This document shows positions 1 to 64,000 of a stretch of 64,000 nucleotides of DNA, in pieces; the stretch's first letter is position 1, and each line of letters starts with the position of its first letter. The DNA comes from Rhodophyticola porphyridii (GTDB taxonomy: Bacteria > Pseudomonadota > Alphaproteobacteria > Rhodobacterales > Rhodobacteraceae). A program made the position numbers and the translations under genes. The DNA lies in contig NZ_RCNT01000002.1 in the NCBI RefSeq assembly GCF_003688285.1, positions 310,001 to 374,000 of the forward strand. Direction: 5' to 3'. The notes under the pieces are model-generated. The model saw nothing but the letters and a program-made list of their open reading frames with translations, searched no databases and had not been told where the DNA came from.

Positions 1-502
1 ACGCATCCGGCAGTTCCTTTTCGTTGTTCGACGTGATGATCACGATGGGCCGGTGGCGGGCCTCGATCGTTTCGCCGGTCTCGTAGACGAAGAATTCCAT
101 CCGGTCGAGTTCCTGCAACAGGTCATTGGGAAACTCGATATCGGCCTTGTCGATCTCATCGATCAGCAGCACAACCCGCTCCTCTGCCTCGAAGGCCTGC
201 CAGAGCTTGCCGCGTTTGATGTAATTGGCCACATCGTTCACGCGCTCGTCGCCCAACTGGCTGTCGCGCAGTCGGCTGACCGCGTCGTATTCATAAAGGC
301 CCTGCTGCGCGCGGGTGGTCGATTTGATGTGCCATTCGATGATCGGCAGACCAAGCGCGCCGGCCACCTGACGGGCCAGTTCGGTCTTGCCCGTGCCGGG
401 TTCGCCCTTGACCAGAAGGGGCCGTTCCAATGTCACGGCGGCGTTGACGGCGACCGTCAGATCCTCGGTTGCCACATAATCGTCCGTGCCGCTGAATCTC
501 AT
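1..502 (-). CDS. MoxR-family AAA+ ATPase (C-terminal part cut by window edge)
   Basis: Read on the minus strand from ATG at 502, the protein opens MRFSGTDDYVATEDL and soon shows a Walker A motif GEPGTGKTELA and a Walker B segment VVLLIDEIDKAD, followed by the sensor-1-like VIITSNNEKELPDA at the window edge. This order and wording are those of MoxR AAA+ ATPases, chaperone-like ATPases that often act with von Willebrand factor A proteins to mature metal cofactors or complexes. The gene continues leftwards beyond the window, so its C-terminus and downstream partners cannot be seen. It is divergent from dksA. Confidence 0.9.
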   Translation of the reverse strand, partial: MRFSGTDDYVATEDLTVAVNAAVTLERPLLVKGEPGTGKTELARQVAGALGLPIIEWHIKSTTRAQQGLYEYDAVSRLRDSQLGDERVNDVANYIKRGKLWQAFEAEERVVLLIDEIDKADIEFPNDLLQELDRMEFFVYETGETIEARHRPIVIITSNNEKELPDA

Positions 503-684
503 GCTACCCCCTTGGGAAAATGGCGCTTCACGGCAATCTGAGCGGCTGCCGCCTTGCTTTGGCCATAGCGGCACATTAGGGACGTGACAAGCAAGTGGCA
601 TTCAGATAATCGAAGCGCGGGAGTGGCCGGATGGGCGCAAAACCAGACATGGAAAACCGTTCCGGCCCCGATAAGGGGAGTGAC

Positions 685-1107
685 ATGAAAGTCGAAGTCT
701 TTCTGCCTGAAGACTATCGTCCTGCGGAGGACGAGCCGTTTATGAACGAACGTCAGGTCGAGTATTTCCGCCGCAAGCTGATTTCCTGGAAAGAAGACCT
801 TCTGGCTGGCAGCCGGGACACCGTTGCCGGCCTGCAGGATGGAACGCGGAACATTCCCGATGTTGCGGATCGGGCCTCCGAAGAGACCGATCGCGCGCTG
901 GAATTGCGGACCCGTGACCGGCAGCGCAAGCTGATTGCCAAGATCGATGCGGCGCTGCGCCGGATCGAAGAGGGTGAATACGGATATTGCGAAGATACCG
1001 GCGAGCCGATCTCGCTGAAACGTCTCGACGCGCGGCCGATCGCAACGCTGAGCCTTGAGGCGCAGGAACGTCACGAGCGGCGCGAAAAGGTCCACCGCGA
1101 CGATTGA
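685..1107 (+). CDS. dksA: DksA/TraR-family RNA polymerase-binding transcription factor
   Basis: A 140-aa protein with a coiled-coil N-terminal region, the DxxDxA tip motif (DVADRA) and a C-terminal zinc-finger-like region. DksA binds the RNA polymerase secondary channel and, with ppGpp, mediates the stringent response. The start at 685 is chosen over the in-frame ATG at 631 because AAGGGGAG lies just upstream of it. Only the first of the four zinc-finger cysteines remains (GYCEDTGEPI; the others read Thr, Ser and Ala). This resembles the single-Cys DksA known from Rhodobacter. A clear intrinsic terminator follows. Confidence 0.93.
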   Translation: MKVEVFLPEDYRPAEDEPFMNERQVEYFRRKLISWKEDLLAGSRDTVAGLQDGTRNIPDVADRASEETDRALELRTRDRQRKLIAKIDAALRRIEEGEYGYCEDTGEPISLKRLDARPIATLSLEAQERHERREKVHRDD

Positions 1108-1139
1108 TCCAAGCCCCTGGGGCGACAGAACCGATTAGG

Positions 1140-1170
1140 AAGGGGCATCCATGACGGGTGCCCTTTCTTC
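1140..1170 (+). terminator. Rho-independent terminator of dksA
   Basis: AAGGGGCATCC (1140-1150), a 5-nt loop ATGAC, then GGGTGCCC plus a T-rich tail TTTCTTC. The stem is 11 bp when G-U pairs and the first Ts are counted. It lies 33 bp after the dksA stop and just before the next gene, so dksA is probably transcribed alone. Confidence 0.75.
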
Positions 1171-1200
1171 ATTGAGCGGTGCGACCAGATAGGGAGTAAG

Positions 1201-2370
1201 ATGCTGATCGGACGCGAGATTACGGTACTGGGTGGCGGCATCGCGGGGCTGGCTGCGGCCACGGCCCTTGCGCAGCGGGGCGCGCGGGTGCGTGTGCTGG
1301 AACAAAGCGACCGGATTGCCGAACTGGGGGCCGGTCTGCAGATCAGCCCCAATGGCGCGGTGGTTCTGCGCGCCCTTGGTCTGGGCGCGGCGCTGGCCGA
1401 GGCGGCGCCCCTGGCGCGCGCCGTGCGGCTGTGCGATTTCCGGCGCGGCGCGGAGGTTTTCCGGCTGCCCCTCAGCCGTGGCGACCGGCCCTATCACCTG
1501 ATGCACCGTGCCGATCTGATCGGGATATTGCGGCGCGGCGCGGTCGAGGCTGGCGTGACCGTCGAGCTTGGCCGTGCGGTCCGCGAGCTGCGCGACGGGG
1601 CAGGGGGCATCGCACTTCATTTTGCAACCGGGGAGACCGAAACCGTCGCCTGTCTGGTCGCCGCCGACGGTCTGCATTCGCCGACGCGCGCCGCGCTCAA
1701 CCCCAGCACCCGTCCGTTTTTCACCGGGCAGGTCGCCTGGCGCTGCACGATCCCGCTGGAAGATGCCGCCGCTCCGGCGGAGGCGCAGGTTTTCATGGGG
1801 CCGGGCCGGCATTTGGTGCGTTATCCGCTGCGCCACGGGGCCCTCATGAATGTTGTCGCGGTCGAGGAACGCGATGGCTGGGCCGCCGAAGGCTGGAACC
1901 ACCGGGACGATCCGCAAAATCTTCGCCGGGCCTTCCGCGATTTCGCCCCCGGCATCCGGCAGATGCTGGACGGGGCGGAGGAGGTGTTCCTGTGGGGACT
2001 GTTCCGCCATCCGCTGGCCAAGCACTGGCACAACGGCCACGCGGTGCTTCTGGGCGATGCGGCGCATCCGACGCTGCCCTTTCTGGCACAGGGCGCCAAC
2101 ATGGCGCTGGAGGATGCGTGGGTTCTGGCTGACAGCCTCGCGGCGGAGGCGGATCAGGCCACCGGCTTTGCCCGCTACACCGCGCGGCGACGCGCGCGCT
2201 GCGCCCGGATCGTCGATGCCGCCTCGCGCAATGCCGAAAACTACCATCTTCGCCCCGGCCCCTACCGGTTTGCCGCACACAGCGCCCTGCGCCTGGCCAG
2301 CCGGTTTGCGCCGCAGATCGCCGCCAATCAGTTCGAATGGCTTTACGGCCATGACGTCACGCGCGGCTGA
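1201..2370 (+). CDS. FAD-dependent monooxygenase (salicylate hydroxylase-like)
   Basis: A 389-aa class A flavoprotein monooxygenase. An N-terminal Rossmann dinucleotide motif GGGIAGLAAA lies at residues 11-20, a central VAADGLHSPTR matches the DG motif, and GDAAHPTLPFLAQGANMALE near residue 285 binds the FAD ribityl/phosphate. Such enzymes hydroxylate aromatic rings using NAD(P)H and O2; the substrate cannot be told from sequence. The start has an upstream AGGGAGTAAG. No catabolic neighbours are present. 6-hydroxynicotinate or salicylate-type monooxygenase are equally possible names. Confidence 0.85.
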   Translation: MLIGREITVLGGGIAGLAAATALAQRGARVRVLEQSDRIAELGAGLQISPNGAVVLRALGLGAALAEAAPLARAVRLCDFRRGAEVFRLPLSRGDRPYHLMHRADLIGILRRGAVEAGVTVELGRAVRELRDGAGGIALHFATGETETVACLVAADGLHSPTRAALNPSTRPFFTGQVAWRCTIPLEDAAAPAEAQVFMGPGRHLVRYPLRHGALMNVVAVEERDGWAAEGWNHRDDPQNLRRAFRDFAPGIRQMLDGAEEVFLWGLFRHPLAKHWHNGHAVLLGDAAHPTLPFLAQGANMALEDAWVLADSLAAEADQATGFARYTARRRARCARIVDAASRNAENYHLRPGPYRFAAHSALRLASRFAPQIAANQFEWLYGHDVTRG

Positions 2371-2401
2371 GCGCCGCCCGCTCGGCCCGGCCCGGCCCGG
2401 C

Positions 2402-3145
2402 TCAGTCGTCCAGCGAATAGGCGGGCAGACGCTGAAACGCCTCGCGCAGCGCCTCGCCCCAGCTGGATGAGATCATCTCGAAAAACGGGTCATCCTTCTC
2501 GATCCGCTGCACGCGCCCATTGCGGAAACTGTCGGCCTCGTAAAGATGCAGATCCAGCGGCGGCCCGACCGACAGGTTCGCCTTGATCGTGCTGTCGAAA
2601 CTGACCATCAGCAGTTTCACCGCATCCTCGAAAGTCATCGCCGGATCATAGGCGCGCACCAGAATCGGCTTGCCGTATTTCGCCTCACCGATCTGGAAAA
2701 ACGGCGTGTCCTCGCTGGCCTCGACGAAATTGCCTTCGGGATAGATCATGAAAAGCCGGGGGTCGCTGCCGCGGATCTGCCCGCCCAGTATCAGCGTGGC
2801 GGAAAACGGGCTGTCCGCCTCCTGCCCGGTTTCCCCGGCCTGGTCGGCGATCACCTCCCGCAGGGTGGCGCCCACCAGACGTGCCACCTGAAACATCGAG
2901 GGCGCTTCGAGAATCGATGGCGCGCCGCGTTCGTCGGCAGGCTTGGCCCGTTCGTTCAGCAGGCTGATCAAAGCCTGCGTCGTGGCCAGATTGCCCGCTG
3001 TCATCAGTGTGACAGAGCGTTCCCCCACGGTCTCCCATGTGAACATCTTCTTGAAAATGCTGATATTATCGACACCGGCATTGGTCCGCGTGTCCGACAT
3101 CATAACCAGCCCACGGTTGAGCCGCAGCCCCACGCAATAGGTCAT
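2402..3145 (-). CDS. Anbu (ancestral beta subunit) proteasome-like peptidase
   Basis: A 247-aa Ntn-hydrolase of the proteasome superfamily. The protein starts Met-Thr-Tyr, so removal of Met exposes Thr1. Counting from it, Asp17 (MMSDTRT) and Lys32 (IFKKM) sit where the proteasomal catalytic Asp17/Lys33 are. Anbu proteins form open helical or ring assemblies; clear proteolytic activity has been hard to show. It is the last gene of a four-gene run with a transglutaminase-like protein, an alpha-E protein and a circularly permuted ATP-grasp ligase, which is the diagnostic Anbu neighbourhood. The start fixes Thr1 and is therefore well supported. Confidence 0.92.
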   Translation of the reverse strand: MTYCVGLRLNRGLVMMSDTRTNAGVDNISIFKKMFTWETVGERSVTLMTAGNLATTQALISLLNERAKPADERGAPSILEAPSMFQVARLVGATLREVIADQAGETGQEADSPFSATLILGGQIRGSDPRLFMIYPEGNFVEASEDTPFFQIGEAKYGKPILVRAYDPAMTFEDAVKLLMVSFDSTIKANLSVGPPLDLHLYEADSFRNGRVQRIEKDDPFFEMISSSWGEALREAFQRLPAYSLDD

Positions 3146-3185
3146 ACCCGTCTTGTCCCTTCGCCGCAGACGCCCGATCGCGCCG

Positions 3186-3989
3186 CTACTGCTGCTGTAC
3201 CTGTATATCGACCATCATCGCCTCGCCAGCGTTACCAAAGCGTAACCCGGAAATGGGGGCCGCCTCGGTATAGTCCAGCCCGGTGGCGACGCGGACATAG
3301 CGCGGGTCGGGGGAAATGCCGTTCGAGATGTCGAAGCCCACCCAGCCAAGGGGGGGGATATGCACCTCGGCCCAGGCGTGGCTGGCATCCTGATGCACCC
3401 GGTCGTCCATCATCAGATAGCCCGAGACATAGCGCGCGGGGTATCCCATGGTGCGCGCGGCGGCGATGAAGATATGGGCGTGATCCTGACAAACGCCCGA
3501 GCCGATCTCGATCGCGTCCTCGGCGGTGGTTTCCGCGCCGGTTGTGCCGGTCCTGTAGGCCACGGCTTCAATGATGCGGGTCGAAAGTGCGTGCAGGCGT
3601 GGGATATCGTCCTCGATCTCGTCTTTCAGCCCCCGCGCAAGGCGGCGCACATTCGGACCCGCGCGGGTCAGATCAGTGGGTCGCTGAAACAGCCAGACCG
3701 GCGCGAAACCGCCATGCTTGCCGATCACGCCGGCCTCGTCACTGGTTTCCACCTCACCGGCGCAATGCACGACGATCGAGGTCGCCTGAGGATCGAAGGA
3801 GATCAGCGAGACCTGATTTTGATGGTGGTCGATGAAGGAGGTCTGCGCGCTGCCGCCTTCGATCTCCATCTGCCAGTTCAGCACCTGTTGTCCGGCGCTG
3901 CTTTTCGGCACCAGGCGCAACTGTTGCAGCCCGTAGGACACGGGCGTGTCGAAATGGTAGGTGGTCGTGTGAAGAACCTTCAGCCGCAT
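3186..3989 (-). CDS. Transglutaminase-like cysteine peptidase of the Anbu cluster
   Basis: A 267-aa protein beginning MRLKVLHTTTYHFD, the usual N-terminus of this family (N-terminal beta domain, then transglutaminase core). The catalytic triad is visible: Cys in GSGVCQDHAHIFI, His in DASHAWAEVHI and Asp in GWVGFDISNG. Family members are papain-fold peptidases or amidases. The start at 3989 is preferred to an in-frame start at 4094 because AGGGG lies directly upstream and the stop of the alpha-E gene is 4 nt before it. Predicted to act on the peptide or amide product of the ATP-grasp/alpha-E pair. Confidence 0.92.
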   Translation of the reverse strand: MRLKVLHTTTYHFDTPVSYGLQQLRLVPKSSAGQQVLNWQMEIEGGSAQTSFIDHHQNQVSLISFDPQATSIVVHCAGEVETSDEAGVIGKHGGFAPVWLFQRPTDLTRAGPNVRRLARGLKDEIEDDIPRLHALSTRIIEAVAYRTGTTGAETTAEDAIEIGSGVCQDHAHIFIAAARTMGYPARYVSGYLMMDDRVHQDASHAWAEVHIPPLGWVGFDISNGISPDPRYVRVATGLDYTEAAPISGLRFGNAGEAMMVDIQVQQQ

Positions 3990-3993
3990 GTCG

Positions 3994-4935
3994 TCACCCC
4001 TGAAACCTGTAATCACGGTCGATCTGTGCGCCCAGTTGTCCCAGATCGGCCAGGAAATCGACGATGAATTCGTGAAGACCTTCCTCGAAGACATGTTCGA
4101 TCGTGGTCTGGTTCAGACGCCCCGACAGGGCCTCCACCAGATCGTGGCAGTGATGGCGGTGATCGTATTCGCGTTCCAGATAGCTCAGATTGGTTGCGAT
4201 CTTGCCCACCGAAAACCTCAGACTGCGCGGCATCCGCCCGTCGAAGAGCAGGAAATCGGCAATTCCGATCGGGCTCGATTCCCCGCCGCTGATCCAGCGA
4301 TAGGCACGCTGGCCCGCGACCGAGCGCAGGATCGTTTCCCATTGCACATTGTCCAGGCTCGACCCGATCTGGCTGATCGACGGCAGCAGGACATAGTATT
4401 TCACATCCAGAATCCGCGCCGTGTTGTCGGCCCGTTCCAGATAGGTGCCGATCCGGCAGAAATCAAACACGTCGTTTCGCAGCATCGTGCCATGCAGCGC
4501 GCCGCGCACCAGCGCTGATTGCTGGCGGATCATGGCCAGAGAACCCGGCAGGTTGCGCGGCGCCACCGGGCGGGCCAGCGCCTGTTTCAGGATCATGTAG
4601 GTGTCGTTCACCGCCTCCCATACCTCGCGGGTTATCGCGGTGCGGACCAGCCGCGCATTCTGCCGCGCCGCCGCGATGGCCGACATGACGGAGGAGGGGT
4701 TGCTCGTGTCGCGCAGCAGGAAATCGATCACCCTTGCCGCGTCCAGCTCGTCATGGCGCGACCGGTAGAGATCGGCAACGCCCGCGGTTTGCAGCACGCT
4801 CGCCCATTCGTCATCGGCCCCGTCGGGCCGCGTCAGGGCGATCCGAAACCCGGCATCGATCAGCCTTGCGGTGTTTTCGGACCTTTCCAGATAGCGAAAC
4901 ATCCAGAACAGGCCACCTGCGGTTTTGCCCAGCAT
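3994..4935 (-). CDS. Alpha-E domain protein of the Anbu cluster
   Basis: A 313-aa all-helical protein that opens MLGKTAGGLFWMFRYLERSE, the hallmark start of the alpha-E (DUF403) family, with a second matching FCRIGTYLERADNTARILD in the middle, pointing to an internally repeated helical bundle. It always travels with the circularly permuted ATP-grasp enzyme and is thought to help amide-bond formation. No enzymatic residue is established. GGAGGAATAG lies upstream of the ATG, inside the end of the ATP-grasp gene; the two genes are 5 nt apart. Confidence 0.92.
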   Translation of the reverse strand: MLGKTAGGLFWMFRYLERSENTARLIDAGFRIALTRPDGADDEWASVLQTAGVADLYRSRHDELDAARVIDFLLRDTSNPSSVMSAIAAARQNARLVRTAITREVWEAVNDTYMILKQALARPVAPRNLPGSLAMIRQQSALVRGALHGTMLRNDVFDFCRIGTYLERADNTARILDVKYYVLLPSISQIGSSLDNVQWETILRSVAGQRAYRWISGGESSPIGIADFLLFDGRMPRSLRFSVGKIATNLSYLEREYDHRHHCHDLVEALSGRLNQTTIEHVFEEGLHEFIVDFLADLGQLGAQIDRDYRFQG

Positions 4936-4940
4936 CGCGC

Positions 4941-6368
4941 CTATTCCTCCAGAACCCAAGTGTCTTTGGTCCCGCCGCCCTGGCTTGAATTTACCACCAG
5001 CGAGCCCTTTTTCAGCGCCACGCGGGTTAGCCCGCCGGGCGTGATGTTGATCCGGTCGGGCGAGACGAGGACGAAGGGCCGCAAATCCACGTGGCGCGGC
5101 GCCAGCCCCTTCTGTGTCAGGATCGGCACGGTCGACAGCGCCAGCGTGGGCTGGGCGATGTAATTGCCCGGTTTCGATTCCAGCTTGGCGCGGAAGGTGG
5201 CCAGTTCCTTCTTCGACGCGGCGGGGCCCACCAGCATGCCGTATCCGCCAGACCCGTGGACCTCCTTCACAACCAGATCGGACAGGTTGTCGAGGACATA
5301 GGCCAGCGCGTCCGGCTCCGAACAGCGCCAGGTGGGGACGTTTTTCAGGATCGCCTTTTCGCCGGTATAAAACTCCACGATATCGGGCATATAACTGTAA
5401 ATGGCCTTGTCATCGGCAATGCCGGTGCCCGGTGCGTTGGCGATGGTGATGCCGCCCGCGCGGTACACGTCCATGATCCCGGGCACGCCCAGCATCGAGT
5501 CCGGATTGAAATTCAGCGGGTCCAGGAAATCATCGTCCACCCGGCGATAGAGCACGTCGATCGGTTGATAGCCCCGCGTGGTCCGCATCGCGATGCGCCC
5601 GTCGATCACGCGCAGATCGCTGCCCTCCACAAGCTGGACGCCCATGTGATCGGCCAGAAAGGCGTGTTCGAAATAGGCGGAATTGTGAATGCCCGGGGTC
5701 AGAACGGCGACAGTGCAGCCCCCGTTCGCCGCCGGCGGGGCGCAGGCGGCCAGCGACCGGCGCAACTGCACCGGGTAATCCTTCACCTCGCGCACCTTGA
5801 TCCGGCTGAAAAGCTCCGGGAACATCTGAAGCATCGTCTCCCGGTTTTCCAGCATGTAGGACACGCCCGAAGGTGTGCGCGCATTGTCTTCCAGAACGTA
5901 GAACTCGTCTTCATCCGTGCGCACCAGATCGACGCCCACGATATGGGTGTAGACGTTTCCGGGCGGCGGCATGCCGATCATCTGCGGCAGGAAGGCTTCG
6001 TTGCGGGAAATCAGTTCGGCAGGCACCCGGCCCGCGCGCAGAATTTCCTGCCGGTGATAGATATCGTAAAGAAACGCGTTGATCGCGCGCACGCGCTGTT
6101 CGATGCCCTTTGTCAGCCGGGCCCATTCGCGGCCCGATATGATCCGGGGCACGATGTCGAAGGGGATCAGCCGCTCATCGGCCTCGTCCTGTCCATAGAC
6201 GTTGAACGTGATGCCGGTCCGGCGAAAAAAGCGCTCCGCCTCGATCGATTTCTTGCGCAACTCGCGCAGATCTTCCGACCGGAACCACGCTTCATAGGGT
6301 TGGTAGGGGCGGCGCGCGCCGTCCGTGTTACCGGTCATTTCATCAAAAAAAGTTGGTCTTTTTGTCAT
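4941..6368 (-). CDS. Circularly permuted ATP-grasp type 2 peptide/amide ligase
   Basis: A 475-aa protein with the FFDEM N-terminal motif, VYTHIVGVDLVR and EFYVLEDNARTPSGVSYM (the metal- and ATP-binding acidic segment), and VVKEVHGSGGYGM in the C-terminal half, all characteristic of the CP_ATPgrasp_2 (DUF404/407) family. These enzymes are predicted carboxylate-amine ligases. First gene of the Anbu operon (ATP-grasp, alpha-E, transglutaminase, Anbu). An alternative start is ATG at 6338 (Met11), but FFDEM would then be lost, so 6368 is preferred. The natural substrate is unknown. Confidence 0.92.
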   Translation of the reverse strand: MTKRPTFFDEMTGNTDGARRPYQPYEAWFRSEDLRELRKKSIEAERFFRRTGITFNVYGQDEADERLIPFDIVPRIISGREWARLTKGIEQRVRAINAFLYDIYHRQEILRAGRVPAELISRNEAFLPQMIGMPPPGNVYTHIVGVDLVRTDEDEFYVLEDNARTPSGVSYMLENRETMLQMFPELFSRIKVREVKDYPVQLRRSLAACAPPAANGGCTVAVLTPGIHNSAYFEHAFLADHMGVQLVEGSDLRVIDGRIAMRTTRGYQPIDVLYRRVDDDFLDPLNFNPDSMLGVPGIMDVYRAGGITIANAPGTGIADDKAIYSYMPDIVEFYTGEKAILKNVPTWRCSEPDALAYVLDNLSDLVVKEVHGSGGYGMLVGPAASKKELATFRAKLESKPGNYIAQPTLALSTVPILTQKGLAPRHVDLRPFVLVSPDRINITPGGLTRVALKKGSLVVNSSQGGGTKDTWVLEE

Positions 6369-6468
6369 GCTTACAACCTATAGGGTTAAGGAATGACTGC
6401 AACCAATTGGCGAAAGCTTGGGCGTTGGCCCCTTGTTTTCGAAGTATTTTCAAGCGTTTGCCTAAATT

Positions 6469-6918
6469 TTAGGCGTCAGGGAGGCTCTCCAGCCAGATCG
6501 TGACCGGCCCGTCATTGGTCAGGCTGACGGCCATATCCGCGCCGAACGCGCCGGTTTCCACCGGGATGCCGAACCCGGAAAGCGCTCTGGCGAAATCCAG
6601 ATACAGCCGTTCGCCCTCTGCCGGCGCTGCGGCTCCGGAAAAGCCGGGCCGGTTGCCGCGCGATGTGTCCGCGGCCAGAGTGAACTGGCTGATCACCAGC
6701 GCGCTGCCGGCGCAATCCGAAAGGCTGCGGTTCATCTTGCCGGCGTCATCCCGGAAAATCCGCAGCTTGGCGGTCTTGGCCGCCAGCTGCCGGGCCTGAT
6801 GTTCCGTGTCGCCCTCCATCGCACAGACCAGTACCAGCAGCCCCGGCCCGGTCCGTCCGATCACGCGGCCATCGACAGACACACTGGCCTCGCTCACCCG
6901 CTGGATCAGCGCTCTCAC
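6469..6918 (-). CDS. dtd: D-aminoacyl-tRNA deacylase
   Basis: A 149-aa protein with both DTD signature motifs: SQFTL (residues about 77-81) and TNDGPVT with the cross-subunit Gly-Pro near residue 137. It hydrolyses D-aminoacyl-tRNAs (and glycyl-tRNA-Ala), removing mischarged tRNA in the cytoplasm. Length matches the family. Its ATG overlaps the stop of the upstream PfkB kinase by 4 nt, so the two are translationally coupled. A 15-nt near-palindrome containing CCTAAATTTTAGG covers the stop codon. Confidence 0.95.
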
Positions 6919-7841
6919 GCAAGATCCTCCCGGCGGGGCGGATTGGCGCCCGCCCGGCTGACGGTCACGGCCGCAGCGGCGGTTCCAAGCCGCAGCGCGG
7001 CTTCCAGAACGCCCGGCTCCAGGCCTTCGGCGATGGTGGATTTGTCCAGCCGGCCCGCGTCCGCCAGCCCGGCGAGAAACCCCGCATTGAACGTGTCACC
7101 TGCGCCGACGGTGTCGACCACCTCGACGACCGGCGCGGGCACGTGCAGCTTCTCATCCGCCCAATAGGCGGTCACCCCGTCCTTGCCTTCGGTGATCAGC
7201 ACCAGCTCGGGACCTTTCGCCAGAATCCCGGCGGCAAGCTCGGGGATCTGGCCGTTGCCTTCCAGCCATTTCAGGTCTTCGTCGGACAGCTTGACCACGT
7301 CGGCCACCGCCAGCATCGCGGCCAGACGGGCGCGATAACGAGCCGGATCAGCAATGAACTCTGGACGGATATTGGGGTCGATCATGATCACCCGTTGTTC
7401 TGGCTCGCGGAGGCACAGGGCCTCATAGGCCGTTGCGCAGGGCTCCACTGCAAGGCTGATCCCCCCAAAGAACAGGGCCTCCACATCGTCCAGATCTGCG
7501 GGAAGATCCGCCTCCGCAAGCATCCGTCCTGCGGTGTTTTCATCGTAGAACGCATACTCAGCCTGCCCGTCGGTCAGGGTCACGAAGGCCAGTGTGGTGG
7601 GACGGGCGGATCGTGCCGCCAGTTCGAAGCCGACGCCATTCAGGCGCAGGACATCCTCAAGCCGCTGGCCGAACAGGTCGGTCGAAAGCCCGGTGAACAG
7701 CCCCGTTTTCACATCCAGTCGCGCCAGTGCCAGGGCGGTGTTGAACACCGCGCCGCCGGGGTAGGGCGCAAATCCCGCCGCGCCGTCTTCGGTCTTGCGG
7801 GGCAGCATGTCGATCAACGCTTCGCCACAACACAGGATCAT
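6915..7841 (-). CDS. PfkB-family carbohydrate kinase (fructokinase-like)
   Basis: A 308-aa ribokinase-fold sugar kinase. The N-terminus [11 protein letters not shown] with [17 protein letters not shown] forms the substrate-binding part, and [14 protein letters not shown] near residue 249 holds the catalytic Asp. It phosphorylates a sugar, probably fructose or a keto-deoxy acid, with ATP. The ATG at 7841 is chosen because GGAGG sits 7 nt upstream; an in-frame longer start at 7856 lies inside that ribosome-binding site. Coupled to dtd by an ATGA overlap. Confidence 0.88.
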
Positions 7842-7986
7842 CCACGCCTCCTTCACTCCGCCACCTGATGTGACTAGCCGCGATACGCGCGTTAGACCAG
7901 CCGGATTTGACCCATCTCAAAGCGCGACCACCCCGTTAGCTGGATACTTTCACATGCAAGAAATCTGATCTGAAAAGGAGGTTTTC

Positions 7987-8406
7987 ATGGTCGAGAAATC
8001 CCACACAAGCGGCTTCTGGCCCTCGCTATACGACCCGTTCCGCAGCATGGGCGCCCGTGTCGCCGACTGGTTCGCACCCGCGTCCGAGGCGGCGACGAAC
8101 GAGAGCGCCTACAAGATTGTCATGGAACTGCCCGGCGTCGACGACAAGGATATTGATCTGACCGTGGCCGAAGGTGTGGTGACGGTGAAAGGCGAGAAAA
8201 AATCAAGCCGTGAAGAGAGTGGCGACACCTGGTATTTCAGTGAACGGGAATACGGGGCATTTTCGCGCAGTTTTCGCCTGCCGCCCGATGCGGATCCGAA
8301 CCAGGTGGCGGCCGATCTGAAAGACGGCGTGCTGACGATCACGGTGTCGAAGAAGGCCCCGGCCCGCGATGAGACCGCGAAATCGGTGCCGATCAAGCGC
8401 GGTTGA
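7987..8406 (+). CDS. Small heat shock protein, Hsp20 family
   Basis: A 139-aa alpha-crystallin domain chaperone: ELPGVDDKDIDLTV, then VTVKGEKK, ending in the ADLKDGVLTITVSKK segment typical of the alpha-crystallin domain, and a short C-terminal tail with VPIK serving as the IxI/V-type assembly motif. It holds unfolding proteins under heat or oxidative stress in the cytoplasm without ATP. AAAAGGAGG lies directly ahead of the ATG. No convincing RpoH promoter was identified by eye. Single-gene transcript. Confidence 0.94.
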   Translation: MVEKSHTSGFWPSLYDPFRSMGARVADWFAPASEAATNESAYKIVMELPGVDDKDIDLTVAEGVVTVKGEKKSSREESGDTWYFSEREYGAFSRSFRLPPDADPNQVAADLKDGVLTITVSKKAPARDETAKSVPIKRG

Positions 8407-8532
8407 ACCGGGCGGAACGCCAGCGCAATACATCCTTGTGCGGCATGGTAAGGCATGACTCCGAGGCTCGCACTCTCTTCCGGCAGAAGACGGGGATCGC
8501 CTTGGCGACGGATGCCCGACCGTGCCGCCAAT

Positions 8533-9636
8533 CTATCCGTAAACGGAGTAGAGATAGCCCCCGATCGCGGCAAGGATCAGCGCGCCCAGAACGGCGAAGG
8601 CGATTTTCCAGGCGGAATAAGGACGTTCGCCCTGCACCTTGCCGGATTGTCCGTTGACGACGAAGCGATAGCTTTTGCCACGGTATTTATACGCGGCCAG
8701 CCATACCGGCAGCAGGATATGCTTGAAGGTCACGTCGGAGACGGTGGTGTCCACGGCGTCGATTCTTTGCCGGTCGCCGCCGATATCGCTGCGGATATCC
8801 CGCGCGATCTGCGCATCCATGATCTGCCGGGCCTCGACCATGCCGTCCTCCAGATCCACTGTGTAACCTTCGGCCCGGAAGCCCGCCAGATATTCCGGCG
8901 TGTAGGGGTCGAGCGCGGTCAGATCCCAGGGGGCCAGACGGTCGGTATACCTTTTGGGCAGCGACCGGGAGGCCAGCACAAGTACGTCGTCGAAAAATCG
9001 CGCAACGCGGCCCGAGACGCGCCGCCAGCGGACCTTGGGCACCTGCTTGACGTTGCCCTTGCTGTCGCGCCGGGTCTCGTAATAGACCGTGCCGCGCTGG
9101 CCCCGATAGGCGCTGCGGGTGTCCGCATCGAAGGTCCAGTAAGGTGTGTAGATCCCGTCCAACTTGCGGCCCTTGCGGGCATAATCCTGCAGGCCGTTCG
9201 GCGCGAACCAAAGCCGGCCCAACCATCTGACCATCGCCTCGCGGGCGGCCGCCTCATCCAGCTGGAAGGGCAGAACGGCCTTGGGCTTGATATGGCGATG
9301 CGTACCGGTATCGGTGACCACAGGTGTGGCGCAGAACGGGCATTCCTTTGCATGAATTTCCGACGAGAACTCCACCTGCGCGCCGCAATTGGGGCAGGTC
9401 AGGACGCGAGTTTCCTCCATCTCCTGGGCCGGCAACTGGTCGCGGATGGCCGAAACGAAATCCAGCTCGCGGATGGCGCTGCCCGCCCATGGGCCGTTGC
9501 CTTCGATGTCTCGTTCATTGCCGCAATGATCGCAGACCAGCTTGCCCTGATCGGGGTCGAAACGGAAATCGGACCCGCAGTTGTCGCATGGAAAGCGATG
9601 CTCTTCGCCGGGGTTTGAGGACAGGCCGTCTGCCAT
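8533..9636 (-). CDS. Zinc-ribbon membrane protein paired with SPFH protein
   Basis: A 367-aa protein with two N-terminal zinc ribbons (CDNCGS...CDHCG and CPNCGA...CPFC), a long middle domain, and one C-terminal transmembrane helix (WKIAFAVLGALILAAIGGYL). Often named a primosomal N'-like or TFIIB-type zinc-finger protein, but there is no helicase domain. In many bacteria it is encoded beside the SPFH/virion-core protein, as here. The ATG at 9636 is used because the longer reading (to 9798) runs back through the SPFH gene's C-terminus in another frame. Role unknown, probably membrane stress. Confidence 0.8.
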   Translation of the reverse strand: MADGLSSNPGEEHRFPCDNCGSDFRFDPDQGKLVCDHCGNERDIEGNGPWAGSAIRELDFVSAIRDQLPAQEMEETRVLTCPNCGAQVEFSSEIHAKECPFCATPVVTDTGTHRHIKPKAVLPFQLDEAAAREAMVRWLGRLWFAPNGLQDYARKGRKLDGIYTPYWTFDADTRSAYRGQRGTVYYETRRDSKGNVKQVPKVRWRRVSGRVARFFDDVLVLASRSLPKRYTDRLAPWDLTALDPYTPEYLAGFRAEGYTVDLEDGMVEARQIMDAQIARDIRSDIGGDRQRIDAVDTTVSDVTFKHILLPVWLAAYKYRGKSYRFVVNGQSGKVQGERPYSAWKIAFAVLGALILAAIGGYLYSVYG

Positions 9637-9691
9637 GAATTCTATGCCTTTGACGAGGGTAGTTCCGAGCGGGGGATGAGACCCGGCATCG

Positions 9692-10822
9692 TCAGTTTGC
9701 AGGCGGGGGCGGCGGTGGCGGCATGACCGTGAAGAGCTGCGCCAGCTCGTCCACCTCATCGGCGGTTTTCCAGCCGTCCTGACCTTGCGTCCAGACATGG
9801 GTTTCCCGGGTCAGGCTGCCATCTCCGGCCATGCGGCCCAGATCGGCCCGGGAAAACGGGCCCTTGGTCTGGCCGTTTTCGGCGATGTGCCAGACATGCT
9901 CGACCGGCGGGGGCGGCGGGGCGGCGGGCGCGGGGTCGCCCGAGCGCGCCTGCGCGGCGCCCCAGGGCCCGGTCTGAGCCATCTGGTTTGCCATCGCCAT
10001 ACCCATCCCCATGCCCAGGCCTGCCCCCATGCCGCTATCGCCGCCGGGATTTTCGGCTGCCGCGCGCATCGCCTCGGCGGTCTGGAACTGCTGATACTTG
10101 GTCAGATCGCCGACCACACCCATCGAGGTGCGCTTGTCCAGCGCCTGTTCCACCGCCTGCGGCAGGGAGATATTCTCGATGTAGAGCTCGGGCAGCACCA
10201 GCCCGTATTGGTCAATGGTTTCCGAGATTTTTGCCGCCAGAAGCCCGCCCATCTCGCCGGCATTGGCCGCCATGTCCAGAACCGGAATACCCGAGCCCGC
10301 GACCACACGGGAAAACGCCTGAACGATGATGTTGCGGATCTGGAACGTCACCTCGTCCTTGGTGAACTCGCCATCTGTGCCCACGATCTCGGCCATGAAC
10401 CGGGCGGCGTCCTTGACCTTGACGGTGTAGGTGCCGAACGCGCGGATGCGGGTCGGCCCGAATTCCGGATCGCGCAGCATGATGGGGTTTTTCGTGCCCC
10501 ATTTCAGATCGGTGAACCGGTTGGTGGAGACGAAATAGATTTCGGACTTGAAGGGGGATTTGAAGCCGTGATCCCAGTGCTGAAGGCTGGTCATGATCGG
10601 CATGTTGTTGGTTTCCAGCATATACAGGCCGGGGGTGAACACATCCGCCAGCTGTCCTTCGTGGATGAACACTGCCGTCTGCCCCTCGCGCACGGTCAGC
10701 TTGGCGCCATACTTGATTTCGTGACCGTGGCGTTCGAACCGCCAGACCATGGTGTCGCGGGTGTCATCGGTCCACTCGATGACGTCGATGAACTGGCCGG
10801 AGAGGAAATCGAAAATGGGCAT
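9692..10822 (-). CDS. SPFH-domain protein with C-terminal GYF-like domain (YdjI/virion-core family)
   Basis: A 376-aa protein. The first 250 residues are an SPFH (band-7-like) domain of the YdjI family (MPIFDFLSGQFIDVIEW, IRAFGTYTVKVKD). A low-complexity Gly/Met stretch (GMGAGLGMGMGMAMANQM) and a proline run follow, then a GYF_2-type domain (HVWHIAENGQTKGPFSRADL, about residues 310-355) and a polyproline tail. There is no transmembrane helix, so it probably binds membranes peripherally. B. subtilis YdjI is a partner of a PspA-type stress system. Cotranscribed with the zinc-ribbon gene. Confidence 0.86.
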   Translation of the reverse strand: MPIFDFLSGQFIDVIEWTDDTRDTMVWRFERHGHEIKYGAKLTVREGQTAVFIHEGQLADVFTPGLYMLETNNMPIMTSLQHWDHGFKSPFKSEIYFVSTNRFTDLKWGTKNPIMLRDPEFGPTRIRAFGTYTVKVKDAARFMAEIVGTDGEFTKDEVTFQIRNIIVQAFSRVVAGSGIPVLDMAANAGEMGGLLAAKISETIDQYGLVLPELYIENISLPQAVEQALDKRTSMGVVGDLTKYQQFQTAEAMRAAAENPGGDSGMGAGLGMGMGMAMANQMAQTGPWGAAQARSGDPAPAAPPPPPVEHVWHIAENGQTKGPFSRADLGRMAGDGSLTRETHVWTQGQDGWKTADEVDELAQLFTVMPPPPPPPAN

Positions 10823-10857
10823 GGGTGAAGTCTCCTTTGAACACGAATGTAGGCGGC

Positions 10858-11811
10858 TCAGCTTTGCCCGCCAAGTAGCTCGCCGGCGATGATCTCCACC
10901 ACCGGTCGGGCCTCGTCGGGCAACATGCCCGGGCGCAGACGCTCGTCGTAGAGGATTTCCAGCAGCAATTCGTCATGCCGCGTCAGCAGCGCGAATTCCT
11001 CGTCATCGTTGAAGATGGAGGGTCGCGCCGTGGGGCTGTCATTCGGTAGTCCAAGACCCTGCGCCACCTCTTCATGGACGCAGGACCGGCGCAGAAGATC
11101 GGGGTGTTCGGTGCGGATGATCGCGATCGCGGTTACGTAATTCGGGGTCTCGCCCGCCTCGGAAAACGCATAGACCGAGCAGAAGGTGAAGCGCGGCAGC
11201 CGGGTGATCTCGTCTATCGTCTCCTCACCGATGCTCGGTACAAGCTGGCGCAGCAGCGGGCCCGCCGCGCGTTGCTCGTCCCGGTTGAGATAGAGCACGT
11301 GGAAATTACCGCCGCTGTTGACCTGACGGATCGGATGCCCCGTGACCCGCGCCAGCCGGGTTGCATAGGTCCCCAGGATCGAGCGGTCGCGATTTCGGTC
11401 CGCAGTGGGGACGGAAGCGCCGAAATGGGCCTGCAACCGCACAGGCGCCTGCCAGCGGCGCAGGCGCGACGGCGTCTGCTGCTGAACGAACCGGCCATTG
11501 GTTAGCGCGTATTCGTCAAACAGCGCGATGCGCTCGAAATTCGCCACCAGATTGCGCACCGAGATCGGTGTGTCGGGCCCGCCGCCATCGGTGCGCAGCA
11601 GGCCATCGGCCACCAGCCTTTGCTGCACGGCGGCGTAGTAACGCGCAAAGGCGAGGCTTTCGGCCGAGGGCTCGGGGATCGGCGCAACCTGCGGGGTCAC
11701 ACGTGGAGCGGGCGCTGCGGGCGGATCCGGCGGCACGACCAGCTCGCACCCGGCGGTGACGAAGGCCACCGCCACCAGCCCGGCCCAGATCCGACCCTTG
11801 CCCTGCATCAT
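10858..11811 (-). CDS. DUF2927 lipoprotein, putative zincin-like
   Basis: A 317-aa lipoprotein: signal peptide with lipobox VTAGC near residue 22, a Pro-rich linker, then a DUF2927 domain. SCVHEEVAQGLGLPNDS contains HEExxQxLGLxND, reminiscent of an HExxH metalloprotease motif in which the second His is Gln, so metal binding is uncertain. AGGGGA lies ahead of the ATG. Sits 28 bp after telA in the same operon. Related proteins are common in Rhodobacteraceae, without known function. Confidence 0.82.
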   Translation of the reverse strand: MMQGKGRIWAGLVAVAFVTAGCELVVPPDPPAAPAPRVTPQVAPIPEPSAESLAFARYYAAVQQRLVADGLLRTDGGGPDTPISVRNLVANFERIALFDEYALTNGRFVQQQTPSRLRRWQAPVRLQAHFGASVPTADRNRDRSILGTYATRLARVTGHPIRQVNSGGNFHVLYLNRDEQRAAGPLLRQLVPSIGEETIDEITRLPRFTFCSVYAFSEAGETPNYVTAIAIIRTEHPDLLRRSCVHEEVAQGLGLPNDSPTARPSIFNDDEEFALLTRHDELLLEILYDERLRPGMLPDEARPVVEIIAGELLGGQS

Positions 11812-11839
11812 GTTTTCGTTCCCCTACGCGCCAGGCCGG

Positions 11840-13036
11840 TCAGCTGGCCGGGTTCACGGACCCGCCCACATTGGCTCCGGTCCCGTCGCCGCGGGCGCTG
11901 GCGGATGCCAGCGTGTCGCGCAACTCCGCCTCCATCTTCTGCATCTCGATCTCGGCGGCGGCGCGGCGCGCCTTGCCTTCATCGGCGATGGCCAGGCTTT
12001 CCTCGATCGTGGCGATCAGTTCGGCATTGGCCTGTTTTACCGCTTCGATGTCGAAGACGCCGCGCTCCATCTCCTCGCGCACCATGCGGTTGCTTTCGCG
12101 CAGGTTGGCGGCGTTGGAGGTCAGCAATTCGTTGGTCAGGTCATTGGCCTCCCGCACCGCCTTGGCGGCCTCGGTCGAGCGCTGGATCGTCACCGCCTGC
12201 GCGAGCTGGGTTTCCCAAAGCGGCACGGTGTTAACGAGGGTGGAGTTGATCTTGGTCACCAGCGATTTGTCGTTTTCCTGCACCAGCCGGATCGAGGGGA
12301 GCGATTGCATCGTGACCTGGCGGGTCAGCTTGAGGTCATGCACCCGGCGTTCCAGATCGTCGCGCGCGGCGCGCAGATCGCGCAGTTCCTGGGCCTTCAT
12401 CACCTGATCGTTTTCAGGCGCGGCCTGCATCTCGGCCTCCTTCGCGGGAATATCCGTCTCGTCGAGGGTTTTCAGCTTCTCCTCGCCGGCGGCGATGTAA
12501 AGCGCCAGTTCGTCGTAGAAATTCAGCGTCTTGTCATAGAGCTGGTCGAGCGACTTGATGTCCTTCATCAGCGTGTGTTCATGGGCCAGAAGCTCGTCGG
12601 TGATCTTGTCGATCTGGCTTTGCACATCTTCGTATTTCGCCATGAAATCATGGAATGGCTTGGCCTTGCCGAACAGGCGCTCCCACCAGCTCTGCTTGCG
12701 GTTGGGGTCCAGCTCGTCCACCGAAAACCCACGGATCGTGCCCACGATTTCGCGCAATGAGTTGCCCGCGGGGCCCACGTCCTTGTTTTTCACGCCTTGC
12801 AGCATGGCCTGCGAAATGACCTGCAGCTCCGCCTGCGCGTTGGAGCCGAAACTGACGATGGAGTTGGTGTCCGCCATGTCGATCTCGGCCATCCGGCTGC
12901 GGATTTCCTGCGCCGTGGGCGGCTCCGCCTCGGCCAGCGGCACCAGTTCGGTCGAGGGATCGGGCAACACAATCGCGTTGATCTCATCCACCATTTTCGC
13001 GGCGGCTTCGGCTTGCTGCCGGACAGTTTCAGTCAT
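11840..13036 (-). CDS. telA: TelA-family toxic anion resistance protein
   Basis: A 398-aa, mostly helical cytoplasmic protein with the family's long coiled-coil core (PNRKQSWWERLFGK, LYDKTLNFYDELALYI, AVTIQRSTEAAKAVREANDL). TelA homologues are linked to tellurite, cell-envelope antibiotic and phage-type stress (Ter-associated systems), but the mechanism is unresolved. Its start lies 8 nt inside the end of xpaC, so the two are translationally coupled; TelA and XpaC are a recurrent pair. Confidence 0.93.
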   Translation of the reverse strand: MTETVRQQAEAAAKMVDEINAIVLPDPSTELVPLAEAEPPTAQEIRSRMAEIDMADTNSIVSFGSNAQAELQVISQAMLQGVKNKDVGPAGNSLREIVGTIRGFSVDELDPNRKQSWWERLFGKAKPFHDFMAKYEDVQSQIDKITDELLAHEHTLMKDIKSLDQLYDKTLNFYDELALYIAAGEEKLKTLDETDIPAKEAEMQAAPENDQVMKAQELRDLRAARDDLERRVHDLKLTRQVTMQSLPSIRLVQENDKSLVTKINSTLVNTVPLWETQLAQAVTIQRSTEAAKAVREANDLTNELLTSNAANLRESNRMVREEMERGVFDIEAVKQANAELIATIEESLAIADEGKARRAAAEIEMQKMEAELRDTLASASARGDGTGANVGGSVNPAS

Positions 13037-13958
13037 GTCGTGTTTCCTCGCTCGTGATATGCAGATTGTCTCGGTTCAGCCGGTCCCGCAAGACCTCGAT
13101 CTCCACATCCAGATCGCTGCGATCGTCGATCAGCATCCGTTGGGTGCGGGTTGAAAAATTGCGTTCGAGATCGTCCAGAAGCCGCACATAGTCGGCACGG
13201 ACCTCCGGGTCGCGGCCCCGGCCGTAAAGATCGGCGAATTTCACCGTCGCGTCGCGCGCGCCCTGCAAGTAAACGCCGAGATACTTGCGCGCACCGGTCA
13301 GATCGCGGGGGTCCTGTTCGATGGTGCGGAACATCTGGCGCACGGTATGCTGAAAACCCTCCACCCGCGCCTCCAGCTGCCTGTCCCGCGCGCGCTTGAT
13401 GGCGTCTTTCATCCCGTCAAGCAGGGTTTCGGCCTCTTCGACCTTGCGGGCCACACGCTCGGTCTGGAAATTGTCCACACCCTCCAGCCCCTTGTCCTTC
13501 ATCGGATCGGGCTGGAACACGAACAGATGCAGCGCACCGGCAACGGCACCCGCGATCGCGGCCGTAAGCGGGTTCCACTGTCCGCCAAACACCAGCAACC
13601 CGACACCCGCCGCCGTGAGAACGGAGGCGAATATCTTGCGCGGGATCGCCGGGCGCCGCGCGACCTTGCGTTCGTTATAGGCATCCTCGGCGCGGATCCC
13701 GTCGCGCAGCAACCAGGCCGCAAGCAGCAACACCGCGGCGCCGGCCAGATCCGTGGCCATGGCCACTGTCGACTGGAAGAATGCGGTGAAGAAGACGGCG
13801 AGCGGCGCGATGAACAGAAGGTTGATCTTGGCTCCGTGCCGGGCGGGCGCGCGGCCCTTGAAACTCGCCTCCAGCGGGCGTGCCGGGGTTGCTGTGACCG
13901 TTTCGCGGGTATCCCGCCGGCCTTCGGGGCTGAACTCTCCGCCGTACCGTTTGGCCAT
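13029..13958 (-). CDS. XpaC-like (5-bromo-4-chloroindolyl phosphate hydrolysis family) membrane protein
   Basis: A 309-aa protein with three hydrophobic helices in the first half (INLLFIAPLAVFFTAFF, LAGAAVLLLAAWLL, IFASVLTAAGVGLLVFGG) and a helical cytoplasmic C-terminal domain (KYLGVYLQGARDATVKFADL) typical of the XpaC family. Despite the historical name, no phosphatase activity is established. Immediately follows a 29-codon gene (TAA then ATG) and overlaps telA by 8 nt. Member of the XpaC/TelA/SPFH stress operon. Confidence 0.85.
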   Translation of the reverse strand: MAKRYGGEFSPEGRRDTRETVTATPARPLEASFKGRAPARHGAKINLLFIAPLAVFFTAFFQSTVAMATDLAGAAVLLLAAWLLRDGIRAEDAYNERKVARRPAIPRKIFASVLTAAGVGLLVFGGQWNPLTAAIAGAVAGALHLFVFQPDPMKDKGLEGVDNFQTERVARKVEEAETLLDGMKDAIKRARDRQLEARVEGFQHTVRQMFRTIEQDPRDLTGARKYLGVYLQGARDATVKFADLYGRGRDPEVRADYVRLLDDLERNFSTRTQRMLIDDRSDLDVEIEVLRDRLNRDNLHITSEETRHD

Positions 13959-14048
13959 TTACAGCACTCCGAACCCGCCGAAAACGGACATCATGATGAT
14001 CACGAGAAGCGCTGCAAAAGCGACGCCGCGTAGGGTGTTGGAGGTCAT
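13959..14048 (-). CDS. 29-aa single-span membrane peptide at head of xpaC-telA operon
   Basis: ATG at 14048 reads a 29-residue peptide: MTSNTLRGVAFAALLVIIMM followed by a short Gly/Phe tail, ending at TAA 13959-13961. The ATG of xpaC follows that TAA with no gap. GGAG precedes the start at normal spacing, and the middle 17 residues are a clear transmembrane helix. Perfect abutment with xpaC and the ribosome-binding site support it being real. No family recognised. Confidence 0.65.
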   Translation of the reverse strand: MTSNTLRGVAFAALLVIIMMSVFGGFGVL

Positions 14049-14183
14049 TTCAGCTCCGGTTCGTTTCAGCCACTAGAATAGGCAGTCTCGCATGCAAAAA
14101 CCAGACATCGCAGGGTTTTTGCCCGAATTGATCCGGGCGTCGCCTGCCTGTCGCTCAGAAATCCGGCGAATTGGGGCGACGCA

Positions 14184-14212
14184 AGGGGGAAAGCATCGGC
14201 GATTTTCCCCCT
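14184..14212 (-). terminator. Hairpin after the GST gene
   Basis: On the minus strand AGGGGGAAA pairs perfectly with TTTCCCCCT across an 11-nt loop, starting at the GST stop codon. Only a short TT follows the stem, so termination strength is uncertain, but a 9-bp perfect stem placed exactly at the gene end suggests a terminator. Confidence 0.5.
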
Positions 14213-14904
14213 CAGCTCTGTTTGAAAAGCCGGTCCTGGGCCGCCTTGTCCCGGGTTTCGCCGCGTTTTTCCGCGGCGACCGCCCGGCCGGCCCGGACCG
14301 CCGGGCGCGCCGCGATCCGATCCAGCCAGCGGGCCAAATGCGGTTTGTCGTCCAGCGTCTGCTGCTGGCCTTCCCAGAGGCTTGCCCAGGGCCAGATCGC
14401 CATGTCGGCGATGGAGTAGAAGTCTCCCGCGACAAACTCGTTTTCGGCCAGTTGGGTATCCAGCACCCGGTAAAGCCGCCCGGTTTCGCGGCGATATCGG
14501 TCCTTCGCATAGGGAAGGTCCTGCGGCGGGTCCATATTGGGCGCGTATTTCAGGAAATGATGCGCTTGCCCCGCCATCGGCCCGACCCCGCCCATCTGCC
14601 ACATCAGCCATTGATCGACGGTGATCCGGTCACGTTCCGTCGGGCCGCCGAACTGCCCGGTCTTGCGCGCGAGATATTGCAGGATCGCCCCGGATTCGAA
14701 GATCGAGATCGGCCGACCGTCGGGGCCGTCGGCATCGGTGATCGCGGGCATTCGGTTGTTGGGTGCGATTTTCAGGAAATCGGGGTCGAACTGATCGCCG
14801 GCACCGATATCGACCAGATGAACGGTATAGGGCAGCCCCATCTCCTCAAGCGCGATGGTGATTTTCCAGCCATTGGGCGTGGGCCAGTAATACAGATCGA
14901 TCAT
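14212..14904 (-). CDS. Glutathione S-transferase (YfcG/YghU-like)
   Basis: A 230-aa GST: thioredoxin-fold N-terminus (MIDLYYWPTPNGWKITIALE), the conserved cis-Pro region NNRMPAI, the glutathione gamma-Glu-binding SIFESGAILQYLA, and an all-helical C-terminal domain with FYSIADMAIWPW. The TPNGWK segment is typical of the Nu-class disulfide-reductase-like GSTs YfcG and YghU. The in-frame start at 14961 is rejected because homologues begin at MIDLYY. Preceded on the same strand by an alpha/beta hydrolase, 63 bp away. Confidence 0.92.
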   Translation of the reverse strand: MIDLYYWPTPNGWKITIALEEMGLPYTVHLVDIGAGDQFDPDFLKIAPNNRMPAITDADGPDGRPISIFESGAILQYLARKTGQFGGPTERDRITVDQWLMWQMGGVGPMAGQAHHFLKYAPNMDPPQDLPYAKDRYRRETGRLYRVLDTQLAENEFVAGDFYSIADMAIWPWASLWEGQQQTLDDKPHLARWLDRIAARPAVRAGRAVAAEKRGETRDKAAQDRLFKQS

Positions 14905-14967
14905 CGCGGCGGTCTCCGGGTGGCTCGGGCGCAGCATCGGGCAGATCCGGGGGCGGGGCAAGTGGGC

Positions 14968-15882
14968 TCAGGATCGGGCGGCGCCCGTGAACAGGTTACG
15001 AAAATTCGCGAATTCGGCTATCTTTGTAACCTTTTTCGGCGCCGGTCGGGCCGGAAGCGCCGCGCCGAGCCGATCGAAAAGCGCGGCATGGGCGGGGTCG
15101 AAGACAGCGCGGTAAAGCGGGAAGAGACCGGGCCGCAGATATCCCGACCAATGGCAGATGCGCGTCGCAGGAGGCCGGATCGGGTAGCCGAGCCGGGCCA
15201 GCGCCATCCGATGCGCGGGCGCGTCGATGGCCAGATCGATCCAGCGCGGATGCGGGTGCCCCAGACCCGCCGACAGGGGCCGGTCGCGCCAGCGGGGCGC
15301 GGGCAGGAGGGCTCGGAAGAGCAGGTCGAAGAGCGCGTTTTCGCCGCTGGTGACATTCAGCACCCGGGTGCTGCGGCCGGCCAGCGCGCGGGCGGCCGTG
15401 CCCCGATACTCCGCGCCCGACAGAAGGATCATCCGGGCCACGTCATGGGCCTCCAGATCGTCGAGAGCCGCCAGCGCCACCCGTGCGCCGAGCGAGTGGG
15501 CGATGATGTTGACCTGCAGATCGGGCCGCGTGTCGCGCAGGGTCCGAATGGTTTGGGCCAGCGCATGCCCCGCGACAACGGCGCGCGCCGCAACCTCGCG
15601 CAGCGGCCCGGTCGCGGGCCAGCCAAAGCCGATGCCCAACCCCGCGCCGGGCCGGTCCAGATGCAGATGCCGGGGCCAGCTGATCGCCTTCCAGCAGGCG
15701 CTCTGCGGGGCGGGCGACAGGATATGGCGGTGCGGGTCGGCGGGCCCGGACAGCGGGCAGAACCGGTAGCCGTGAACCATCACCGTCGCCGTCGCGCCGG
15801 TCGACAGCGCGTCCAACGCCTCGCGCAGCCGCTCCGGCGCGTCGATCTGGCTGGACCTGGCTGTGACGGGCAAAACCGGCAT
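14968..15882 (-). CDS. Alpha/beta-hydrolase fold protein
   Basis: A 304-aa protein with the oxyanion strand ATVMVHGYRFCPLSG near residue 33, a nucleophile elbow NIIAHSLGARVALAAL with Ser near residue 128, and a late conserved His. It has no signal peptide. Probably a serine hydrolase of the DUF900/lipase-like group; substrate unknown. The start MPVLPV at 15882 fits the fold better than the longer reading to 15951, which adds a His/Arg-rich non-conserved stretch. Confidence 0.7.
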   Translation of the reverse strand: MPVLPVTARSSQIDAPERLREALDALSTGATATVMVHGYRFCPLSGPADPHRHILSPAPQSACWKAISWPRHLHLDRPGAGLGIGFGWPATGPLREVAARAVVAGHALAQTIRTLRDTRPDLQVNIIAHSLGARVALAALDDLEAHDVARMILLSGAEYRGTAARALAGRSTRVLNVTSGENALFDLLFRALLPAPRWRDRPLSAGLGHPHPRWIDLAIDAPAHRMALARLGYPIRPPATRICHWSGYLRPGLFPLYRAVFDPAHAALFDRLGAALPARPAPKKVTKIAEFANFRNLFTGAARS

Positions 15883-16037
15883 CGCATGAACCCCACAAGC
15901 TATGGGGTGTGGATAAGTTCTTTCCGCAACATTTAGGTGACGGCTGCGCAAAATCCCTGTGACGCGGTCATGACGCAGCGATGACGCGGCCGTTTTTGCC
16001 GCTTGACCCGCAGACGGCAGCGGCCTAATCCCTTCCG

Positions 16038-16091
16038 CGTGGCGATTTGTTTACCGGATTGCGGGCCACGTAAAACACTCCGCTAAAGAGG
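16038..16091 (+). promoter_or_regulatory. SAM-II riboswitch aptamer (metA/metZ type)
   Basis: CGTGGC (16038-16043) pairs with GCCACG (16065-16070) to form P1, and GCGG (16061-16064) can pair with CCGC (16080-16083) as the H-type pseudoknot. The conserved SAM-II elements GATTTG, CCACGTAAAACA and CGCTAAAGAGG are all present in order. It lies 84 nt upstream of metZ. SAM-II binds S-adenosylmethionine and represses methionine-biosynthesis genes in alphaproteobacteria. Confidence 0.9.
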
Positions 16092-16116
16092 TCGTAGGTG
16101 CTTTGATATATGCGCG

Positions 16117-16146
16117 CCCCGGCCACCCCAGGTCCGGGGTTTTTTT
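16117..16146 (+). terminator. Intrinsic terminator between SAM-II aptamer and metZ
   Basis: CCCCGG (16117-16122), an 11-nt loop, CCGGGG (16134-16139) and seven Ts (16140-16146). It lies after the aptamer and before the metZ start, so it is the likely expression platform: SAM binding would favour termination. A competing antiterminator pairing is not obvious by eye. Confidence 0.75.
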
Positions 16147-16174
16147 GTGCCCGGACGCGCATGGAGATGAAACG

Positions 16175-17371
16175 ATGAAGGACACCACCGCCAGACCCTG
16201 GAAGCCGCGCACCCGCGCCGTGCATGCGGGCACGAGACGCAGCCAGTACGGCGAGGTCAGCGAGGCGCTGTTCCTGACCCAGGGCTTTGTCTACGACACC
16301 GCCGAACAGGCCGAGGCCCGGTTCATCGAGGCGGGCGAGGATGAGTTCATCTATGCGCGCTACGGCAACCCGACGGTGCGAATGTTCGAAGACCGGATCG
16401 CCGCGCTGGAAGGCACCGAAGATGCCTTTGCCACCGCGTCCGGGATGGCGGCGGTCAATGGCGCGCTGACCTCCATGCTGCGCGCGGGCGACCATGTGGT
16501 AAGCGCCAAGGCGCTGTTCGGCTCCTGCCTGTACATCCTTGAAGAGGTGCTGGCGCGTTTCGGGGTTGAGGTGACATTCGTCGATGGCACCGATCTGGAC
16601 CAGTGGAAAGCTGCCATCCGGCCGGACACCAGGGCGGTTTTCTTCGAGTCGATCTCGAACCCGGTGCTGGAGGTGATCGACATTGCCGCCGTGGCCAAGC
16701 TGGCCCATGCGGCGGGCGCGCTGGTGATCGTGGACAACGTTTTCGCGACCCCGGTGTTTCAGGACACGATCGGGCTTGGCGCCGATGTGGTGGTCTATTC
16801 CGCCACCAAGCATATCGACGGGCAGGGCCGGGTTCTGGGCGGTGTCATCTGTGGTAGCCGGGCGTTTATCCGGGACACGGTGGAGCCCTATCTGAAGCAC
16901 ACCGGTGGGTCGATGTCGCCTTTCAACGCCTGGGTGCTGCTGAAATCGCTGGAAACGGTCGATCTGAGATGCCGGGCGCAGGCTGCGACCGCGCTGACGC
17001 TGGCCCGGGGGCTTGAAGGGGCCTCGGGCCTGCGCCGGGTGGTCTATCCGGGCCTGCCCAGCCATCCGCAGCACGCGCTGGCGATGCGGCAGATGGAGCT
17101 GGGCGGAACGGTTCTGGCGCTGGAGGTGCAGGGCGGGCGCGACGCTGCCTTCCGCATGCTGAACGCCCTGGAAATCATCACCATTTCGAACAATCTGGGC
17201 GACGCGAAATCGATCATCACCCATCCCGCCACCACGACCCATCAGCGGCTGAGCGACGATCAGCGCGCCGCGCTCGGCATCGGCGACGGGGTGTTGCGCC
17301 TGAGTGTCGGGCTGGAGGATGCGGATGATCTTCTGGCGGATCTGCGCCAGGCCTTGGCGGCGGCCAGATGA
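16175..17371 (+). CDS. metZ: O-succinylhomoserine sulfhydrylase
   Basis: A 398-aa PLP enzyme of the Cys/Met metabolism family. TRAVHAGTRRSQYGEVSEAL at the N-terminus, RYGNPTVRMFEDRIAALEGT, and VVYSATKHIDGQGRVLGG with the PLP-binding Lys are diagnostic; the GQGR after KHID is typical of MetZ. It makes homocysteine from O-succinylhomoserine and sulfide. The start MKDTTARPWKPRTR (16175) is preferred to 16103, which lies before the terminator. Controlled by the SAM-II riboswitch upstream. Its stop overlaps the next gene by 4 nt. Confidence 0.94.
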   Translation: MKDTTARPWKPRTRAVHAGTRRSQYGEVSEALFLTQGFVYDTAEQAEARFIEAGEDEFIYARYGNPTVRMFEDRIAALEGTEDAFATASGMAAVNGALTSMLRAGDHVVSAKALFGSCLYILEEVLARFGVEVTFVDGTDLDQWKAAIRPDTRAVFFESISNPVLEVIDIAAVAKLAHAAGALVIVDNVFATPVFQDTIGLGADVVVYSATKHIDGQGRVLGGVICGSRAFIRDTVEPYLKHTGGSMSPFNAWVLLKSLETVDLRCRAQAATALTLARGLEGASGLRRVVYPGLPSHPQHALAMRQMELGGTVLALEVQGGRDAAFRMLNALEIITISNNLGDAKSIITHPATTTHQRLSDDQRAALGIGDGVLRLSVGLEDADDLLADLRQALAAAR

Positions 17372-17862
17372 CGGTGGATCTGACCATTCGCGATATGCTG
17401 CCCGGAGAGGCCGATGCGCTCGGGGAGATCTATCACGACGCCGTGCGGAACGGGGCGATTGCGCTCTATTCCGCCGAGCAGGTGGCCGCATGGTCGCCCG
17501 CGCCGCCGACGGATGCGGGTTGGGCCACGCGGCTGGCCGACGCCGACACGATTGTCGCCGAACGTGATGGTGCGCCTGTAGGTTTCATGACGCGCAGGGG
17601 CGGCTACATCGATCTGGCCTTCGTTGCCGCCGCCGCCATGGGGCAGGGGGTGGGCGATGCGCTTTATCTGGTGGCCGAGACCCGCGCGCGCGCCGACGGC
17701 CACGGGTGCATGACGACCGAGGCGAGCGCATTGGCCCGCCGGTTGTTCGAGCGTCATGGATGGCGGGTCAAGGAGCGCGAGGAGATCCTCCGCTACGAAG
17801 TTATGATCCACCGCTACCGGATGGAAAAGCGGCTCGACCTGCCGGCGGAGGCGTCCCTTTGA
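17368..17862 (+). CDS. GNAT-family N-acetyltransferase
   Basis: A 164-aa single-domain GNAT protein: IRDMLPGEADALGEIYHDAV at the N-terminus, a central GYIDLAFVAAAAMGQGVGDAL matching the acetyl-CoA pyrophosphate loop (Q/RxxGxG/A as GQGVGDA), and a C-terminal LFERHGWRVKEREE. Substrate cannot be predicted. It starts within the metZ stop (ATGA) and ends within the start of the amidotransferase gene (TTGA), so it is probably under the same SAM-responsive transcript. Confidence 0.85.
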   Translation: MTVDLTIRDMLPGEADALGEIYHDAVRNGAIALYSAEQVAAWSPAPPTDAGWATRLADADTIVAERDGAPVGFMTRRGGYIDLAFVAAAAMGQGVGDALYLVAETRARADGHGCMTTEASALARRLFERHGWRVKEREEILRYEVMIHRYRMEKRLDLPAEASL

Positions 17863-18593
17863 AACCGTTCCTGATCATCCAGTTGCGGCCGGAAGACGAG
17901 GCGGCGGACGAGGAATATGCAGCACTTCTGGCCCGCTCGGGCCTGACCGCCGCGGAAACCCGACGCATCCGCCTCGATCAGCAGGCATTGCCCGCGCTGA
18001 GCCTTGAGGCGTATTCCGGCGTGATCGTCGGGGGCGGACCCGGATGCGTGAGCGACGCGCCTGAGGACAAGGACCCGCTGGAGGCGCGGATCGAGGCCGA
18101 TATCCTGTCGCTGATGCCCGAGATAACGCGGCGCGACATGCCTTATATGGGCTGTTGCTATGGGCTTGGCATTCTGGCCAAGCATCTTGGCGGCGAGGTC
18201 AGCAAGGCGCGCTATGGCGAACCCATCGGCGCCGTGGAATGCCGATTGACCGAGAATGGCGCGGCCGATCCGCTCATGGCCGGATTGCCCCGCGATTTCA
18301 AGGCTTTCGTCGGCCATAAGGAAGCCGTTCAGGCGCTGCCGCCCGGCGCGGTGCATCTGGCGAGATCCGACCTTTGCCCGTATCAGATGATCCGCGCGGG
18401 CAAAAATCTCTATGCCACGCAGTTCCACCCCGAGGCCGACAGCGCCAGCTTTGTGATGCGGATAGATATCTACAGGCATCGCGGCTATTTCGCGCCCGAA
18501 GAGGCCGACGCGCTGAAGGCCAATGTGCAGGCCGAAGAGGTGACCGTGCCCGAACGCATGCTGCGCGCCTTCGTGGGCCGCTACCGGGGCTGA
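17859..18593 (+). CDS. Class I glutamine amidotransferase-like protein
   Basis: A 244-aa protein starting at TTG (17859) with GGAGG upstream; this start overlaps the GNAT stop by 4 nt. The nucleophile elbow reads MGCCYGLGILAKHLGG (Cys near residue 93) and the catalytic His lies in ATQFHPEAD. Resembles GMP-synthase-like amidotransferases with no synthetase domain, which often act on gamma-glutamyl compounds. Substrate unknown. Third gene of the metZ transcript. Confidence 0.85.
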   Translation: MKPFLIIQLRPEDEAADEEYAALLARSGLTAAETRRIRLDQQALPALSLEAYSGVIVGGGPGCVSDAPEDKDPLEARIEADILSLMPEITRRDMPYMGCCYGLGILAKHLGGEVSKARYGEPIGAVECRLTENGAADPLMAGLPRDFKAFVGHKEAVQALPPGAVHLARSDLCPYQMIRAGKNLYATQFHPEADSASFVMRIDIYRHRGYFAPEEADALKANVQAEEVTVPERMLRAFVGRYRG

Positions 18594-18738
18594 TCGGCAC
18601 CGGGGCGGCGTCGCAATCTGCCCGGAATGTGATCTGCGCGGTCTGCACTTGCGTATAAACAAGGCAGGTCAGGGATTTGAATGCGCGGGCATTTGCCCCA
18701 TATTCGAAAGCTCGGAGAAGGAAGAGGAGGGGTTGCCC

Positions 18739-19833
18739 GTGAATTTGCATGTGACACCGACGGCGGAAACCCCAAGCACGGAAGAGGCCGCAAGGGCGCT
18801 GACCCTGTTGAAAGCCTGGGCGGAGAGTGCAGGTGCGGGCGCGATCGACGCGCTGGATCCGGCGGCGGTCGGGTTGCTGACCGCCGTGGCGTACCCGGAA
18901 TTTGCCCGTGACTACCCGGCCGATTTCGCGGTGGATCCGGGCTACAAGGCAACGCTGCCCGACCTGCAGAACGGGCCGGCCTCCCTGATCCGGGGGGCAA
19001 ACCGGCAGATTCAGCATGTGGGCATCTCCAATTTCCGGCTGCCGATCCGCTATCAGACCCGTGACAATGGCGACTTGGCCCTGGAAACCTCGGTTACCGG
19101 GACCGTAAGCCTGGACGCGGAGAAGAAGGGCATCAACATGTCCCGGATCATGCGGTCTTTCTACCGGCATGCGGACCGGGCCTTCAGCTTCGAGGTGATC
19201 GAGGCGGCATTGGAGGATTACAAGACCGATCTGGAAAGCTTCGATGCCCGCATCCAGATGCGGCTGAGCTTTCCGATGCGGGTGGAGAGCCTGCGTTCGG
19301 GCCTGAGCGGGTACCAGTATTACGATATCGCGCTGGAACTGGTCGAGCAGGGCGGTGTGCGCAAGAAGATCGTCCATCTGGATTACGTCTATTCCTCCAC
19401 CTGTCCCTGTTCGCTGGAACTGAGCGAGCATGCGCGCGCGACACGGGCGCAACTCGCCACGCCCCATTCGCAGCGATCCGTCGCCCGGCTGTCGGTGGAG
19501 GTGAACAACGAGGCTGGGTGCCTGTGGTTCGAGGATCTGGTGGAAATGGCCCGCGCCGCCGTGCCTACGGAAACTCAGGTGATGGTGAAACGCGAAGACG
19601 AACAGGCGTTCGCTGAGCTGAACGCCGCCAATCCCATTTTCGTGGAAGATGCCGCGCGTCTGTTTGCCGAGCAGATGCAGGCCGACCCGCGCATCGGCGA
19701 TTTCCGTGTCGTGGCCAGCCATCAGGAAAGCCTGCACAGCCATGATGCGGTCAGCGTTCTGACGGAGGGGGAGACGTTCGCCGCCGACAGCCTGGACCCG
19801 AAACTTTTCGCCACGCTGTTCCACGTGGGCTGA
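18739..19833 (+). CDS. folE2: GTP cyclohydrolase IB (FolE2)
   Basis: A 364-aa GCYH-IB enzyme; it opens the GTP imidazole ring to form 7,8-dihydroneopterin triphosphate for folate or queuosine. Marker segments are VGISNFRLPI, the metal/active-site Cys region YSSTCPCSLELSEHARA, and the C-terminal SHQESLHSHDAV. Starts at GTG 18739 just after AGGAGGGG; the upstream in-frame codons from 18649 lack conservation. FolE2 is zinc-independent and is often under Zur control, but no clear Zur box is seen upstream. Confidence 0.95.
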   Translation: MNLHVTPTAETPSTEEAARALTLLKAWAESAGAGAIDALDPAAVGLLTAVAYPEFARDYPADFAVDPGYKATLPDLQNGPASLIRGANRQIQHVGISNFRLPIRYQTRDNGDLALETSVTGTVSLDAEKKGINMSRIMRSFYRHADRAFSFEVIEAALEDYKTDLESFDARIQMRLSFPMRVESLRSGLSGYQYYDIALELVEQGGVRKKIVHLDYVYSSTCPCSLELSEHARATRAQLATPHSQRSVARLSVEVNNEAGCLWFEDLVEMARAAVPTETQVMVKREDEQAFAELNAANPIFVEDAARLFAEQMQADPRIGDFRVVASHQESLHSHDAVSVLTEGETFAADSLDPKLFATLFHVG

Positions 19834-19930
19834 GCCAGTCGGGTCGGGGCGGGCGCGTTTTTTTCGCGCGCGCTACGGCGCGGATGGCGAACCGGCGGTC
19901 ACTTTGACGCGCGCGGGAACCGCCCCCGGC

Positions 19931-20395
19931 TCAGAACCCGCGCCGGCCAAAGCCGACTGGATCCGCGTTCATCCCGAGATCGGAATCGGTAAGCCCCGTT
20001 CGGCGGGTGCCGCGCCCATTGCCGACCGGATCGGCGAAGGCGCCGGTATCCCGGTCGGTAACGCCGCTTCGCACCTGGGTGAACCCGCCGCCGCCACGGC
20101 CGAAGCCGCCCGGATCGGTAATCGGGCCGTTATCGGCATCGGTGATCCCGGTGCGGTTGCTGCGCAGGCCGCCGCGCCCGCGCCCGCCCGGATCGGTGAT
20201 CGGACCGTTATCGGAATCCGTGACCCCGCCGCCAACCGTGGTGGGGGTCGCAACGCAGCCGCTGAGCCCGAGGCCAATGGTGCCCAGACCCATGCCGCTC
20301 AGCAACCGCCGCCTGTTCAACCCGCGGGATGTCTTGATACTGCTGTCGGCGAGATCGGACTTGCCGGGCGATTTCGGCTTTTCTTCATCACTCAT
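19931..20395 (-). CDS. Tat-exported lipoprotein made of four Asp/Gly-rich repeats (paralogue A)
   Basis: A 154-aa protein. SRGLNRRRLLSGMGLG is a twin-arginine signal and LSGC (Cys47) a lipobox, so it is probably a Tat-exported lipoprotein. The mature part is four copies of an 18-residue unit at about 57-74, 83-100, 111-128 and 134-151, with consensus G-hydrophobic-TDxDxGxxxDPxGxGR. Spacing is 26, 28 and 23 residues; the last two copies are more diverged (DPVG). The DxDxGxxxD pattern resembles calcium-binding loops, but metal binding is only inference. Neighbour and paralogue of 20504-20938. No known family recognised. Confidence 0.8.
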   Translation of the reverse strand: MSDEEKPKSPGKSDLADSSIKTSRGLNRRRLLSGMGLGTIGLGLSGCVATPTTVGGGVTDSDNGPITDPGGRGRGGLRSNRTGITDADNGPITDPGGFGRGGGGFTQVRSGVTDRDTGAFADPVGNGRGTRRTGLTDSDLGMNADPVGFGRRGF

Positions 20396-20450
20396 GGCAC
20401 TGGCCTTTCATCGGCTTTGGAAGCTACGGGAACGCGTATCATCCGGCGGA

Positions 20451-20476
20451 CCGCCCCCCCGAATGGTCGGGGGGCG
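20451..20476 (-). terminator. GC-rich hairpin between the two repeat-protein genes
   Basis: On the minus strand CGCCCCCCGA and TTCGGGGGGGCGG form a long near-perfect stem with a 3-4 nt loop, 28 bp after the stop of the 20504-20938 gene. There is no T-run, so it may be a processing or attenuating hairpin rather than a classical terminator. Confidence 0.4.
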
Positions 20477-20503
20477 TGTCGCGGTCACATGGTCAGGCCT
20501 GCA

Positions 20504-20938
20504 TCATCCGCGGCCGTTGCCGCCCGGGTCGGAGCAATTGCCGCTATCCGCATCGGTCACGCCGCTGGCCGCATTGCGCGGCACGCCACGACCTGCGGAA
20601 CCCGGATCGGTCCAGGTGCCATTGTCGCGGTCGGTGTAACCGGCGCGTTGCTGACGGCCGTCGCCGCGCCCGTTTCCGCCCGGGTCGCGCCAGGCGCCAT
20701 TGTCCTGATCGGTCACGCCGGATCCGTAGGCCCGGCAATAGCCGCGCCCGCGCCCGCCCGGATCGGTGATTGCGCCGTTGTCGTTGTCGGTTCCGGCTTC
20801 GGCGCGGCTCGTCCCGACGCCCGCGATCGTCACGCCCAGCGCTGCGGTGCCGGCGCCGCGCAGTATGCCTCGGCGATTGACGGATGTGGAAATCTCGCTG
20901 TCAGAAAGGGTTTTTCTGCCGTCTTGCTTGTCGTTCAC
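20504..20938 (-). CDS. Tat-exported protein made of four Asp/Gly-rich repeats (paralogue B)
   Basis: A 144-aa protein from GTG 20938, chosen because AGAGGA lies 7 nt upstream; a longer reading to 21025 has no such site. SVNRRGILRGAG is a Tat signal ending near SRAEA, with no lipobox, so the product is probably a soluble periplasmic or secreted protein. Four repeat units lie at about 48-65, 74-91, 100-117 and 126-143, an exact 26-residue period (78 bp), consensus G-x-TDxDxGxxxDPGGxGR. Two cysteines (68 and 134) could pair. Paralogue of 19931-20395, with stretches of near-identical DNA. Confidence 0.8.
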   Translation of the reverse strand: MNDKQDGRKTLSDSEISTSVNRRGILRGAGTAALGVTIAGVGTSRAEAGTDNDNGAITDPGGRGRGYCRAYGSGVTDQDNGAWRDPGGNGRGDGRQQRAGYTDRDNGTWTDPGSAGRGVPRNAASGVTDADSGNCSDPGGNGRG

Positions 20939-21036
20939 AATGAATTCCTCTGGCTTGCTCGTGGCCGTCGCGGCTACGGGGGGCTGGGATATGTCGCGGA
21001 TGTTGGCCGCATGAAAAGAAACCATAATCTGGAGAC

Positions 21037-21065
21037 TTGACGTGAAGTTAACGCGCTTATCCTAT
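21037..21065 (+). promoter_or_regulatory. Possible sigma-70 promoter for trkH
   Basis: TTGACG (21037-21042), a 17-nt spacer and TCCTAT (21060-21065) in the divergent gap between the repeat-protein genes and trkH. A match by eye only. Confidence 0.35.
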
Positions 21066-21175
21066 CAACTCAATAGAAAGTGGCGTGTTTTCCCTGGCGG
21101 TTTGTCAGGCGTCAGCAGGGCCCGGCAGGCTCTATCGCTTGACACCAAAGCGCCGTCGCGCCAACGCTCGGCGCC

Positions 21176-22624
21176 ATGTTTGACCTGCGGCCGGTGGGCT
21201 ACGTTTTGGGACTTTTGGTATCGGTGCTGGGGGCAACGATGCTGCTGCCTTTGGGTGTCGATCTCTACATGCAGAACGGTCACTGGCAGAGCTTTGCCGA
21301 AGCCGCGCTGATCACCATAGTGATCGGCGTGTTCCTGACACTGGCCTGCGCCAACGCGGTGACGCGTGGCCTGACCTTGCAGCAGACCTTCCTGCTAACC
21401 ACCGGGGTCTGGCTCGTGTTGCCGGTCTTCGGGGCGCTGCCCTTTGTCTTCGGCGCGACCGAGGCGGCCTATGTGGATGCCTTTTTCGAAGCGATGTCGG
21501 GGCTGACCACCACGGGCTCGACCGTTCTGACCGGGCTGGATCAGCTGCCCGAGGGCATCCTGCTCTGGCGGGGTCTGCTACAGTGGTTCGGTGGCATCGG
21601 CATCATCGTCGTGGCGATGGTGTTCCTGCCTGAGTTGCGGGTCGGCGGTATGCAGATCTTCCGCTCCGAAGGGTTCGACACCTTCGGAAAGATCCTTCCG
21701 CGCGCCACCGAAATCGCCAGCCGGATCTGGGTGATCTACTTGACCCTGACACTATGCTGCGCGGCGGCCTATGCAACACTCGGCATGGATGTCTTCGACG
21801 CGATCGTGCACGCCATGACGACTGTCGCCACAGGCGGATTTGCCAATTCCGATGCATCTTTCGGCGCGTTCGGGCCGGGAGTGGAATACGCCGCCGTGGT
21901 CTTCATGCTGCTCGCGGCCCTGCCGTTCGTGCGGTATGTTCAGCTGGTGGCGGGCTCGGCCCGGCCGCTCTGGATCGACAGCCAGATCCGGGCGTTCTTC
22001 CTGACCGTTCTTGCGCTTGTCTCGGTCATGACGCTCTGGCTGGTTCTCGGCGACGCGGCGGGCGGGGAGTTTGCCCTGCGCAAGGCGCTGTTCAACACGG
22101 TCTCGATCGTCACCGGCACCGGGTACGCCAGCGCCGACTACATGCAATGGGGGGCTTTCGCGGTCGTGGTCTTCTTCTTTGCGGGGCTGATCGGGGGCTG
22201 CGCCGGATCGACCTCATGCTCGATCAAGGTGTTCCGCTACCAGCTTCTGATGGCGTCAATCTCCACCCAGGTGAAACGGCTCTACGCGCCCCATGGCATT
22301 TTCGAGCCACGCTATCAGGGCCGCCCGGTGGCGGAGGACGTGCTGAACTCGGTCATGGCGTTTTTCGTTCTGTTCTTCGTCACCCTTGGGGTGGTCGCCG
22401 TCTTGCTGGGGCTGACCGGGCTTGATTTCATCACCGCCGTGTCCGGTGCGGCAACCGCACTGGGCAATATCGGCCCGGGGCTTGGCCCGGTGATCGGGCC
22501 CGCGGGCACATTCGCGGAACTGAACGACACGGCGAAATGGATCTTGTCGGCGGCCATGCTGATCGGCCGTCTGGAACTGATGGCGGTTTTTGTTCTGTTC
22601 ACCGCGGCGTTCTGGCGGACGTAA
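21176..22624 (+). CDS. trkH: TrkH-family potassium uptake protein
   Basis: A 482-aa polytopic membrane protein beginning MFDLRPVGYVLGLLVSVLGA, the usual TrkH N-terminus. The four pore-loop segments can be seen: MSGLTTTGSTVL, TTVATGGFANSDASF, SIVTGTGYASADY and ATALGNIGPGLGPV, each with the selectivity-filter Gly. It is the K+-translocating subunit that works with the NAD-binding TrkA, which is not encoded here. The 3' end overlaps the convergent flavoprotein gene by 26 bp. Confidence 0.93.
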   Translation: MFDLRPVGYVLGLLVSVLGATMLLPLGVDLYMQNGHWQSFAEAALITIVIGVFLTLACANAVTRGLTLQQTFLLTTGVWLVLPVFGALPFVFGATEAAYVDAFFEAMSGLTTTGSTVLTGLDQLPEGILLWRGLLQWFGGIGIIVVAMVFLPELRVGGMQIFRSEGFDTFGKILPRATEIASRIWVIYLTLTLCCAAAYATLGMDVFDAIVHAMTTVATGGFANSDASFGAFGPGVEYAAVVFMLLAALPFVRYVQLVAGSARPLWIDSQIRAFFLTVLALVSVMTLWLVLGDAAGGEFALRKALFNTVSIVTGTGYASADYMQWGAFAVVVFFFAGLIGGCAGSTSCSIKVFRYQLLMASISTQVKRLYAPHGIFEPRYQGRPVAEDVLNSVMAFFVLFFVTLGVVAVLLGLTGLDFITAVSGAATALGNIGPGLGPVIGPAGTFAELNDTAKWILSAAMLIGRLELMAVFVLFTAAFWRT

Positions 22625-23825
22625 GGGGCGCGCGCGCCCGCCCGGCGATGGCGCGTCCGGCCGCCGCGCCCGACGCCCAGGCCCATTGGAAATTGTAGCC
22701 GCCCAGCCAGCCGGTGACATCCATCACCTCGCCGATCAGGTAGAGCCCCGGAACCCGTTGCGATTCCATGGCTTTGGAACTGACCTGATCGGTCGCCACC
22801 CCGCCGAGCGTCACCTCCGCGGTGCGGTAGCCTTCCGACGATGTCGGGGTCAGCTCCCATGCGGTCAGAGCATCGGCCAAGCCGCGAAGCGCGGTGTCGG
22901 ACAGATCGGCAAGATTGCCCGACAGGCCAAGTTCGGCGGCCAGATGCCGGGCAAGTTTGCGGGGCAGGATCTCCGCCAGATGGGTCCCGATCGCCTTGCC
23001 CCCCTCCGCCATGCGTCGGTCGCGCAGCCAGCCGAAGATATCCTGATCCGGGCGAAGATGAACGGAAAGCCGGTCTCCCTCCCGCCAATAGGACGAGATT
23101 TGCAGGATGGCCGGCCCGGACAGGCCGCGATGGGTGAACAGCATCGCCTCCTCGAAGCTGGCTCCGTTGCAGGTGATCCGCGTGTCCACAGCGGTGCCGG
23201 ACAATGCCGCGAAACCGGCCTTGATCTCTTCATTGAACGTGAGTGGGACGAGGGCGGGGCGCGTGTCGGTCAGCCGGTGGCCGAATTGCTCCGCGATCTG
23301 ATAGCCAAGCGCGCTGGCGCCCATTTTCGGGATCGATTTCCCGCCCGTCGCCACCACTAGATTGCGTGCGATAACCGTGACCGGCCTGCCCTCGCGGATC
23401 AGGCGGATGGCGAACTCCGTGCCATCATGGCGGATATCCTCGACCGAACTGTTCAGCCACAGATCGGCGGGCTGCATCTCGGCCAGCAGCATCTGGATGA
23501 TGTCCTTGGCGGAGCGGTCGCAGAACAGCTGCCCCAAGGTTTTCTCGTGCCACGGAATCCGGTGCCGGGCGAGCAGATCCAGAAAATCCCACTGCGTATA
23601 CCGGCTGAGCGCGGATTTCGCGAAATGGGGGTTTTCGGAAAGGAAGTTCTCAGGCGCCGTGCCCAGATTGGTGAAGTTGCAGCGCCCGCCACCGGAGATG
23701 CGGATCTTCTCTCCCGGCGCCTTGGCATGGTCGATCACGAGCGTGTCCGGCCCGGCATGGGCCGCGCACATCAGGCCCGCCGCACCGGCACCCAGAATCA
23801 GGGTCGTGACGCGATGACCGGTCAT
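22599..23825 (-). CDS. HI0933/BaiN-family FAD-dependent oxidoreductase
   Basis: A 408-aa flavoprotein: N-terminal FAD motif TLILGAGAAGLMCAAHAG, the diagnostic KIRISGGGRCNFTNL near residue 50, LVVATGGKSIPKMGASALGY, and C-terminal GLYLIGEVMDVTGWLGGYNF. The family (YhiN, HI0933, BaiN) includes a bile-acid flavin reductase, but most members are uncharacterised. The start ATG 23825 is preferred to GTG 23849. Overlaps the trkH 3' end convergently. Confidence 0.9.
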   Translation of the reverse strand: MTGHRVTTLILGAGAAGLMCAAHAGPDTLVIDHAKAPGEKIRISGGGRCNFTNLGTAPENFLSENPHFAKSALSRYTQWDFLDLLARHRIPWHEKTLGQLFCDRSAKDIIQMLLAEMQPADLWLNSSVEDIRHDGTEFAIRLIREGRPVTVIARNLVVATGGKSIPKMGASALGYQIAEQFGHRLTDTRPALVPLTFNEEIKAGFAALSGTAVDTRITCNGASFEEAMLFTHRGLSGPAILQISSYWREGDRLSVHLRPDQDIFGWLRDRRMAEGGKAIGTHLAEILPRKLARHLAAELGLSGNLADLSDTALRGLADALTAWELTPTSSEGYRTAEVTLGGVATDQVSSKAMESQRVPGLYLIGEVMDVTGWLGGYNFQWAWASGAAAGRAIAGRARAPLTSARTPR

Positions 23826-23894
23826 GCCGGGATCGGCATCCGCTGCCACGACCGGATACCGGTAGAGGCGGCGTTCGAAGGGCCCGCTACGAGC

Positions 23895-24524
23895 TTAGTC
23901 CTTGAAATTGCGGCTTTCCTTGATCTGGTCCCAGGCCCAGACGACCTCTTGCAGGCGATCTTCATCGGTTCGGTCGCCGCCGTTCATATCCGGGTGCAGC
24001 ACCTTGATCAGGGCCTTGTAGGATTTGCGGATCTCGGCCTTGGCCCAATGGTCCTTGGCCTCCAGAATGTCCAGCGCGCGACGCTCGGTCGGGGGCAGCT
24101 TGCGGGTTCCCGTGATGCTTTTCCCGGGGTTGCGCGTGGCGTTGCCGCCAAGCACCTGATGCGCGTCGTCAATGCCAAGCCGGGCCCAGGCCCGTTCCTC
24201 CGCCGATTGCCGGAAGGGCTTGGTGGGACGGTCCCAGACGCGATCGCGGTCCAGCTGCGCCTCCATCTCGGCCTCGGTCGTGCCGTCGAAGAAATTCCAC
24301 TTCAGATTGTACTCGCGCACATGCTCGCGGCAGAACCAGAGGTAGTCATCAAGCACATCGGGAGATTTCGGCGCGCGATACTGGCCCGCCTCCTCGCAGC
24401 CGGGATGTTCGCAGACCCGTTGTGAGGTTTCGAACGCCCCGGACATGCCGCGACGACCACCCCGGCGCTTCTTTTTGTCGGTGGAGACGCGGAGGTCGAA
24501 ATTGAACGGGTCTTTTTCGGTCAT
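23895..24524 (-). CDS. DnaJ-domain protein with N-terminal Cys-rich region
   Basis: A 209-aa protein. A conserved N-terminal part holds RVCEHPGCEEAGQYRAP and WFCREHVREYN, a likely zinc-binding CxxxxC...CxxH cluster. The C-terminal 70 residues are a J domain with IRKSYKALIKVLHPDMNGGD, including the HPD motif that stimulates DnaK ATPase. The reversed order (J domain at the C-terminus) is common in alphaproteobacterial DnaJ-like proteins. Divergent from bolA. Client unknown. Confidence 0.88.
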   Translation of the reverse strand: MTEKDPFNFDLRVSTDKKKRRGGRRGMSGAFETSQRVCEHPGCEEAGQYRAPKSPDVLDDYLWFCREHVREYNLKWNFFDGTTEAEMEAQLDRDRVWDRPTKPFRQSAEERAWARLGIDDAHQVLGGNATRNPGKSITGTRKLPPTERRALDILEAKDHWAKAEIRKSYKALIKVLHPDMNGGDRTDEDRLQEVVWAWDQIKESRNFKD

Positions 24525-24599
24525 CAGAGTGCCTTTTCGACTCGGAGCAGCCAGTTTAGAGTTTTGGGCGGCAAGGTGAAGAGGGGGCAGGCGAAAATA

Positions 24600-24857
24600 A
24601 TGACGCGAACCGAGAAAATCCAGTCACGGCTGGCGCAGGCATTCGATCCGGTGCTGCTGGAGGTGATCGACGAAAGTGAAAGTCACCGGGGGCATGCGGG
24701 ATATCAGGAGGGCGGAGAGAGCCATTTTCGCGTGACTATTCAAAGTGATGGCTTTGAAGGGTTGAGCCGGATCGCGCAACACCGCGCGGTGCATGAGGCC
24801 CTGGGTCGGGATCTCATGGGTGAAATCCACGCGCTGTCGCTGGATATCCGCAGCTAG
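24600..24857 (+). CDS. BolA-family protein
   Basis: An 85-aa BolA-fold protein. ESESHRGHAGYQEGGESHFR carries the conserved His residues that bind [2Fe-2S] with monothiol glutaredoxins, and HRAVHEALGRDLMGEIHAL is the C-terminal class II KH-like helix. Works in iron-sulfur trafficking. The ATG at 24600 follows GAGGGGGCAGG. Divergent from the DnaJ-like gene and convergent with the DUF4177 gene 2 bp away. Confidence 0.92.
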   Translation: MTRTEKIQSRLAQAFDPVLLEVIDESESHRGHAGYQEGGESHFRVTIQSDGFEGLSRIAQHRAVHEALGRDLMGEIHALSLDIRS

Positions 24858-24859
24858 GG

Positions 24860-25240
24860 CTATTGCGCGGCGATGCTGTCCTCGCGCGGGCTGTCATGGG
24901 CTGCGTCGGGTTCGGCGGTCTCGCCGGTATGGTCGGGTTCCGGATCGGTCATTGCCTCTATCAGGATGGGGTCGGCGGCGGTCTCGGCCGTCTCACCGGT
25001 GTCGCCCTCCAGACCGCGGCGGAAAATCAGCACGTTACGATAGACGGTCTGGCTGCCGGTCAGCCCTGCACGTTCGGTGCAGGGCAGAGTGTCGGCACGG
25101 ATGTATTCCCAGCCCTCGGCGCCCAGCCCGTTCATCAGGTTTTCCAGAGTCTGGGCAAACCGTGGCGTACCGGGTTTTACACCTTTGGTCTTCACCCCCT
25201 TTTCCGGGGCCGGAACAACCTTGTACTCGTATTTCTGCAT
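24860..25240 (-). CDS. DUF4177 domain protein
   Basis: A 126-aa protein whose first 75 residues match DUF4177: MQKYEYKVVPAP, then LMNGLGAEGWEYIRADTLPC, and a closing NVLIFRR strand. The last 50 residues are an acidic, Thr/Glu-rich tail (TGETAETAADP) that looks unstructured. Function unknown. Upstream of gatB's 3' end on the same strand, 75 bp apart. Confidence 0.75.
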   Translation of the reverse strand: MQKYEYKVVPAPEKGVKTKGVKPGTPRFAQTLENLMNGLGAEGWEYIRADTLPCTERAGLTGSQTVYRNVLIFRRGLEGDTGETAETAADPILIEAMTDPEPDHTGETAEPDAAHDSPREDSIAAQ

Positions 25241-25315
25241 TTGCCCCTCGCGCGCGTGACGGACGGGATCATAAGCGAAAAGGGTCCTGAAGCAAGGTCA
25301 AGGCCCCTGGGTCCG

Positions 25316-26830
25316 TCAGCCGCCCGCCAGTTTCCTGGAAACGATCTCGTTCACGGCCTTGGGGTTGGCCTTGCCGCCGGTGGCTTTCATCACCTGTCCC
25401 ACGAACCAGCCCGCAAGCTTGGGGTTCTGCTTGGCTTTTTCCACCTGATCAGGATTGGCGGCGATGATCTCGTCCACCGCGGCCTCGATGGCGCCGGTGT
25501 CGGTGACCTGTTTCATGCCGCGCGCCGTGACGATTTCGGCGGGGTCGCCGCCCTCGGTATAGACGATCTCGAACAGCTCCTTGGCGATCTTGCCGGAGAT
25601 GTCACCTGCCTTGATCAGCATGATGATGCCGGAAAGCTGCGCGGGCGAGACAGGGCTTTCGGTGATGTCGTGATCTTCCTTCTTGAGGCGTCCGAAAAGC
25701 TCGTTGATGACCCAGTTCGCGGCCAGTTTGCCATCGCTGCCGGCGGCGACGGCTTCAAAATAGGCCGCCGATGCGGTGTCGGCGGTCAGCACGCTGGCGT
25801 CATAGTCCGACAGGCCGAACTCACCCATGAACCGGGCCTTCTTGGCGTCCGGAAGCTCGGGCAGGGTGGCCTCGATATGATCGACCCATTCCTGTTCGAT
25901 CTCCAGCGGCAGAAGGTCGGGGCAGGGGAAATACCGGTAATCATGCGCCTCCTCCTTGGACCGCATGGACCGGGTTTCGCCCTTGTCCGGGTCGTAGAGC
26001 CGGGTTTCCTGATGAACCGAGCCGCCGGATTCCAGAATGGCGATCTGGCGCTTCGCCTCAAAATCGATGGCTTGCTGGATGAACCGCAGGGAGTTCATGT
26101 TCTTGATCTCGCACCGCGTGCCCAGATGAGAGAAATCCTGCGTGGCCTGATACTTTTCGTACTGGCCGGGCGCGCAGACCGACACGTTTACATCCGCGCG
26201 CAGATTGCCGTTTTGCATGTTGCCGTCGCAGGTGCCCAGATAGCGCAGGATCTGGCGCAGCTTGGTGACATAGGCAGCGGCCTCCTCCGGCCCGCGTATG
26301 TCGGGGCGGGAGACGATCTCCATCAGCGCGACACCGGTGCGGTTGAGATCGACGAAGGACATGGACGGGTCCATGTCATGGATGGATTTGCCCGCGTCCT
26401 GTTCCAGATGGATACGCTCGATCCGCACCGTGCGCGCGGTGCCGTCACCCATTTCGACGAGGACTTCGCCTTCGCCCACGATCGGGTGGTAAAGCTGGCT
26501 GATCTGATAGCCCTGCGGCAGGTCGGGATAGAAGTAGTTCTTCCGGTCGAAGGCGGAGCGCAGGTGGATCTCCGCCTTCAGGCCAAGGCCCGTGCGCACC
26601 GCCTGTTCGACGCAGAATTCGTTGATCACCGGCAGCATGCCGGGCATGCCGGCATCCACGAAGGCGACGTTGGAGTTGGGTTCGGCCCCGAAACTGGTGG
26701 AGGCGCCCGAGAAGAGCTTGGCTTTGGAGGAGACCTGTGCGTGCACCTCCATACCGATGACAAGTTCCCAGTCCTGCTTGGCGCCGGGGATCACTTTGGG
26801 CTTGGGCGTGTCATAGGTCAGATCGAGCAT
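25316..26830 (-). CDS. gatB: Aspartyl/glutamyl-tRNA(Asn/Gln) amidotransferase subunit B
   Basis: A 504-aa Gat[21 protein letters not shown] at the N-terminus, [20 protein letters not shown], and [20 protein letters not shown] form the kinase/transamidase core, followed by helical and YqeY-like tail domains ([19 protein letters not shown]) that bind tRNA. With GatA and GatC it converts Glu-tRNA(Gln)/Asp-tRNA(Asn) to the amidated form. Only subunit B is here; gatCA must be elsewhere. The ATG at 26830 with GGAG 6 nt upstream is preferred to GTG 26842. Confidence 0.97.
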
Positions 26831-27082
26831 GTCGGTCTCCACGAGGATGTCAGTCGCGGTTTAGGCGAGGTGCCGGGGTGGGGCAAGAGGCGGCGGCCAT
26901 CTGTCGTGTGGAGCCGCGACGTGTGCGAGGCATATGAAACCGCGATGTAGCAAGTGGAATACTGCCCGGATCCGCGAGGTTTCGGCAAGGTTCGGCCTAT
27001 GGACTTTCGGACAGGTTGCATGCTGCCACCCGGCAGGGCAGATAGCCGTGCCTGCAAGATTGTTTCCTTTTTGAGGTCAGTT

Positions 27083-27676
27083 ATGAGCCAGTTCTGGGGT
27101 CGGATCGTTTTATGTGTGGGGCTTCTGGGCCTTGGCGGATGTGTGTCCGCCACGCCGGACATGTCCACCAGCAACATGACGCCGCCGATGCGTTGGGATT
27201 TCCGGCCCGACGGCGCGCTTTGGACCGAAGCGTCCCTTGCGATGCTGGACGGTGACGCCGCCGTGCTGACCGAGATCGTTCCGAACGATATCAGGGCGTG
27301 GTGTCCGGCCTATCCCGAGGCCAGTGTGCAGGAGCGCGCGGCCTTCTGGACGGGGCTGTTGTCCGCGCTTGCGAAACACGAAAGCACGTGGCGGCCCGAG
27401 GCGGTCGGCGGCGGCGGACGCTGGTTCGGTCTGGTCCAGATCGCCCCTGCGACGGCAAGGGGTTACGGGTGCGCGGCGCGCAGCGGTACGGCGCTTCAGG
27501 ATGGCGAGGCCAATCTGCGCTGCGCGCTGCGGATCTGGGCCAATACCGTGCCGCGCGACGGTGTCATCTCGGCCGGTGGCGACGGGATCGCGGCCGATTG
27601 GGGGCCGATGGTGATGCGGAACAAGCGCGAAGAGATGCGCGCCTGGATCAGCCAGCAAAGCTACTGCCGGGCATAA
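27083..27676 (+). CDS. Lytic-transglycosylase-like lipoprotein (tandem copy 1)
   Basis: A 197-aa exported protein with signal and lipobox LGLGGC. The C-terminal 110 residues resemble an SLT lysozyme-fold domain: LAKHESTWRPEAVGGGGRWF with a candidate catalytic Glu, then GLVQIAPATARGYGC. Probably trims peptidoglycan, though the domain is short. GAGGTCAG precedes the ATG. The next gene is a clear paralogue sharing the WCPAY, GGGGRWFGLVQIAP and ADWGP segments. Confidence 0.75.
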   Translation: MSQFWGRIVLCVGLLGLGGCVSATPDMSTSNMTPPMRWDFRPDGALWTEASLAMLDGDAAVLTEIVPNDIRAWCPAYPEASVQERAAFWTGLLSALAKHESTWRPEAVGGGGRWFGLVQIAPATARGYGCAARSGTALQDGEANLRCALRIWANTVPRDGVISAGGDGIAADWGPMVMRNKREEMRAWISQQSYCRA

Positions 27677-27766
27677 CCTCCCGCGCTGCATGGTCGGTTT
27701 TGCCCGCATGCCCTGTTGATGACTGGATTTATACCTCTGAAGACAGTGGATGCGCGACAGAGGCGA

Positions 27767-27836
27767 TGTGGAAAACACTGCCCTGACGGAGCCCCCCGAG
27801 GGCGTGCCGGAAGGGGTGAATCCCACGTTTTCCACA
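27767..27836. repeat. 10-bp inverted repeat TGTGGAAAAC ... GTTTTCCACA
   Basis: TGTGGAAAAC (27767-27776) and its exact complement GTTTTCCACA (27827-27836), 50 nt apart in the 260-bp gap between the two transglycosylase-like genes. The arms resemble loose DnaA boxes and a TTGTGGATT follows shortly after. No AT-rich region is present, so a replication origin is not supported; a regulatory site or stem-loop is possible. Confidence 0.45.
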
Positions 27837-27936
27837 GGCTTGTGGATTGTTTCCCGAATCCGGCCCCGGGCGGGCTTGCCGTATGGTTAACGACTCGTCA
27901 GGCTGTGCAGCGCTATATCTGGGAGGGGGGCTACGC

Positions 27937-28728
27937 ATGAACTTGCGACTGGCCTGTTATGGAATTTTGATCGGGCTCTGGCCTGGATTGCTCGGCGCGC
28001 AGGAGGTGGACCGCGCCGATGGCGGCGTGACGGCCGCCACGATGACGGTAAGCCCGCAGATCAATCTTCCCGCGGATTTCGAGGGCTCCGCCATGGCCCC
28101 GTGGCTGAGCCCCATGCCGGTTCAGCGCCCCGAATGGTCGGTGCCCGCGATGCAGTGGGACGGCCGCCATCCGCGGGCCACGCGATGGAGCCTTGCGGTG
28201 ATGGCAGCCCTGCGCGGGCATGGATCGGACCTGCTGGATGTGGTGCCAAGCGATATCGAGGCCTGGTGCCCGGCCTATGAGGCGGCCGACCGGGCACAGC
28301 GTGCGGCGTTCTGGGCGGGGCTGGTTTCCACGCTGGCCTGGCATGAAAGCAGCCACCGGCCCCGCGCCGTGGGCGGCGGTGGCCGCTGGTTCGGACTGGT
28401 GCAGATCGCGCCCGGCACCGCGCGCTGGCGCAATTGCGAGGTCCGCACCGGGCAGGGCCTGCTGGACGGGGCCGCCAATCTGCGCTGCGGAATTCGGATC
28501 ATGGCCGCCACGGTGCCGCGTGACGGGGTCGTTGCCGAAGGAATGCGCGGCGTGGCCGCCGATTGGGGGCCGTTTCATTCGCGCCGCAAGCGCGAGGAGA
28601 TGCGGAACTGGGTTCGCCGGCAGGCGTATTGCAGGCCGCCGACCCGGCCGGTTCTGCGCCCTGCCGGGCTGGTGCCCGCGCCGGTTCTGCCGCAGCCGCG
28701 GCCTGCGCGCATGACATCGGCGGATTAG
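27937..28728 (+). CDS. Lytic-transglycosylase-like exported protein (tandem copy 2)
   Basis: A 263-aa protein with a signal peptide (LIGLWPGLLGAQE) rather than a lipobox. LAWHESSHRPRAVGGGGRWF and GLVQIAPGTARW match the SLT-like core of the preceding gene, with the candidate Glu in HES. The C-terminal tail is Pro/Arg-rich (RPVLRPAGLVPAPVLPQP). GGAGGGGGG lies ahead of the ATG. Clearly a tandem duplicate; one copy is lipid-anchored, the other probably soluble. Confidence 0.75.
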   Translation: MNLRLACYGILIGLWPGLLGAQEVDRADGGVTAATMTVSPQINLPADFEGSAMAPWLSPMPVQRPEWSVPAMQWDGRHPRATRWSLAVMAALRGHGSDLLDVVPSDIEAWCPAYEAADRAQRAAFWAGLVSTLAWHESSHRPRAVGGGGRWFGLVQIAPGTARWRNCEVRTGQGLLDGAANLRCGIRIMAATVPRDGVVAEGMRGVAADWGPFHSRRKREEMRNWVRRQAYCRPPTRPVLRPAGLVPAPVLPQPRPARMTSAD

Positions 28729-28729
28729 A

Positions 28730-29140
28730 TCAGATCTCGCGCACCGGAATGCCGCGGTTCGTGGCCTCGCGGATCAGCACCAGGGGCGAGGGAACGGCCA
28801 GATCGGGCAGCTCGATTTCCGCGCCATCGGTCATCACGATCGTGCACCGCGCGGTGCCGTCGCGGTCGCTGACCCGCAGATGGGCGATGGAGGCGGTGGG
28901 CAGGTGCCGGTCGTTCGGGCCTTCAAGAATATGCCAGACATCGCGGGACAGATGCAGCCCGTAAACCGGGGTCACGATCATCTGCCAAAGGCAGACCGCA
29001 AGCGCCGGGATCATCAGAAGCAGCACGAAACCGGGCATCGATTGCCACAGGAACGCCGAAAGCAGGGCGAGGCCCGCAAACGCCACGATGCTGAGGGCAA
29101 GCCCGCCATGGCGGGCGCGATATTCGAAGTCGCCAGTCAT
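28730..29140 (-). CDS. Hypothetical two-helix membrane protein
   Basis: A 136-aa protein with two adjacent transmembrane helices (ALSIVAFAGLALLSAFLW and GFVLLLMIPALAVCLWQMI) and a 75-residue cytoplasmic domain (VWHILEGPNDRHLPTASIAH) that looks like a small beta-rich PH-like or band-like fold. No family recognised. Convergent with the second transglycosylase-like gene, 1 bp apart. Confidence 0.65.
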   Translation of the reverse strand: MTGDFEYRARHGGLALSIVAFAGLALLSAFLWQSMPGFVLLLMIPALAVCLWQMIVTPVYGLHLSRDVWHILEGPNDRHLPTASIAHLRVSDRDGTARCTIVMTDGAEIELPDLAVPSPLVLIREATNRGIPVREI

Positions 29141-29193
29141 CGAATCTGGATAGGTCGGTATTGCGCCCGCAATATGGCACGGATTGGGAAAGC

Positions 29194-30084
29194 TTAGGCC
29201 AGCGGCTGGCCGAAGACCGGGCGGCCGGCGGCGAGGAGCGAAAACCCGGGATGGTGATCGCGTCCGGCAAGCGACAAGGTCCGGCGGCGCAGGACACCGA
29301 TCGCTTCGGTTCCGTCAGCGGGCAGGGAGGCGGGCGGCACGGGACGGCCGATGGTCACGCGAAACGGCTGGCGGGCTTTGTTCAGTGTCTCGTGAAACAG
29401 GGTGATGTCGCGCAGGCTGGGGTGGAGCGCGTCGAACGCATAGAAAAGTGCCGAGTTTCGCGCGCGGATATGCACCGGGATCACCGGCAGCCCGAACTTC
29501 CGCGCGATCATCGCGGCGGAGGCCATCCAGGGGCGTTCCTCAAGCCGCAGACCCCGGCGTTTTGCCAGACGACCCGAGGGGAAGATCACCCCGAGCCTGC
29601 CGTCGCCAATGGCGCGGTGCAGCGCCAGCATCGTCGCCCGCGTCTTGGCGTGCCCGCGTTTTTCCACGCGCCATTCCACCGGCAGGATCAGCTCCTCCAT
29701 CTGCGGCAGGACGCGCAGAATATCGGCATTGGCCATGATGAAGATATCGCTCCGGCGCTGACCGATCAGATGATGCAGGATAATCCCGTCGGCAATGCCG
29801 GTGGGATGGTTGGCGACGATCAGCGCGGGGCCCGACACGGGAAGATGGGCCAGCCCGCGGACGGTGACGTCTTGCGCGATCAGACGGGCGAGATGGGCCA
29901 TGATCTGGTGCATTGGCAGCGGTTGCAGCGCCGCGCCAAGGGCAAGCGTGCGCCGATAGCCCAGAAGCAGGTTCAAGAGCGCCCGCGCCCGAGCAATGCC
30001 CGGGCGGTCCGAAAAGAGCCATGGCGCGCGTTCGGCGATCAACGGGTCGGTGCGGGCCGCGATATCCATGACAGGCAGAAACAC
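29194..30084 (-). CDS. Lysophospholipid acyltransferase family protein
   Basis: A 296-aa PlsC-type acyltransferase: ALIVANHPTGIADGIILH contains the catalytic His-Asp motif (HPTGIAD), and IFPSGRLAKRRG is the substrate-binding block. Probably transfers an acyl chain to a lysophospholipid or ornithine lipid at the inner membrane. The GTG start at 30084 is uncertain; ATG 30069 (MDIAART) is an alternative without a good ribosome-binding site. Confidence 0.83.
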   Translation of the reverse strand: MFLPVMDIAARTDPLIAERAPWLFSDRPGIARARALLNLLLGYRRTLALGAALQPLPMHQIMAHLARLIAQDVTVRGLAHLPVSGPALIVANHPTGIADGIILHHLIGQRRSDIFIMANADILRVLPQMEELILPVEWRVEKRGHAKTRATMLALHRAIGDGRLGVIFPSGRLAKRRGLRLEERPWMASAAMIARKFGLPVIPVHIRARNSALFYAFDALHPSLRDITLFHETLNKARQPFRVTIGRPVPPASLPADGTEAIGVLRRRTLSLAGRDHHPGFSLLAAGRPVFGQPLA

Positions 30085-30207
30085 GATCTCCGTGACGCCC
30101 CGATGAAACGAAGATGACGGGACGATGATGGGCGGGTCTTTGCGGATCGGGGGTGGCGGCGACGGCCCGAGACGCTACTCTGCCCCGAAACTGGCAGAGG
30201 CAGGACC

Positions 30208-30951
30208 GTGGCAAGCGTGACAGAGGCGGAAACGGGTGGCGTGGCGCGGATCGCCGCGCTGGATCTGGCGCGGACAGCGGCGCTGGCGGGGATGGTGATC
30301 TATCATTTCACCTTCGATCTCGCGCTGTTCGGCTATGTGCCGCCCGCAACGGCGATCACCGGGGGCTGGGCGCTCTTTGCCAAGCTGGTGGCGGGCAGTT
30401 TCCTGTTTCTGGCCGGTGTCAGCCTGTGGCTGGCCCATGGGCGCGGCATGCGCTGGCCCGCATTCTGGCGACGGCTTGGCGTGGTGACGGGCGCGGCCTT
30501 TCTGGTCACCGCGGCGACCTATGTGGCGATGCCGCAAAGCTTCATCTATTTCGGCATTCTGCACTCGATTGCCGCATGCAGCCTGATCGGGCTCGCATTT
30601 CTGCGGCTGCCCGCGCCGGCCACGCTGGCGGTGGCGCTGGCGGTATTCCTGCTGCCGCAATATGTCCGGTTCGACGCCCTGAATGCGCCGTGGTTCTGGT
30701 GGACGGGGCTGGGCACCTATTGGCCGCCAACCCTGGATTACGAGCCCGTTTTCCCTTGGCTGGCGCCGTTTCTGGCCGGTCTGGCGCTGGCGCGCGGTCT
30801 GGATCTTTCCGGCCGGCTGCCGCGCCCGAGGGTGCCGGGCCCGGTGGCGCGGCGTCTGGCCTGGCCGGGGCGGCATTCCCTGATCATCTATCTGGTGCAC
30901 CAGCCTGTGCTGATCGCAGGCCTGTGGCTGGTGACGCAGGCGATCCGCTAG
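30208..30951 (+). CDS. DUF1624 / heparan-alpha-glucosaminide N-acetyltransferase-like membrane protein
   Basis: A 247-aa polytopic membrane protein with about seven helices. The N-terminal ALDLARTAALAGMVIYHFTF with its conserved Asp and His matches DUF1624, and the C-terminal GRHSLIIYLVHQPVLI is the last helix signature of acyltransferase-3-like families. It may acylate an envelope sugar. GTG start. Its stop overlaps the convergent pepN stop by 4 bp. Confidence 0.82.
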   Translation: MASVTEAETGGVARIAALDLARTAALAGMVIYHFTFDLALFGYVPPATAITGGWALFAKLVAGSFLFLAGVSLWLAHGRGMRWPAFWRRLGVVTGAAFLVTAATYVAMPQSFIYFGILHSIAACSLIGLAFLRLPAPATLAVALAVFLLPQYVRFDALNAPWFWWTGLGTYWPPTLDYEPVFPWLAPFLAGLALARGLDLSGRLPRPRVPGPVARRLAWPGRHSLIIYLVHQPVLIAGLWLVTQAIR

Positions 30952-33518
30952 GCGCGTATCCGGGCGATCATCTCGCTCAGATCGGGGCTGAGCCCGTCGG
31001 TTCCGGCGATCCGCGTAAGCTCCGCCGCGATCAGCGCCTGACGGTCTGCATCGTAGCGTTTCCAGGTTTCGAAGGCGGTGGACATCCGCGCCGCGGTCTG
31101 CGGGTTCAGCCGGTCGAGCCGGATCAGCCAATCCGCCAGAAAGGCGTAGCCCGCCCCGGACGGATCGTGGAACCCCGCCGGGTTGCCCACCGTCAGGCCG
31201 GAAACCAGCGACCGGAAGCGGTTGGGGTTCTTCCAGTCGAACAGCGGGTGCCCGGTAAGGGTTTCGGCCAGCGCCACCGCCTTTTCCGGCGCCGCATGGG
31301 CGATCTGGAGCAGGAACCATTTGTCCATCACCAGCCGGTCATCCCGCCACTGGTCGTGGAACCGGGTGGCGATGTCGGGGTCGCCGATATCGAGCAGGCA
31401 GCCGAACCCTGCAAGTTGATCGGTCATGTTGTCGGCCGCCTCGTAATGGGCGAGCGCCCGCTCTCCGGCATCGAGATGTGCAGTAAGGCCGAGCGCAGCG
31501 TTGCGCAGTGCGCGCTTGCCGGACTGCCCGGCATCGGGGCTGTAGACGGGGCCCGGATCCATCGCCTCGTAAAGCGCGTCGAGCGTGGGTTTCAGGTGAC
31601 GGCCGATTGTCTCTTTCAGGGTCTTGCGCGTCGCATGGATCGCCGTTGGATCAGGCACCAGACCGGCATCGACCGCGCCCTGGGCGATGTCATCCTCCGA
31701 CGGAAGCGCCAGCGCCAGGGCGCGAAAATCCGCATCGAGCGTCTCGTCCGCGGCCAGTCGCGCAAGCCCGTCCAGAAAGGCGGGCGCGGGCGCCGTGCCG
31801 TCCGCAAGCATGGCTAGCAACGTTTCCCGTGCGAGACTGCGCCCGGCCTCCCACCGGTTGAACGGATCGGTGTCATGGGCCAGAAGCAGCGCCCGGTCTT
31901 CGAAGCTCGGGGCGTGATCCAGGATCACCGGGGCAGAGAAGCCGCGCAGAAGCGACGGAACGGGCCTCTCGGCCAGCCCGTCGATCACGATCGTGGTTTC
32001 GGGGTCCACCAGTTCGATGATCCGGGTCGGATGGGTTTCGATCCCCGCGGGCGAGAGCAGTCCGAAGGCGACCGGGATCACGGCGGGCTCCTTCAGCGGC
32101 TGGTCGGGGGTCGGCGGCACCGTCTGGCGCAGGGTGAGCCGATAGGTCCCGTCCTCGAAATGCTCGCGGACAGTCACATGGGGCGTGCCGGCCTGCGTGT
32201 ACCAGCGTTTGAACTGGCTCAGATCGCGCGCGGTGACATCCTCGAACACGGCCAGCCAATCCTCGATCGTGCAGGCCTGACCGTCATGGCGGTCGAAATA
32301 GAGCTGAAGGGCCTGATCATAGGCTTCCACGCCGACGAGCAGCCGCAGCATGCGGATCAGCTCCGCACCCTTCTCGTAGACGGTCGCGGTGTAGAAGTTG
32401 TTGATCTCGATATAGCTGTCGGGACGAACATTATGGGCCAGCGGGCCCGCATCCTCCCGGAACTGGCGGGTGCGCAGTTGCAGCACATCCTCGATCCGTT
32501 TAACCGGCGCGCTGCGCATGTCCTCGGTGAACTGCTGGTCGCGGAAGACGGTCAGGCCCTCCTTCAGGCAAAGCTGGAACCAGTCGCGGCAGGTGATGCG
32601 GTTGCCCGTCCAGTTGTGGAAGTATTCATGGGCGATGATCCGCTCGATGAAATCGAAATCGCGATCGGTGGCGGTCTCGGGGCTGGCGAGAACATATTTA
32701 GAGTTGAATATGTTCAATCCCTTGTTTTCCATCGCGCCCATATTGAAATCATCAACGGCGACGATGTTGAAAATATCCAAGTCGTAGGCGCGGCGATACA
32801 CGTTCTCTTCCCAGGTCATGGAACGTTTCAGGGCATCCATCGCGTAGCCACAGCGGTCTTCATCCCCGGGGCGGACCCAGATGTTGAGCGCCACCTCCTT
32901 GCCATCCATCGTGGTAAACCTGTCCGACACCGGCCTGAGATCGCCCGCCACCAGCGCGAACAGATAGGCGGGTTTGGGCCATGGGTCGTGCCATTCGGCA
33001 AAGCCGGGGCCCTGGCTGGTCTGGTTCCCGTTCGACAGCAGCACTGGGAGTTCACTCTCGATCCGCACGGTGAACGGTGCCATGACGTCCGGCCGGTCGG
33101 GGTAGAAGGTGATTTTGCGGAAGCCCTCCGCCTCGCTCTGAGTGCAATACATGCCGTTGGACATGTAGAGACCTTCCAGCGCAGTGTTGTCCCTGGGCGC
33201 GATTTCGACCTCGGCCTCCCAGACGAAACTGTCTCCGGGCAGGCGCGCGGCGGGCACGGTCAGATGCGTATCGGTCAGCAGATAATCGAGCGCGGTCAGG
33301 GGACTGCCATCGATGCGGGCCTCCACCAGGCGCAGCTTCTCGCCATCCAGGATAAGATTGCCATCGTCCAGCCCTTCGGGATTCGCCCGAAAGCGGATGC
33401 GGGAGATCACCCGCGTCGCGCCCGGGTCAAGCCGAAAGCTCAAATGCACCTCGTCGATCAAATAATTCGGGGGGCGGTAATCGGCCAGATGAATGGCCGT
33501 AGGGGCGGCGTCTTTCAC
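30948..33518 (-). CDS. pepN: Aminopeptidase N (M1 family)
   Basis: An 856-aa bacterial PepN. GAMENKG near residue 260 binds the free N-terminus; the zinc motif HEYFHNWTGNRITCRDW near 295, with a downstream LKEGLTVFRDQQF supplying the third ligand Glu, gives HExxH-x18-E. The C-terminal half is the helical DUF3458 domain. Cleaves N-terminal residues from peptides in the cytoplasm. Length is as expected. Convergent with the DUF1624 gene. Confidence 0.97.
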   Translation of the reverse strand: MKDAAPTAIHLADYRPPNYLIDEVHLSFRLDPGATRVISRIRFRANPEGLDDGNLILDGEKLRLVEARIDGSPLTALDYLLTDTHLTVPAARLPGDSFVWEAEVEIAPRDNTALEGLYMSNGMYCTQSEAEGFRKITFYPDRPDVMAPFTVRIESELPVLLSNGNQTSQGPGFAEWHDPWPKPAYLFALVAGDLRPVSDRFTTMDGKEVALNIWVRPGDEDRCGYAMDALKRSMTWEENVYRRAYDLDIFNIVAVDDFNMGAMENKGLNIFNSKYVLASPETATDRDFDFIERIIAHEYFHNWTGNRITCRDWFQLCLKEGLTVFRDQQFTEDMRSAPVKRIEDVLQLRTRQFREDAGPLAHNVRPDSYIEINNFYTATVYEKGAELIRMLRLLVGVEAYDQALQLYFDRHDGQACTIEDWLAVFEDVTARDLSQFKRWYTQAGTPHVTVREHFEDGTYRLTLRQTVPPTPDQPLKEPAVIPVAFGLLSPAGIETHPTRIIELVDPETTIVIDGLAERPVPSLLRGFSAPVILDHAPSFEDRALLLAHDTDPFNRWEAGRSLARETLLAMLADGTAPAPAFLDGLARLAADETLDADFRALALALPSEDDIAQGAVDAGLVPDPTAIHATRKTLKETIGRHLKPTLDALYEAMDPGPVYSPDAGQSGKRALRNAALGLTAHLDAGERALAHYEAADNMTDQLAGFGCLLDIGDPDIATRFHDQWRDDRLVMDKWFLLQIAHAAPEKAVALAETLTGHPLFDWKNPNRFRSLVSGLTVGNPAGFHDPSGAGYAFLADWLIRLDRLNPQTAARMSTAFETWKRYDADRQALIAAELTRIAGTDGLSPDLSEMIARIRA

Positions 33519-33680
33519 GGGAAGCGGCTCACAGATTGTTGCGGATTGCTGGCACGGTAGGCCAGCGCGCGGCGGCGGGCAAGAAGGCGCAGGTTTGGAC
33601 CCGAGGGGCTCCGGCGCTAGGTGCGATGGAGGGGAGCGTCATGAACGGAATCTTCCACATCTAGTATGGTGTTCAGGTAT

Positions 33681-33830
33681 ATGATTACAAAGAAGAAAAG
33701 TGACTTGCCCACAAAGCTGTGCAAAACCTGCGGGCGCCCGTTCAGCTGGCGCCGGAAATGGGCGGATGTCTGGGACGAGGTGCAGTACTGCTCGCTGCGG
33801 TGTCGTGCGGATCGGGCGCGCCGGCGCTGA
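33681..33830 (+). CDS. DUF2256 small zinc-finger-like protein
   Basis: A 49-aa gene reading MITKKKSDLPTKLCKTCGRP, then FSWRRKWADVWDEVQYCSLR and ending CRADRARRR. The CxxC...YCSxxC pattern with PFxWRRKW is the full-length DUF2256 signature, so the gene is complete. Probably binds zinc through four cysteines; function unknown, though DUF2256 often lies near cryptochrome/photolyase genes, which are absent here. The ribosome-binding site is weak. Confidence 0.85.
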   Translation: MITKKKSDLPTKLCKTCGRPFSWRRKWADVWDEVQYCSLRCRADRARRR

Positions 33831-33887
33831 TCTCCTGCTGTATCGGCGCGCAGCTTCCTTGCCTCCCGGCCCGATTTTTTCTAACTG

Positions 33888-33901
33888 CATACCATTGTAT
33901 G
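33888..33901. promoter_or_regulatory. Possible operator upstream of glcB
   Basis: CATAC-CATT-GTATG, a perfect 5-bp inverted repeat, 40 nt before the glcB ATG. The AT-rich half-sites in an otherwise GC-rich region resemble GntR-type operators. Assignment by eye only. Confidence 0.3.
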
Positions 33902-33941
33902 GCGAAAGGCCCCGCGGCGGGCAGCAAAGGGTTGGACAACG

Positions 33942-36086
33942 ATGACAGATCGGGTTGCGCGGGCGGGCTTGCAGGTGGCGCGGGAACTGGCGGATTTCAT
34001 AGAAACGCAGGCGCTGCCGGGCACCGGTGTGGATGAAGCGGCCTTCTGGGAAGGGTTTTCGGACCTGTTGCATGACGGGGCGCCGAAAAACCTCGCGCTT
34101 CTGGCAAAGCGCGAGGTGCTGCAGCGCCAGATTGATGACTGGCACGTGACGCGGCGCGGGCAGGTGCATGACCCGAACAGCTATCACGTATTTCTCAAGG
34201 AGATCGGCTATCTGGTGCCTGAGGGCGAGGATTTCCAGATCGACACCTCGCGGATCGACCCCGAGATCGCCTCAGTGGCCGGGCCGCAGCTGGTGGTGCC
34301 GATTACCAATGCACGTTTTGCGCTCAATGCCGCCAATGCGCGCTGGGGCAGCCTTTACGACGCATTTTACGGCACCGACGCGATGGGCAGCCTGCCGCCT
34401 TCCGAAGGGTATGACCGTGGCCGGGGCGCGCGGGTTGTGGCGCGTGCGCGCGTGTTTCTGGACGAGGCGTTTCCGATCGTGGGGGCGAGCCATGCGGATG
34501 TGAGGCGCTACCATGTGGAAAAGGACGCCCTGCTGATCGACGACAAGCCGCTTGTCGCGCCCGAAAAATTCGCGGGTTACGTGGGCGACAGGCGGGCGCC
34601 CGACCGGATCCTGTTGGTCAATAACGGGTTGCATGTGGAACTGGTCTTCGACCGCGCTCATCCGATCGGGAGCCGGGATCAGGCGCTTCTGGCCGATGTG
34701 CGCATGGAGGCGGCGGTGTCGGCAATCATGGATTGCGAGGACAGCGTGGCCTGCGTCGATGCCGAGGATAAGGTTCTGGCCTATGGCAACTGGCTTGGCC
34801 TGATGAAGGGCGATCTGGAGGAGAGCTTCGAAAAGGGCGGCCGGAAGATGACCCGGAAGCTGGCCGGCGATCTGCAGTATTGCGCACCCGATGGCAGCCC
34901 GCTGGAGGTCAGGGCGCGGGCCTTGATGCTGGTCCGGAATGTGGGTCACCTGATGACCAATCCGGCAATCCTGCTCAAGGACGGCTCCGAGGCGTTCGAG
35001 GGGCTGATGGACGGGATGATCACCACGCTGATCGCCTGCCACGACCTGCGCAAGACCGAAGGCGCGCGCAATTCGGTTGCCGGGTCGGTCTATGTGGTGA
35101 AGCCGAAGATGCACGGGCCCGAGGAAGTGGCCTTCGCGGATGCCAGTTTCACGAAGATCGAGGCGGTTCTGGGGCTGGAGCGCTACACGGTCAAGCTTGG
35201 GATCATGGACGAGGAACGGCGCACATCGGTCAACCTCAAGGAATGCATCCGTGCGGCGAGACATCGGGTGGCGTTCATCAATACCGGGTTTCTGGACCGG
35301 ACCGGGGACGAGATCCACACCTCGATGGAAGCCGGGCCGTTCAGCCGCAAGGATTTCATCAAGCGGAAATCCTGGATCACCGCCTATGAGAACCAGAATG
35401 TGGATATCGGGCTGGAATGCGGCCTGAAGGGGCGGGCGCAGATCGGCAAGGGGATGTGGGCGATGCCAGACAAGATGGCCGCCATGCTGGAGGCCAAGAT
35501 CGAACATCCGCGGGCAGGGGCGAATTGCGCCTGGGTACCATCGCCCACGGCGGCCACGCTTCATGCGCTGCATTATCATCAGGTGGATGTGGCCGCGGTG
35601 CAGGAAAGCCTGGCCGCTGGCGGGCGGCGGGCCTATGTCACGGCGCTTCTCGATATCCCGCTTGCGGCCTATCGGCGCTGGAGCGAGGAGCAGATATTGC
35701 GCGAGGTGGAGAACAACGCCCAGGGCATCCTTGGCTACGTGGTGCGCTGGATCGATCAGGGCGTGGGCTGCTCGAAGGTGCCCGATATCAATGATGTGGG
35801 GCTGATGGAGGATCGGGCGACCTGCCGGATCTCCGCGCAGCACATCGCCAACTGGCTGCATCATCAGGTGGTGAGCGAGGCTCAGGTGATGGAAGTGATG
35901 CGCAAGATGGCGGAGGTCGTGGACCGCCAGAACGCCGACGATCCCGCCTATGTTCCGATGGCCCCCGGCTTCAACGGGATCGCCTTCGCGGCGGCCTGCG
36001 ATCTGGTGTTCAAGGGCCGCGTGCAGCCAAGCGGCTACACAGAGCCGATCCTTCATGCACGGAGGCTGGAATGGAAAGCCGCGTAG
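33942..36086 (+). CDS. glcB: Malate synthase G
   Basis: A 714-aa single-chain malate synthase [25 protein letters not shown] around residue 270 (catalytic base region), [36 protein letters not shown] and [12 protein letters not shown]. It condenses glyoxylate with acetyl-CoA to malate in the glyoxylate/glycolate pathway. Full length. Followed 53 bp later by a GlcG-like gene on the same strand, a common glycolate-gene partner. Isocitrate lyase is not in the window. Confidence 0.97.
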
Positions 36087-36139
36087 GACAGCGCGGCGGG
36101 GATGCCGCTTGTGGCATTAACCTTAATGGAGGGTAACGG

Positions 36140-36565
36140 ATGACGATATCACTGGAGAAGGCCCGGCAGATGGTTGCCGAAACGCGGGCCAAGGCCCGGA
36201 CCATGGGATTGAAGCCCTTGTCGGTGGTTGTACTGGACGCGGGCGGTCATGTTCTGGCCTTCGAGCGGGAAGACGGGGCCAGCCCGGGCCGGTTCGAGAT
36301 CGCGCGGGGCAAGGCCTATGGCGCGGTGATGCTGGGCATGCCGGGCTCGGCGCAGATGGCGCGGGCCGAGGCGCAGGCATATTTCATGGCCGCGGTGAAC
36401 GGGGCCTATGGCGGCAAGGTGATCCCGGTGCCGGGCGGCGTTCTGGTCAAGGATGTGGCGGGTGAGGTGATCGGCGCCGTGGGCGTGACCGGCGACAGCT
36501 CCGAGAACGACGCCGAAGCGGCGCTTGCCGGAATCGCGGCCGCGGGGTTCGAGGGGGCCGCGTGA
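36140..36565 (+). CDS. GlcG/HbpS family heme-degrading-like protein
   Basis: A 141-aa protein: KPLSVVVLDAGGHVLAFERE, RGKAYGAVMLGM, and GGVLVKDVAGEVIGAVGVTG are the hallmarks of the GlcG/HbpS fold. Members bind heme or small organic acids; GlcG sits in glycolate-utilisation operons. GGAGGGTAACGG lies before the ATG. Overlaps the RidA gene by 4 nt (GTGA). Precise role unknown, context favours glyoxylate/glycolate metabolism. Confidence 0.88.
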   Translation: MTISLEKARQMVAETRAKARTMGLKPLSVVVLDAGGHVLAFEREDGASPGRFEIARGKAYGAVMLGMPGSAQMARAEAQAYFMAAVNGAYGGKVIPVPGGVLVKDVAGEVIGAVGVTGDSSENDAEAALAGIAAAGFEGAA

Positions 36566-36942
36566 ACCGGCGCCTGATTTCCTCAGGCTCTGCCTTCGAG
36601 GCGGAAATCGGGTATTCGCGGGCGGTGGTCTCCGACGATTGGATCTTCGTGGCCGGCACGACCGGGTTCGACTATGCCACGATGGAGATCAGCACGGATG
36701 TGGCGGAGCAGGCGGAGCAGACGTTTCGCAATATCGACATCGCCCTGCGCGAGGCCGGGGCCGGGATGCGGGATGTAGTGCGGGTGCGCTACATCCTGCC
36801 CGACCGGACGGATTGGGAGCCGTGCTGGCCTGTCACCCGTGCCTGGCTGGGCGAGGTGCGGCCCGCCGCGACGATGATCGTGGCAGCGTTGCAGGACCCG
36901 CGCATGAAGATAGAGATCGAGGTGACCGCGCGCATGCCATGA
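36562..36942 (+). CDS. RidA family protein
   Basis: A 126-aa RidA/YjgF-like protein starting at GTG within the GlcG-like stop. FVAGTTGFDY, EQTFRNIDIALREAGAGMRD and VVRVRYILPD match the family, but the usual Arg/Glu active-site C-terminal IEVTARMP reads IEIEVTARMP, placing it in a RidA subfamily whose enamine/imine deaminase activity must not be assumed. Coupled to glcB/glcG; may remove reactive intermediates. Confidence 0.87.
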   Translation: MNRRLISSGSAFEAEIGYSRAVVSDDWIFVAGTTGFDYATMEISTDVAEQAEQTFRNIDIALREAGAGMRDVVRVRYILPDRTDWEPCWPVTRAWLGEVRPAATMIVAALQDPRMKIEIEVTARMP

Positions 36943-37053
36943 ACGCCGGGCCTGTCGCGCGTGCGTGGGTGCACAGACGATTTCGCCCCGCTGCGGGTTT
37001 GCAGAGGCACGCCGGGCAGGTATAGAAAGCGGATCATGCGACGCGGAGAGCAT

Positions 37054-37833
37054 ATGGCGCGACCTGTTATCGGCATTATCGGCAACCATCATCTGGTAAA
37101 CGATGAATACCCGACCCATGCGGGCGGAACCATGAATTCCGAAGCGGTGGCAGAGGTGGCAGGCGGCATGCCGATGCTGATCCCGGCGGATCCGAGGTTT
37201 GTCTCCACCGGCGAGTTGCTGGAGACCTGCGCCGGATTTTTGTTCACCGGGGGGCGGCCGAATGTGCATCCGGAGGAATATGGCGAGGCCGAAACGGAGG
37301 CTCATGGCGCCTTTGACCGTGCCCGCGATGCTGTTGCCTTGCCCCTGATCCGGGCCTGCGTGGAGCGGGGGCAACCGTTTCTCGGGGTCTGTCGTGGGTT
37401 TCAGGAGGTCAATGTCGCCATGGGCGGCACGCTTTACCCCGAGATCCGCGACCTGCCGGGCCGGATGAACCACAGGATGCCGCCCGATGGTACGCTTGAG
37501 GAGAAATTCGCGCTGCGCCACACTGTGACATTCAGCGATAACGGCCCGTTTCACCGGCTGATGGGCGCGCGCGAAGTGATGACCAACACCTTGCACGGAC
37601 AGGGGATCAAACAGGCCGGGGTCCGGGTAGTGATTGACGGCCATGCCGGGGACGGAACGCCCGAGGCGATTTACATCGCCGATGCGCCGGGTTTTACCCT
37701 TTCGGTGCAGTGGCATCCCGAGTATCGCGCGGCGGAGGATCCCGTCTCCCGCCCGCTTTTCGCGGCCTTCGGGGCGGCGGCGCGGGAATGGGCGGAGGGC
37801 CGCCGACCCGTCTCGGTTGCGGATGTGGCCTGA
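37054..37833 (+). CDS. Gamma-glutamyl-gamma-aminobutyrate hydrolase-like peptidase (C26)
   Basis: A 259-aa class I amidotransferase-fold hydrolase: FLFTGGRPNVHPEEYGE, nucleophile elbow LGVCRGFQEVNVAMGGTLY with Cys near residue 116, and SVQWHPEYRA with catalytic His-Glu. Similar to PuuD, which hydrolyses gamma-glutamyl-GABA in putrescine degradation. GGAG sits 5 nt ahead of the ATG at 37054. Other putrescine genes are absent, so the substrate remains open. Confidence 0.9.
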   Translation: MARPVIGIIGNHHLVNDEYPTHAGGTMNSEAVAEVAGGMPMLIPADPRFVSTGELLETCAGFLFTGGRPNVHPEEYGEAETEAHGAFDRARDAVALPLIRACVERGQPFLGVCRGFQEVNVAMGGTLYPEIRDLPGRMNHRMPPDGTLEEKFALRHTVTFSDNGPFHRLMGAREVMTNTLHGQGIKQAGVRVVIDGHAGDGTPEAIYIADAPGFTLSVQWHPEYRAAEDPVSRPLFAAFGAAAREWAEGRRPVSVADVA

Positions 37834-37883
37834 GGCGCGGGGACACGCTATGTCTGCGGAAGAAAGCCAGCGAGGACAGGCAC

Positions 37884-38303
37884 GTGACCAGATATGACCC
37901 CGACAATATTTTTGCGAAGATCCTGAACGGCGACCTGCCGTCCGAGCGGGTCTATGAAGATGACGATACAGTCGCCTTCATGGATATCATGCCGCGGGCG
38001 GATGGCCATGTGCTGATCATTCCGCGCAGCCGCGCACGCAACATTCTGGATGCGACGCCACAGCAACTGGCGGCCTGCATGGCCTCGGTACAGAAGCTTT
38101 CCCATGCGGTCATGGCCGCGTTCGAGGCAGATGGCGTGACCTTGCAGCAATTCAACGAGGCGGCGGGCGGGCAGGAGGTGTTCCATCTCCATTTCCATGT
38201 GCTGCCGCGTCACGCGGGGGTCAGCCTGCGGCCGCCCGGCACCATGGAAGACCGCGACGTTCTGGCGGCCAATGCTGCCAAGATACGGGCCGCATTGGCC
38301 TGA
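37884..38303 (+). CDS. HIT-family nucleotide hydrolase
   Basis: A 139-aa histidine-triad protein starting at GTG 37884 (AGGACAGG upstream). IFAKILNGDLPSERVYEDDD and VLIIPRSRARNILD form the fold, and EVFHLHFHVLPR is the HxHxH catalytic triad motif. Hydrolyses or transfers adenosine 5'-phosphoramidate-type nucleotides. Lies 50 bp after the C26 peptidase on the same strand. Confidence 0.93.
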   Translation: MTRYDPDNIFAKILNGDLPSERVYEDDDTVAFMDIMPRADGHVLIIPRSRARNILDATPQQLAACMASVQKLSHAVMAAFEADGVTLQQFNEAAGGQEVFHLHFHVLPRHAGVSLRPPGTMEDRDVLAANAAKIRAALA

Positions 38304-38360
38304 GCCTAGGGAACCGACCCGGCCCGGCCGCGTTATTCAGCGATTGGCGAAGGATTTGCG

Positions 38361-39737
38361 ATGGACAAGGACGCGGCCCAATCCGGGCATCGGACCAACC
38401 GGCTGCGACGGATCTGGGCGGGTCTGCACCTGACGCTGAGGCGCACGCATCCGGCCAAGCTTCTGCTGCTGGGATATCTGCTTTACACCGCATTCGGCTG
38501 GTTCCTGCTGAGCCTGCCGCTTGCGCATGAGGTGCCGGTATCGGTGCTGGATGCGCTGTTCATCGCCAGTTCCGCAGTGTCCACGACCGGCCTTGTGACG
38601 GTCGATCCGGGCAGCAGTTTTTCCTGGTTCGGAGAGGGTGTGATCATCCTGCTGATCCAGGTGGGCGGCCTGGGCTACATGACGATCGGCTCCTTCGCCC
38701 TGCTGGCGTTTCAGGACCGGCTGAGCCGGGTCCGATCACGGACCATAAAGGCGGAGTTCAGCCTGCCGGAGGATTTCAGTGTGCGCGGCTTTTTGAGCGC
38801 GGTGGTGATCTTCACCTTCGTGGTGCAAAGCGTGGGCGCGATCATCCTCTATCTGGCGTTTCTGGCCGAAGGGGTGGACAATCCGCTCTGGTCCGCGATT
38901 TTTCACGCGATATCGGCATTTTGCACGGCGGGCTTCAGCCTGAATTCTTCCAGTTTCGAGATGATGCAGGCAAATACAACGGTCGTGCTGACCTTGTCCG
39001 CGCTATCGATCCTCGGGGCGGTGGGTTTCCTGATCGTTGTCGATGCCTGGCGCAACCTGACCGGGGGCGCCCGGCACCTTGGCTTCACCTCGAAAGTGAT
39101 CCTGCGGGTGACCTTCTGGCTGCTGGCAGGCGGCACCGTGCTCTTCTACGTGGCCGACGCCTCGATTGCCGAACTGAGCCCGTGGGACCGCCTGCTGGCC
39201 GCGTTTTTTCAGGTGATGACCGCCACAACGACGGTGGGGTTCAATACCTGGCCGATTGGGGAGATCTCCATGGCGGGGCTGGTGGTGTTAATGGGGCTGA
39301 TGGTGATCGGTGCGTCGCCCGCCGGCACCGGCGGCGGGTTGAAGACCACCACGCTGGCGGCGCTGTTCGGGCTGGTGCGCTCGACACTGAAGGGACGGGA
39401 CGAGGTGCGGCTGGCCAAACGCAGGGTTCCTGCCGAAAGGCTGCAAAGCGCCACGGCCGCGCTGGCCTATTACGTTGCCCTTCTGTTCGTCGCGCTGTTC
39501 CTGCTGGGGCTGACCGAAGCGGGGGCGGATTTCGAGGTGCTGATGTTCGAGGCGATTTCGGCCATGGGCACGGTGGGGCTCAGCATGGGCATAACCGGGG
39601 ATCTGTCTCCCTTGGGCAAGTTGGTGGTGATCGTTCTGATGATCGCCGGACGAGTGGGTATTCTGACCTTCGGCATCGCGGTCGCCGCGCATGACGAAAC
39701 CCGCGAGGAAGAGGCGGACAACAACCTCATCTGCTGA
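38361..39737 (+). CDS. KtrB/TrkH-type potassium transporter membrane subunit
   Basis: A 458-aa membrane protein with four M1-P-M2-like repeats. Pore-loop segments: SSAVSTTGLVTVDPGS, AISAFCTAGFSLNSSS, MTATTTVGFNTWP and SAMGTVGLSMGITG, each with the filter Gly. The repertoire and shorter N-terminus (no TrkH-type MxDLRPV start) fit KtrB rather than TrkH. Needs a KtrA/TrkA regulatory partner, not seen here. Distinct from the TrkH at 21176. Confidence 0.9.
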   Translation: MDKDAAQSGHRTNRLRRIWAGLHLTLRRTHPAKLLLLGYLLYTAFGWFLLSLPLAHEVPVSVLDALFIASSAVSTTGLVTVDPGSSFSWFGEGVIILLIQVGGLGYMTIGSFALLAFQDRLSRVRSRTIKAEFSLPEDFSVRGFLSAVVIFTFVVQSVGAIILYLAFLAEGVDNPLWSAIFHAISAFCTAGFSLNSSSFEMMQANTTVVLTLSALSILGAVGFLIVVDAWRNLTGGARHLGFTSKVILRVTFWLLAGGTVLFYVADASIAELSPWDRLLAAFFQVMTATTTVGFNTWPIGEISMAGLVVLMGLMVIGASPAGTGGGLKTTTLAALFGLVRSTLKGRDEVRLAKRRVPAERLQSATAALAYYVALLFVALFLLGLTEAGADFEVLMFEAISAMGTVGLSMGITGDLSPLGKLVVIVLMIAGRVGILTFGIAVAAHDETREEEADNNLIC

Positions 39738-39917
39738 CGACCCTTGGGAAAGGCCCACGCGCCCTTTCATGCAACGCTCGCCCTGCCCCAAGGCGCGGCC
39801 TGTTCGGCAGGCCAGACGCGCGTTCGGGCCATGCGTGACTGCACACAGCCGCCATACGGGCGACAACGCTTTGTTGTGCTGCTCCGGTCGGGTTCAGTTC
39901 AGCCCGGCTGTCGCCGG

Positions 39918-40100
39918 TCAGGTCGCTCTTGGGCCGCGCATCTCATGGATTGAACGCCGGATGCGGCGCCATGTTTCGGCTTCGGCGGTATTCCCGGCAT
40001 CGGTTTCAACGCGTACCCGTTGGGCGGCTTCGGCTTCGGCCCGATCGCCATGCGCGCGGTAGAGGGCGCGGGCATATCTGATGATATCGGCTGCGGTCAT
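39918..40100 (-). CDS. Small hypothetical protein, 60 aa
   Basis: ATG at 40100 with GGGGAGGA upstream reads MTAADIIRYARALYRAHGDR, a helical, charged protein with many Ala, Arg and Glu residues and a C-terminal ETWRRIRRSIHEMRGP. No family recognised. The 180-bp gap between it and the KtrB-like gene holds only one short hairpin (GGCCTG-TTCGG-CAGGCC, 39797-39813). Confidence 0.6.
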   Translation of the reverse strand: MTAADIIRYARALYRAHGDRAEAEAAQRVRVETDAGNTAEAETWRRIRRSIHEMRGPRAT

Positions 40101-40249
40101 CTTCAAGGTCCTCCCCAGATCATGTGAGAGGGCGCGGCGCCATCCGGTCCCGGGCGGCTACGGCCCTCGACGAGGTACCAGTCATAGCAGATTTGCGCGG
40201 CCATGTCTCGGGTACACGGGGCCGGGCGCGGAAACGGGCGGCGTGGTGC

Positions 40250-41122
40250 TCAGGTCACGCGACCGCGTGCAATATCGACAGCCGCCTGTTCGGCGGGCCC
40301 CTCATGGGCCCCGGTGGTGAAGGCGGCGACGGTGGGCGCGCCCGCCAGATCGGGGAAGTGATAGACCGCGGTGGCGGAGAACGGGCCGAGGCCGGAATGC
40401 CCGGTTGCGGAGCCTGCCGGGCCCATCCGGCCGCACATGACCCCGGTGCCGTAGGCGATATGTGTCCAGGGCCGCCCCGGAGGCCCGTCGCCAAGCTGCA
40501 CCGGATCTGACCCCATGCCAGGATGGGCGGCAAGGATCAGGCGGAGGAGCCGGGCCGCGTCCGTTGATGTGCCGATCAGGCAGCGATGATAGACCCAGCC
40601 TGGATCATAGCCGCGCCCCTCTGGCCAGTGAATGCCCGCGAACCCACCCGGGGAGGGGGCCAGACGCAGGGTGGTGCTGCCCAATGGTATGGTGAACATC
40701 GTCCTGATCAGATCGCCAAGCCGATGCCCGGTTTCGGTTTCCATATGGGAAAGGGCAAATCGGTAGCCGATATTGGAGTAACGCCACTGGCTCTGCGGAT
40801 CCTGCGCCGGGGTATGGGCAAGGCTGCGCGCGAGAACATCGCTGAACGCCCATGATGTGTCGCCCCGCGCCACCGCGTCATGGTAGCTCGGCAGTAAGCC
40901 ATAGTCCGGCAGACCGGAGGTATGGCGAAGAAGCTGGCGAAGTGTGTAGGGCGCGCCGGGGAGGGTTGCGTCAAGCGCGATGCGCCCGGTTTCCGCAAGG
41001 CTCAGTGCAGTGGCCGCGATCACCGTTTTGGTGAAACTCCAGAACGGGAAAACAGCGCCTGGGTCGCCGCCTGTGGTCAGTGTGCGGTCGGCGTCGAGGC
41101 GTGCCCAATGCATCTCAGTCAT
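40250..41122 (-). CDS. Beta-lactamase-fold serine hydrolase
   Basis: A 290-aa class C beta-lactamase/D-aminopeptidase-like protein with no signal peptide: FWSFTKTVIAA holds the SxxK Ser-Lys pair, WRYSNIGYRF the YxN motif, and TGHSGLGPFSA the HxG-type third motif. The reading starts at ATG 41122, overlapping the previous gene by 8 nt. Probably an esterase or peptidase in the cytoplasm. Last gene of the ligase cassette. Confidence 0.85.
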   Translation of the reverse strand: MTEMHWARLDADRTLTTGGDPGAVFPFWSFTKTVIAATALSLAETGRIALDATLPGAPYTLRQLLRHTSGLPDYGLLPSYHDAVARGDTSWAFSDVLARSLAHTPAQDPQSQWRYSNIGYRFALSHMETETGHRLGDLIRTMFTIPLGSTTLRLAPSPGGFAGIHWPEGRGYDPGWVYHRCLIGTSTDAARLLRLILAAHPGMGSDPVQLGDGPPGRPWTHIAYGTGVMCGRMGPAGSATGHSGLGPFSATAVYHFPDLAGAPTVAAFTTGAHEGPAEQAAVDIARGRVT

Positions 41123-41519
41123 AAGGCAGATCATCCAGGTCGCGGTCGCGGTAATCCGCTGGCGGCGTGACCGGGAACCGCCGCGCCCGGATCGTTTCCT
41201 CGCCCGCCATCGCCGCCTTGGCGACCCGGTGCATGCCATCCATCACCCGACCTTCGGCAGAGAGCAGGATCGGCCAGGCGAGATCGGCCTCCGCCATCAA
41301 CCTTGCGTGGGAGGCGATAGAGCGGACCGTGGGGAGATCGCCGCCGCCGTACCAATAGACCTCGTCCAGCTCTCCGATCTCGGCCAGCGGGACATCCAAC
41401 ACCGGGAGCGTTTTGGCCAGCCGGACAAGTTTCCGGACATCCCAAATCTCCGAGCCTGTCGCGCCCTGCCGGATATGGTACTGCGCGCGCAGGGCTGGGG
41501 TTTCGGGCGGCTCAGCCAT
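41115..41519 (-). CDS. ParB N-terminal-like small protein of the ligase cassette
   Basis: A 134-aa protein starting at ATG 41519, which overlaps the ligase stop by 8 nt; the longer frame to 41756 is spurious. The C-terminal half, LSAEGRVMDGMHRVAKAAMA followed by GEETIRARRFPV, resembles the ParB/Srx fold motif (GxHRxxAA-like, G-M-H-R-V-A-K-A), but the DNA-binding helix-turn-helix is missing. Function unknown. Position suggests it is expressed with the ligase. Confidence 0.7.
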   Translation of the reverse strand: MAEPPETPALRAQYHIRQGATGSEIWDVRKLVRLAKTLPVLDVPLAEIGELDEVYWYGGGDLPTVRSIASHARLMAEADLAWPILLSAEGRVMDGMHRVAKAAMAGEETIRARRFPVTPPADYRDRDLDDLPYD

Positions 41520-43104
41520 ATTGCGCCAGCATCTGTTGCAGATCCTCGAACGTGTTGGCCTCCTTGGCGGGTTTGTCCCTGCGCCAGCGGAGCATGCGCG
41601 GAAACCGCAGCGCGACGCCGGATTTGTGACGGGGAGAGGCCTGAATACCCTCGAAGGCAATCTCGAAGACATGCTCGGGTGCAACCGACCGGACCGGGCC
41701 GAACCGTTCCTTGGTGTTCTTGCGGACCCAGTTGGTGATTTCGCGGAACTCCGCATCGGTCAGGCCGGAATAGGCCTTGGCGAAGGGCACGAGCGTCTCG
41801 CCCTTCCAGACCGCGAAGGTGAAATCCGTGTAGAGCGTGGCGCGCCGGCCGGAGCCCGCTTGGGCATAGATCATCACCGCGTCGATGGTCAGCGGGTCGA
41901 CCTTCCATTTCCACCAATCGCCCTTCTTGCGGCCGGCGAGATAGGGCGCCGACAGGCGTTTGAGCATCAGACCTTCGGCCCCGATCTCGCGGCTGGCCGC
42001 GCGCGCGGCGGTCAGATCGGGCCAGCTGGACGCCGGCACCGCTTCGGACAGGCGAAGCGGCACGCGGCCCGGAAGGCCCGCGATCAGCCCCTCCAGCAGG
42101 GCGCGGCGTTCCGACAGGGGCCGCGCGCGAATATCCGTACCCTCCCATTCCAGAAGATCGTAGGCCATCAGGATCACCGGCGCCTCGGCCAGCAGCTTTT
42201 TGGGCACGGTCTTGCGCCCGATCCGGGGTTGCAGCCGGGCAAAGGACAACGGCTTTTCATTGGCAAAGGCCAGCACCTCGGCATCCAGCACGGTGCCATC
42301 GGGCAGGAAATCTGCCAGCTGCGCAAGTTCGGGAAAACGATCGGTCATCAGGTCTTCACCACGCGACCACAGGAAATGCTGACCTTCGCGCAGAATGAAC
42401 TGGCCGCGGATGCCATCCCATTTCCGCTCCGCCAACCAATCGGTCACGGGTCCGAGATCTTCGGGGGCGCCATCTATCTGGTAGGCAAGGTAGAACGGGT
42501 AGGGGCGCGAGAGGCTGGCATCCGGATCCGGCCTCTCCACAAGGGTGTGAAAGCTGGTCGTCTCCGGGCTCCAGTCGCCCATCAGGCGATGGGTGAGGTC
42601 GGGCTCGTCGATACCGGTGGCCTGAGACAGGGCGCGGGTCATCAGCTTCTGACTGACGCCCATGCGCCAGCCACCGGTGATCAGTTTGTTGAACACGAAC
42701 CGTTCCGTCGGCGGAAGCTGATCCCATGCGGAAAGGATCGCGGCCTTCTTTTCGGCATCCTCCGCCTTGTCGAGGGCGCGCAGGCTGGTGATCCAGTGGC
42801 TCAGGGAATGCGCGCTTTGCCGTGTCGCGGGCGGCAGGACAAGTGCGATGGTTTCCGACAGGTCGCCCACCACGGGATAGCATTCCTCGAACAGCCAGAG
42901 CGGGATGCCCGCAACCTCGGCCGCCCATTCGCGGAGCTTGGTGGTGGTCACCGTGCGCCTCGGACGCCGCCCGGACAGAAGGGCGATGGTCCAGAGCTTG
43001 TCATCGTCCGGCGCATCGCGGAAATAGGCCGCAAGTGCCGCGGTCTTGACGCTGGTCTTGGTGGTCTGGTCCAGCGCGGTGAAAAGGGCGGCGAAGCGGT
43101 TCAT
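41512..43104 (-). CDS. ATP-dependent DNA ligase (bacterial LigB/LigC-type, cassette-associated)
   Basis: A 530-aa ATP-dependent DNA ligase: an N-terminal helical DNA-binding domain (residues 1-200), nucleotidyltransferase motif I ERKWDGIRGQF with the adenylated Lys near residue 229, LDAEVLAFANEKPLSFARLQ, EGLMLKRLSAPY and KKGDWWKWKVDP, then an OB-fold end. Seals nicks, probably in repair together with the adjacent exonuclease. Both flanking genes overlap it (4 nt with the S26-like gene, 8 nt with the ParB-like gene). Confidence 0.95.
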   Translation of the reverse strand: MNRFAALFTALDQTTKTSVKTAALAAYFRDAPDDDKLWTIALLSGRRPRRTVTTTKLREWAAEVAGIPLWLFEECYPVVGDLSETIALVLPPATRQSAHSLSHWITSLRALDKAEDAEKKAAILSAWDQLPPTERFVFNKLITGGWRMGVSQKLMTRALSQATGIDEPDLTHRLMGDWSPETTSFHTLVERPDPDASLSRPYPFYLAYQIDGAPEDLGPVTDWLAERKWDGIRGQFILREGQHFLWSRGEDLMTDRFPELAQLADFLPDGTVLDAEVLAFANEKPLSFARLQPRIGRKTVPKKLLAEAPVILMAYDLLEWEGTDIRARPLSERRALLEGLIAGLPGRVPLRLSEAVPASSWPDLTAARAASREIGAEGLMLKRLSAPYLAGRKKGDWWKWKVDPLTIDAVMIYAQAGSGRRATLYTDFTFAVWKGETLVPFAKAYSGLTDAEFREITNWVRKNTKERFGPVRSVAPEHVFEIAFEGIQASPRHKSGVALRFPRMLRWRRDKPAKEANTFEDLQQMLAQYG

Positions 43105-43775
43105 TCCGGGCGCTCCAGATAGGGTGCGGGGCTTTCCAGAATGCCAAGGATATCGCCAAGCGCTACAAAGCCCGGACCGCCCGCTGTTTGGCCGACGCGG
43201 CTGTCGCGCGCCAGATCGCGGTGATCGCCGAGAATGAAGACGTGATCGGGCGGCACGGTGACCGGGGCGGTGTCATCGAGATCCGTGCCGTCGGCGAGAT
43301 TCAGAATCGCATAGCTGGTGCCGTTCGGCAGCGTTTCGCGGATTTGCGCGATGGTGCAGCTGGTCGCGTCGACAGGTGTGCCGGCGGGGCAGGTGGGCCG
43401 CGCCCCGGTCGCATCCGTGCGCCGCTGAAGGGTGAGTGGCGGGAGCGCAAGGGTGGCGGCCGCATCGCCGTCGATGTGAAGCTGCCCGTCGATCATCTGC
43501 ACAGCTGCCCCGGCAAGAGCCACGACGCGGCCCATTTCCACGTCGCCCCGTGTCTGGTTCATATAGAGCACCACATCACCGGGAACCGGGTTTGCGGTGC
43601 CGGGGAAAAGGCGCTCGGACACGGTGCAAAGCCCGCGGGGAACGGTGGGCGTCATCGCCTCGGTCTGGGGGGCGAAGCTGCGATGGGTGCCGATGGTGCA
43701 GCGCAGGCAGAAGCAGAAATCCTGCGCAAAGGCGGGCGTGGCGGTCAGCGCGAAAAGGAGGAGCAGGCGGATCAT
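43101..43775 (-). CDS. Signal peptidase I-like (S26) protein lacking catalytic residues
   Basis: A 224-aa exported protein. A cleavable signal peptide (LLLFALTATPAFAQD) replaces the usual membrane anchors. Box B reads QTEAMTPTVPRG where active enzymes have SxSMxPT, so the Ser nucleophile is Ala. Box D reads EMGRVVALAG where IKRxxGLPGD is expected, so the general base Lys is Gly. Box E VFILGDHRDLARDSRVG is conserved. The fold is kept but the Ser/Lys dyad is gone, so it is probably not a signal peptidase. Set between the exonuclease and ligase with 4-nt overlaps on both sides. Confidence 0.85.
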   Translation of the reverse strand: MIRLLLLFALTATPAFAQDFCFCLRCTIGTHRSFAPQTEAMTPTVPRGLCTVSERLFPGTANPVPGDVVLYMNQTRGDVEMGRVVALAGAAVQMIDGQLHIDGDAAATLALPPLTLQRRTDATGARPTCPAGTPVDATSCTIAQIRETLPNGTSYAILNLADGTDLDDTAPVTVPPDHVFILGDHRDLARDSRVGQTAGGPGFVALGDILGILESPAPYLERPE

Positions 43776-44782
43776 GCCGGGTCGTCCTCCGTCACCTCGT
43801 CGAGGGTTTCGCCGCCATAATCGGTTTCGACGATGCCCGCGTCATAGCCCTGGGTCGTGAGCCAGCGGGAAAACTGCGCAGTATAGCCGTGGGTTACGAA
43901 AATCCGGTCCGCGCCGGTGGCGCGGATGGCGCTGTTCAGCCCGTCCCAATCCGCGTGGTCCGAGATGACGAAACCCCGGTCGGCGGCCCGGCGGCGACGT
44001 ACCCCCCGGAGCCGCATCCAGCCCGAAGCAAAGCCGGTGGAGACAGCCCCGAACCGACGCATCCAGGCCGATCCGAGCGCCGACGGCGGTGCCAGAACCA
44101 TTGCGCCGGAGTGGGCCTTGGCGTCCAGATCGGGGGTGACTTGTATCGTGTCGGGCAGGGCAAGACCCTGGCCACGGATCACCCGGTTGGTCGCTTCCAC
44201 CGCGCCATGGGTCAGGATCGGGCCAAGCGACGGGTCGAGCAGGCGCAGAACCCGTTGCGCCTTGCCAAGGGAGTAAACGCCAAGCACGCTGGTGCGGCCC
44301 GCGGCGGCGTTCTCCGCCCACCAGCCGTTGATATCGGCAGCCAGCACCGCCTGATCGGGCCAGTTGTAGATCGGCAGGCCGAAGGTGCTTTCGGTGATGA
44401 AGGCATGGCAGCGAACGGGCTCGAACGGTTCCGACAAGCCATCGTCGACAGTCTTGTAATCGCCCGAGGCGACCCAGATCTCGCCGCCGATCTCGACCCG
44501 GATCTGCGCCGAGCCAGGAACATGCCCCGCAGGGTGAAAGCTGACCTGCGCATCACCGATGCGGCGCGCTTCGCCATAGGTGATCGTGTCCAGCGGGATA
44601 TCGCCCAGACGATGGCGGATCACCGGGGCCGCCGTGCGCGTGGCGAGATAGGCTCCGTGGCCGGGGCGCGCATGGTCCGCATGGCCATGCGTGATCAGCG
44701 CGCGCGGCACGGGTTTCCACGGGTCGATATGAAAATCTCCCGCCGGGCAATAAATGCCGCGATCCGTGAATTGCAGAACCAT
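43772..44782 (-). CDS. Ligase-associated DNA exonuclease (metallo-beta-lactamase/SNM1-like)
   Basis: A 336-aa metallo-beta-lactamase-fold nuclease of the YSH1/CPSF/Artemis type: HGHADHARPGHGAY is the HxHxDH metal motif, HPAGHVPGSAQIRVE and GDYKT supply more ligands, and FVISDHADWDGL sits in the beta-CASP part. Named ligase-associated because it is normally encoded next to the ATP-dependent ligase, as here. The DEXH helicase that often completes the cassette is not in the window. Confidence 0.93.
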   Translation of the reverse strand: MVLQFTDRGIYCPAGDFHIDPWKPVPRALITHGHADHARPGHGAYLATRTAAPVIRHRLGDIPLDTITYGEARRIGDAQVSFHPAGHVPGSAQIRVEIGGEIWVASGDYKTVDDGLSEPFEPVRCHAFITESTFGLPIYNWPDQAVLAADINGWWAENAAAGRTSVLGVYSLGKAQRVLRLLDPSLGPILTHGAVEATNRVIRGQGLALPDTIQVTPDLDAKAHSGAMVLAPPSALGSAWMRRFGAVSTGFASGWMRLRGVRRRRAADRGFVISDHADWDGLNSAIRATGADRIFVTHGYTAQFSRWLTTQGYDAGIVETDYGGETLDEVTEDDPA

Positions 44783-44833
44783 CCGCGCACCTCCGCCATA
44801 TCCCCCGATGATAGGGCGCGGGGGGCGGGGCGG

Positions 44834-45904
44834 CTACACCTCTTCCTCCTCCTCCTGCGGGATCAACAGGATCTCGCCGGCATCGGTCAGTTCGCGAATG
44901 GCGGTCACGACCTCGGCCATCGCGGCTTCGCCCTCGTGCAGGCGGGGTGTGCCGCGGGCCTCGGCCTCTTCGCGCATCTGTTCGGCCATGCGTTTGGACA
45001 TGTTCTCGAACAGGAACTCGGTGGCGATCGGGGCCTCCACCAGGCCCGAGGACAGGGCCACGATCATCTTTTCGGGGTCCACTATTCGCAGGATCTTGGG
45101 CACATCGGTCGGTTTGATCCGCTTGGGGATGTGTTCGAAGGTGAAGATCGCGCGGCGCACCTCCTGCGCGAAATCCGCGTTGCGCTTGTCCAGACCGTCG
45201 AGGATCGCCTCGCGGATCGAGCCCGAGGCCGCGTTCAGGATCGCACCGACCCGGTCCACCGCGCTGACATTGAAGGCGGCTTTCGGCTTGTCGGTCATCT
45301 GGCCCAGCAATGTCATGCCGATGCGTTCGACCACGTCGGGCGAGACAGTACTGGTGAGCGATACCGCATGGGCGATCACTTCCGCCCGGTCTTCGGGCAT
45401 CTTGCCCAGAACGGCCGCGGCCCGCGCGACGCTCAGCTTCGACAAAAGGATCGCGCAGACCTCGGCGCTTTCGCTGGCGATGAGGGCGCCAAGTTCCTCG
45501 TCGTCGAGCTCCGCCAGGCGCGTCCACGGGTTGGCGGGCACGTTGGCCTTTGCCTCGGCCATCAGCCCCTCCCGCGCGGGGGCGGACAGATGCGGCTCCA
45601 GCAGGGTCAGTGCGTCGGGCAGGCCGCCCGGGAAGGTCAGCGCGAGACTGTCGAGCGCGGTGGTGAAGTCCTGCACCACGCGGGCCAGCGTTGCGCGGTT
45701 CACATGGCTGAGCGTCGCCATATAGCGGGCCAGCCGCTCCTGCTGGGAGGGGGTCAGTCGGTCAAGGGCAAGCGGCACCTCCTCGGACAGAAGAAGGCGC
45801 ACGATGACGGCCGCCTTTTGGCCGGATGTCAGCGGCTGCACCGCCGCATGGCTGTTCGCGGCGTCAGGCACCGCATCGTCCAATATCTCAGCATCCTGCG
45901 TCAT
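44834..45904 (-). CDS. fliG: Flagellar motor switch protein FliG
   Basis: A 356-aa FliG: an N-terminal SGQKAAVIVRLLLSEE, middle-domain EELGALIASESAEVCAILLS and C-terminal charged-helix region FTFEHIPKRIKPTDVPKILR plus VDPEKMIVALSSGL that faces the stator. The EEEEEV tail is unusual. Forms the rotor ring with FliM and FliN and sets rotation direction. It stands alone, with no other flagellar gene in the window, so it is an orphan copy or separated from the main cluster. Confidence 0.93.
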   Translation of the reverse strand: MTQDAEILDDAVPDAANSHAAVQPLTSGQKAAVIVRLLLSEEVPLALDRLTPSQQERLARYMATLSHVNRATLARVVQDFTTALDSLALTFPGGLPDALTLLEPHLSAPAREGLMAEAKANVPANPWTRLAELDDEELGALIASESAEVCAILLSKLSVARAAAVLGKMPEDRAEVIAHAVSLTSTVSPDVVERIGMTLLGQMTDKPKAAFNVSAVDRVGAILNAASGSIREAILDGLDKRNADFAQEVRRAIFTFEHIPKRIKPTDVPKILRIVDPEKMIVALSSGLVEAPIATEFLFENMSKRMAEQMREEAEARGTPRLHEGEAAMAEVVTAIRELTDAGEILLIPQEEEEEV

Positions 45905-46056
45905 CGCATCGCCCCGTTACCCAATAGTCCCACCTGCGGGGCAACATCGCGGCGGGAGGTTAAGCCGGGGTTTCGAGCGCCCGGCTAAATGGCGCGGATT
46001 TTCGGCGAATTTCACGGGATGCCGCGCAGCGCCGGCGCCTGCTGCGGGCCGGATCT

Positions 46057-46923
46057 TCATGAACGATCCAGCCAGTTGCGTGCCTCCTGCGTTTTTCCGC
46101 GGGCGATGGGCACCTCCTCGCCGCTTTTCAGGCGCAGGACGTAACGCCTGTTCTTGCGGACCATATCGGCCACGGCATTGCGCGAGATCCACCAGCTGCG
46201 ATGGGGCTGAAATCCGCCTGCCTCCCCGGCCATCGCGATCAGGTCGGACAGACGGGCGCGCACGAAATGCGACGCGCCCTGCACCTGAATTTCGACATAG
46301 TGATCCTCGGACCTCATATAGGCGATCTCCTCCGCCGCGAATGACTGTCTGCCGACGACGACCCTTCGGGCACTCGGCTGAGCGGCGGCGATGTTCAGAT
46401 GCGCCTTGCAGACCGGTAGAATGAACCGGAAATAGAGCAGTTCCACGGCCTGGGTGGAAATGTAGAGCCACAATTCGGTGACCAGCAGCCGGTAGGCGAA
46501 GTCATGAAGTGTGCCGGGCAGGACCAGCAAGCCGATCAGCATGCGCAAAAGACTGGCGGTGCTGGTTGCAACCAGAGACACGACCGGCAGGTAGACGGTG
46601 GTGAACCCGGCCCGCTCCACCAGGTTGAGACAGACCAGATAGACACTGATATACACCGCTGCCTCCACCAGCCAGAGCCCCGCCGGGATCAGGGTGGTGA
46701 GAGGGATCAGATCGTGATCCTGATGCCCTGCCAGACCGGTCAGATGATAGAACACATCCCGGTCGGTCATGATGTAGAGCGCCAGCGCGACAATCAGGAA
46801 AAGAACCGTCTGGCGATGGGGCAGCACCTGAAGCAATTCGCGATACGTGATCCGCACGGGGGCGCCAAGCACGTCATAAAAATGCGTTTCGCGTCTCGGG
46901 GGCTGATTATCGTCTGCACTCAT
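46057..46923 (-). CDS. Membrane-anchored LytTR-domain transcription regulator
   Basis: A 288-aa protein with four transmembrane helices (for example TVLFLIVALALYIM and VYLPVVSLVATSTASLLR) in the first 170 residues and a C-terminal LytTR DNA-binding domain: AYMRSEDHYVEIQVQ, HFVRARLSDLI and FQPHRSWWISRNAV are its strands. Such MHYT-free LytTR membrane proteins sense envelope or ligand cues. Target genes unknown; the opposite-strand RNA candidate begins 42 nt upstream. Confidence 0.88.
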   Translation of the reverse strand: MSADDNQPPRRETHFYDVLGAPVRITYRELLQVLPHRQTVLFLIVALALYIMTDRDVFYHLTGLAGHQDHDLIPLTTLIPAGLWLVEAAVYISVYLVCLNLVERAGFTTVYLPVVSLVATSTASLLRMLIGLLVLPGTLHDFAYRLLVTELWLYISTQAVELLYFRFILPVCKAHLNIAAAQPSARRVVVGRQSFAAEEIAYMRSEDHYVEIQVQGASHFVRARLSDLIAMAGEAGGFQPHRSWWISRNAVADMVRKNRRYVLRLKSGEEVPIARGKTQEARNWLDRS

Positions 46924-46964
46924 GATTTTCGTAACTCGTGACCAGTAACCAGTAGTCGTGTGCG

Positions 46965-47098
46965 CCCGGCCTGTCTGCGGTTTTCATTCGGTCACACGCA
47001 GTCGAGCAGGCCGGGGCCATGTATGTTACCGAGGGCGGTTCACCCCCCTACATGGAGACCCCTCCGGGTGCAACAATCATCCGGAGGGGTTGTTTTTT
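46965..47098 (+). ncRNA. Candidate three-hairpin small RNA with strong terminator
   Basis: The 256-bp gap between two minus-strand genes carries, on the plus strand, hairpin 1 with outer stem CCCGGCCTG (46965-46973)/CAGGCCGGG (47007-47015) and inner CTGCG/CGCAG, hairpin 2 CCATGTA (47017-47023)/TACATGG (47049-47055), and a terminator. No protein gene on this strand could use this terminator. Alpha-proteobacterial sRNA families such as ar14/suhB also show three hairpins and a terminator, but a match is only a suspicion. The 5' end is unknown. Confidence 0.6.
47058..47098 (+). terminator. Strong intrinsic terminator of the candidate sRNA
   Basis: ACCCCTCCGG (47058-47067) and CCGGAGGGGT (47081-47090) pair perfectly over 10 bp with a 13-nt loop, followed by TG and six Ts. 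Orientation is plus, opposite to the flanking genes. Confidence 0.85.
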
Positions 47099-47179
47099 GG
47101 TGAGGATCGGCCGGGCGCGCGGCGGTCGCGCAGGCCGGATCGGGCACCGGAAGGCGCGGGCGGATGATACGCCCGCGCG

Positions 47180-47716
47180 TCAGTAGTCGCTGAACGCCGC
47201 ACCTGCGGCGATGGCCCGGTCAAGTGCCGTTTCCGGCCAGCTGCCCGCCCCGCCGCGCGCGCGGATTTCATCAAGCTCTCTGCGGGCCATGTTGTAGCGT
47301 CCGGCAAGAAGATGGCCCTGACCCAGATAGGCGCGCGCCAGCAGATTGTCGGGATCGGCGGCGAGCGCCCGGTCGTAATATGCCATGCCCAGATCGACCC
47401 GCCCCGCCCGTCTGTGGGCATATCCAAGCGTGGTCAGGACCCGGCTTTCGGTGGGGTCGGACATCTGCCCGAGCGTGGCGATCGCATCCTCGTAGCGCCC
47501 GGCATAGGCCAGTTCCCGCGCCGTGCGATAGAGCGCGTCATCGCCCAGACGGCTGTTGCGGATCACGGCGCAGCGGCCAAGGCCCGGATCCCAGATCATT
47601 CCTGCGCTGCAGGTCGTGGTGCTTTGGGTGGGAAGGGGCGGGTCATCCTCCGGGCCCACGGCAAGCGCGCCCATGGGCAGGCAGATCAGACCAAGTGTGG
47701 CGGCGATACGGAACAT
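47180..47716 (-). CDS. Exported TPR-like protein with CxxGxxWDxxxxxC motif
   Basis: A 178-aa protein with signal peptide (LGLICLPMGALAVG), a short Cys motif CSAGMIWDPGLGRC just after it, and two to three tetratricopeptide repeats (GRYEDAIATLGQMSDPTE, RVDLGMAYYDRALAADPDNL, YLGQGHLLAGRYNMARREL). Probably periplasmic, a scaffold for protein interactions. The Cys motif has the same spacing in the small exported protein at 47842-48009. Confidence 0.78.
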   Translation of the reverse strand: MFRIAATLGLICLPMGALAVGPEDDPPLPTQSTTTCSAGMIWDPGLGRCAVIRNSRLGDDALYRTARELAYAGRYEDAIATLGQMSDPTESRVLTTLGYAHRRAGRVDLGMAYYDRALAADPDNLLARAYLGQGHLLAGRYNMARRELDEIRARGGAGSWPETALDRAIAAGAAFSDY

Positions 47717-47768
47717 GCAGGATCCTGAGCGAGGCGGGGGGGGAAGACCCGCGCGGAGTGACTACCAA

Positions 47769-47802
47769 AACACGCGCCCTCGTGGCTACGGGGACGCGTG
47801 TT
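47769..47802 (-). terminator. Hairpin downstream of the small exported protein
   Basis: On the minus strand AACACGCG(T)CCC pairs with GGGCGCGTGTT around an 11-nt loop with one bulged T, 39 bp after the stop of the 47842-48009 gene, followed by a weak TTGG. Likely a terminator separating it from the TPR gene. Confidence 0.5.
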
Positions 47803-47841
47803 AAGGGTCGTTCCGGATGCGAAGGGTCCGGGACGGAGTGG

Positions 47842-48009
47842 TTAACTGCTGACGCTGGCGACACAACGCTGCGTGGTGTCATCCCAAGTCGTGCCCTGGG
47901 CGCAGCTGATCGATGCTTCGTTCATGCCGGCGCCCCAATTGCATTCGGCGATCGCCAGACCGGGCGTGGCCATAAGCACGAGGCCGGCCAGTAGAGTTCT
48001 GATGCGCAT
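47842..48009 (-). CDS. Small exported Cys-motif protein, 55 aa
   Basis: ATG at 48009 with GGGAG upstream reads MRIRTLLAGLVLMATPGLAI, then AECNWGAGMNEASISCAQGT and ends TWDDTTQRCVASVSS. A signal peptide (cut near AIA) leaves about 34 residues with three cysteines. CAQGTTWDDTTQRC has the C-x2-G-x2-W-D-x5-C pattern of the neighbouring TPR protein. Similar small proteins in Rhodobacteraceae have been mislabelled adenylosuccinate lyase because of their position beside purB. Confidence 0.8.
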   Translation of the reverse strand: MRIRTLLAGLVLMATPGLAIAECNWGAGMNEASISCAQGTTWDDTTQRCVASVSS

Positions 48010-48197
48010 GGCGCGTCTCCCTGATGGTGCGGATCCTGGGTGTCGTCACTTGCAGGGGAAAGGGTAGCATGGGGCGGACCAAAGGCAATGCGGAACACCC
48101 TATCACGACGATAGGCTTGGACTTTCGGGGCGCAGGCGCGCGGGAGCAGGGCACCCCGGGTCGCGGCCCTGCCGCCCCTGGGGTCGCCCTTGGCCGA

Positions 48198-49502
48198 TCA
48201 GTCGCCGAACACTCGGGAAAAGATCGTGTCCACATGTTTGGTGTGGTAGCCGAGATCGAATTTCTCCTCGATCTCGGCGGGCGAAAGCGCGGCGGTGACA
48301 TCTGCATCGGCCAGCAATTCCTCGCGGAAATCCTTGCCATCGTCCCAGACCTTCATCGCGTTGCGCTGGACCAGCCGATAGGCATCCTCGCGGCTGACAC
48401 CGGCCTGCGTCAGGGCCAGAAGGACCCGCTGGGAATGCACGAGGCCGCGGAACTTGTTCATGTTGGCCAGCATGTTGTCGGGGTAGATCACCAGCTTGTC
48501 GATCACGCCCGTCAGCCGGGCCAGAGCGAAATCGAGCGTCACCGTGGCATCCGGCCCGATCATCCGCTCCACGCTCGAATGGCTGATGTCGCGCTCGTGC
48601 CATAGGGCCACGTTCTCCATCGCAGGGATCACCGCCATCCGCACAAGGCGCGCCAGACCGGTCAGGTTCTCGGTCAGGACCGGATTGCGTTTATGCGGCA
48701 TCGCGGAGGAGCCTTTCTGCCCCTTGGAGAAAAACTCCTCGGCCTCCAGAACTTCGGTGCGCTGCATGTGGCGGATCTCGATCGCGATGTTTTCGATGCT
48801 GCTGGCGATGACGCCAAGCGTGGCAAAGAACATCGCATGCCGGTCGCGCGGGATGACCTGTGTGGAAATCGGCTCGGGCGTCAGGCCCATCCGGTCGCAG
48901 ACATGGGCCTCCACCGCCGGGTCGATATTGGCGAAGGTTCCGACCGCCCCCGAGATGGCGCCGGTGGCGATCTCGGCACGGGCGGCGCGCAGGCGGTCGC
49001 GGTTCCGGTCCATCTCCGCATAGAACCGGGCGAAGGTCAGACCCATGGTCACCGGTTCGGCATGGATCCCGTGGGAGCGGCCGATCCGGACATCCATCTT
49101 GTGTTCATAGGCGCGGCGTTTCAGGGCGTCCAGCAGGGCGTCCATGTCGGCCAGCAGAATATCGGCGGCGCGCACCAGTTGCACGTTCAGGGTTGTGTCG
49201 AGCACGTCCGACGAGGTCATCCCCTGATGGACGAAACGCGCCTCCTCATGGCCGATGATCTCGGCCAGATGGGTCAGAAAGGCGATGACGTCATGCTTGG
49301 TGACGGCCTCGATCTCGTCGATCCGCGCAACGTCGAAGGGGACGTCGCGCGCCTTCCAAACGGCCTCGGCGTTCTCTTTCGGGATCACGCCCAGTTCCGC
49401 CTGCGCGTCGCAGGCATGGGCCTCGATCTCGTACCAGATGCGGAACTTGGTGGCAGGCTCCCAGACGGCAACCATTTCGGGGCGGGAATATCGGGGGATC
49501 AT
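48198..49502 (-). CDS. purB: Adenylosuccinate lyase
   Basis: A 434-aa fumarase/aspartase-superfamily enzyme: MIPRYSRPEMVAVWEPATKF start, MTSSDVLDTTLNVQLVRAAD, SHGIHAEPVTMGLTFARF and the signature GSSAMPHKRNPVLTENLTGL. Cleaves adenylosuccinate and SAICAR in purine synthesis. The start at 49502 is preferred because the longer frame (to 49667) runs into a divergent promoter region without conservation. Full length. Confidence 0.97.
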   Translation of the reverse strand: MIPRYSRPEMVAVWEPATKFRIWYEIEAHACDAQAELGVIPKENAEAVWKARDVPFDVARIDEIEAVTKHDVIAFLTHLAEIIGHEEARFVHQGMTSSDVLDTTLNVQLVRAADILLADMDALLDALKRRAYEHKMDVRIGRSHGIHAEPVTMGLTFARFYAEMDRNRDRLRAARAEIATGAISGAVGTFANIDPAVEAHVCDRMGLTPEPISTQVIPRDRHAMFFATLGVIASSIENIAIEIRHMQRTEVLEAEEFFSKGQKGSSAMPHKRNPVLTENLTGLARLVRMAVIPAMENVALWHERDISHSSVERMIGPDATVTLDFALARLTGVIDKLVIYPDNMLANMNKFRGLVHSQRVLLALTQAGVSREDAYRLVQRNAMKVWDDGKDFREELLADADVTAALSPAEIEEKFDLGYHTKHVDTIFSRVFGD

Positions 49503-49665
49503 GGGTGGTCCTTCTGGTAAGCGCGGGCGCGCCGCCGTCTTACGAAGCTCGCGCCCGAAGGACAAGCAACGGGTGTGTCGCAGGGTCGGCCGGGCGAATA
49601 CCGTTGTCCGCCGGGGGCGGTTGGCCTTAGCCTGAGGCCAGCCTCTCGGCAGCGGAGCCACGTCC

Positions 49666-50475
49666 ATGACCTTTCATCGCCCCCTGATGCTGGCTGCCCT
49701 TCTGGCGCTGGCGGGTATGCCGGGCGCCGCCCAGGAGACGATGACCTGGCGCTATGACCGGCTTGTCGATCAGGACCCCGCAGACACCCGCATGACATTG
49801 GCCTTCGGGGCCCCGCATGCGGATGCGGCGGTCTTCCGTGCAACCTGCATAATCGGTGCGGAGGAGCCCTTTGCAGAGATACGGATCCGCGTCGGGACCG
49901 CCGGCTACGAGACCGGCACCCCCGTCGCCTATGCGTTGGATATCGCCCCGGGGTTCACCATGCCGGGTCAGGGCCGCGTGACGGGCGGCGGCAGCGGGTC
50001 CGGGATCAGCGGGATCGTGTTTTCCGTCGGGATGACCTCGCCGCTGTGGGAGGCGTTGCGCAATGGCCGCGAGATGCAGTTCGCGCTGTCTGCGGATATG
50101 GCCGAGATCCTGCCGCTCGACGGGATCGGCGCCATGGCTACTGCGTTCCGCGACGATTGCGCCGGTATCCGCACACTCGGAGCCGCGGGCACGGTGTGGG
50201 AGCGGCTGGACGATAGCGGCATGACCGCGCTTTTGACCGCCCATGATCTGGTTTACGAAAACGGGGATTTCCAGCGCTTCCTGCCCTCAGGGCGCACGCT
50301 TTATCGCGCGGCGGAGACAAGCTGGGGCTATTGGCGGGCCGAAGGCGGGCGCTACTGCAGCCAATGGCCCCCCGGCGATGCGTGGGATTGTTATGACCTC
50401 CACCATGATGGCGGCAACGCGGTGCGGTTCACCGACGATTGGGGGAATGTCTCGACCGGAGTGTTTGCGGAGTGA
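49666..50475 (+). CDS. Hypothetical exported protein
   Basis: A 269-aa protein with a signal peptide (LAALLALAGMPGAAQE). The mature part contains several conserved-looking Trp/Tyr and Cys residues (GRYCSQWPPGDAWDCYDLHH) near the C-terminus and a Gly-rich patch (TGGGSGSGISGI). No family recognised. GGAG precedes the ATG, and the stop overlaps the DUF6314 gene (GTGA). Divergent from purB. Confidence 0.65.
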   Translation: MTFHRPLMLAALLALAGMPGAAQETMTWRYDRLVDQDPADTRMTLAFGAPHADAAVFRATCIIGAEEPFAEIRIRVGTAGYETGTPVAYALDIAPGFTMPGQGRVTGGGSGSGISGIVFSVGMTSPLWEALRNGREMQFALSADMAEILPLDGIGAMATAFRDDCAGIRTLGAAGTVWERLDDSGMTALLTAHDLVYENGDFQRFLPSGRTLYRAAETSWGYWRAEGGRYCSQWPPGDAWDCYDLHHDGGNAVRFTDDWGNVSTGVFAE

Positions 50476-50894
50476 TCGCGCTGGCCGATCTGGAAGGTGT
50501 CTGGCGGCTGGACAGGCAGATCGAGGACCGGCGCGCGGGGCTGTCCGGCCTGCTGGAGGGAGAGGCCGTCTGGCAGCCGGACGGCACCGGCCTGACCCAG
50601 ATCGAAACCGGGCTGCTGCGCTATGGCGACACCGCCCCGATGCAGGCGACACGACGCTATCTCTGGCGGGAGGAGGCGGGGCTGCTGCGGGTGTATTTCG
50701 ACGACGGCCGACCGTTCCATGAGCTGACCGGCGATGCGCCCGAGGCCCGCCATATCTGCCCGCCCGACATATATGAGGTGCGGTACGATCTGACGGACTG
50801 GCCCAATTGGAGCGCCCGCTGGCATGTCACGGGCCCCCGCAAGGAGGCGGTGATTACAAGCCGGTATAGCCCTCTTCCGACCGGCACGTCTTAG
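50472..50894 (+). CDS. DUF6314 family protein
   Basis: A 140-aa protein starting at GTG 50472, overlapping the exported-protein stop by 4 nt. LEGVWRLDRQIEDRRAGLSG, GTGLTQIETGLLRYG, RYLWREEAGLLRVYFDDGRP and ICPPDIYEVRYDL match DUF6314, a lipocalin-like beta-barrel family. It lacks a signal peptide, so is likely cytoplasmic. Function unknown. Confidence 0.78.
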   Translation: MIALADLEGVWRLDRQIEDRRAGLSGLLEGEAVWQPDGTGLTQIETGLLRYGDTAPMQATRRYLWREEAGLLRVYFDDGRPFHELTGDAPEARHICPPDIYEVRYDLTDWPNWSARWHVTGPRKEAVITSRYSPLPTGTS

Positions 50895-50954
50895 CCCACG
50901 TCAATGTTTTCTCGGCAGCATTTGCGTTCTACAAAGAGGACATGGACACTTATT

Positions 50955-51575
50955 TCACCGAGATTGAAGCCATTCCAGAATGACCATCTGAAACAGCTCC
51001 CTGTCTTCCTCTGGAAAGGTCACCCATAGATAAGTTTCGCTGATCTCAACCTCATATTCCTGTATGACGGGTCCGTCCCCTTCCATCGCTCGAAGTTCGA
51101 ATGATTGGCTTATGCAGTTCTCTCCGCCTCGACATTCAAGGAAAAGACTCGCCCTTATGGGGCCAAAGGAGTCATCGAGAGAGCTGTCGTAAAACATCGA
51201 TTGACCTTGAGACAGCCGGATGTCGGCGATGTCGCCCGGGTCAAAGGAAAAAATATCCCATGCGGATCGGGTGGCCATTGATCGGAAATCAATCCACGGC
51301 CATATCGCCGTGCCGTGGACGACCTCAATCTGCACAGTGCTGCATCCGACGAACGGCGTCAAAACTGTCTTGCGGTACCGTCCGGGACGTCGGGAGCTCA
51401 GGTCGGAAACTGATCGCTCGAAGCTGTTTGCTGTTGGTATGCCCCGCAACGACCATCCGAACTCATAAAGAAGCGACTCCATTTGCGCGTTTGAAGAGAA
51501 GTTGCACGCAGCGGCTTTCGATGCCGTTGCTAACAGCAGCGCAAAGCACATCAAGCCAATGCGAAGCTTCAGCAA
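50955..51575 (-). CDS. Hypothetical exported protein, lower GC
   Basis: A 206-aa protein with a signal peptide (LMCFALLLATASKAAA) and four later cysteines, including LECRGGENCISQSF, which could form disulfides. No family recognised. The codons and the next 260 bp upstream are visibly richer in A+T than their neighbours, and the flanking gap is large, suggesting acquired DNA. No mobile-element ends are seen. Confidence 0.6.
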   Translation of the reverse strand: MLKLRIGLMCFALLLATASKAAACNFSSNAQMESLLYEFGWSLRGIPTANSFERSVSDLSSRRPGRYRKTVLTPFVGCSTVQIEVVHGTAIWPWIDFRSMATRSAWDIFSFDPGDIADIRLSQGQSMFYDSSLDDSFGPIRASLFLECRGGENCISQSFELRAMEGDGPVIQEYEVEISETYLWVTFPEEDRELFQMVILEWLQSR

Positions 51576-51931
51576 AGCAATGGCCTCGATACCCGTTCGA
51601 AAGCGTGATGCATATCGGTCACCGGTACCTTTCCAGCCGCTTTGACTTCACCTTCCAAGTGCCGGTCCACGCATAGCATGAAGCGGCGGTGCGGGCGAAA
51701 CCTAACGTGATACGAATGCCACGTGCAAAAACATCATTCGCGACGCAGAAGTGGTTGCTGTGGCGCTCAAACCTGTTCTTTTCAGTTTGAATCGTCTGCT
51801 TTCAGAATTGGTCTTCGCCGCGGTCTTTTATTAGAAGGATCGTGACGTGACACCCGCCACGCCGGGACTTTTGAACTGCATGCCCTCCACACGCGGCGCA
51901 AAGCCGGCCTCGGTGGCGGCCAAGCGGTCTC
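51576..51931. other. Gap of about 356 bp without a recognised gene
   Basis: The first 260 bp are relatively AT-rich and hold no start-stop frame with a ribosome-binding site. The part near the CBS gene (51838-51931) returns to high GC and reads open in several frames, but none shows a recognisable domain; it may be decayed sequence. No hairpin with a T-tract found. Confidence 0.5.
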
Positions 51932-52324
51932 TCAGCCGAAACGCGTCAGAAGGGCCAGCACATCCGAGCGGTGCAGCATGCCCGCCACACGCGCGCCGTC
52001 CAGCACCGGGAAGACGCGGTGGGGATGCGCCAGGAACATCTCGGCCACTCGGATCACCTCGTCGTCCACGTCGACCGAGGTCACCGTGCGTGACATGTGA
52101 TCGCCCACCTGTCCCGTCCATTCACGGTGATAGCTGGCATGAAGCGCAGGCCGGAAGCAGTCTTTCTGCGTGAGGATACCCACCAGTTGCCCGTCATCGC
52201 CAAGCACCGCCGCCGCGGCGGCCCGTGCATCGACCAGCACCGCGACCGCGCGCCGGATCGGTGTTTCGGCGGTCAGGATCGGGCTGTCCTTACGCATGAT
52301 CGTACCGATGCGGTATTCCGTCAT
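51932..52324 (-). CDS. CBS-domain pair protein
   Basis: A 130-aa protein consisting of two CBS domains: MRKDSPILTAETPIRRAVAV with VGILTQKDC, and MSRTVTSVDVDDEVIRVAEM with VFPVLDGARVAGML. CBS pairs bind adenosine nucleotides and sense energy state. Its ATG overlaps the NqrM stop (ATGA), so it ends the nqr operon and could report energy charge to it. No effector domain is attached. Confidence 0.9.
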   Translation of the reverse strand: MTEYRIGTIMRKDSPILTAETPIRRAVAVLVDARAAAAAVLGDDGQLVGILTQKDCFRPALHASYHREWTGQVGDHMSRTVTSVDVDDEVIRVAEMFLAHPHRVFPVLDGARVAGMLHRSDVLALLTRFG

Positions 52325-52497
52325 TGTCCGTCCTTTCGTTGCACGCGCCGTCGCAGCGGGCAGTCGGCGCAGCGACCGACCGCAAGGTGATCCGCCGCGC
52401 CGCAGCTTGTCCGCGCCGGCCCCCGCCCGAGCACGAGGCCGAGGCCGATCCCGCCGGCCGCCAGCGAGACGACAGCGATGGCGAAGAGGATTTCCAT
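52321..52497 (-). CDS. nqrM: NqrM-like Na+-NQR maturation protein
   Basis: A 58-aa protein: one membrane helix (MEILFAIAVVSLAAGGIGLG) followed by SCGAADHLAVGRCADCPL, a three-Cys pattern matching NqrM, which helps insert iron into the NQR complex. Standard NqrM has four cysteines and a SCGG start, so this is a variant. Lies between apbE (16 nt) and the CBS gene (ATGA overlap), the expected operon position. Confidence 0.8.
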   Translation of the reverse strand: MEILFAIAVVSLAAGGIGLGLVLGRGPARTSCGAADHLAVGRCADCPLRRRVQRKDGQ

Positions 52498-52513
52498 CAG
52501 CGCGCCCTCTCCC

Positions 52514-53494
52514 TCACAGGATCACCTCGGCGATCGGCCCGGTCCGGATCTCGTGCACCGCGCCCTGATCCTCGATCAGAAACAGGGCCGCGATGTCGTG
52601 ACGTTCGGCGAGGGCGGGGCCTGCCTCTTCGCCCGCTGCACAGAGCGCCGTGGCCCAGCCATCGGCCGTCAATGCGTCCCGCGCGACGACGGTCACCGAG
52701 CGCAGCCCGCCCGCCACCGGAGACCGGGCGCCGGGGTCGATGATGTGGCTGTAGAGACGCCCGTTCAGACTATAGCTTTGCGCCCGCATGCCCGATGTGG
52801 CGGCGGCGGCCCCGTCGGGCAATCGCAACGCCGCGGGCGGCGGTCCGGATGTCAGCGGCGCCTCCACCGCAAGGCGCCAGTCCCGCCCGTCGGGGTGCCG
52901 GCCAAGTGCGATGAACTCGCCCCCCAGATCGAGAAGGAGGTTTTCGAAACCGGCGGCGCGCGCAAGATCGGCGGCGCGGTCCAGCGCCCAGCCCTTCGCG
53001 ATGCCGCAGAGATCGAGCGTCAGCCCGGCCCGCGCCTTGGCCAGCCCTGCCGGTCCGGCAGACAGCCCGCGCCAGTCCGGCGCGCCGCCCCGGTCAATCG
53101 GTCCGAAACCCCATCGTGCAACAAGCGGCCCGACGGTGGGATCGAAGGCGCCCGCGCTCCTCTCGGCAATGTCCAGCGCCGCGGCGGTCACCGCGATCAG
53201 GGCCGGCCCTGTCGTGTGCAGACCGGCCGGGCCGGTATTGAAACGGCTGATGGCGCTGTCGCTGCGCCAGGGCGAGAATTGCCGGTCGACCTCCGCAAAC
53301 AGGCTGTCGATGCCGGGTGCCAGCCGGGCAATGCCACTGCCGGCCGGCGCGGCGATGCGCCAATGAGTTCCGAAGGCGCTTCCCGAAACGGTGTCGAGGC
53401 CACCCGCGCTGGCGGCCCGCGGCAAGACCAGCGTCGCGCCGATCAGCCCGAGAGCCATGCGTCTGGAGGGGGTATGTAGGCACGTCATGTCCAT
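52514..53494 (-). CDS. apbE: FAD:protein FMN transferase ApbE
   Basis: A 326-aa ApbE. SRRMALGLIGATLVLPRAAS is a Tat-like signal, SGSAFGTHWRI and LDLCGIAKGWALDRAADLAR mark the flavin-transferase core, and SHIIDPGARSPV is the Mg/FAD site. It covalently links FMN to Thr in (S/T)GAT motifs of periplasmic flavoproteins such as NqrC. The start at 53494 is chosen because the nqrF stop and this ATG share one base (TGATG); the longer frame to 54145 is spurious. Confidence 0.94.
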   Translation of the reverse strand: MDMTCLHTPSRRMALGLIGATLVLPRAASAGGLDTVSGSAFGTHWRIAAPAGSGIARLAPGIDSLFAEVDRQFSPWRSDSAISRFNTGPAGLHTTGPALIAVTAAALDIAERSAGAFDPTVGPLVARWGFGPIDRGGAPDWRGLSAGPAGLAKARAGLTLDLCGIAKGWALDRAADLARAAGFENLLLDLGGEFIALGRHPDGRDWRLAVEAPLTSGPPPAALRLPDGAAAATSGMRAQSYSLNGRLYSHIIDPGARSPVAGGLRSVTVVARDALTADGWATALCAAGEEAGPALAERHDIAALFLIEDQGAVHEIRTGPIAEVIL

Positions 53495-54717
53495 CAGGCT
53501 CCGAAATCGTCGTAAAAGATTGAGGATGCTTCGACACCAAGCCGCTCCAGCGTAGCCAGAACCGCCGAGATCATCACAGGCGGTCCGCAGAGATAATACT
53601 CGCAGTCCTCGGGTGTGGGGTGGCCGCTCATCTCGGCCCTGAGCGTGTCGTGGATAAAACCGGTCGCGCCGGTCCAGCGGTCGCCCGGCGCCGGGTCCGA
53701 CAGGGCGGGCGTCCAGCTGAAATTCTCGTGCCGAGCGGCGAGCGCGGCGAACTCCTCGGAATAGAACAGGTCGGCCGCAGACCGCGCGCCGTAGAAATAA
53801 CGGATGCGGCGTTCGGTGCCCCGCGCAAGTTCCTGATGGATCATCGCACGGAGCGGGGCCATGCCGACGCCGCCGCCGACATAGATCATCTCGCGCCCGG
53901 TCGGCTGAACGTGGAAATCGCCGAACGGACCGGACAGCGTGATGTCGTCGCCGGGCTGCACCGAAAACAGCCAGGAGGACACGATGCCAGGCGGTACCTC
54001 CGTCTCGCGGCCCGCAGGCGGCACGGCGAGGCGGATGTTGAACACGGCCTGCCCCTTGTCCTCGGGGCGGCTGGCGAGCGAATAGGCGCGCGTCACCTCG
54101 GCTTCGGAGCCCACCTGCATCGACCGCCATCCGGCGACGTCCCACGCGTCCCGGAAGGCGGGCGGCAGGTCGAGCGTGGCGAAGTCGAGCTGGTAGGGCG
54201 GGGCGGTGATCTGCATGAAATCGCCCGCGCGGAACTCCGACGGGCGATCCGCAGGCAGATCCACCACGATCTCACGGATAAGCGGGGCGAGCATCCGGGT
54301 CGAGGTGATCTGGCAGACGAAACCTCCGCCGGCGCTCAGGATGTCGTCGGGCACCTGCACCGCGCAGTCGCCGCGCAGGCTGGTCTGGCAGGCCAGGCGG
54401 ATATGGGCCCGGCGGTCGCGGGCCGAGAGCACACCGCGCTCCGTCGCCTGGGGCTCGCCCGCCCCTGCGCCGGTGACGGTGACACGGCAGAGACCGCAGG
54501 TGCCCGTGCCGCCGCAGGCCGCGGGGATCGCGATGCCCGCGTCATGCAGCACTCCCAGAAGCTTGTCGCCGCGGCGGGCCATCACATGCACCGCGCCGTT
54601 CACCGCAACATCGAGCCCGGTATCGGGGACAAGCCGCCGCCGGACGGCGATGAGCGCGGCTGACAGGCCCACGGTGAGCGCCACGATGATCAGACTGCCA
54701 AGCAGAACCTCCGTCAT
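53494..54717 (-). CDS. nqrF: Na+-NQR subunit F (NADH-oxidising, FAD and 2Fe-2S)
   Basis: A 407-aa NqrF: one N-terminal helix ([19 protein letters not shown]), a 2Fe-2S ferredoxin domain with [10 protein letters not shown] plus IRLACQ, and a ferredoxin-reductase domain with TRAYSLAS (FAD), [14 protein letters not shown] (NADH) and [10 protein letters not shown]. It takes electrons from NADH. Start at 54717, overlapping nqrE by ATGA. Confidence 0.96.
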
Positions 54718-55328
54718 TGCGCCGCTGCCATTTGCGCAAAGGAGGCAAAACCAAGCGACATGAGCCCGGCAAGCACGAAGGCGATGCCCAGACCGCGCAA
54801 TCCGTCCGGCAGATCGGCATAGGCCAGCCGTGTGCGGATCGCGCCAAGCATGGCCACCGCCACCGCAAAGCCCAAACCGCTGCCCAGCCCGAAAACCGCG
54901 GATTGCGCCAACGTATAGCTGCGTTCGACCATGAACAGGCTGCCGGCGAGGATCGCGCATTGCACGGTCAGCAGGGGCAGGAACACCCCGAACGCGGCAT
55001 GGATCGCCGGGAAGAACCGATCTAGCACCATTTCGAGAAACTGCACCGAGGCCGCGATCACGCCGATGAAGGCGATGAGCGAGAGATAAGACAGGTCAAG
55101 CTCGGGCAAGCCCGCCCAGGCCCAGGCGCCCGGTGCCAGAAGCCCCTGATAGATCAGGTGATTGAGCGGCACCGTCACACCAAGAACACCGGTCATGGCG
55201 ACCCCTAGACCCAGGGCGGCCTCGGGCCGCTTCGACAGGGCCAGAAAGGTGCAGAGCCCCAGAAACAGCGTCAGCGGCATGTTGTCGACGAAGGCCGCAG
55301 TGACAAAGAGACCCCAGAGATCGGTCAT
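54714..55328 (-). CDS. nqrE: Na+-NQR subunit E
   Basis: A 204-aa integral membrane subunit with six helices. [20 protein letters not shown] and [20 protein letters not shown] are the two inverted repeats that carry the conserved Cys residues (Cys in LGLCTF, Cys in VQCAI) which hold the intramembrane iron centre shared with NqrD. Length normal. ATGA overlaps with both nqrD and nqrF. Confidence 0.96.
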
Positions 55329-55990
55329 TCCGCAGGCTCCGTTCTGAGCGGGGGTGTGTGCTCGCGGGCTTCGACCTGCTCGCGCAGCAGGCTTCGGATT
55401 GCCCAGACGAGGAGCCCGAGAAGGAAGAAGGCCGACGGCGCCAGCAGCATCAGGCTGAGCGGCGTGAACCAGCCCCCTGCATCGGCCAGCGGAAGTACCT
55501 GGATGCCGAAAAGCTCTCCCTTGCCGAACAGTTCGCGCAAGCCGCCGATCACGATCAGGATGAGCGAATAGCCAAGCCCGTTGCCGAACGCGTCGACCAT
55601 TGCGGGCAGGGGCCTGTGATGGCGGGCGAAGGCCTCGGTCCGGCCCAGCACGAGGCAGTTCGTGGTGATCAGGCCCACATAGACGGAGAGGGCCCGGCTG
55701 ATCTCGGCGAAATAGGCTTGCAGGATCTGGTCGATCACGATGACGAGCGAGGCCACGATGACGATCTGCACGATCAGGCGTATCGTGTCCGGGATATGCC
55801 GGCGGATCACGCTGACGAAGCCCGCGGCAAGGGTAAGCACCACGGTCAGCGAGATCGACATGGTGACGGCCGTCGCAAGCGTGGTGGTGACCGCGAGCGC
55901 CGAGCAGATCCCGAGGATCTGGAGCGTCACCGGATTTTGCCGGATCAGCGGATCGGTCAGGGTGCCCCAGAGATCCGTGCGTTTTTCCAT
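55325..55990 (-). CDS. nqrD: Na+-NQR subunit D
   Basis: A 221-aa six-helix subunit: [20 protein letters not shown] with one iron-centre Cys, and [20 protein letters not shown] with the other. Together with NqrE it forms the intramembrane Fe site in the Na+-translocating core. Normal length. Its stop overlaps the nqrE start by 4 nt. Confidence 0.96.
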
Positions 55991-55993
55991 CGC

Positions 55994-56788
55994 TCAGAAT
56001 TCTCCCCGATCAATGGCATCGAGGAGCGGCCCGTACCCGTCCGGGCCCAGCCAGAAGCGTACCATCTGCGTGACCCCACGCCCGGTTCGCGTGGCCCCGG
56101 TGATACCATCGACTTCATGCACCCCGGACGCCGGACCGCGCGCCACGCGAAAGCGCATCTCACCGCCATCGTCACGCAGTTCGGTGCCGGGAAAGCTCGC
56201 CTGCCAGGAGGTTTCCTCGATCCGCGCGCCCAGTCCCGGTGTCTCGGAATGCTGCGTAACGGCGATGCCCGCAATGGTGTTCATATCGCCCCTGAGTGCG
56301 AGGATCGCATCCATGCGCCCGCCGTAGCCCTGACCGCTGAGCGGCAGCAGCACGAGCGACACACTGTCCCCGTCGCGGAGCAGGAAGACCTGAGCGTAAT
56401 CGGGGCGCTGGCCAAGACCGGCGAGGTCCTGCCCGGCATCAAGCGCCGTCCAGTTGCCGGGGTCGCTCAGCGCCGCATCAAGGGTGGCCGGGGTCACATC
56501 CGCCGCGGCACGGCCATTGCGGAGATTGATGACGACGGTCGAAAGCGCACCGCCCGATTGCTCCAGAAGTGTGGCCATGCCGGGAATGCCCTCCACCAGC
56601 GCCGCGATACGTGCCTGCTCTTCGGCCGCGCGATTCGCGGTCTGTATCGGACGCAGGGCCACCGTCGCCCCGCTGACCAGCGCGGCACAGACGGCCGAGA
56701 CAAGAAACGCCACGAGAACCGTCTTGGCGCGGCTCTCGTTCGGCAGCGCCAGCAACCTGAGCCAGGGATTCCAGTTACGTGCGGCCAT
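55994..56788 (-). CDS. nqrC: Na+-NQR subunit C (covalent FMN)
   Basis: A 264-aa single-helix subunit with a large periplasmic domain. [17 protein letters not shown] near residue 230 contains the (S/T)GAT flavinylation motif, whose Thr is modified by ApbE with FMN. The start [20 protein letters not shown] at 56788 overlaps the end of nqrB by 14 nt; the longer frame to 56917 is inside nqrB. Length normal. Confidence 0.94.
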
Positions 56789-57557
56789 GACGCCTCCTGC
56801 GTTGAGCGACCCAGAGCGCCAACGCGGCCTCGTCCAGCAGCGGCGCGGCAAGCGACGTAAGCAGCGCCGCGGCCACGGCGATCTGCACCGGGGCGGCTCC
56901 GGTCCAGCCAAATGCAAAAAAAGTGACGAGCCCCGCGTATAGGGCGCCGTTGATCCAGCGCCCGAGCGTCGTCGCCGCGCTGGTCACCGGGTCGGCGACA
57001 AGCAGCACAAGAACGATGCCCGCGGCGAGCAGCACCTGCTCCGGCAGAATACCGGTCAGCACGGCGCCGGTCGCGACCAGGGCGGCGCCTGCAAGCACCG
57101 CCGCCGGCATGGCCCCGCTTGCCACGCCGATCAGCGCGGCGGGGATCGCGGCCCAGGCGATCGGGGCGTCGAAAACCGGCCACGAAAAGGCCGGAAAACC
57201 GAAACCCAGGAACGACAGCGCGACGATCGCCGGGTTCACCACATTGCGCCCCCAGCCGCCGAAGACGAGTTCGCCCATCACCACGCCGAAGCTGACGCCC
57301 AGCACAAGGCGAAACGCGCCAAGATCCTCAGGGGCCAGCATGGCAATGGCGAGCGCCGTGGTCAGCGCGGCAAGCGACGGGGCCTGCGCGCGCATCAGCA
57401 TGAAGACCAGATGCCATATGCCGACCACGAGCACCGCGAGGGCAAGCTGCGCCAGCGCGCCGGTTCCGCCCAGCCAGAGCCAGAACAGCGCCAGCGGCAG
57501 ATAGGCCGCCAGAAGCATGAGCGCGACGGTTTCGCGGTTCCAGAGGCCCCGGATCAT
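56775..57557 (-). CDS. nqrB: Na+-NQR subunit B, short form lacking the FMN-attachment site
   Basis: A 260-aa membrane protein starting MIRGLWNRETVALMLLAAYL. VFGGWGRNVVNPAIVALSFL and LLVADPVTSAATTLGRWING align with conserved NqrB/RnfD segments. NqrB is usually about 400-415 aa; this one lacks the N-terminal extension and the loop after the first conserved motif, where canonical NqrB has the SGAT Thr that binds FMN (here AFSWPVFDAPIAWAAIPAAL instead). ATGA overlap with nqrA. The ion path may remain but one flavin is missing. Confidence 0.88.
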   Translation of the reverse strand: MIRGLWNRETVALMLLAAYLPLALFWLWLGGTGALAQLALAVLVVGIWHLVFMLMRAQAPSLAALTTALAIAMLAPEDLGAFRLVLGVSFGVVMGELVFGGWGRNVVNPAIVALSFLGFGFPAFSWPVFDAPIAWAAIPAALIGVASGAMPAAVLAGAALVATGAVLTGILPEQVLLAAGIVLVLLVADPVTSAATTLGRWINGALYAGLVTFFAFGWTGAAPVQIAVAAALLTSLAAPLLDEAALALWVAQRRRRHGRT

Positions 57558-58822
57558 GCGTCGAACTCCGTCCGGATGCGGGCCAGCATGCCGCGAAGCT
57601 GCGCGGTGAGCTGGCCGGTCTCGCTCAGCACGTAATCCGCCAGGGCCAGGTCTTCCTCCAGAAGCGACAGCACGCCGAGCTTCATCGCGGTCTCGTCGTC
57701 GCCGGCGGAGAGCGCGCGGATGAACGGTGCGGCCGGAAGCGCGCCTCCGAACGCCTTGCTGAGGGCCGCGGTCGGGATCGCCGGTTTCGCGCCGGCCGAT
57801 TGGGTCAGGGCCGAGACCAGCCAGTGCGGGCGGCTGTGGACGGTTTCGCGCGGCAGCACGGTGATCTGACGGTGGCGCGGTGCCAGCCAGCGCGACAGAT
57901 GGCCGTCGAGGGGTGAGCCGGAGATCAACTGATGCGGCCCCGGGGCAACGACCCGCTGCGTCAGCTGGCGGAGATCGGCGCCCGGATGGGTCCAAACCGT
58001 CCGTGCGTCGCGCAGCCCGGCGCCGGCAATATGCACCAATCGCTGCATCGGCAGCTCTCCGGTGTCGAGCAGGGTGCCGAGCGCCGCCGCGTCTTCGGCG
58101 TGAATATCCCAGACCGGTGCGTCGAGGCCGGCGGGGAAAAAATGATGGATGCATATTCCGGCGGAGGCCTGCGGATGGCGCGCGCCGCGGGTGATGGTGC
58201 GGATCCGGCCGTCATCCGCGCCACGGTCGAACAGCGGCGCACCGGCCTGCTGGCACACGATGACAGGCCCCTCCGTCAGCCGCAGAAGAGCGGCAAGGCC
58301 ACGTGAGAAATCCTCCTCCCGCCCCGCAATCGCCTGGCGGGGGTCGGGGGCGAAGGGGCGCGTGTCGGCCGCCATCACGAAGATGGCCGAGGGTTTTTCG
58401 TCATGGGCCGGCATGCCGCCGAAGGGGCGCCGCCGCAGCCATGGCCAGAGGCCCGCGCCCTGCATCAGCCGCCTTAGGCCCGCCGTGGCGTCGGCCTGGC
58501 CGGGATCGTGTTGCCGGACCGCACCGTCAGGCTCGCGAAAAAGAACGATCTCCGACAGCTTCCGGCCCGGCAGCAGCGAGAGCCTCGCCACCTGTCCGGC
58601 GATCGGCGCCACGAAACAGACATCCGGGGCGTGGCGCAGGCAGGCCACGGCGTCGCCCTTTGCGACCATGTCGCCTTCTCTGACCAGCGGCGTGACATGA
58701 AGGGAACGCCCGGAGGGCGCACGCACCGCCGCCTCTTCGGTGACCACGGTGTCGGTCTCCGGAAGAAAAGATGGAGAGAAGAGATCTGGACTGAGCCCTG
58801 CTCCGGATCCCAGAATGGTCAT
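57554..58822 (-). CDS. nqrA: Na+-NQR subunit A
   Basis: A 422-aa soluble subunit and first gene of the operon. VAKGDAVACLRHAPDVCFVA and PIAGQVARLSLLPGRKLSEI resemble the lipoyl-like N-terminal domain, and GDDETAMKLGVLSLLEEDLA near residue 380 is the well-conserved C-terminal segment. Its sequence is clearly diverged from the Vibrio type and slightly short (about 446 usual). Binds ubiquinone in the complex. Divergent from the pentaheme cytochrome. Confidence 0.9.
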   Translation of the reverse strand: MTILGSGAGLSPDLFSPSFLPETDTVVTEEAAVRAPSGRSLHVTPLVREGDMVAKGDAVACLRHAPDVCFVAPIAGQVARLSLLPGRKLSEIVLFREPDGAVRQHDPGQADATAGLRRLMQGAGLWPWLRRRPFGGMPAHDEKPSAIFVMAADTRPFAPDPRQAIAGREEDFSRGLAALLRLTEGPVIVCQQAGAPLFDRGADDGRIRTITRGARHPQASAGICIHHFFPAGLDAPVWDIHAEDAAALGTLLDTGELPMQRLVHIAGAGLRDARTVWTHPGADLRQLTQRVVAPGPHQLISGSPLDGHLSRWLAPRHRQITVLPRETVHSRPHWLVSALTQSAGAKPAIPTAALSKAFGGALPAAPFIRALSAGDDETAMKLGVLSLLEEDLALADYVLSETGQLTAQLRGMLARIRTEFDA

Positions 58823-58905
58823 CCTGCCCCCGATTGATTGCGCTTTCGCCCGGCAGCGTATTCTGGACCTGCCGTGACGATCTAGGCGCCGAGGTTAGCA
58901 AGAGC

Positions 58906-58919
58906 GTTTGGCGCCAAAC
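58906..58919. promoter_or_regulatory. Perfect 14-bp palindrome in the nqr/cytochrome divergent promoter
   Basis: GTTTGGCGCCAAAC, a perfect palindrome lying 84 bp from the nqrA start and 82 bp from the cytochrome start, nearly midway. A dimeric regulator binding here could control both sides. Sequence does not match FNR or ArcA sites. Low to moderate confidence that it is functional. Confidence 0.5.
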
Positions 58920-59000
58920 ATGAGCTAGATCAATGTGGGCGGTGCAGTGGGCGCAATATAGTGGCCGAATTCAGCGAGATCCACGCACAGGAGATTGATC

Positions 59001-60182
59001 ATGCCGTTGCCGTCCTCTGCTTCATCGATTCCGATGGTCCTGATGGCGGGGCTTACCGCAATCTTCCTTGCCGGCCCGGTCCTGACCCAGACAGACCCGG
59101 GCACCGCAAGCGGCGAGGAGGAGGAGGCCATCCCCTTCGCTCTGCCCCAGTCCGGCCCCTTCACACCCGCCGAAATCGAGATCGACAACGATCAGGCGAT
59201 TTCGGACTGGTTCAGATCCTCCCACGCCAATGCGGCATCCGACGCGTTCAGCCATTGGGATGACGATGGCGAGATCCGGGCCGCCTGCGCCACCTGCCAC
59301 TCCGGGGAGGGATTCCGGGATTTCCACGGCCTCGACGGAACCCCTGCGGGAGTTGTCGACGGGCCGATCAATGTCGGAGGCGTCGTCGACTGCGGGACCT
59401 GTCACAATGCCGGACTGGCCGACATTACCGAAATCACCTTCCCGAGCGGGCTTGTCCATCCGGTGACCGGTGTCGAGGCGTCCTGCCTGACATGTCATCA
59501 GGGGCGCAGCGCCGGCATCGACGTGGCGGAAGCGACCTCGGGCCTTGCGGATGACGAACCCAACAGTGAGCTTCGTTTCATCAATCCGCATTACGCCACG
59601 GCGGCGGCCACATGGCTCGGCGGCTATGGGGCCGCGGGATATCATTATGACGGGCAGGACTATTCCGGCCGGTTCTTTCACGCCCGCCCCGTTGCCAGCT
59701 GCAATTCCTGCCATGAACCGCACACGCTCGAAGTCGAATTCGAACCCTGTCTGACCTGCCACCTGGCCGACCGCCCGGAAGACATCCGCATCGCCCGGCA
59801 AAGCTATGATGGCAGCGGCGATACATCGGTGGGAATCTCTTCGGATATCGAAAGAAATGCCGACACCCTGCTGGGGATGATCCGGGACTACAGCGATGAG
59901 GTCGTCGGGGCGCCGGTCATCTATGACGGCACGCGCTTTCCGTACTTCTTTTCCGATGCGAACGGGGACGGCGTCATCGATACGGCCGAGGGCAGTCCGG
60001 TTGCCTATCAGTCATGGACGCCCAGAAGCCTGCGCACGGCTTTCAACTGGAAGCTCGTGACAGCCGATCCCGGCAACTATGCCCACAATCCGCAGTATTC
60101 GCTTGAGCTTCTCTACGATTCGATCATGGATCTGAGCGCGCCGCTGGGTATCGACATGGAAGATCTCCAGCTGTTGCGCTAG
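59001..60182 (+). CDS. Exported pentaheme cytochrome c-like protein
   Basis: A 393-aa protein starting at ATG 59001 (AGGAG upstream). A signal peptide (VLMAGLTAIFLAGPVLTQ) is followed by five CxxCH heme sites at about residues 96, 131, 162, 234 and 250 (CATCH, CGTCH, CLTCH, CNSCH, CLTCH). The C-terminal half has no CxxCH; it holds a loop DANGDGVIDTAEG that resembles an EF-hand. Probably periplasmic electron carrier. Divergent from the nqr operon, which suggests linked electron transfer. Confidence 0.9.
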   Translation: MPLPSSASSIPMVLMAGLTAIFLAGPVLTQTDPGTASGEEEEAIPFALPQSGPFTPAEIEIDNDQAISDWFRSSHANAASDAFSHWDDDGEIRAACATCHSGEGFRDFHGLDGTPAGVVDGPINVGGVVDCGTCHNAGLADITEITFPSGLVHPVTGVEASCLTCHQGRSAGIDVAEATSGLADDEPNSELRFINPHYATAAATWLGGYGAAGYHYDGQDYSGRFFHARPVASCNSCHEPHTLEVEFEPCLTCHLADRPEDIRIARQSYDGSGDTSVGISSDIERNADTLLGMIRDYSDEVVGAPVIYDGTRFPYFFSDANGDGVIDTAEGSPVAYQSWTPRSLRTAFNWKLVTADPGNYAHNPQYSLELLYDSIMDLSAPLGIDMEDLQLLR

Positions 60183-60230
60183 GGTTCGAAGGCGCCGGCG
60201 AGCGCATAAGCCAGAAGCGGGCCCCGCGGC

Positions 60231-61397
60231 ATGGAGCAGTCATTATTCCTGGCGACACTCGGGGCGCTCTTCCTCTGCGGACTTGCCGCCGATCATCTGG
60301 GCGGCAAGACGCCCCTTCCCAGGGTGACGCTGCTTCTCTTGCTCGGGCTTCTGGTGGGCCCCTCGGGGCTCGGGTTTCTGCCCGACGGCATCGAAAACTG
60401 GTTCGAACCGATTTCGGTCGTGGCCCTGACCATGGTCGCGTTCCTGCTTGGCGCGGATCTGACCCGCGATAACATGGCACGCCATGGCCGTGCGATCTTC
60501 GCGATATCGGTGCTGATCGTTTTCGGCACGACCGCGATTGTCTGGGCGGGGCTTGTGGCCATTGGCCTCGAGCCGGGTCTCGCCCTGCTCCTGGGCGCGA
60601 TCGCCACCGCCACCGCGCCCGCGGCCATCACCGACGTGATCCATCAGTCCGGCGTGCGCAACGGCTTCACCGAGACCATCGGCGGCATTGTGGCCATCGA
60701 CGATATCTGGGGGCTGATCGTCTTCAGCGTCTGCCTTGCATTCATCCATCAATCCGATGGCTGGTCCGCCCCTCTGGCGATCGCGGTCCACGATATTGGC
60801 GGCGCCGTGCTGCTGGGCCTTGTCATCGGCGCTCCTGCGGCTTTTCTTTCCGGTCGGCTGAAGCCCGGTGAACCCCTTCAGATCGAGGCGTTTGGCGTCG
60901 TTTTCCTGACCGCGGGGCTGGCGCTCTGGCTGGATGTGTCGTTTCTCATCGCCGGCATGACCGCAGGCGCGATGATCGCCAATCTTGCCCGGCATCATGA
61001 CTACGCCTTCAACGAGATCGAACGGATCGAGCTGCCTTTCATGCTGTTGTTCTTTCTGCTGGCAGGGGCCTCGCTTGAACTGGAGGCGCTCTTGTCGCTT
61101 GGCTGGATCACCGCCGCCTATGTGGGCCTCAGGATCGTCGCGCGCCTGATCAGCGGGGAAATCGGCGCGAGGCTGGGCCGCGTTCCGAAGCCGGAGGTCC
61201 ATCTCTACGGCCCGGCCCTGCTGCCCCAGGCGGGCGTCGCCGTCGGCATGGCGCTTCTCGCAGCCGAGACCGTGCCGGAGTGGGGCGCGACGATCATGAC
61301 GCTGACGATTGCCGCGACTGTTATCTTCGAGATCATCGGCCCGCCCGTCACGCTCGCCGCGATCCGCCGCACCGACCGCGCCACTGCTGCCCGCTGA
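60231..61397 (+). CDS. CPA2-family cation:proton antiporter
   Basis: A 388-aa antiporter with about 12 helices: TLLLLLGLLVGPSGLGFLPD early, LLLGAIATATAPAAITDVIH in the unwound-helix region, and GGIVAIDDIWGLIVFSV with the tandem Asp pair (near 157) of electrogenic Na+/H+ exchangers. No C-terminal TrkA-N domain, so it is not Kef-regulated. Follows the pentaheme gene by 48 bp on the same strand and may recycle sodium pumped by NQR. Confidence 0.92.
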   Translation: MEQSLFLATLGALFLCGLAADHLGGKTPLPRVTLLLLLGLLVGPSGLGFLPDGIENWFEPISVVALTMVAFLLGADLTRDNMARHGRAIFAISVLIVFGTTAIVWAGLVAIGLEPGLALLLGAIATATAPAAITDVIHQSGVRNGFTETIGGIVAIDDIWGLIVFSVCLAFIHQSDGWSAPLAIAVHDIGGAVLLGLVIGAPAAFLSGRLKPGEPLQIEAFGVVFLTAGLALWLDVSFLIAGMTAGAMIANLARHHDYAFNEIERIELPFMLLFFLLAGASLELEALLSLGWITAAYVGLRIVARLISGEIGARLGRVPKPEVHLYGPALLPQAGVAVGMALLAAETVPEWGATIMTLTIAATVIFEIIGPPVTLAAIRRTDRATAAR

Positions 61398-61551
61398 ACC
61401 TAAGGGGGGAGCAGTGGCGCGGTTTCTTCAAAGCGGTCAGCCAATGCGGCGTGCCGCCCCTGGGTGAGACGCTCCGAACCGAGGCGCAACGCTTTCCGGT
61501 GTCACGATGCCGTCTGCCGGCCTTGGCTGAACGACCGCGTTCGATCTGCCG

Positions 61552-62352
61552 TCAGAGATCGAGCAGGAGAGGACAGTGATCCGACACCTCGGGGTCGCGG
61601 ACCACGTCGAAAGCGCGCACGGCCTCTTCACGGTCGATAAGCATGTAGTCCGCGAATTTCCCGGGTTTCGTGTAGTGCGAGTTTCTGGTGCTTACGAAAC
61701 CCCGCCCCGTCACGAGTTCCGAAAAGCCCGCGTCGTTCAGGATCCGAAGCGTTTCGCTTCCCGGCTCGACATTGAAATCGCCGCAAATCACTCTGAGGTC
61801 GCCCGCCTCCGACACATGGCAGGACTGGGCGAGCAGCCTGCGCGCCTGTTCCGAACGTTCCGGCGTGTCCATCTTGCCGTTCAGATCGCGAAGCCCGTGC
61901 ATATGCGTTACACTTATCGACCTCTCACCCGCGTAATCGTAGACCCGAACCCCATGCGCGACCCGTGAGCGTGGATGCTCCCCGTAACCCGCAGGGGAGT
62001 AGTCCTTATGCACAAATCCCTGCACCTGACCGATGACCGGCAATGAACGATGAACGAAGGTCGCCAACCCCCATTGCGAAGGTATCGGCTGATCGCCGTC
62101 CCAGAGGACGCCCTGCGCCGCCGGGCAGAAAACCGCCACATGATCCGGAAGGGCATGATGGACGTCCAGGAAGAAATTCGCGCGCTGCGGCAACACATGG
62201 TCGCCGTCCCGGTACGTCAGCCAGTCTTTGTCTGACGCGGGGCTATGCACCACTTCCTGAAGACAAAGGATGTCGGGAGATGTATCGCGAAGGTAGGGAA
62301 GCAACTCCTTGTAGAGCTTTCCGCCCCATCCATTCAGGCACATGATTTTCAA
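61552..62352 (-). CDS. Endonuclease/exonuclease/phosphatase (EEP) family protein
   Basis: A 266-aa DNase I-like hydrolase: ILCLQEVVHSPASD holds the metal-binding Glu, SVTHMHGLRDLNGK a conserved His region, LRVICGDFNVEPGSETLRIL the Asp-Asn pair, and VSDHCPLLLDL the catalytic Asp-His. Starts at TTG 62352 since GAGG lies 7 nt ahead; ATG 62343 is an alternative. Could be a nuclease, sphingomyelinase-like or phosphodiesterase; no signal peptide. Confidence 0.87.
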   Translation of the reverse strand: MKIMCLNGWGGKLYKELLPYLRDTSPDILCLQEVVHSPASDKDWLTYRDGDHVLPQRANFFLDVHHALPDHVAVFCPAAQGVLWDGDQPIPSQWGLATFVHRSLPVIGQVQGFVHKDYSPAGYGEHPRSRVAHGVRVYDYAGERSISVTHMHGLRDLNGKMDTPERSEQARRLLAQSCHVSEAGDLRVICGDFNVEPGSETLRILNDAGFSELVTGRGFVSTRNSHYTKPGKFADYMLIDREEAVRAFDVVRDPEVSDHCPLLLDL

Positions 62353-62563
62353 AACAGAACCTCAACTCCAGCGCTCAATCCTCTAATCGAACACTGGCAG
62401 ATGACCCGAATTTCGACCAGTGCTGCGTCGATGATCTACACGGTCTGTCTGATGGATCTCAGGGCCGGGCGATATGTGGCAACGACCCGGGCTTTCATTT
62501 GGCAAAGGCGTCGAAATGCTCTGTCGGGCCCAGGTCAGCCGGCGGCGCCACCGATGTCGAGGC

Positions 62564-62986
62564 TCAGCCGGTGCGCTGCTCCGCGTCGTCGGCTTTCATC
62601 AGGCGGTCGGCCTTCTTGCGAACGAGGACGTTGCGCAGATCGTGCATGGCCAGCAACAGCCGGTCGGTGACATCCTCCAGATCCTCTTCCGAGGCGCTGG
62701 ATTGCACCCAGTGGGTAGTCAGGTTCAGATAGTCTATGGCGCGATGGATATCGTCTATATCGCGATCTGCGAGCACCTCACGCCGTTCGGCCATCCACTC
62801 CAAGATCACGGCTTCTTCTTCTTCGGTCAGCATGCGATCGCCATGGGGTTTGATCGCGCCATTGCGGATATTCGCCATGGCGATTTCCTGCATTTCGATC
62901 CGGCGCTGACGGTTTTCGGTATCAATCCGAAACACGGCTGCGCCATTCTCCCGAATGCGAAAGTAGAACTCCGGTAAATCTGACAT
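62564..62986 (-). CDS. Hypothetical cytoplasmic protein
   Basis: A 140-aa protein that opens MSDLPEFYFRIRENGAAVFR, a pattern common in Rhodobacteraceae proteins of unknown function, and continues as charged helices (EEEEAVILEWMAERREVLAD). The helix-rich, acidic make-up suggests a soluble regulatory or assembly role, but nothing more can be said. No good family match. Confidence 0.7.
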   Translation of the reverse strand: MSDLPEFYFRIRENGAAVFRIDTENRQRRIEMQEIAMANIRNGAIKPHGDRMLTEEEEAVILEWMAERREVLADRDIDDIHRAIDYLNLTTHWVQSSASEEDLEDVTDRLLLAMHDLRNVLVRKKADRLMKADDAEQRTG

Positions 62987-63037
62987 CGTCGCTTTCGTGC
63001 CCTCGTTTTGCCTTAATTAGCCAGAGTGGGGGCAATG

Positions 63038-63682
63038 TCAAAGTCCAATACGACGATCTGCCTGGGTTTTGCGGGCCACGAGAAACCGGTTCCGCTTGCC
63101 GGCGGGGTGATTGTCAGCCTCGATGATGTCGAAACCGGCGTCCTTGACGGTCGCCTCCAGCGTATCGGCGCCGAGGAAGTTGACATAAGGTGCCTTGCCG
63201 AAAAACTGCATCGCGGCAATCAGGGGGCGCAGATAGAGCTGACCTGCCAGGCAGGTGGTTTTCGAGATGAACAGCCCGCCGGGCCTGAGCATCGCATGGG
63301 CCTGCCGGGCGGCGGCGCCGGGGTCGGGCAGCAGATGCAGCAGGTTATAGGCAAGAACCAAATCATAGGGATCGGTCTCTGCGCGATGTCCGCCGACTTC
63401 CGCCTGCACCACGTCAAGGTTTCCGATCCCGGCATCCCGCGCCTTATCCCGGCCGATCGCCACCATCTCTGCGGAGATATCGCTTGATGTGTAGTGCCGC
63501 ACCAGCGGGGCGAGAAGGAGGGCGGTGGAGGACGTGCCGGCGCCCATCTCGAACACCCGGTCATCAGCGTTCAGGTAGCTGCGGGTGCGGGCCATTGTCT
63601 GTTCATAGGCGCCCATGTTCCGGATGGGCGATCTGGCGTAGCGGGCCGCGGTGCGATCCCAGAAGGTCGATTGAGGTATCAT
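63038..63682 (-). CDS. SAM-dependent methyltransferase
   Basis: A 214-aa class I methyltransferase starting MIPQSTFWDRTAARYARSPI. DDRVFEMGAGTSSTALLLAP is motif I (SAM site), YTSSDISAEMVAIG the acidic motif II and YDLVLAYNLLHLLPDP motif III. Substrate unknown; small molecule likely. The longer frame to 63994 is an opposite-strand artefact of the LysR gene. Divergent from that LysR regulator, which probably controls it. Confidence 0.9.
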   Translation of the reverse strand: MIPQSTFWDRTAARYARSPIRNMGAYEQTMARTRSYLNADDRVFEMGAGTSSTALLLAPLVRHYTSSDISAEMVAIGRDKARDAGIGNLDVVQAEVGGHRAETDPYDLVLAYNLLHLLPDPGAAARQAHAMLRPGGLFISKTTCLAGQLYLRPLIAAMQFFGKAPYVNFLGADTLEATVKDAGFDIIEADNHPAGKRNRFLVARKTQADRRIGL

Positions 63683-63739
63683 CTGCGAGGTCTCCTTGCT
63701 TGAGCCTGCAGCTAGCGAACCGGGTCCATAAAAGAAATT

Positions 63740-63764
63740 GCATATTTCGGCATTCAATATATGC
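63740..63764. promoter_or_regulatory. Possible LysR-type operator
   Basis: GCATAT (63740-63745) and ATATGC (63759-63764) form an inverted repeat with a 13-nt spacer in the gap between the divergent methyltransferase and LysR genes, where LysR regulators usually bind. Confidence 0.4.
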
Positions 63765-63772
63765 GTTTTTGC

Positions 63773-64000
63773 ATGGACTGGCGATCTGTCTCTTTCGATT
63801 GGAACCAGGTGCGGGCGTTTCTGGCCACGGTGGAGGAGGGCTCTCTTTCGGCGGCGTCCCGCGCCCTGGGCCAGGCGCAGCCGACCCTTGGCCGGCAGGT
63901 TAGTGCGCTGGAGGCCGCTTTGGGCGTGACCTTGTTCGACCGGGTGGGCAAAAGCCTGACCCTGACCCCCTCGGGCGTGGATCTGCTCGAACATGTCCGC
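63773..64000 (+). CDS. LysR-family transcriptional regulator (cut by window edge)
   Basis: The N-terminal winged helix-turn-helix of a LysR regulator: FDWNQVRAFLATVEEGSLSA, then ASRALGQAQPTLGRQVSALE and LGVTLFDRVGKSLTLTPSG. The rest lies beyond the window. ATG 63773 is preferred over 63761, which overlaps the proposed operator. It is divergent from the methyltransferase gene, a typical arrangement for a regulator and its target. Confidence 0.9.
   Translation, partial: MDWRSVSFDWNQVRAFLATVEEGSLSAASRALGQAQPTLGRQVSALEAALGVTLFDRVGKSLTLTPSGVDLLEHVR

Follow-up and report, generated by a model that had tools for sequence, protein, structure and literature searches.

Two neighbouring minus-strand orfs were present in the window, that is, the whole 64,000-nt stretch of Rhodophyticola porphyridii DNA analysed here. 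They encoded a lipoprotein and a soluble protein built of the same short repeat, and lay 108 bp apart; their products are probably the substrates of a JmjC hydroxylase dedicated to them, whose gene is found elsewhere in the genome, beside a third paralogue. The probability of this reading is put at about two in three (0.66), a figure covering the full model, in which the repeats would be hydroxylated in the cytosol, most likely at the Asp of TDxD, before export by the Tat pathway. The repeat family was usually encoded together with this enzyme, whose gene in the genome under study lay on another contig, outside the window.

The gene pair was flanked by two plus-strand frames that by eye resembled trkH (from nt 21176) and folE2 (nt 18649–19833). 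For the soluble protein, the GTG at nt 20938 was preferred to the ATG at nt 21025 as the start codon because the orthologues in loci L007 and L010 begin at the matching place. Each window protein had four units (Table 1), beginning at residues 50, 76, 102, and 128 in the soluble protein (spacing 26, 26, 26) and at residues 59, 85, 113, and 136 in the lipoprotein (spacing 26, 28, 23). The exact 26-residue (78 bp) period described for the soluble protein in the first-pass annotation was thus found again, also as a 78-nt spacing in the DNA; its 18-residue motif had to be shortened, the conserved unit being 16 to 17 residues long. In the DNA, all eight units formed one direct-repeat family of 61 nt, in keeping with the origin by duplication proposed earlier. 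The near-identity that the two genes had been said to share held for short pieces, the copies at nt 20168 and 20738 having 30 identical nt in common, but not for the units overall, seven of which were 64% to 84% identical to the reference copy.

Codon pairs differing by one change among orthologues within the genus were mostly synonymous, with 506 synonymous versus 92 non-synonymous for the soluble protein (5 sequences), 444 versus 109 for the lipoprotein (5 sequences), and 482 versus 84 for the third paralogue (6 sequences). Both window genes are under purifying selection, and the frames therefore look translated and constrained, as the earlier reading had supposed. Twin arginines followed by a hydrophobic stretch and a cleavage site or lipobox were read from both window proteins, which agrees with their description as a pair of Tat exports, one a lipoprotein and one soluble; profile support for Tat was weak, the soluble protein scoring 12.3 bits with TIGR01409, under the cut-off of 16.7. 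With a lipobox regular expression, soluble and lipoprotein forms were also recognised side by side at 22 of the 34 named loci; at the other 12, one kind only (soluble or lipoprotein) was seen.

Table 1. Coordinates of the repeat genes, their units and signals, and two enzyme-repeat gene pairs outside the window
Feature	Position	Strand	Remarks
Soluble Tat-exported repeat protein (P0002)	20504..20938	-	144 aa, GTG start, four units, exact 26-residue period
LSDSEI of soluble protein	20891..20908	-	LxDxxI motif, N-terminal of twin arginines; putative enzyme-recognition element
Tat signal of soluble protein	20795..20878	-	NRRGIL ... AEA, read from sequence
Soluble protein unit 1, TDNDNGAITDPGGRGRG	20741..20791	-	
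Soluble protein unit 2, TDQDNGAWRDPGGNGRG	20663..20713	-	
Soluble protein unit 3, TDRDNGTWTDPGSAGRG	20585..20635	-	
Soluble protein unit 4, TDADSGNCSDPGGNGRG	20507..20557	-	
Tat-exported repeat lipoprotein (P0001)	19931..20395	-	154 aa, four units
LADSSI of lipoprotein	20336..20353	-	LxDxxI motif, N-terminal of twin arginines
Tat signal and lipobox of lipoprotein	20255..20317	-	NRRRLL ... LSGC, read from sequence
Lipoprotein unit 1, TDSDNGPITDPGGRGRG	20171..20221	-	
Lipoprotein unit 2, TDADNGPITDPGGFGRG	20093..20143	-	
Lipoprotein unit 3, TDRDTGAFADPVGNGRG	20009..20059	-	
Lipoprotein unit 4, TDSDLGMNADPVGFGRR	19940..19990	-	
Third paralogue and JmjC gene	G000:C16 about 167954-169711 (L096:7955-9712)	divergent	paralogue conserved in six genomes of the genus
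Second JmjC gene of G363 beside the gene of a Tat protein with Arg-free repeats	L142:5836-6108 and L142:4535-5755	both minus	

Of 119 distinct candidate proteins, two were removed because of their composition, a single-unit match in control locus L124 among them, and two because they contained less than two anchors. The unit core deduced from the 115 that were left was T-D-x-D-x-G-x3-D-[P]-x-G-x-G-R, and a shorter version, T-D-x-D-x2-D-x2-G-x-G-R, also occurred. Across the 420 distinct long units, conservation at the positions left free or nearly so was 97% for T0, 98% for G5, 75% for P10, and 95% for R15, D1, D3, D9, G12, and G14 being 100% by construction of the regular expression. The same expression gave 599 units, 60 of them outside the core, a total that takes in a few cut leader segments. 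Among the relatives the lowest unit number listed was 2 and the highest 10, with 11 in L141, and the four units noted earlier, correct for both window proteins, are therefore not a constant of the family, whose members reach 303 aa. The third paralogue of the window's genome had 96 aa and two units, the first ending in GSCPRG, and was divergent from the JmjC gene. In G017, a Cys-bearing relative (CSDYDEGPRADPINRGTHC; L013:2096-2575, L099:7895-8377) was encoded divergently from a canonical repeat lipoprotein, beside a JmjC gene.

Conservation of the repeat in related genomes, set beforehand as a test, was observed in 9 of 61 relatives. The family was also present in at least 9 of 385 genomes of the class and at least 6 of 398 genomes of the phylum, samples that share some genomes and in which the best 10 and the best 9 repeat candidates per genome, respectively, were scored, so that misses are possible. 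It was found at the 34 named loci as well. Carriers included Boseongicola, Rhodophyticola, Roseicyclus, Pararhodobacter, Maricaulis, Hyphobacterium, Parasphingopyxis, and other Rhodobacterales, along with further alphaproteobacterial records and MAGs of uncertain taxonomy filed as deltaproteobacteria, Myxococcaceae, and Anaerolineae. The repeat protein of the Anaerolineae-filed MAG (L090) was very similar to that of an alphaproteobacterial MAG (L093), and the assignment of the former is likely a case of misbinning.

Searches of the window proteins against Pfam, NCBIfam, and PDB returned no fitting family and nothing above a curated cut-off, which bears out the earlier remark that no described family could be recognised; in the PDB sequence search the lipoprotein had no match. 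Matches to TIGR02811, TIGR01409, and PF10518 reflected the Tat signal only, those of two relatives to PF21009 and PF22856 were under the cut-offs and taken as low-complexity matches, and the nanobody sequences matched by the soluble protein in PDB (E 0.03 and 0.54) were taken as chance hits to a glycine-rich stretch. EF-hand, thrombospondin type 3, RTX, and dockerin modules are Ca2+-binding, Asp/Gly-rich repeats with the same DxDxG pattern, but their spacing is unlike that of the window units, and they are not known to contain the GxGR half. No match to the Pfam profiles of these four groups was obtained for the two window proteins (E 10) or for eight relatives (E 1).

Clustering of the genes neighbouring the repeats showed one recurrent neighbour in unlike gene contexts, a JmjC_2 (PF08007) protein encoded within 22 of the 34 named loci and elsewhere in the genome for all of the other 12. 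PF08007 was matched above its gathering score by all six enzymes scanned (87.5 to 104.2 bits versus a cut-off of 22; E 4.7e-30). By sequence and fold the closest solved relatives were NO66 and MINA53; with the AlphaFold2 model of the enzyme (pLDDT 85.5), Foldseek ranked NO66 first (E 1.8e-31, TM 0.69/0.66, about 24% identity), followed by MINA53 and YcfD, the latter at ranks 26 to 33 and 19% identical in the alignment. H179, D181, and H242 (HxD...H), the metal triad, and K194, the 2-oxoglutarate-binding Lys, were invariant in the 12 rows of the alignment behind profile A2, which was built from repeat-adjacent enzymes, and a Tyr aligned with Tyr167 of MINA and Tyr328 of NO66. The partner, in which no signal peptide was evident by eye, is thus identified from its sequence as a JmjC_2 Fe(II)/2-oxoglutarate oxygenase of a subfamily related to NO66 and MINA53. 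Its profile scores were bimodal in the class sample, 12 genomes having at least 416 bits and the remainder 181 or less, with the best four enzyme candidates per genome scored there and in the phylum sample, so that some may have been missed.

A total of 51 distinct JmjC sequences scored at least 377 bits with profile A2, leaving out shortened duplicate rows (L056, L053, L013, and L060) and a C-terminal fragment (L111). Adjacency proves nothing in the case of 22 of these, because the repeat gene was what led to their loci; the other 29 were obtained with the enzyme profile, 7 of them in genomes chosen for repeats elsewhere. A repeat gene lay within 185 bp of 28 of the 29, at 0 to 180 bp in 27 and at roughly 150 bp, at a contig start, in G427. 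The remaining enzyme, that of G238, ended 28 bp from a contig edge, and no repeat gene was seen in the 4.7 kb upstream. At the start of another contig, G238 had a candidate (L177:126-542) encoding a Tat protein with an LRDSDI leader and a D-x-D-rich tail without GxGR; this gene and the enzyme gene, at the end of L140, are possibly neighbours. By comparison, 20 low-scoring JmjC_2 controls (143 to 202 bits), taken from a background in which the class sample alone has at least 36 genomes with a low score only, showed no repeat gene in 3.5 to 4.2 kb of locus DNA.

At the genome level, the same 9 of the 61 relatives carried repeats and enzyme, and the congener G005 was without both. All 9 repeat-positive genomes of the class sample were among the 12 with a high-scoring enzyme, and all 6 of the phylum sample were among the 8 that were enzyme-positive; the genomes are related, and neither these counts nor those of adjacency are independent. 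G280 and G314, which in both samples had the enzyme but no repeat match at E 1e-8, nevertheless had variant repeats beside the enzyme, and the third class genome of this kind was G238. G738, whose enzyme scored 202 bits, had no repeats in the genome at E 1; in an outgroup tree this enzyme was placed within the family, next to L143, with very long branches that may be an artefact.

The enzyme tree had two sides that corresponded to presence or absence of an LxDxxI motif in the repeat neighbours. On one side (25 rows) LxDxxI stood a short way ahead of the twin arginines in one or more repeat neighbours of every enzyme, a count that includes L067 and L070, whose leader, TLRDEDIVTQPDTARRS, was read by eye rather than by script. 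On the other (24 rows from Maricaulaceae, Parasphingopyxidaceae, and others) no repeat neighbour had the motif before RR, and many began like MAKKGKLSRRSF. The motif may therefore serve in recognition by the enzyme. LSDSEI and LADSSI in the window proteins tie these to the JmjC enzyme although they do not adjoin its gene. The leader of the third paralogue, searched in the window's genome as a weak test of specificity, matched itself and, weakly, the window lipoprotein (E 0.44).

As to the residue modified, the Asp of TDxD is the most likely, judging from three variants in which the GxGR Arg is missing. First, the second enzyme gene of G363 was 81 bp from a gene for a Tat protein whose mature repeats were D-rich and Arg-free (SDYDPNDPIGGG-type). 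Second, seven enzymes, namely the six found in the window's genus (L109, L107, L151, L152, L103, and L150) together with L159, carried after EITVTK a variable T- and D-rich insert with 1 to 4 TDxD motifs and no GxGR. Set against shuffled sequences, the TDxD count was strong in four of the seven (4, 2, 1, and 12 of 20000) and weaker in three (218, 2174, and 219 of 20000); none of the 49 other enzyme rows had more than one TDxD. The third variant is the G238 candidate described above. The insert itself was a hypervariable loop, similar to the opening stretch of the substrate unit, with a length that differed between close species.

The same enzyme-substrate system could instead act on the GxGR Arg, giving C-3 hydroxyarginine as YcfD does on L16, an alternative considered unlikely. 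Counting for Arg and against Asp are the 95% conservation of Arg at this position in the 420 long units and the annotation of E. coli roxA/YcfD, a structurally related member of the family, as an L16-arginine 3-hydroxylase; moreover, the Ser that contacts His in NO66, according to PMC9994133, aligned with Gly257, which was Gly in 12 of 12 rows including YcfD. The enzyme-adjacent substrate without Arg in its mature part and the GxGR-less inserts argue against modification of Arg, and at 19% identity YcfD is a distant relative.

In the model preferred here, with Asp as the target, the repeat proteins would carry LxDxxI at the N terminus, together with a Tat signal, and the enzyme would dock through the leader where one exists. 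Using Fe(II), 2-oxoglutarate, and O2, the cytosolic oxygenase would hydroxylate the TDxDxGxxxDPxGxGR units, most likely at C-3 of the TDxD Asp to yield beta-hydroxyaspartate. The modified, largely unstructured chain would then be exported by Tat, one form lipid-anchored and the other released, export after modification being possible because Tat acts post-translationally. Outside the cell, the likely role of the hydroxylated Asp/Gly/Arg arrays would be to bind a metal ion, Ca2+ for example, or to form a hydrated surface layer. We regard with more reserve, at somewhat below even odds, the extended proposal that arrays of beta-hydroxyaspartate in disordered TDxD repeats are sent by Tat to serve as soluble and lipid-anchored surface polymers, and that the genus enzymes took up the TDxD motif in a loop of their own, which may undergo self-modification or act as a built-in pseudo-substrate gate.

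The use of Tat had previously been taken to imply a domain folded or loaded with a cofactor before export. The soluble protein was predicted by AlphaFold2 to be disordered (pLDDT 35.7, pTM 0.12, from a shallow alignment of 10 rows only), and Tat is reported (PMC6708511) to tolerate 100 to 120 aa of unstructured hydrophilic sequence; folding therefore need not be the reason for Tat, and that implication was not supported. A modification step in the cytosol could be the reason instead, small disordered proteins staying there long enough to be modified. Also counting against the model, members of up to 303 aa exceed the unstructured length reported to pass Tat, which the model leaves unexplained, and the window's own pair is not next to the enzyme gene.

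Tandem similar units in variable number, an N terminus resembling a leader, and a tailoring oxygenase of their own also bring to mind multicore RiPP precursors, and the repeat proteins might be true RiPP precursors cut after export into small peptides, each unit being a core peptide. A gene order of this kind, precursor beside tailoring enzyme, was observed for 28 of the 29 profile-found enzymes, though not for the window's own pair, and the leader motif followed one enzyme clade and was missing from the other. This reading is held to be quite improbable, for an inspection by eye of the 45 neighbour clusters listed showed no gene for a protease or transporter recurring across orders, and the lipoprotein forms argue for retention. 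Least probable among the alternatives is that, in line with the metal-binding loop of the first-pass annotation, the repeats bind calcium or iron without being modified and the JmjC protein is a neighbour with another target, for instance a regulator or a protein of the ribosome: to the eye DxDxGxxxD is similar to Ca2+ loops, but no known metal-binding repeat of Pfam was matched, and the pairing of enzyme clade and repeats in unlike neighbourhoods, the genome-level match, and the split of leaders by clade are not expected of an unrelated neighbour.

The reading favoured here, hydroxylation of exported repeats by the JmjC enzyme, has partial counterparts among known systems. NO66, MINA53, and YcfD/RoxA, all JmjC_2 proteins, share with the partner enzyme the fold, the HxD...H triad, and the aligned Lys and Tyr, but the substrates of these ribosomal oxygenases are His or Arg of ribosomal proteins, as stated in PMC9994133, PMC6006756, and PMC4295552, whereas what seems to be modified here is an exported repeat protein whose gene is in most cases adjacent. 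BipG and PbsQ, JmjC/cupin hydroxylases responsible for ornithine hydroxylation in biphenomycin-type RiPPs according to PMC12707348 and PMC12257519, are likewise JmjC-type 2-oxoglutarate oxygenases acting on a gene-encoded peptide of their own cluster; the BipG precursor is worked on by several other enzymes, in contrast to the single oxygenase and Tat-exported tandem repeats of the present system, for which no arginase-like partner was noticed. Hydroxylation of Asp/Asn in repeated modules by the 2-oxoglutarate enzymes AspH and FIH is the chemistry proposed here, but these are human enzymes with folded EGF or ankyrin modules as substrates, and no sequence relation was seen.

Among the open-access matches listed, judged by titles and the beginnings of abstracts, no JmjC enzyme paired with Tat-exported repeats was described, and searches of that literature with repeat motif strings gave nothing relevant by title. 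JmjC-type hydroxylation of a cluster-encoded peptide is already known; for its pairing with Tat-exported repeats, no description was found in the open-access literature. The pairing offers a way into a family of exported repeat proteins that has no name as yet, present in Alphaproteobacteria and perhaps other groups. It also points to a new class of substrate for the ribosomal-oxygenase family and would connect O2, iron, and 2-oxoglutarate with a protein that is exported.

The other genes found near the repeats, including ruvC, ruvB, a transketolase gene, trkH, and the folE2-like frame recognised by eye, were each confined to one group of related genomes and were set aside as ordinary synteny. 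A propeller-like gene, by eye of the strictosidine-synthase/gluconolactonase type, was located near the JmjC gene in L073 (nt 8563–9723) and at 10 further loci, only in Maricaulis and Hyphobacterium-like genomes.
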